DNA from: Alphaproteobacteria bacterium
GTDB taxonomy: Bacteria; Pseudomonadota; Alphaproteobacteria; Rs-D84
DNA length: 17,801 bases
Reading direction: 5' to 3'
Assembly (NCBI GenBank): GCA_017937735.1
Contig: JAGBCZ010000041.1
Location: 1-17,801 of the forward strand
Part shown: positions 1 through 17,801 of the stretch, one piece after another
Position numbering within the stretch: the first letter of the stretch is position 1
How the letters are laid out: every line of letters begins with the position of its first letter
Position numbers and translations under genes: made by a program
Notes under the pieces: model-generated
What the model saw: the letters and a program-made list of their open reading frames with translations, nothing else
Told to the model about the DNA's origin: nothing
Database searches by the model: none

Positions 1-825
1 ATCATCTTTTAACTTATTTAATAAATCTTCCCAATGATACGGCCATGCTTTTTCATTGTCGCTTACCAAATTATATGGTTGTTCATTTTTCTTCTCTGTT
101 ATTTGTAGCACTAATGGTGTTTCAATGAACGTCACTTCTGGCAAAATACGTTGTCTCAGATTTTCGTTAATTTCTGTTATAGATAAACGTTCAGAAAACT
201 GTAGCACATTTGCATTATTAGAAACTTTGTATTCCAATAATTTGTCACCATTGTCATCCAACGTTATTTCCGAGGTTGCATGAGTACCCAAATTATTAAC
301 CTGCAATTTAAACATCTGAACATACATGAATTCCAAAGAATCTTTTATTTCTTCCTGTTCTGATATACTCGTTAGTCCCCTCATCAAATCGTTTAAAGAT
401 TTTTTTGCGGCCGTCTTACTTTTTTCATCTAATGTAGCAAATTCATCTATCAATTTAATTTGTAAAACAAGCGATTCTCTTACAGAAGAATAATCGTGTG
501 ATTTCAATAATTCTATCAATCTTCTCGCAAAACCAGCATTAAATTTTGTCATCAATAAATTTAAATCACGATTTTTCTGTTGAGAATCCAATTGTTGAAA
601 ATTTTTCTGTATACTATAAAACAGTGCTCTACACATACTCTCAACAAGCACTTTACGATGTTCATAAACGATTTTCTCGCTGTCACTAACAGATTTAATG
701 ATTGTATAAACAGTTTTTCCGACAGTACTTTTTCCTGTTCCATTTGATCCAGCTATAACATTCAACCCATTAAGATTGATATCTGCGTCTTTTATATAAC
801 CAACATTTTTTAGGGTTATTCTCAT
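1..825 (-). CDS. ATP-binding protein, SMC/OLD-like ATPase, N-terminal part (runs off window)
   Basis: The frame is open from an ATG at 825-823 to the window edge (275 codons, C-terminus missing). The N-terminus MRITLKNVGYIKDADINLNG followed by the Walker A GSNGTGKST (residues 26-34) is the classic start of SMC/RecF/OLD-type ABC ATPases, where strand-loop-strand precedes the P-loop. Residues ~45-170 are charged and helical, as expected for the coiled-coil insertion that separates Walker A from Walker B in this superfamily. Walker B and signature motifs would lie beyond the edge. An AGGA eight bases before the ATG is the likely ribosome site. Transcription comes from the minus-strand promoters at 883-986. 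In an accessory region such proteins are often defence ATPases (OLD, Septu-like or AbiEii-like), but the missing C-terminus prevents assignment. Confidence 0.85.
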   Translation of the reverse strand, partial: MRITLKNVGYIKDADINLNGLNVIAGSNGTGKSTVGKTVYTIIKSVSDSEKIVYEHRKVLVESMCRALFYSIQKNFQQLDSQQKNRDLNLLMTKFNAGFARRLIELLKSHDYSSVRESLVLQIKLIDEFATLDEKSKTAAKKSLNDLMRGLTSISEQEEIKDSLEFMYVQMFKLQVNNLGTHATSEITLDDNGDKLLEYKVSNNANVLQFSERLSITEINENLRQRILPEVTFIETPLVLQITEKKNEQPYNLVSDNEKAWPYHWEDLLNKLKDD

Positions 826-882
826 TGTATAATCCTGTTGTTCCAACTAAATGATAGTATGTTTTTTTTACTTGACAAGCTT

Positions 883-888
883 ATTATA
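883..888 (-). promoter_or_regulatory. Extended -10 promoter proximal to the ATPase gene
   Basis: On the minus strand the sequence reads TGATATAAT (extended -10). No good -35 is visible 17 bp upstream. Transcription would start near 876 and give a ~50-nt leader before the ATG at 825. It lies just downstream of the hairpin terminator at 902-942, so it would bypass that terminator. Confidence 0.45.
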
Positions 889-901
889 TCATTTTTTTTG
901 T

Positions 902-942
902 AAAAAAAACAGGGGACAATCAAAATTTAATTGATCTTCCCC
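902..942 (-). terminator. Rho-independent terminator / attenuator in the ATPase leader
   Basis: Read on the minus strand, GGGGA and ATCAA pair with TTGAT and TCCCC around a seven-base loop (one internal mismatch plus one G-U), followed by TGTTTTTTTT. It lies only ~10 nt downstream of the start point of the strong promoter at 958-986, so that promoter would yield a ~45-nt RNA unless transcription reads through into the ATPase gene. Confidence 0.65.
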
Positions 943-957
943 TTTCACTTTGCTCGC

Positions 958-986
958 ATTATATCACATTTTGCACTAAAAGTCAA
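958..986 (-). promoter_or_regulatory. Strong sigma70-type promoter upstream of the ATPase attenuator
   Basis: On the minus strand: -35 TTGACT (986-981), 17-bp spacer, -10 TATAAT (963-958), preceded by TGA to give an extended -10. Predicted start is near 951. No other gene on this strand is close, so it serves either a very short RNA or the ATPase gene through the terminator at 902-942. Between 990 and 1150 I see no gene or clear signal. Confidence 0.7.
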
Positions 987-1153
987 TTTGTTTATGTTTC
1001 TCAAACTACATATCTCAAAACTTCCATAAGCTTAACCATTCCGTAGACGTCCCTTCCTTTTTGTATTTTTAGATAAATCTAGCTACACGACGACACATTT
1101 TTCTACATATTTGACACAAATTCAAGAATCACCACACAACAAACACACCGCCC

Positions 1154-1181
1154 TTGATTTTTGTGGGAAATGGTGTAGAAT
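1154..1181 (+). promoter_or_regulatory. Promoter of the structured leader RNA
   Basis: -35 TTGATT (1154-1159), 16-bp spacer, -10 TAGAAT (1176-1181). The predicted start near 1188 coincides with the first base of a perfect 6-bp hairpin, GTGCAA-GTAA-TTGCAC (1188-1203), as would be expected for a stable 5' end. Confidence 0.6.
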
Positions 1182-1187
1182 ATGTGT

Positions 1188-1377
1188 GTGCAAGTAATTG
1201 CACGATCGGCATTAAAAGTGAGAACGGGTTTCATCGCCCAAACGTCACGACTTCTAATGTCCCGACAATGGTCGGGATGCTGTTGCTATACAATAAGGTT
1301 TATCCTGAAGGCACAGAGTTCTACGTTTGAACTGATGAACTCCCGACCACTCTTTCATTGAGTGGTCTTTTGTTTGG
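1188..1377 (+). ncRNA. Structured leader or small RNA with mutually exclusive hairpins ending in a terminator
   Basis: About 190 nt from predicted start to terminator. It has a 5' hairpin (1188-1203); hairpin 1:2, TCCCGAC (1260-1266) with GTCGGGA (1271-1277); and segment 3, TCCCGACC (1341-1348), which is perfectly complementary (8 bp) to GGTCGGGA (1270-1277). Segment 3 shares GACC with the left arm of the terminator (1345-1352). So 2:3 pairing would dismantle the terminator, while 1:2 pairing would free it. That is attenuator or riboswitch logic, with a small membrane-peptide ORF just downstream. I do not recognise the 64-nt stretch between segments 2 and 3, nor a known riboswitch, 6S, SRP or tmRNA signature. 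A free-standing sRNA is the alternative. Confidence 0.5.
1345..1377 (+). terminator. Rho-independent terminator of the leader RNA
   Basis: Perfect 8-bp stem GACCACTC (1345-1352) / GAGTGGTC (1360-1367), seven-base loop, then TTTTGTTT. Confidence 0.8.
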
Positions 1378-1383
1378 GGTTGT

Positions 1384-1506
1384 ATGGTTGTCAGACAATG
1401 GACTTTTGTTATTGCGATTGCGTTCGTCATTGGGGTTGGCGTTGGGGTGCAATTACCCACACGGACGGTCGCACCACCCAGCGCAAGAGTACACCAAGCG
1501 ATTTGA
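1384..1506 (+). CDS. Small membrane peptide (40 aa), possibly the first part of a frameshifted ORF
   Basis: The ATG at 1384 starts MVVRQWTFVIAIAFVIGVGV and continues to a TGA at 1504. Residues ~6-23 form one transmembrane helix, followed by a polar Pro/Arg tail. GGGG four bases before the ATG is a weak ribosome site. The ORF lies just past the terminator at 1345-1377 and would be expressed only by read-through. From 1481 the +1 frame reads AQEYTKRFEYLWNTYKK and stops at 1532-1534, directly before the next terminator. This looks more like a natural C-terminus than the in-frame tail, so either a +1 shift near CCC-A (1477-1480) or a frameshift mutation is possible. No homologue is recognised. 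Confidence 0.35.
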   Translation: MVVRQWTFVIAIAFVIGVGVGVQLPTRTVAPPSARVHQAI

Positions 1507-1533
1507 ATATTTGTGGAATACATATAAAAAATA

Positions 1534-1560
1534 ACCCGCCCACACAGGGTGGGTGTTTAT
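1534..1560. terminator. Bidirectional terminator between convergent small ORF and membrane-protein gene
   Basis: ACCCGCCC (1534-1541) pairs with GGGTGGGT (1547-1554), one G-U, loop ACACA. The plus-strand tail is GTTTATTTAT; the minus-strand tail is TTATTTTTTATA. It ends both the leader/small-ORF transcript and the minus-strand gene whose stop codon is at 1557-1559. Confidence 0.75.
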
Positions 1561-2084
1561 TTATGCAGGGCGATATTTATCCGCTCAGATAATTTCTTTG
1601 CGTGTTTCCTGACGGAAAGGTAGAACACGAACGAAATCGCCAAACAAGTAATCCCAACAACACTATTCCCAACTGTCAAGGCAAAAATCATCAAAACAAT
1701 TGATGCCATCAACACATTACGAGACAGTGCGTATTCACGACTCAATGTTTTTAAAAACACGTCTTCTTTTTCAGCAGAAACATATTCTTTATAATCATGC
1801 CATTGGATCTTGATTTTACGCGACAACCAAGTTCTGCGTTCTGGGGGCACGTCCGTCATTAGAATTTCTTCCAAGAATACGGATGCCATACGGTTCATAA
1901 CCAGTCCTACAAAATAAGCCAATGCAATAAAACACACTGTTTCCGTAGTTGGGCTATTTATTACCCCTTGTAGCAGTCGCCACTGTGCGCCAAAGAACAA
2001 GGGATCGATTAACACAAGCCCAATTAAAGAAACCAGACCAATAAACAACATGTTTATCAAATGATAAAAAGGTATCTTGTTCAT
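1557..2084 (-). CDS. Four-helix membrane protein, partner of the MBL-fold protein
   Basis: 175 aa from the ATG at 2084-2082; GGGGGTGG five bases upstream is a strong ribosome site, so I prefer this start to the GTG at 2096. Hydrophobic segments at about residues 8-28, 46-66, 122-140 and 142-160 suggest four transmembrane helices. They enclose a cytoplasmic-looking charged region (~75-118) that contains an R-R/K-rich stretch and WHDYKEYVSAEKEDVF. The C-terminal tail is basic. It starts 12 nt after the stop of the upstream MBL-fold gene, so the two are almost certainly co-transcribed and probably act together at the membrane. I recognise no named family. Confidence 0.85.
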   Translation of the reverse strand: MNKIPFYHLINMLFIGLVSLIGLVLIDPLFFGAQWRLLQGVINSPTTETVCFIALAYFVGLVMNRMASVFLEEILMTDVPPERRTWLSRKIKIQWHDYKEYVSAEKEDVFLKTLSREYALSRNVLMASIVLMIFALTVGNSVVGITCLAISFVFYLSVRKHAKKLSERINIALHK

Positions 2085-2096
2085 GACCACCCCCAC

Positions 2097-2942
2097 TTAT
2101 GCGGCATGATGCCAAGAATCAAATGAGTAATTCCCAAACGGATCAATGCGTAAAACGATGTTACCGTCTTTTCTGGTCGTTAACACATGTCTGGATTCAC
2201 CGTTAAGCCATATTCCGCGTCCATTATTGTAGGCACACGCCGACCCTAGTTGACTGTCGTGCTCGCAACGTTTATCAGATATAATCGTTGCGCGCGGATT
2301 AACCACAGCGAAAAATTCGGGACAAAAATCTGTTGTACGACCATGATGTGGCGCTAATAAAAAATCAGCGTTTTTTACTGCGGCCACAAATTCTGGATTC
2401 GTCATCATCTTTACCAAGATTTCTTTGTTGTTATCACCAGTAAGCACGACTTTACATTCCCCAAAACTTAAAACATAAACTTTAGAGAAAGTGTTTGGAT
2501 CTTCTAGATCTTGGTCGTTTTTATCTGGGCTAAACGCCTGCCATTTAAGCCCGCCATTGACATATTCTGAAAAAGGATCTTCCTCTGGCGGAACGACTTT
2601 TGTATAACTGCTGTTCATTGCGTTTATATAATCAACTCTAGTACGATCTTTTACATCAAATTTGGTACGATCTATCGGGAATGCGGATTTTGCCCTGCTT
2701 AAGACCCTGGGGCTTATTCCATACCTTTCAAGATTCATAATATCGTGATAGTGATCTTCATGTGGATGTGTGATAACCAACGCATCCAACTGGCTGATTT
2801 GACCGATGTTTGTCAGATGGTAAGCTGGCGAGAAATCGTCACTACCGCCTATATCAACCAAAATATTTTTTCCATTTGGGGTTTGTATATGTGTGCAGGA
2901 ACCGTGTCCCACGTCAAAGAATGTTATTTTTGTTTCTGACAT
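2097..2942 (-). CDS. ComEC/Rec2-like metallo-beta-lactamase-fold hydrolase
   Basis: 281 aa, no signal peptide. N-terminal ITFFDVGHGSCTHIQTPNGK (residues 6-25) and the HxHxDH metal site THPHEDH (58-64, His59, His61, Asp63, His64) are typical of the ComEC-type MBL branch. Further ligands are likely Asp170 in LTGDNN and His199/His200 in APHHG. The family includes nucleases and phosphodiesterases, so an RNA/DNA or nucleotide substrate is plausible, but the sequence does not identify it. AAGGAAAGGA precedes the ATG. It is stand-alone, unlike the MBL domain fused to the ComEC channel, and its partner here is the four-helix membrane protein encoded 12 nt downstream. The pair sits among restriction and ATPase genes, which suggests but does not prove a defence role. 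Confidence 0.9.
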   Translation of the reverse strand: MSETKITFFDVGHGSCTHIQTPNGKNILVDIGGSDDFSPAYHLTNIGQISQLDALVITHPHEDHYHDIMNLERYGISPRVLSRAKSAFPIDRTKFDVKDRTRVDYINAMNSSYTKVVPPEEDPFSEYVNGGLKWQAFSPDKNDQDLEDPNTFSKVYVLSFGECKVVLTGDNNKEILVKMMTNPEFVAAVKNADFLLAPHHGRTTDFCPEFFAVVNPRATIISDKRCEHDSQLGSACAYNNGRGIWLNGESRHVLTTRKDGNIVLRIDPFGNYSFDSWHHAA

Positions 2943-2998
2943 TTCTTTTTCCTTTCCTTATTTAATAAACAGTCAACCCTACCCAATTAACAAACCGA

Positions 2999-3027
2999 TT
3001 GACCAGGTTACAGGAATTTGATATAAT
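2999..3027 (+). promoter_or_regulatory. Near-consensus promoter of a short RNA
   Basis: -35 TTGACC (2999-3004), 17-bp spacer, extended -10 TGATATAAT with TATAAT at 3022-3027. Start predicted near 3034. It points away from the MBL gene, whose ATG is at 2942. Confidence 0.75.
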
Positions 3028-3033
3028 CAGAAG

Positions 3034-3096
3034 CGTTCGAAGATGTCCGATTATATTGGATATCCCAAATCTGTCGTGCCAACGACAGATTTTTTT
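3034..3096 (+). ncRNA. Candidate ~63-nt small RNA with two hairpins
   Basis: It is bounded by the strong promoter at 2999-3027 and a perfect terminator. Hairpin 1 pairs GATGTCC (3042-3048) with GGATATC (3058-3064), one G-U, around a nine-base loop. Hairpin 2 is the terminator. No ORF with a ribosome site fits inside. It may be a trans-acting sRNA or an attenuated leader of the gene at 3291, 195 nt downstream. Confidence 0.6.
3067..3096 (+). terminator. Rho-independent terminator of the small RNA
   Basis: Perfect 11-bp stem AAATCTGTCGT (3067-3077) / ACGACAGATTT (3082-3092), four-base loop GCCA, then a T run to 3096. Confidence 0.85.
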
Positions 3097-3241
3097 GATT
3101 TTAAACAGGTTTAAACCACCGTCAAAACCAAAGATTTATCTTGGCATACAACAGAAAAAGCCAATGTCAATTTAAATTTAATACTTTTTATAAATTTGTG
3201 ATAAAATACAAATGATAGACAAATAAAAGACGAGAAATCGC

Positions 3242-3269
3242 TTGACAGTATAAAGTTTTTTGTCATACT
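3242..3269 (+). promoter_or_regulatory. Promoter of the winged-helix-like gene
   Basis: -35 TTGACA (3242-3247), 16-bp spacer, -10-like CATACT (3264-3269). It would start a short leader ~15 nt before the ATG at 3291. The rest of 3097-3241 is AT-rich with no clear signal. Confidence 0.5.
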
Positions 3270-3290
3270 TTCAATATAAAGTCGTTGCAA

Positions 3291-3638
3291 ATGGATGATA
3301 TTTTTGATCTTTCAAAGGTAAACAACGTACCAGAATCAATCAAAGCAGATCTGGGGCTGGACGAGTTTGCAGAAGAAATAATCAAGCTGTTTACAATTGC
3401 GGACCAACCACTAAACATTAATCAGGTCTTTATTGCGCATTATAAAATGTTTTCTGCGACTAAAAACTCTGACGGAAATTACGAAACCAAACCAGACGTA
3501 AAACCGAAAACCAAACGACAAATCACTCTTAAATTATACAGCATGAGCAAAGAGCCAGATTCTGTTATTATTTCCATAGGTCGTGGCACATACAAGCTTA
3601 ATACTTGCAAGAAAGAGCAGCTTGCGTTGCCGTTGTAA
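3291..3638 (+). CDS. Hypothetical protein, putative winged-helix DNA-binding (HARE-HTH-like)
   Basis: 115 aa from the ATG at 3291; a TTG two codons earlier (3285) is less likely. No strong Shine-Dalgarno is visible, consistent with a short leader from the promoter at 3242-3269. Residues ~1-30 are acidic. Residues ~35-105 read as helix (EEIIKLFTIADQPLNINQVF), a basic linker (KPDVKPKTKRQ), helix, and a beta-wing ending ISIGRGTYKL. The closing rGtYkL pattern and overall size resemble winged-helix modules such as HARE-HTH that accompany restriction enzymes. That is a fold-level impression, not a confirmed family. It may regulate neighbouring genes. It converges with the AAA_14 ATPase gene, leaving 126 bp between stops with no clear terminator. 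Confidence 0.75.
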   Translation: MDDIFDLSKVNNVPESIKADLGLDEFAEEIIKLFTIADQPLNINQVFIAHYKMFSATKNSDGNYETKPDVKPKTKRQITLKLYSMSKEPDSVIISIGRGTYKLNTCKKEQLALPL

Positions 3639-3764
3639 CAAATCCTTTCCAATATTTAATCCCCTCAACAGCTCGGGCAGAATCATGTTTTTTGTCTGTT
3701 ACTTGCTCACAAGCCTGATCATTAACTTGATCACAAACTATACAAGTTGGCACAGATTCAACAG

Positions 3765-5030
3765 TTATTTGTCTGCGCTGTCCAGCAACCAAGACAAGGC
3801 ATTGACATGTTTGACACCGTTGTATTCACCGTCAGCTCCATCCAAAGTTATCAAGTATTTCGGATAGTTATCATCTATTTCTGCAAGCGATGCCATTTCA
3901 CGCATAAAGACATCTTCATCAACAACAGATTTGGATATCTGATAATATTCAACCACACCTGAACCTTTGGTGGCAACAAAATCAACCTCTAACTCTTTTG
4001 TTCCTCCGCCAGTCAACTTTTTACTGATTTTCCCAACATTTACAGTATAGCCACGTCTTAACAGCTCAAGATAAACAACGTTTTCAAGTATCTTACCGTC
4101 ATCGCCGATTTTTCGCCCCAGCACCACCTGTCTTAACCCGGCATCACAGACATAATACTTTGGTGACGAGGTCAGTATCTTTTTGCCCTTTAAATCCATA
4201 CGTTCACAGCGATATAGCATGTAGCTATCCAGCAACCCTTGAACATATTTATTTATAGAATCATTACTGACAGTATCGCCCAACTGCTTTTCTATATTTA
4301 GAATACTGGTTTCTTTGGATATGTTATCGAACATGAACTTAACAACCTCGTTCAATTTTTGTGGGCTGCGCAGGTTGTAACGCTCTATTATGTCCTTGTT
4401 TATAGTATTATTGTAGACAGAATCCAACAAATACTCATCTATTAATTCAGAATCACCGTCATATTTCAAAGTCTGTGGGAAACCACTTTGCGCTATATAT
4501 CTGGCGTAAACAGCCTTTAAATCTGGAACAAAACGCATGCCGTTTTCCATTGGATACAACCCATCTACAAACTCTTTAAAAGACAATGGTTGCATTTTTA
4601 TTTCTGTATAACGCCCGCCCAATAAGGTTGCCAGTTTGCTGGAAAACATGTAAGCATTCGATCCGGTCAAGTACAGGTCCACATTTTCCTTGTCTCGCAA
4701 AGTATTTGCAACCTTTTGCCATTCTGGCACCATTTGTATTTCATCCAAGAAGACATAATTCATCTTGCCCGGAACCAACAAGCTCATTACATGTTCATAC
4801 AATTTATGAGGATCTAACAACCACTGGTTGTCTAACATATCCAAATCTATTTTATGTATCTGGGTGGCATCAACACCAGTGGACAGCAAATATTGCCCAA
4901 ACAATACCAACAGTTTGGACTTACCGCAGCGTCTGACCCCAGTAACTATTTTTACCATACTGGCATCAGATGACCATTTTTTTAATTTTTCCAGATACTC
5001 TGGTCTGTTTATTAGTTTTTCTTCTGCCAT
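3765..5030 (-). CDS. AAA_14/DUF4143 family ATPase
   Basis: 421 aa, the usual length of this family. Order: N-terminal NRPEYLEKLKKW, Walker A GVRRCGKS (31-38), Walker B YVFLDEIQ (92-99), sensor-like LYLTGSNAYMFSS (119-131), a helical linker with KDIIERYNLRSP, then the DUF4143 domain from ~residue 290 (YYVCDAGLRQVVLG, ENVVYLELLRRGYTV, LEVDFVATKG). The E...LEVDF pattern resembles the PD-(D/E)XK-like fold proposed for DUF4143. GAGG before the ATG supports the start. The biological role of this very expanded family is unsettled (mobile or toxin-antitoxin-like behaviour has been suggested). Its upstream region carries the repeats at 5082-5288. Confidence 0.93.
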   Translation of the reverse strand: MAEEKLINRPEYLEKLKKWSSDASMVKIVTGVRRCGKSKLLVLFGQYLLSTGVDATQIHKIDLDMLDNQWLLDPHKLYEHVMSLLVPGKMNYVFLDEIQMVPEWQKVANTLRDKENVDLYLTGSNAYMFSSKLATLLGGRYTEIKMQPLSFKEFVDGLYPMENGMRFVPDLKAVYARYIAQSGFPQTLKYDGDSELIDEYLLDSVYNNTINKDIIERYNLRSPQKLNEVVKFMFDNISKETSILNIEKQLGDTVSNDSINKYVQGLLDSYMLYRCERMDLKGKKILTSSPKYYVCDAGLRQVVLGRKIGDDGKILENVVYLELLRRGYTVNVGKISKKLTGGGTKELEVDFVATKGSGVVEYYQISKSVVDEDVFMREMASLAEIDDNYPKYLITLDGADGEYNGVKHVNALSWLLDSADK

Positions 5031-5143
5031 TTATAACCTCTTTTTTATGTAAGTATAGCTTACCTTTTTGCCATCTGCAATAAATTTCTATTATAATAGA
5101 AACTTTTGGAATAATTCCGAAAATTTCTATCGGACTAGAATTC

Positions 5144-5236
5144 CTAGACTTTTTGCACATTTTTCGACCCATTTTTCTGACATTTTTGCACGTTTTTTGA
5201 CCCAGGCTCGGCTTTTATGACAAAAATTTCTGTCAT
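5144..5236 (-). CDS. Possible 30-aa peptide ORF built on an in-frame repeat
   Basis: An ATG at 5236-5234 opens 30 codons ending at TAG 5146-5144. It contains GSKNVQKCQKN followed by GSKNVQKV. The underlying direct repeat, 22 bp at 5150-5171 and 5183-5204, has a 33-bp period. It differs at two positions, and both changes are synonymous (TCA/TCG, AAC/AAT). That hints this was or is translated. There is no clear ribosome site, and the frame above the ATG is open only eight further codons. It may be a relic of a repeat-borne gene. Confidence 0.25.
   Translation of the reverse strand: MTEIFVIKAEPGSKNVQKCQKNGSKNVQKV
5150..5204. repeat. 22-bp direct repeat, 33-bp period
   Basis: TTTTTGCACATTTTTCGACC(CA) at 5150-5171 recurs at 5183-5204 with 20 of 22 bases identical. 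It lies between palindromes B and C of the same cluster. Confidence 0.75.
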
Positions 5237-5361
5237 AATAGAAATTTTCTGCAGTTTTACATAAAATTTCTATTAAGGCGGAAATTGCGACTTTTAGAAC
5301 AGTTTATCCGGACATATACAGAAAACACAATAGACTTTTACTTCCTGATTATTAGCTTTAT

Positions 5362-5389
5362 AAAAAACGGCCTTATTTGGCCGTTTTTT
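5362..5389. terminator. Bidirectional terminator after the DUF262 gene
   Basis: AAAAAACGGCC (5362-5372) pairs with GGCCGTTTTTT (5379-5389), loop TTATTT. The arms give a U tract on both strands; it lies 16 nt past the stop codon at 5406. Confidence 0.85.
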
Positions 5390-5405
5390 TTATAAAACAT
5401 CATTC

Positions 5406-7463
5406 TCACCAAGCTAATTCATCTCTCTCTATTCTGTCTCGCCTTTCTGACAAAACTTCGCCGTTATATTTAAACATAGCTGGCCCCTGTACGGTATTCC
5501 AATTGATGCCACGCTTATGCAACAACTCTTTTGCTAATGTACTTAAACGATACTCTGCCCCCTTGTATGAAACGGTATTTTCAGAAATTACTGTACAAGT
5601 TTCAGACTCATCCTTTATAAAAACCAAAGTTGCCCCATTAGGAATATCTAACATGTCAAAATTAAATCGACTACGAGATACCCGTGACAACTTTCTAGCT
5701 TTACGTGCATCCCTTTGTGCCTGAGCATATTGTTGCTGAACTTCTGGCGGCAAAGGATTCTCAGACAAAGAAGACTCTTGATATGGATAATGTTTTATAA
5801 TCCTATCAATCATTTGTTGAGTTCGGTTTTCTATGTCTGCTTTTGTCCATTCATTATAAGACAACAGTTCTTCATTTAATTTAATATGTCTTGTTTGTTC
5901 TAGTATTTGTTTCTTTTTGTCCCATTCGTCATTGCCCATTTGGCTATTATTAAGACTGGTTGCCAAGGTTAAATTGCCAATCAAACCGACATACTGATCA
6001 TACTCATCCTCTGGAACATATTTCTTCCAATAATCCGTCGCAGTCTGTGGCAACAAATGCTCTACACTTAAATTTGATAAATCAACCTGGGCAGAATTAT
6101 CAACCAATTCAAGCTTATCCAGAACAGAACGTGTACATTTTAAGACATAAGCATCGTTATGAGATAAAAAGTCTCTTAAATCCTGATCCGTTGGCATCTT
6201 CATTGCCGTAAATCTTGTTTCGTTTATTAAGAAATACTTTACATTATCCACGATATTTTCATATTTATCGCCTGTTGCTAGAATGACATGCCTTAAAAAA
6301 CCTGGAAAAAACCTTGTAATTTCGCTTGTGTCTCTTGCAACAAGCGCACGTCTGGTCAAATAAATATCTACAAGATCAATAATGGCATCCAGTGTTCTTG
6401 GTGATATTTTTTGTTCATCATAAAACTTGTACATCTCCATTAAAAATGGTGCAGGCATAACAGATGGATTCCGTCTAAAGAAACGTAATGCTGGCAAGGA
6501 TTTTACTGCATCCTCTTCTTGATACAGTGCCCAATAATAGCCCATGTACCGATTTATCTTTTCAAAGATTTCCTGCTTGCTTACTTCTTCATCGTCGCAC
6601 CATAATTTAAAGGCGCTATAAACTTCTTTCTTTTTTGGCAGATCGTACGTTTGATTTGCTAAAAATAATCTGAAAAACTCTTCTAGTTCTTTAGAATCTT
6701 CAACCTTCGCTTCTAATGGCTTCCAATATTTTTCGTACAAACGTTCTTGTTCAACATCTTCTTCTCCCATCAGCAAATAATTGCGTATAAGATCTGCCGC
6801 AGTCAACGGAGCCCCTTTTGAATTAATACTTTCAAAGATTTGCTGCGGGTCATCTGTATTCAACAACGGGATTGTAACTATGTATAGCTTCTGTAACGCA
6901 TCTAAAACTGCCTCTAGACTATAATCATCTGACAACCATTTGCCTATTCTATTTTTTATAGCAATATAATTTTTATAAACATTGGTATTTTGTTCTTCCG
7001 AGGTTATAGCCTTTAAATTTCCATCAACAATTTTGACATACACATTGTCATCAGACACCAGCGGCTTTAATTTCAATTTCATGGATGCATCTTCTATGTA
7101 TTTATTTATCAAATACATATCATCCAATTTTTCTGGGAATGCAGAATCATCGTTGTCCTGTTGGGCAATGTGCTTTAATGCATACAAGGTCAAAAATATC
7201 GTCGTTAAACGCTGCTGACCATCAACCACCTGATATTCATGATGATTAAAAGCACGGGGTAAATCTAAATATATTACTATACCAAAGAAGTGCGCAGAAC
7301 TTTCTTTATACAAAAGCCGTTCTGTATCATCTAAAAACACTTCTACTTCTTCTTTTGCTTTCCATGTATAATTACGCTGATATACAGGAATAACAAACTG
7401 ACACCCCATACTTTTTTGAATAAAATCTAATATTGATGTTCTCATTGGTGCTGGTGCATACAT
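5406..7463 (-). CDS. DUF262-DUF1524 GmrSD-like type IV restriction nuclease with RAMA-like C-terminus
   Basis: 685 aa; GGAGG five bases before the ATG fixes the start. The N-terminal DUF262 (ParB/GmrS-like NTPase) domain shows IPVYQRNYTW (25-34), VVDGQQRLTTIFL (79-91) and FESINSKGAPLTAADLIRN (210-228). The DUF1524 HNH nuclease (GmrD-like) shows the catalytic VEHLLPQ (467-473) and IGNLTL (495-500). Residues ~598-680 (from RFNFDMLDIPNGATLVF to LSERRDRIE) resemble the RAMA domain found with restriction systems and thought to sense modified DNA. Proteins with this fused GmrS+GmrD layout cut DNA carrying modified, for example glucosylated, cytosines. Here the likely role is defence against modified phage DNA. 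The enzyme is complete and sits 73 bp after the recombinase fragment, on the same strand. Confidence 0.93.
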   Translation of the reverse strand: MYAPAPMRTSILDFIQKSMGCQFVIPVYQRNYTWKAKEEVEVFLDDTERLLYKESSAHFFGIVIYLDLPRAFNHHEYQVVDGQQRLTTIFLTLYALKHIAQQDNDDSAFPEKLDDMYLINKYIEDASMKLKLKPLVSDDNVYVKIVDGNLKAITSEEQNTNVYKNYIAIKNRIGKWLSDDYSLEAVLDALQKLYIVTIPLLNTDDPQQIFESINSKGAPLTAADLIRNYLLMGEEDVEQERLYEKYWKPLEAKVEDSKELEEFFRLFLANQTYDLPKKKEVYSAFKLWCDDEEVSKQEIFEKINRYMGYYWALYQEEDAVKSLPALRFFRRNPSVMPAPFLMEMYKFYDEQKISPRTLDAIIDLVDIYLTRRALVARDTSEITRFFPGFLRHVILATGDKYENIVDNVKYFLINETRFTAMKMPTDQDLRDFLSHNDAYVLKCTRSVLDKLELVDNSAQVDLSNLSVEHLLPQTATDYWKKYVPEDEYDQYVGLIGNLTLATSLNNSQMGNDEWDKKKQILEQTRHIKLNEELLSYNEWTKADIENRTQQMIDRIIKHYPYQESSLSENPLPPEVQQQYAQAQRDARKARKLSRVSRSRFNFDMLDIPNGATLVFIKDESETCTVISENTVSYKGAEYRLSTLAKELLHKRGINWNTVQGPAMFKYNGEVLSERRDRIERDELAW

Positions 7464-7536
7464 CTATACCTCCGTTACTTTTCTTACATAGATGTTACCA
7501 GAGTCTCACAAAAAAACAACAACAAACAATAAATTC

Positions 7537-8079
7537 CTACCCCAATAATCCCAGCATTGAATTGGTGGCGCGTTGCATTGATTCACGGACAGGGGCACAG
7601 GATAATCTGGCATAGATTTGGGTGGCGGCGGTGGAACGATGCCCCAGCAACTGGCCGATGATGTGCAGGCTGGATCCGGTGATGGCCTGGTAACTGCCCA
7701 TTGTGCGGCGCAGGTCATGAATACGCAGGTTTTCAATATTCGCACGTTTCAGCAGTGCATTCCACGCACGTTTAGGCTCTTCGATATGGCCACTTTTGCT
7801 GGTGCTGCTGGGGAACAGCCACGGATTATCCCCGGCCGTTCTGTACATTTGTATCAGGATTTCACGGACCTGGTCCGTCATGGGTGTGTTAACCGTATCG
7901 CCATTCTTGGTATCAACAAATCGCACAATATCGTTTTTAAAATCTATGTCGCCCCAGCGTAGTGCCAAGATATTACTGCGACGTTGCCCTAAATATAGCG
8001 ATACGGATATAAATATCGATATATATCGACACTCACTCCAAACTAATCTAACTGGAAAAATAGACACTAATATATCCAT
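7537..8079 (-). pseudogene. Tyrosine recombinase (integrase), C-terminal catalytic half only
   Basis: The 180-codon frame has recognisable phage-integrase sequence only from about residue 28 (near 7998) on. Catalytic residues are present: Arg33 in GQRRSNILALRW, His121 and Arg124 in HDLRRT, His147 in LGHRST, and Tyr156 in IYARL. The entire N-terminal DNA-binding domain (~200 aa in relatives) is missing. The first ~27 codons look like read-back into the neighbouring intergenic DNA. The fragment is clearly more GC-rich than the restriction-modification genes beside it. The break point falls next to the RM pair, so insertion or recombination of that module probably truncated it. No start with a ribosome site is visible and I see no tRNA or obvious att core nearby. 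Confidence 0.88.
8016..8029. promoter_or_regulatory. 14-bp perfect palindrome TCGATATATATCGA at the integrase/RM junction
   Basis: A perfect dyad within a GATAT-rich patch (7994-8029), between the integrase break and the methyltransferase promoter. It may be an operator for the RM unit or a scar of the insertion; no controller (C) protein is encoded nearby. Confidence 0.35.
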
Positions 8080-8118
8080 ACATATTGTTTACAATTTTTA
8101 ACATTAAATTTTAATATC

Positions 8119-8147
8119 TTGATTCTGATGATTGTTTGTGTCATATT
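8119..8147 (+). promoter_or_regulatory. Promoter of the restriction-modification operon
   Basis: -35 TTGATT (8119-8124), 17-bp spacer, -10-like CATATT (8142-8147). It gives a ~24-nt leader with TAAGGA before the ATG at 8178. Confidence 0.45.
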
Positions 8148-8177
8148 TTGACTATTGTTAGGTAAGGATTTATTTTT

Positions 8178-9431
8178 ATGGCCACAAAAAAACTTCGTGT
8201 TTTGTCGCTTTTTTCTGGTTGTGGAGGCATGGATTTAGGACTCGAAGGTGGTTTTGAAATACCTTCTTCTTGTTATAATAAAAAAATGCACCCAGACTGG
8301 CTTCCAACCAGTTCTAAAAAGGGATTTATTAAATTAAGGAAAACTTGTTTTGACACTGTTTTCGCTAATGACATCAGAAAGGATGCAAAATCTGCGTGGG
8401 TAAAATATTTTAAAAAGCATGATAAAAACATTTACCATATTACAAGTATTGTTGATTTGGTCAAGGCAGCCCAAAAAGGCGAATATACATTTCCTGAAAA
8501 TATTGATGTTGTGACTGGGGGCTTCCCGTGCCAAGATTTCTCTGTTGCTGGAAAAAGGAAAGGATTTTGTTCTGACAAATCGCATAATGGCGACAAATCT
8601 GTAACATGTATAAACATAAAAGAAAGTCGGGGTTCACTATATTTGTGGATGAAAGATGTAATATCAATTGTCCAACCCAAATTATTTATTGCTGAAAATG
8701 TAAAAGGTTTAACAAATCTTGCTGATGCAAAACAAATAATAGAACGAGATTTTAGTTCTACTTGCCATGATGGATACTTGGTTGTTAATGCCAAAGTATT
8801 GTACGCTCCTGATTATGGTATACCACAGTCTCGTGAACGCGTGATCTTTTTAGGATTTAAGAAATCTGCACTAAGATCAGAGGCTTTGGTGGAATTATCT
8901 AAATCAACGATAAGTAATTTGTATAATCCATACCCAATCAAAACACATAGTTGCACCCCAAATATAGATCAATTACCGATTGTTACAACAAGTCAGGTTT
9001 TATTTGATTTACCTGAACCTGAAGAATCCGAAGATCTAGATCAACAAGTTTTTTCAAAAGCAAAATATATGGGTAAACACTGCCAGGGACAAAATGAAAT
9101 TAAATGGGATCATGTTGCTCCAACTATTCGTTCTGAACATCATGGCAACATTGAATTTAGGCGTCTTAGCGAAGAACATGGTGGCACACACATAAACGAA
9201 TTAAGAAGTGGCAAAAAAGAACGTCGATTAACAATTAGAGAATGTGCGCGAATTCAAACATTTCCAGATGATTATCATTTTATTTCTAAAAAAGATAATG
9301 ACCTTCCTCCTGTTTCTGGTTCACAAGCCTATCAACTTATTGGCAATGCCGTTCCACCATATTTAGCATACAATTTAGCAAAACGGCTTGAAAAAAACTG
9401 GGACTTGTACTTCAAAGGAGACGATGAGTGA
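8178..9431 (+). CDS. DNA (cytosine-5-)-methyltransferase of a type II restriction-modification system
   Basis: 417 aa with the ordered C5-methyltransferase motifs. Motif I LSLFSGCGGMDLGLEGGF (9-26) binds AdoMet. Motif IV is GGFPCQDFS (114-122) with catalytic Cys118; motif VI AENV (172-175); motif VIII QSRERV (217-222). Motifs IX/X include RRLTIRECARIQTFPDDY and QAYQLIGNAVPPYLAYNLAK near the C-terminus. The target-recognition region lies between motifs VIII and IX (~230-340), so the site cannot be read from sequence. It methylates host DNA to protect it from the endonuclease encoded by the overlapping next gene. AT-rich composition contrasts with the adjoining integrase, consistent with transfer. 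Confidence 0.96.
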   Translation: MATKKLRVLSLFSGCGGMDLGLEGGFEIPSSCYNKKMHPDWLPTSSKKGFIKLRKTCFDTVFANDIRKDAKSAWVKYFKKHDKNIYHITSIVDLVKAAQKGEYTFPENIDVVTGGFPCQDFSVAGKRKGFCSDKSHNGDKSVTCINIKESRGSLYLWMKDVISIVQPKLFIAENVKGLTNLADAKQIIERDFSSTCHDGYLVVNAKVLYAPDYGIPQSRERVIFLGFKKSALRSEALVELSKSTISNLYNPYPIKTHSCTPNIDQLPIVTTSQVLFDLPEPEESEDLDQQVFSKAKYMGKHCQGQNEIKWDHVAPTIRSEHHGNIEFRRLSEEHGGTHINELRSGKKERRLTIRECARIQTFPDDYHFISKKDNDLPPVSGSQAYQLIGNAVPPYLAYNLAKRLEKNWDLYFKGDDE

Positions 9432-10465
9432 TAATTTCGTATAACAGAAAACCAACAAACACAGAATTTGAATCATTAATCGCAAAAGCTACAAATGTTT
9501 TGAATACCGAAGCAAAACGTAATAGTGCTTATTTCCTTACTAGAACGGCACAAAAATTAGAAGATGATGTAGTTGTAGCACTAAATAAAGCGGCCGTTGG
9601 TTCCCCATTTGAAGGTTCTATTCAAAAAATTTCGGGACAATATTTTCCCGACATTATTGTCGGTCGTTATTTCGGCATTGAAGTAAAAAGTTCAAAGGAT
9701 GAACATTGGACAACTCTCGGGGGAAGCATTAACGAATCTACGAGAATTCAAGATATAGAGCGTATTTTCTTAACATTTGGCAAATTAACCACCCCTGTTG
9801 AATTTATAAGCCGTCCCTATCAGGATTGCTTGTCAGATATTGTTGTTACTCACTACCCCAGATATAAAATTAACATGAAGCTAGAACCTGGCGAAACAAT
9901 TTTTGATAAAATGAATATTGCTTATGACGATCTCAGACAAAAGGATAATCCTGTAAAAGACGTTATTCTGTATTACAAACGACTGCTTAAATCGGGTGAA
10001 CGTCTGTGGTGGCTTGATCTTGGGAATGACGAAGCGCCAAATGAGATAGTTGCTTCAACCTCTGCCAGAGTTCGTCTATGGAAAACATTATCTTCAGAAG
10101 AGAAACAAAACTTTATCATTAATGCGTATACTCTATTTCCTGAGATTGTTGGAAATGCCCCAGATAAATACGATAATTTTTCCCTGTGGTTAGTATCAAA
10201 CTATGGCATTGTTTCAACTTCTATGCGCGATTCTTTTTCTGCTGGGGGAAGAGTTAAAGTTTCTATACGGAACCAAATATACGATTTGTCTCGCACAGTT
10301 TACAATCTATACTTGAATAAGGATATTATTAAACACAAACTTGCGTCTATTCCTGAGCTTGTATTAAAAGATCTCTGGAAAGTTCCTGCAATTCATCCTG
10401 ATCGTTTTGGACAATGGCTTGCAATTGTTACAAGCATAAACCCTGAGTGTGGATGCTTAGCCTAA
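9428..10465 (+). CDS. Type II restriction endonuclease, PD-(D/E)XK fold
   Basis: 345 aa from a GTG start that overlaps the methyltransferase stop (GTGA). AAAGGAG seven bases upstream supports it, and the arrangement implies translational coupling. The nuclease core is QYFPDIIVGRYFGIEVKSSK (71-90): Asp75 and the ExK pair Glu85/Lys87 form the PD-(D/E)XK metal site, followed by a conserved-looking GGSINESTR. The rest is helical with no other domain. The partner methyltransferase makes the substrate assignment (unmodified double-stranded DNA) secure as a class, but the recognition sequence is unknown. I do not recognise a characterised isoschizomer. A weak hairpin, AATACC-TTTT-GGTATT, follows at 10474-10489. 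Confidence 0.92.
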   Translation: MIISYNRKPTNTEFESLIAKATNVLNTEAKRNSAYFLTRTAQKLEDDVVVALNKAAVGSPFEGSIQKISGQYFPDIIVGRYFGIEVKSSKDEHWTTLGGSINESTRIQDIERIFLTFGKLTTPVEFISRPYQDCLSDIVVTHYPRYKINMKLEPGETIFDKMNIAYDDLRQKDNPVKDVILYYKRLLKSGERLWWLDLGNDEAPNEIVASTSARVRLWKTLSSEEKQNFIINAYTLFPEIVGNAPDKYDNFSLWLVSNYGIVSTSMRDSFSAGGRVKVSIRNQIYDLSRTVYNLYLNKDIIKHKLASIPELVLKDLWKVPAIHPDRFGQWLAIVTSINPECGCLA

Positions 10466-10473
10466 ATAATAGC

Positions 10474-10489
10474 AATACCTTTTGGTATT
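10474..10489 (+). terminator. Weak hairpin after the RM operon
   Basis: AATACC (10474-10479) pairs with GGTATT (10484-10489) with loop TTTT. There is no strong U tract, so termination is uncertain. Confidence 0.3.
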
Positions 10490-10511
10490 TAAGTCTCTCT
10501 ATCCAAAAAAC

Positions 10512-10546
10512 TGTGATGCAAAGTGAGGTTGCATGTGGTATAATTT
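10512..10546 (+). promoter_or_regulatory. Subtilase promoter with ATGCAA-N7-TTGCAT operator-like dyad
   Basis: Extended -10 TGGTATAAT (TATAAT 10539-10544) with no good -35. Directly upstream is the dyad ATGCAA (10516-10521) / TTGCAT (10529-10534). The 35-bp element recurs at 14818-14852 before the ASCH gene with 33 of 35 bases identical. A shortened relative lacking the dyad drives the first S41 gene. Confidence 0.7.
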
Positions 10547-10568
10547 ATGGGAAAGAAAGGATTTTGGT

Positions 10569-11894
10569 ATGCAAGATTTTTTAACAGTATTTAAGAAAAA
10601 CGATGGAGCAAAACCGATTGCACAAAATTTCATTCGGGTTCCAGACTTTAACGACAAAACGCATGAATTAGAGGCACACTCTTTCGTACTATATGGCGAT
10701 GCATCTGAGGTTGATCTTTCAAACGCTGGCGATATGTTACCATGCATACGTTTTAACAGCAAAACAAAATTTCCGTCCACCGATAAAATGCCAGACGGTT
10801 TTAATCCGCAACAGGTATTAGAAAACGGAAAAGCACCAGGTCTGAACATTGCTGATTTGCACACAATGGGAATTACAGGAAAAGGTATAACCGTTGCGAT
10901 TATAGACCAACCGTTAAATACAGAACACATCGAGATAAAAGACAACATAGTTCACTATGAATCCGCAGGTTATCCTGAACATATAGAAGCACAGTTTCAT
11001 GGAACAGCCGTATCAAGCTTATTGGCTGGAAAAACTGTTGGTGTTGCCCCAGATGCAAAAATTGTTTATTTTGCGGCAAACAATACAAAAAAAACAAGAA
11101 CACTTGCAAATAAAGAATTTCAAAAGATATTGCGACAACACTTTCCAAAAAACATAAATTTTGAAGAAACAATAAAGGATATACTTGATGGCAGGCATCA
11201 AACAGATGCAGAGTTTAGGTATAAAATAAACCAAATTATCGAAACTTTACCACCAGATATAAAAGAACAAGCGCTTTCTGTAAAAACTGAGATAGACTTT
11301 ACCCACAGAGCCAATGCACTGCGCAAAATCTTGTTTATGAATGCCAGATTACCGCAAGATAAAAAAATATCGGCTGTATCAATCAGTTGGGGAATGTTAG
11401 GCACAGACCCAGAAAGCACAAAACTGATAAAAAAATTAATTGAAAGCGGTGTAATGGTTTTAACAACAGACTCTCATCGTTTTTATGGGAACAAAGCAGC
11501 ATTTACAACAATAGATAGAAACATGAATTCAGATCCTAACGACATAAAATCTTATGAAGCAGGATTTTGGAAAGCAAATAAAGATAAATGGCACGAACGC
11601 TTGTTAGTTCCTGCTGGCGGTCGTACAATTGCCGGTTACTTAGACTATGATGATTACATATATTGTGGTGCAAATGGGGGAATGTCATGGTCAACACCGT
11701 ATTTAGTTGGGGTTTATGCATTAGCTAAACAAATTGCACCAAACCTGACACCGCATCGCTTTTTTGAGATTGCACAACAAACCGCTGTATCAAACGGTAA
11801 AACAGGCAACAATAAAATTGTTCAACCACAAAGGATAATTCAACACCTGCAAAATGAGATGTTTTTACAACAACAAAACACACCAGACAGGTAA
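10569..11894 (+). CDS. Subtilisin-like serine peptidase (S8), apparently cytoplasmic
   Basis: 441 aa. The ATG at 10569 is preceded by AAGGA at a good distance; the in-frame ATG at 10533 lies inside the promoter. The catalytic triad is recognisable: Asp113 in ITVAIIDQP, His144 in FHGTAVSSLLAG, and Ser373 in GGMSWSTPYLVG (family GTSMATP). Between the His block and VSISWG (~271) lies a ~100-residue charged helical insertion (~173-265). Where S8 enzymes usually have the oxyanion-hole Asn (AAGN), this protein has LTTDSHRF (298-305), so that residue may be changed. There is no signal peptide, and residues 1-95 form a leader region that could be a propeptide or regulatory domain. It stands at the head of a cluster with two S41 peptidases. 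Confidence 0.92.
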   Translation: MQDFLTVFKKNDGAKPIAQNFIRVPDFNDKTHELEAHSFVLYGDASEVDLSNAGDMLPCIRFNSKTKFPSTDKMPDGFNPQQVLENGKAPGLNIADLHTMGITGKGITVAIIDQPLNTEHIEIKDNIVHYESAGYPEHIEAQFHGTAVSSLLAGKTVGVAPDAKIVYFAANNTKKTRTLANKEFQKILRQHFPKNINFEETIKDILDGRHQTDAEFRYKINQIIETLPPDIKEQALSVKTEIDFTHRANALRKILFMNARLPQDKKISAVSISWGMLGTDPESTKLIKKLIESGVMVLTTDSHRFYGNKAAFTTIDRNMNSDPNDIKSYEAGFWKANKDKWHERLLVPAGGRTIAGYLDYDDYIYCGANGGMSWSTPYLVGVYALAKQIAPNLTPHRFFEIAQQTAVSNGKTGNNKIVQPQRIIQHLQNEMFLQQQNTPDR

Positions 11895-11898
11895 AAAA

Positions 11899-11922
11899 CT
11901 GTGATTCGGTGTGGTATAATTT
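11899..11922 (+). promoter_or_regulatory. Promoter of the S41 pair
   Basis: Extended -10 TGGTATAAT (TATAAT 11915-11920). Flanks AAAAAACTGTGAT and GTGTGGTATAATTTATGGG match those of the subtilase promoter, with the intervening ATGCAA dyad missing. AAGGGG six bases before the ATG at 11942 is the ribosome site. Confidence 0.6.
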
Positions 11923-11941
11923 ATGGGGCTAAGGGGTAATT

Positions 11942-13030
11942 ATGCAAACATTAGAAAACCTGGAACAGAAATTTTTATCTGCCGTACCAATAAAGCCTTT
12001 TGAATTAGGCGACATTCATGCATCAATAAATTCAGATAAAAAATTATCCCCAGAACAAGCAAGGCACGATATTGCAACGCTGGCACAGATGTTTATAAAT
12101 GCCTATGGCGGATGGCCATTTTATCCAAAATTATTGCGGTTGCGCATACTGAATAAACTGAACAGAATTTATGACAAAGTCACACACCCTATAACCACAT
12201 CTGAATTGTTTGCACAATTAAAACCAATAATTGAAATTATGCCAGATAATCATCTGTGGATTAAACTGGGCGATAATTTGGCAAAATATCCACGCAGTCC
12301 ACGTATTGATGTTGGGGTAAATCTGGCTGTAACGCATGGTGGCGGTAAAAAATATTATATCGACAAAATAGACAATATTGGTGTGATTGCTTTTTCAAAA
12401 TGCTTTGCACCAGACGACAAAGAAAACTTGGAACAGTTCCGCAATCGTATTCGTGATGTTATGGGTGGCACATGCGCAATAATCATAGATTTGCGCGACA
12501 ATGGTGGTGGCAGTCCGCTGATTATTTCTATGCTTGCAGACGAAATTATGGGGCCGGTTGGCATTCCGCGCACAAAATGTATGTGGTCGCGCACCACGCC
12601 CCAGGCACAAGAATTATATCAATATTCTACACTGTCGCGCGACCATATAGACAAAACAGTTGACCCAACAATTGTGGCGGATAACACCAAATTCAAATTG
12701 CCAACTGATTACAGCCCAGTATATGACCGTCCAATTTATATTTTACAAAATAACAAAACCGCATCATCGGCAGAACATTTGCAGGTGCAATTACGATATC
12801 ACCCGCAAATGCAAATTGTTGGTTCAAATTCATCGGGGTGTATGCAATATACCAACTATCAAACACTGAAATTAGGTCATTCTGGTATTCTGATTCAATT
12901 AGCCAGTGTATATGCCGAATTCTTTGGAATAAAACACTTTGAAACACATGGGTTTACACCCGATATAAAATGTCCAGATGGCACTGATGCATTTGCCGTT
13001 GCAATGGCCCAGATTGACATAAAAAAATAA
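11942..13030 (+). CDS. S41 family peptidase, first of two tandem paralogues
   Basis: 362 aa, no signal peptide and no visible PDZ domain. The N-terminal half carries the shared block LSPEQARHDIATLAQMF...GGWPF (35-60). The C-terminal half is the S41 catalytic core: IIIDLRDNGGG (180-190), NKTASSAEHL (271-280) with Ser275 aligned to the nucleophile, GSNSSG (295-299), and a C-terminal GFTPDIKCPDGTDAFAVAMA shared with its neighbour. S41 (tail-specific/tricorn-like) enzymes cleave unstructured C-terminal regions and are usually exported; the lack of a signal suggests an intracellular substrate. A 25-nt gap to the paralogue, with its own AAAGGAAAG, indicates one operon. Confidence 0.9.
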   Translation: MQTLENLEQKFLSAVPIKPFELGDIHASINSDKKLSPEQARHDIATLAQMFINAYGGWPFYPKLLRLRILNKLNRIYDKVTHPITTSELFAQLKPIIEIMPDNHLWIKLGDNLAKYPRSPRIDVGVNLAVTHGGGKKYYIDKIDNIGVIAFSKCFAPDDKENLEQFRNRIRDVMGGTCAIIIDLRDNGGGSPLIISMLADEIMGPVGIPRTKCMWSRTTPQAQELYQYSTLSRDHIDKTVDPTIVADNTKFKLPTDYSPVYDRPIYILQNNKTASSAEHLQVQLRYHPQMQIVGSNSSGCMQYTNYQTLKLGHSGILIQLASVYAEFFGIKHFETHGFTPDIKCPDGTDAFAVAMAQIDIKK

Positions 13031-13055
13031 AACGATCAGACACAAAGGAAAGACA

Positions 13056-14189
13056 ATGACCAAGATACCAACAGTCAGAGAAATGGAAGAATTATTACTG
13101 CGTGATTCCAAAACGGCAGATTTGATTGATGGTCGTAATGCCAAATCAAAATCGCCAGACACAAAACTGACTGCGGACCAAGTTCGACATGAAGTATCAG
13201 TCTTTGCGCGAGTGTTAATAAATATATATTGTGGTTGGCCTTTTCATAACGAGGTACTGAAACGCAAAATCTTGAAGACGTTGGTTGATATTCACAGAAA
13301 CACAAAAGATATGACATCGGCAGAACTGCTGGAACAACTGCGCCCTGCGATTGAGATTATACCCGACAATCATATAAATTTACGTATGCTTGGATACGAT
13401 ATGGGTGTCCGAACCACACTGCGCAAACCAAGACCAAATGTCGGGAAAAATATTGCAAGCGGTAAAAAATTCCATACCGAACAACGTAGCGACATTGGAA
13501 TTATAGCAGTACCAACACTATCTGGATGGACAGATGATGAACAGCAAATATTTGAGGAACAGTGGCGCACAATTCTGCCACGGTCAGAAATACTTATCAT
13601 CGACCTGCGCGGTAATGGTGGTGGCAATAGTAAACCTTTGTCCGACATGGCAGATTATATTTTAGGCGATGAAAACTTTCCATTTGCACGCAGACAATAT
13701 ATTCGCAACAACCCAGATGCCAATGCTGTCAAAAAACTATATAGGCAATCAATCGGCACCAAATTTAATATTAAATCAACGACAGATCCCATTATTTACG
13801 AAGACAACAGTAACGATGATATATTACCAAAGTTTGATGCAACACGTGCAGGTTTTAATGGACCAATTTATATACTGATAGACAGTGGTGTAATGTCATC
13901 AGGAGAACTGATATGCACCCTGTTACGCAACCATCCAAAGGCAAAGTTTATCGGAACAAACACACGTGGTGGCGAAGTGTATGGCTATAACTATGCATAC
14001 ATATTATTACCACATTCACATATACGGTTTAATGTCGGCTGTGTATATCGTGAATTATTTACAGAAAACTTTGAATTAAACGGATACGAACCCGACATCA
14101 AATGCCTTGATGGCACCGATGCATTTGCGGTTGTAATGGCCGAGATTGAAAAAGGCAGAACAATGCAAACTCCGATACTAGAAAGATAA
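13056..14189 (+). CDS. S41 family peptidase, second tandem paralogue
   Basis: 377 aa, same architecture as the preceding gene: LTADQVRHEVSVFARVL...CGWPF (38-63), IIPDNHINLRMLG (101-113), IIDLRGNGGG (181-190), SGVMSSGELI (277-286) with Ser281 in the nucleophile position, GTNTRGG (300-306), and C-terminal GYEPDIKCLDGTDAFAVVMA. It is collinear with the first copy throughout but diverged, so it is an old duplication with both copies kept; TAS-SAE is VMS-SGE here. There is no signal peptide or PDZ domain. The tail after GTDAFAV is longer (ends in TPILER). Paralogue retention suggests a heteromeric enzyme or two substrates. Confidence 0.9.
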   Translation: MTKIPTVREMEELLLRDSKTADLIDGRNAKSKSPDTKLTADQVRHEVSVFARVLINIYCGWPFHNEVLKRKILKTLVDIHRNTKDMTSAELLEQLRPAIEIIPDNHINLRMLGYDMGVRTTLRKPRPNVGKNIASGKKFHTEQRSDIGIIAVPTLSGWTDDEQQIFEEQWRTILPRSEILIIDLRGNGGGNSKPLSDMADYILGDENFPFARRQYIRNNPDANAVKKLYRQSIGTKFNIKSTTDPIIYEDNSNDDILPKFDATRAGFNGPIYILIDSGVMSSGELICTLLRNHPKAKFIGTNTRGGEVYGYNYAYILLPHSHIRFNVGCVYRELFTENFELNGYEPDIKCLDGTDAFAVVMAEIEKGRTMQTPILER

Positions 14190-14194
14190 AAAAT

Positions 14195-14215
14195 CCGCCC
14201 ATCTGGGCGGTGTTT
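14195..14215. terminator. Bidirectional terminator between S41 and GNAT genes
   Basis: CCGCCC (14195-14200) / GGGCGG (14205-14210), loop ATCT. Plus-strand tail TGTTTTA; minus-strand tail ATTTTTTATC. It serves the two convergent transcripts. Confidence 0.8.
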
Positions 14216-14751
14216 TATGCAACCGTTGCAAACATTTTCATATCACGTGGCTGCCCACGCAAGACGAAGTATTTACGCAAGACTCCTTCACACTCATAAC
14301 CGCAACGCAGGGCCACAGCAGCAGACGGGATATTTTTTGCATCAATTGTTAATTGAATACGTTTTAACCCCATGTCAGCAAAACCCATTTCGGTCAATTT
14401 ATTCAATGCACGTGTCATAATACCACGACCATTAAAACCGTGCGCCAACCAATAACTGATTTCGCCCATATTGTCGTCTGTATCAACAAAACTAATCTTG
14501 CCGGCAATTTCACCATCTAGCATAATAAAGTAAGCGCATTTATCATCGCCAAACGACTTTTCAATATTCGCCAGTGTTTTATCGGTTGTGGTATAGCCAT
14601 CTACCCATTCCAAGAATTCACCCAGGAATTCACGATTGGCATTTATAACCGCCAACAGGCGTTCTGCATTTTGTGCCGTTGGTTCCAATTTTACCAGCCA
14701 GAAATCACCCATATCAATAATGCGTGGAAATGTTTTTATCGGATTTGTCAT
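14215..14751 (-). CDS. GNAT family N-acetyltransferase, RimJ/RimL-like
   Basis: 178 aa. AAAGGAAA before the ATG supports the start. Typical RimJ/L features: EISYWLAHGFNGRGIMTRAL (97-116) with the Q/R-x-x-G-x-G/A acetyl-CoA loop (HGFNGRG, 104-110), then RIQLTIDAKNIPSAAVALRCGY (131-152) with the conserved Asn140 and Ser143. VLRKYFVLRGQPRDMKMFA at the C-terminus is also family-like. Such enzymes transfer acetyl groups to ribosomal-protein N-termini or to small amines; the substrate here is unknown. It is transcribed divergently from the ASCH gene and looks like an ordinary single gene. Confidence 0.93.
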   Translation of the reverse strand: MTNPIKTFPRIIDMGDFWLVKLEPTAQNAERLLAVINANREFLGEFLEWVDGYTTTDKTLANIEKSFGDDKCAYFIMLDGEIAGKISFVDTDDNMGEISYWLAHGFNGRGIMTRALNKLTEMGFADMGLKRIQLTIDAKNIPSAAVALRCGYECEGVLRKYFVLRGQPRDMKMFATVA

Positions 14752-14817
14752 ACATTTTCCTTTTATTACCCCATGTATTTTACCACATTTTTTATCAAAA
14801 TGCTATGTAAGGCGATA

Positions 14818-14852
14818 TGTGATGCAAAGTGGGGTTGTATGTGGTATAATTT
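14818..14852 (+). promoter_or_regulatory. ASCH-gene promoter, near-copy of the subtilase promoter
   Basis: Dyad ATGCAA (14822-14827) / TTGTAT (14835-14840) followed by extended -10 TGGTATAAT (TATAAT 14845-14850). The predicted start (~14857) is essentially at the ATG at 14858, so the mRNA would be leaderless. Confidence 0.65.
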
Positions 14853-14857
14853 GCATT

Positions 14858-15112
14858 ATGAGTAACGTATTACATCTTGTTTTGAAACATTACTGGTTTG
14901 ATAAGATTGTGTCGGGGGAAAAGACGTCTGAATATCGGGTGTGTTCTGAATACTGGAACAAGCGGTTCGCCAACAACCAATATGACACGGTTATTTTTCA
15001 CAAAGGATATACAAACACAACTGCCACATATAAAATCAAATCGATTGGTGTTACATGCAAAAAAAATGATTTAAATCTGCCCCAGTGTTGGGAAATAAAA
15101 ATTGCACAATAA
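14858..15112 (+). CDS. ASCH-domain protein (84 aa)
   Basis: The ATG at 14858 is chosen because the promoter TATAAT ends at 14850; earlier in-frame codons would not be transcribed. The sequence VLHLVLKHYWFDKIVSGEKT (4-23), then SEYRV, YWNKRF and DTVIFHKGYTN, is typical of ASCH domains (lead strand, short helix with ..SGeKt.EyR, and a basic cleft). ASCH proteins are RNA-binding or modified-nucleoside-processing (ASC-1 homology) modules; small ones such as YqfB hydrolyse N4-acetylcytidine. This one is compact and single-domain. No ribosome site is present, in keeping with leaderless translation. Its promoter is shared with the subtilase, which suggests co-regulation. Confidence 0.88.
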   Translation: MSNVLHLVLKHYWFDKIVSGEKTSEYRVCSEYWNKRFANNQYDTVIFHKGYTNTTATYKIKSIGVTCKKNDLNLPQCWEIKIAQ

Positions 15113-15127
15113 TAATCGCGCACATAT

Positions 15128-15454
15128 TCAAGAAAAAGAATAATATCTGTCCATTTTTACCACTGTACTGATAAATGGGATGTTATCTTTGGATTCTTTG
15201 ATTTGGTTGATAAGGACACTGCTGCCGGTAAAGACAACACACACTTCGTCATCCAACAAGAATTGCATTTGCAAGCATTCTGTTCCATCACGCTTGGTTG
15301 ATTTACGCAATCTGAAATCGACCACTGTGATTTCACGATTTAAAATATCATCCAATCGTTTTTTATTACCAGGCATTGGCAGTTGATTTTTTGCAAACAT
15401 TGCGAATTTCGGACACGTGTCAGATTTCACTTTTTTGATTTCATCCAAGGTCAT
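15128..15454 (-). CDS. Small phage-type protein of unknown function
   Basis: 108 aa. Basic N-terminus MTLDEIKKVKSDTCPKFAMF, then NKKRLDDILNREITVVDFRL (30-49), CLQMQFLLDDEVCVVFTGSSVLINQIKE (residues ~61-88) and a closing FISTVVKMDRYYSFS. The alternation of short strands and the FTGSsVLi pattern resemble small all-beta (OB-like) proteins common in phages; I cannot name the family. It lies just downstream of the DGR template repeat but has its own promoter (15571-15599), and a terminator at 15614-15636 separates it from the TR, so a functional link is unproven. It converges with the ASCH gene, 15 bp apart. Confidence 0.85.
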   Translation of the reverse strand: MTLDEIKKVKSDTCPKFAMFAKNQLPMPGNKKRLDDILNREITVVDFRLRKSTKRDGTECLQMQFLLDDEVCVVFTGSSVLINQIKESKDNIPFISTVVKMDRYYSFS

Positions 15455-15564
15455 TTTTTATCCCCATTGTTATCGTCATAAATTGGGCATCCAGGACGTT
15501 CAGAGATAATACCCTTACCAGACCAGATGCCCCCTGCGTTTTGTGTTTGTCCTGTTATTTATAC
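15455..15564 (-). other. Structured ~110-nt leader of the small phage-type gene
   Basis: Between the predicted start (~15564) and the ATG at 15454, GGGCATC and GATGCCC (plus-strand 15485-15491 and 15526-15532) form a long-range 7-bp stem. The same stretch is open in one frame for ~35 codons (ending NAGGIWSGKGIISERPGCPIY and a TGA that overlaps the downstream ATG), but it has no ATG, GTG or TTG start. It could be a relic coding sequence or a regulatory leader. Confidence 0.35.
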
Positions 15565-15570
15565 GGACAG

Positions 15571-15599
15571 GATATATCGCCCCGCCTTTGATGTGACAA
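15571..15599 (-). promoter_or_regulatory. Promoter of the small phage-type gene
   Basis: Minus strand: -35 TTGTCA (15599-15594), 17-bp spacer, -10 TATATC (15576-15571). A TCCTGT/ACAGGA inverted repeat (15550-15572) overlaps the -10 and start point. Confidence 0.5.
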
Positions 15600-15604
15600 G
15601 GCAT

Positions 15605-15636
15605 ATAAATAAACAGATACTTTTTTCATGTATCTG
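15605..15636 (-). terminator. Terminator downstream of the DGR template repeat
   Basis: Minus strand: CAGATAC (15636-15630), nine-base loop, GTATCTG (15620-15614), followed by TTTATTTATA. It probably ends the transcript that carries the template repeat. Confidence 0.6.
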
Positions 15637-15900
15637 AAAAGTGTATTACCACTTTGTCCTGCAGGCTAGCCAAACTTTGTCTTTGCGTTCAAAGTTATTA
15701 CCTTGCAAAGGAGCGACCGACCCGAACAAGCCCGCGCGCAGCGCGACATTGCTACGGACGTTGTTACCGCAGTTGTTCGTACAATTCGAAGCGCAATTCG
15801 CAGCCGAGCTGTTGTCGTTGTTGAACGCCCAAAGCGAAGACACGGCAACGCCGCCACGCCCCACGAATCAGCTATCGCACAACCGATAACGGCGATACAC
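15637..15900 (-). ncRNA. Putative DGR template RNA region (boundaries approximate)
   Basis: The stretch around the template repeat has no supportable start codon. The frame matching the target protein is interrupted by a TGA just upstream (15868-15870) and runs past the usual stop into unrelated residues. No separate promoter is evident, and no minus-strand terminator with a U tract separates it from the target gene. The template RNA is therefore probably the 3' portion of the target operon transcript, ending at 15605-15636. A small TATCG/CGATA stem lies at 15873-15888. Confidence 0.5.
15713..15845 (-). repeat. DGR template repeat (TR), 133 bp
   Basis: It aligns gap-free with 16065-16197 (116 of 133 identical). 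Read on the coding (minus) strand, every one of the 17 differences is an adenine here: AAC>GAC (twice), AAC>TTC, AAT>CTT, AAT>GCT, ACG>CCG, AAC>TAC (twice), AAC>GCC, AAC>CGC, AGC>GGC and AAT>ACT. Of 24 adenines in this copy 17 differ; none of the other 109 bases does. Ten of the 12 affected codons are AAC/AAT, the hallmark of DGR templates. Homology ends sharply at both sides. In known systems this segment is transcribed, reverse-transcribed with adenine-specific errors and copied into the variable repeat. Confidence 0.95.
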
Positions 15901-15903
15901 CCT

Positions 15904-16050
15904 ATTCCCGATTTTGGTCGGGAATTTTTGCGCCCCCACAGGGGGCGAAACTTTTTTCTTACCACGTTGCCCGTTGGTCAACGTGGCGGTCCCATCGTGT
16001 TTCACACGATGGCGCATTGCGTGTCACGCATTTCGTGCCACGGCCCATGG
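15904..16050. repeat. Run of strong hairpins between VR and TR
   Basis: Inverted repeats, left to right: ATTCCCGA/TCGGGAAT (15904-15925, plus-strand T tail), CGCCCCC/GGGGGCG (15931-15947, then AAACTTTTTT on plus), CCACGTTG/CAACGTGG (15962-15986), CCATCGTG/CACGATGG (15992-16012, five-base loop), TGCG/CGCA (16018-16030) and an imperfect CCATGG-centred dyad (16042-16050). The ones nearest the VR lie just downstream of it in coding sense, where DGR targets need a hairpin/cruciform for efficient homing. The two leftmost could be plus-strand terminators. None follows the TR. Confidence 0.7.
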
Positions 16051-16057
16051 TCCAACA

Positions 16058-16492
16058 TCATTGCGCGACCGACCCGAACAAGCCCGCGCGCAGCGCGACA
16101 GTGCCACGGACGCGGGCACCGCAGTAGTACGGACAAGCCGAAGCGCAAAGCGCAGCCGAGCTGAAGTCGTCGTCGAACGCCCAAAGCGAAGACACGGGGT
16201 GACTAACCTTGCACCAGCAATACTGACCTTCACGTTCACCCCCACCGGCGGTTAATGTTGCATTTGTTGTGCCCTGGGATCCACCTTTAACAGATAAACA
16301 TGCTGCAACGCCGTACACCGTGCCATACGGGAACGTGACCGTCCATGTCATTGTGTTATCATCTTTGGTATATCCTGTGCCGACTATTGACGGGTCCAAG
16401 ATTACTGCAACTGTATCTTCTAATGCACACATCGTTGTGGCGTAAACCGGTAATGTTATCAGCATGCACAGGACACATAATATCTTCTTCAT
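16058..16492 (-). CDS. DGR target: secreted Cys-rich protein with C-terminal variable region
   Basis: 144 aa from the ATG at 16492 (AAGGAAGGAAAG upstream); earlier in-frame ATGs lie in the previous gene. Residues 1-18 (MKKILCVLCMLITLPVYA) form a Sec signal peptide; there is no lipobox. The mature part has a beta-rich segment (TWTVTFPYGTVYGVAACLSV, 49-68), a Gly/Thr linker, CWCK (92-95), then the variable module VSSLWAF...C-x3-C-x3-C...VR..VALRAGLFGSV (100-142), stopping two residues later. Residues 107, 108, 110, 115, 119, 121, 122, 123, 126, 127, 130 and 131 are diversified relative to the template; Cys116, 120 and 124 are constant. It is likely an exported, disulfide-stabilised binding domain. 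It is not obviously a C-type lectin (no clear GFR-type motif). It is second-to-last of a three-gene unit plus TR. Confidence 0.92.
   Translation of the reverse strand: MKKILCVLCMLITLPVYATTMCALEDTVAVILDPSIVGTGYTKDDNTMTWTVTFPYGTVYGVAACLSVKGGSQGTTNATLTAGGGEREGQYCWCKVSHPVSSLWAFDDDFSSAALCASACPYYCGARVRGTVALRAGLFGSVAQ
16065..16197 (-). repeat. DGR variable repeat (VR), 133 bp at the 3' end of the target gene
   Basis: It lies in frame over codons ~99-143 of the target, ending five bases before the stop codon. It matches the TR 352 bp away except at 17 template adenines, all in first or second codon positions. The 3' part (coding strand, 16065-16100) is identical to the TR and GC-rich (GCGCTGCGCGCGGGC), as expected for the initiation-of-mutagenic-homing site. 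Confidence 0.95.
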
Positions 16493-16547
16493 CGTCTTTC
16501 CTTCCTTTGGTTTATTATTTTTATTATGCCAATACTTACACTTGCCC

Positions 16548-17039
16548 TTACCATATCGTGTCAAAGATGGTGCCACGGAATGCGGCATCACTTTTCATCG
16601 CATTCATACACGATGCGGTGCAACCAGAACTGCCACCACCGCATCCTGGGGTATCCGCACACGCATCCGCAGAATCATAACTTTTTAAATAAACCCAATA
16701 CGATACAACGCCTGTGGGATTGCCATCTGTATATGTGGTTACAGGCGCAATCTTGCACCAACAGTTTGTTCCGGTGGTCGCCCCAGACGTCACAACAGAG
16801 GTCGGGTCTGTCGTGCTGTCCAGGGCGTTACATGATGCAAAACCTGTTATGTCCCTGTAATCGTATGTGACACGCCATGTTTTGTCAGTGTCTGTGTTGC
16901 TGCATTCTGAACTGGTGCCGTTGGTGTCTTTGCGAAACACGCTGATATACGTGTTCGTTTTTACGCACATCTGTACTGCATACACAGGCGCAATTACAAA
17001 TATCATCAAAATGCCAAATATCGTTGCTACTTTCTTCAT
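16548..17039 (-). CDS. Secreted Cys-rich protein, paralogue of the DGR target
   Basis: 163 aa. The signal peptide MKKVATIFGILMIFVIAPVYA (cleavage after VYA) is followed by VQMC. It has the same plan as the DGR target: beta-rich WRVTYDYRDITGFASC, a Thr/Gly linker, NCWCK (near 102), then YWVYLKSYDSADACAD and a Cys/Gly-rich C-terminus ending FRGTIFDTIW. The C-terminal module aligns in layout (W-x-Y, SA-x-CA, spaced Cys, ALRAGLF~AAFRGTIF) but its DNA does not match the TR, so it is not a VR of this template. AAGGGGGG precedes the ATG. It lies 55 bp upstream of the target gene and 15 bp downstream of the next gene, so the three form an operon. Confidence 0.9.
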   Translation of the reverse strand: MKKVATIFGILMIFVIAPVYAVQMCVKTNTYISVFRKDTNGTSSECSNTDTDKTWRVTYDYRDITGFASCNALDSTTDPTSVVTSGATTGTNCWCKIAPVTTYTDGNPTGVVSYWVYLKSYDSADACADTPGCGGGSSGCTASCMNAMKSDAAFRGTIFDTIW

Positions 17040-17054
17040 TATCGTTCCCCCCTT

Positions 17055-17801
17055 TTAATTCACTGCGTGATAGATTTTATTGTTGTATTTAATGTTTATG
17101 GCATCAGTTTGTGTGCCAGAAATTAAATTTATATAACAGGTTGTGTCGCCAGACTTAATATTCAATGACGGGGTAACAGATTTTGTCGCATACAGCGGAT
17201 ACGACAGCCCCGTATTCGTGCGCAGGGTCTTGTGTTCACCGGCACACAATGCAGAACAGGTTCCAACATCGGTGTATTCCAAACCGTCTTCACATAAAAT
17301 ACCGCAAATCATCGGTGAATCTGGCATTTCTGATTTACACTGGGCCGTTGTATATTTATATCCACCAGAACATGCGCCAGATGTGTTTAATTTAAAAAAG
17401 CTGTCATCGTTAACCGCCAAATCTAGATACCCGTCTGGACAGTCACCTTGGGTGTGTGTAATGGTCCCCAATGCGATTTGCTGACCTGAATCAAAGCCGT
17501 TTGTCATAACCATGCCGTCTGGCATAGCACGCATAACATATCCATCTTCGCACCGGCCCAATGATGGTGCCATAACAACCGTGTTATAATAAATTCCATG
17601 CTGACCCGATGGACAATCAGAACTGGCGTGCGGATTACATGTCGTGCCAGACCAATAACCTGTGCATAATGGTGTATCTTTGCCTGTGGAATAACCATTG
17701 GCCGGCATAATATCATCTGGGATGTCTTGCAATCGCCAGCCCGCATCACAGCCACCTGCCATCGGCGCAACAATCGTATCACCCACAGAATGAATTATCG
17801 C
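17055..17801 (-). CDS. Cys-rich repeat surface/secreted protein, C-terminal part (runs off window)
   Basis: The frame is open to the right edge (at least 248 codons; the GTG at 17786 is unlikely to be the true start) and ends at TAA 17057-17055. It contains two related ~66-residue units of the form VVAP..G.C..G......PD..M..NG...G, at about 17585-17780 and 17390-17585. After these come DCPDGYLDLAVNDDSFFKLN, ACSGGYKYTTAQC, ICGILCEDGLEYTDVGTCSA, and a final beta-rich, Cys-poorer tail ending IKYNNKIYHAVN. The many Cys and Gly-Tyr turns suggest an extracellular disulfide-rich stalk or adhesin. It is the first visible gene of the operon with the DGR target, so it may display or anchor the small Cys-rich proteins. 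The N-terminus and anchoring signal are not visible. Confidence 0.85.
   Translation of the reverse strand, partial: AIIHSVGDTIVAPMAGGCDAGWRLQDIPDDIMPANGYSTGKDTPLCTGYWSGTTCNPHASSDCPSGQHGIYYNTVVMAPSLGRCEDGYVMRAMPDGMVMTNGFDSGQQIALGTITHTQGDCPDGYLDLAVNDDSFFKLNTSGACSGGYKYTTAQCKSEMPDSPMICGILCEDGLEYTDVGTCSALCAGEHKTLRTNTGLSYPLYATKSVTPSLNIKSGDTTCYINLISGTQTDAINIKYNNKIYHAVN

Follow-up and report, generated by a model that had tools for sequence, protein, structure and literature searches.

How could a diversity-generating retroelement (DGR) keep rewriting its target with no reverse transcriptase (RT) beside it? The question is raised by the window, the whole 17,801-nt stretch of DNA analysed here, in which a template repeat (TR), a variable repeat (VR), an accessory gene and a target gene stand together (Table 1) and no RT-like ORF appears in the ORF list for the 17.8 kb. 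We favour an RT supplied in trans over a recent loss or a chimeric contig, and give somewhat better than even chances to a DGR cassette that lacks the RT at its usual place and is likely served by one encoded elsewhere in the genome.

Table 1. Features of the DGR cassette and its surroundings in the window.
Feature	Position	Strand	Basis or remark
Break point: usual RT start in most related cassettes; a convergent unrelated gene ends here	15113..15127	.	Relatives
Accessory gene, 108 codons, predicted OB fold, intact	15128..15454	minus	Homologues, structure model
258-nt spacer following TR; conserved RNA with structure, predicted to belong to the template RNA	15455..15712	minus	Alignment, folding
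TR (template repeat)	15713..15845	minus	133-nt alignment; 24 adenines
Hairpin CCATCGTGT-GAA-ACACGATGG, 9-bp stem	15992..16012	minus	53 nt after VR
Target gene of the DGR: 144 codons, start resembling a signal peptide, variable domain at the C-terminus	16058..16492	minus	ORF, homologues; no Pfam
VR (variable repeat)	16065..16197	minus	Target codons 99-143, both end codons partial
Target paralogue upstream of target, ending FRGTIFDTIW	16548..17039	minus	Relatives share gene order
Cys-rich surface-like protein, leaves the window unfinished	17055..17801	minus	Relatives share gene order

The repeat pair and its target

The TR and VR aligned over 133 nt without a gap and differed at 17 positions, exactly as the sequence-only reading had described. 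When mismatches on the coding (minus) strand were tabulated by template base, every one of the 17 fell on a TR adenine and none of the 109 non-adenine template positions was altered. The changes (A>G, six; A>C, six; A>T, five) lay at codon position 1 in 11 cases and position 2 in the other six. Twelve codons were altered, and ten of these read AAC or AAT. The earlier reading had likewise given changes to G, T and C, codon positions 1 and 2, the 12 codons and a VR at the 3′ end of its gene. The copies had also been placed 352 bp apart, which is right as a start-to-start distance and wrong as a gap, the intervening DNA being 219 nt long. Similarity ends sharply on both sides, and the pair is the longest among the direct repeats listed for the window. 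Overlap with the TR was seen for four mechanical ORFs (72-153 codons), and the one that was scanned had no Pfam match. The probability that 17 random positions would all land on the 24 adenines of the TR is 2.8e-16. This restriction, together with 16 related cassettes that have the same pattern, argues against ordinary gene duplication or some other hypermutation as the source of both copies, and we regard an origin without a retroelement as extremely improbable. At the level of sequence, the earlier reading of the pair as DGR adenine mutagenesis is supported by the repeats themselves and by the adenine-only pattern shared with relatives; what that reading had overlooked was the lack of a recognisable RT in the 17.8 kb. 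The lack of any non-adenine difference points to recent copying.

A scan for TR/VR pairs at 25 loci recovered a pair at 19. We counted 17 of these, dropping one whose VR is cut by the contig end (L139) and one whose VR lies on the other strand (L151). Over the 17 cassettes, window included, 213 of 224 mismatches were at TR adenines, a count that omits non-adenine mismatches lying 4 nt or less from a repeat end. The scan tolerates one non-adenine mismatch per 60-nt scanning interval, so the bias of the relatives is partly selected for and that of the window is not. Fifteen of the 16 related cassettes have an RT on the same stretch, and in G021 it is in two pieces.

The target gene encodes a predicted secreted protein, and its host is likely a gut Alphaproteobacterium. 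A protein search gave 54 homologues at E<=0.01, and a genome scan gave 16 loci. The assemblies concerned are without exception titled uncultured proteobacterium or Alphaproteobacteria, and sheep or buffalo gut samples are named in several of the titles. We compared the window protein with two of its three nearest homologues, the third (P0003) being left out as its length differs. P0001 differed at five positions in residues 1-98 and at eight in the VR, and P0002 at three and 12, respectively. All 20 VR differences fell at codons holding a TR adenine, in a comparison that used difference positions only with codons taken from the TR/VR alignment, and this points to recent diversification. Across residues 96-144 of the family alignment, TR-adenine codons make up 10 of the 11 most variable, the exception being the last residue, 144; W104, C120, C124 and R135 are invariant. 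No trusted Pfam, PHROG or NCBIfam match placed the target in a known family (NF007646, at 0.06, was taken as chance), two viral-contig scans yielded no relative that would suggest a viral origin, and the window contains no tRNA and no Rfam family at gathering score. The target domain also occurs inside very long frames of 4110 (G083:C2), 4048 (G057:C11) and 1168 codons (G043:C3), with three matches within the long frame of G083 among the rows listed.

The structure model of the target is confident except for the first 30 residues and the final few, and it predicts that the VR, which contains Cys 116, 120 and 124, forms one strand and two helices. Searches with Foldseek and VIA returned no C-type lectin match and no good solved-structure match for this model, which does not in itself demonstrate a new fold. 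The likeness to mtd, TvpA and LdtA proposed earlier should be read with caution, those three being C-type-lectin proteins. According to PMC8144416, annotated VR regions are systematically C-type lectin folds, and the modelled target may be an exception to this rule. Helical periodicity gave P = 0.07 for the positions of TR-adenine codons alone and P = 0.014 at 100 degrees for homologue variability (best angle 94), which is suggestive of variable residues lying on one helix face. If true, this placement of the VR on a helix would depart from the usual pattern, in which DGR variation is borne by a C-type lectin scaffold.

The cassette in relatives: order, RNA and accessory gene

We surveyed 183 genomes of one family, scoring up to 21 target candidates per genome. 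The 108-codon gene was found in 50 genomes (E<=1e-8), the RT in 56 (E<=1e-20) and the target family in 130 (E<=1e-8). L001, L003, L004 and L006 share one same-strand arrangement, which runs Cys-rich surface-like gene, target paralogue, VR-bearing target, TR, 108-codon gene and RT; in L004 target and TR are fused, and no TR/VR pair was detected there. Among 52 loci of the 108-codon gene (from 53 rows, the second piece of the G099 gene being dropped), the RT follows immediately, in the same orientation and within 600 nt, at 44 and lies nearby in the opposite orientation at four. The remaining four have no RT on the contig: G110, G040, G168 (near the contig start) and G159 (a fragment). The RT profile of the relatives matches PHROG 1423 and has 8ub7 as its best solved relative (328 aa, E 1.7e-57; next 5e-25), which we take to be the BPP-1 enzyme, bRT. 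Cassette parts are reshuffled in three cases: the spacer RNA motif described below follows the RT in G015:C8 and G101:C2, and in G043:C3 it sits beside the RT with the 108-codon gene inverted. Six genomes of 0.7-1.0 Mb (G003, G072, G086, G033, G015 and G110) have 12-20 target-family matches each among the 21 or fewer candidates scored; five of them have one RT match and G110 has none.

The spacer was alignable across 19 cassettes (19 of the 25 loci, leaving out L134, L135, L142, L144, L149 and L152). Its consensus has 32 pairs, 16 of which show compensatory change, a number that none of 500 shuffles reached and that compares with at most six for slid pairings; the consensus structure was derived from the same alignment that was used for this covariation test. 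Cells with both sides changed numbered 47, against 13.9 in shuffles (0/500 as high), and of the five measures one, the number of further pair types, did not exceed the shuffles (33 vs 31.5; 127/500 as high). The window keeps 29 of the 32 consensus pairs, and the strand folds with z = -3.94.

A 26-nt motif within the spacer (15652-15677) occurs once in the window. It had 31 sites in 30 of the 183 genomes, and the reversed control was never found. One of these matches, in G008, has three mismatches in a genome without an RT or accessory match and may be due to chance; in G013 the motif and the RT are on different contigs, and at three mismatches the motif was absent from G040 and G110. We considered satellite TR cassettes in RT-bearing relatives, and this candidate was rejected: the motif search gave a single site in 29 of the 30 genomes, only G042 having two, so that RT-less copies accompanying a complete cassette are not usual.

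The hairpin downstream of the VR recurs in relatives. A hairpin lies within 150 nt after the VR in 13 of 17 cassettes, against 0.42 expected from shuffles, and that of L001 is identical to the window's in its GAA loop and in its distance from the VR. None was found after the VR in G040.

The 108-codon gene is a conserved DGR accessory, and homologues come immediately after the RT in the DGRs of two viruses of archaea. The known accessory Avd is a helical bundle. The model of the 108-codon protein is unlike Avd and not all-helical, and it resembles an OB fold. Sequence searches returned no solved relative and no trusted Pfam, PHROG or NCBIfam match; PHROG 19665 (E 0.01) was taken as chance, and TAFII28, matched by seven of 21 homologues with a best value of 0.0029, was set aside on the same ground. 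The gene presents a new, testable DGR component, common to gut Alphaproteobacteria and viruses of archaea.

The missing RT

The locus behaves as a DGR would and, judged on its sequence, carries all the DGR features that we tested for apart from an adjacent RT; it is an RT-less DGR cassette of a little-described variant with a predicted OB-fold accessory, and not a complete DGR. Past the stop of the 108-codon gene (15128), only ATATG, which resembles an RT start, remains before unrelated sequence. An 84-codon gene on the plus strand, convergent with the cassette and related to phrog_625 (unknown function), ends at 15112; beyond it lie genes for a GNAT protein and an S41 peptidase, followed by an S41-related gene. 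A tblastn search with five related RTs gave nothing near 15127 and no RT remnant after the accessory gene; its best score in the window was at 1817..1563 (E 0.001 in a database of three sequences), in a frame that resembles an unrelated membrane protein. As the usual RT site holds no RT, the enzyme is likely elsewhere in the genome or was recently lost.

The left part of the window has features of its own. The S41 peptidase gene and its repeat-sharing relative stand in tandem at 11942-14189, a pair that is 86-88% identical in G031, G123 and G049. A promoter-like block ending TGTGGTATAATTT occurs at 10512-10551, 11896-11927 and 14818-14857, at or before the starts of three different plus-strand genes, and is also present in G047 and G031. 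Positions 5406-9431 are genomic-island-like: here a phage-type integrase frame of 180 codons sits with a restriction gene of the GmrSD type and a C5 cytosine methylase.

The two sides of the break point differ in their affinities. The left part (~11941-14740) is 84-88% identical to a clade of G031, G123, G049 and G047, and the DGR part is nearest to G003 (76%) and G002 (80-86%). This mismatch would fit either a cassette acquired by another lineage or a chimeric contig, in which the true neighbour of the 108-codon gene would be an RT and the left 15.1 kb would come from another organism. A rise in G+C from ~0.38 to 0.55 at the TR/VR is also in keeping with a chimera, but the TR/VR is G+C-rich from its own sequence, and the junction falls in a 15-nt gap separating two complete genes, outside all listed repeats. 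We consider an assembly chimera unlikely.

A second alternative is that the DGR was orphaned recently, the RT having been deleted or replaced at the end of the 108-codon gene so that the VR is now frozen. The short ATATG stretch agrees with this, as do the Treponema denticola strains with leftover targets described in PMC4891356. So does G110, which keeps the 108-codon gene, with a TR apparently shortened in translation, and has no RT match at E<=1e-20; it shows that outright loss of the RT is possible. Against it, the TR, the spacer RNA, the accessory gene and the target of the window are all intact and the repeats have no non-adenine difference, so that any loss would have to be very recent. 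We find orphaning possible and on balance improbable, with a better claim than the chimera.

Supply of the RT in trans, the reading that we favour, draws support from a split arrangement in G040 and from VRs on other contigs in G002 and G086. In G040, VR, TR and the 108-codon gene are on C11 and an intact RT frame stands alone on C19. This looks like a natural split example, and the two contigs could also result from a binning error; its TR lies 437 nt from the 108-codon gene, which counts against it as a precedent, as do its lack of the spacer motif and of a hairpin after the VR. We checked for one TR serving many VRs with 34 stretches from four genomes, picked among the matches listed, four being the TR itself; 21 of the 30 non-TR stretches were too diverged to judge. 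A VR of G002, on a contig other than that of its TR, has 15 of 16 differences at TR adenines, and three VRs of G086 on other contigs have 11/12, 9/11 and 10/14 (91-nt TR). These four stretches look like trans targets. A mixed picture came from one stretch in G003 (13/23 at A) and from four in G072 (13-15 of 19-25). A single TR serving several VRs, and targets lying at a distance, are known from PMC6642488 and PMC4891356.

If an RT does act in trans, TR and spacer would be transcribed and the enzyme from another locus would copy the TR, erring at adenines. The modelled OB-fold protein, a predicted nucleic-acid binder, may assist the RT, perhaps by binding cDNA. The cDNA would then take the place of the VR, the target being marked by the hairpin downstream of it, and up to 14 C-terminal codons of the predicted secreted protein could be rewritten, altering binding. 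We tentatively extend this to a split DGR, and think the full set of propositions doubtful: a movable, polymerase-less cassette of VR, TR, RNA and accessory gene, a resident RT acting in trans, an SSB-like OB-fold protein standing in for Avd, one alpha-helix face rewritten rather than a C-type-lectin surface, and an OB-fold accessory common to bacterial and archaeal-virus DGRs.

Comparison with known DGRs

The mtd/avd/TR/brt system of the Bordetella phage BPP-1 likewise has TR/VR adenine mutagenesis with a VR at the target's 3′ end, and the RT in 8ub7, which we take to be its enzyme, is the closest solved one to those of the window's relatives. It has Avd, whereas the window has a predicted OB-fold accessory located after the TR; the window also differs in having no RT in cis and a target without a lectin-fold match. 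The window shares with BPP-1 a spacer RNA after the TR and a stem-loop after the VR, as given for the phage in PMC12875486.

The DGR of Treponema denticola has its accessory between TR and RT and has remote targets, according to PMC4891356; the accessory of the window's variant has the same place. Its accessory is HRDC, whereas that of the window is a predicted OB fold, and the leftovers described there for T. denticola strains that lost their DGR are targets without a TR, whereas the window keeps TR, RNA and accessory without an RT. The cellular DGRs of Roux et al. 2021 (PMC8144416) are cell-encoded with a predicted exported target, as here. That survey set a limit of 1 kb on the distance between an RT gene and a repeat, so the window locus would escape it. 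DGR surveys look for RT genes beside repeats, and a cassette that keeps template RNA, accessory and target but no RT goes unseen; such searches would therefore undercount DGRs that act in trans or have been orphaned.

The DGRs of ANMV-1 and Caudoviricetes vir525, both viruses of archaea, have a homologue of the 108-codon gene directly after the RT (38.9% and 32.8% identity, respectively), and 21 of 25 and 18 of 22 TR/VR mismatches at TR adenines. The RT of vir525 belongs to PHROG 1423, as do those of the window's relatives. For other archaeal DGRs, trinucleotide GRA hairpin loops are described in PMC4372165. The two viral systems differ from the window in that their targets are among tail genes, the accessory follows rather than precedes the RT, and the RT is present.
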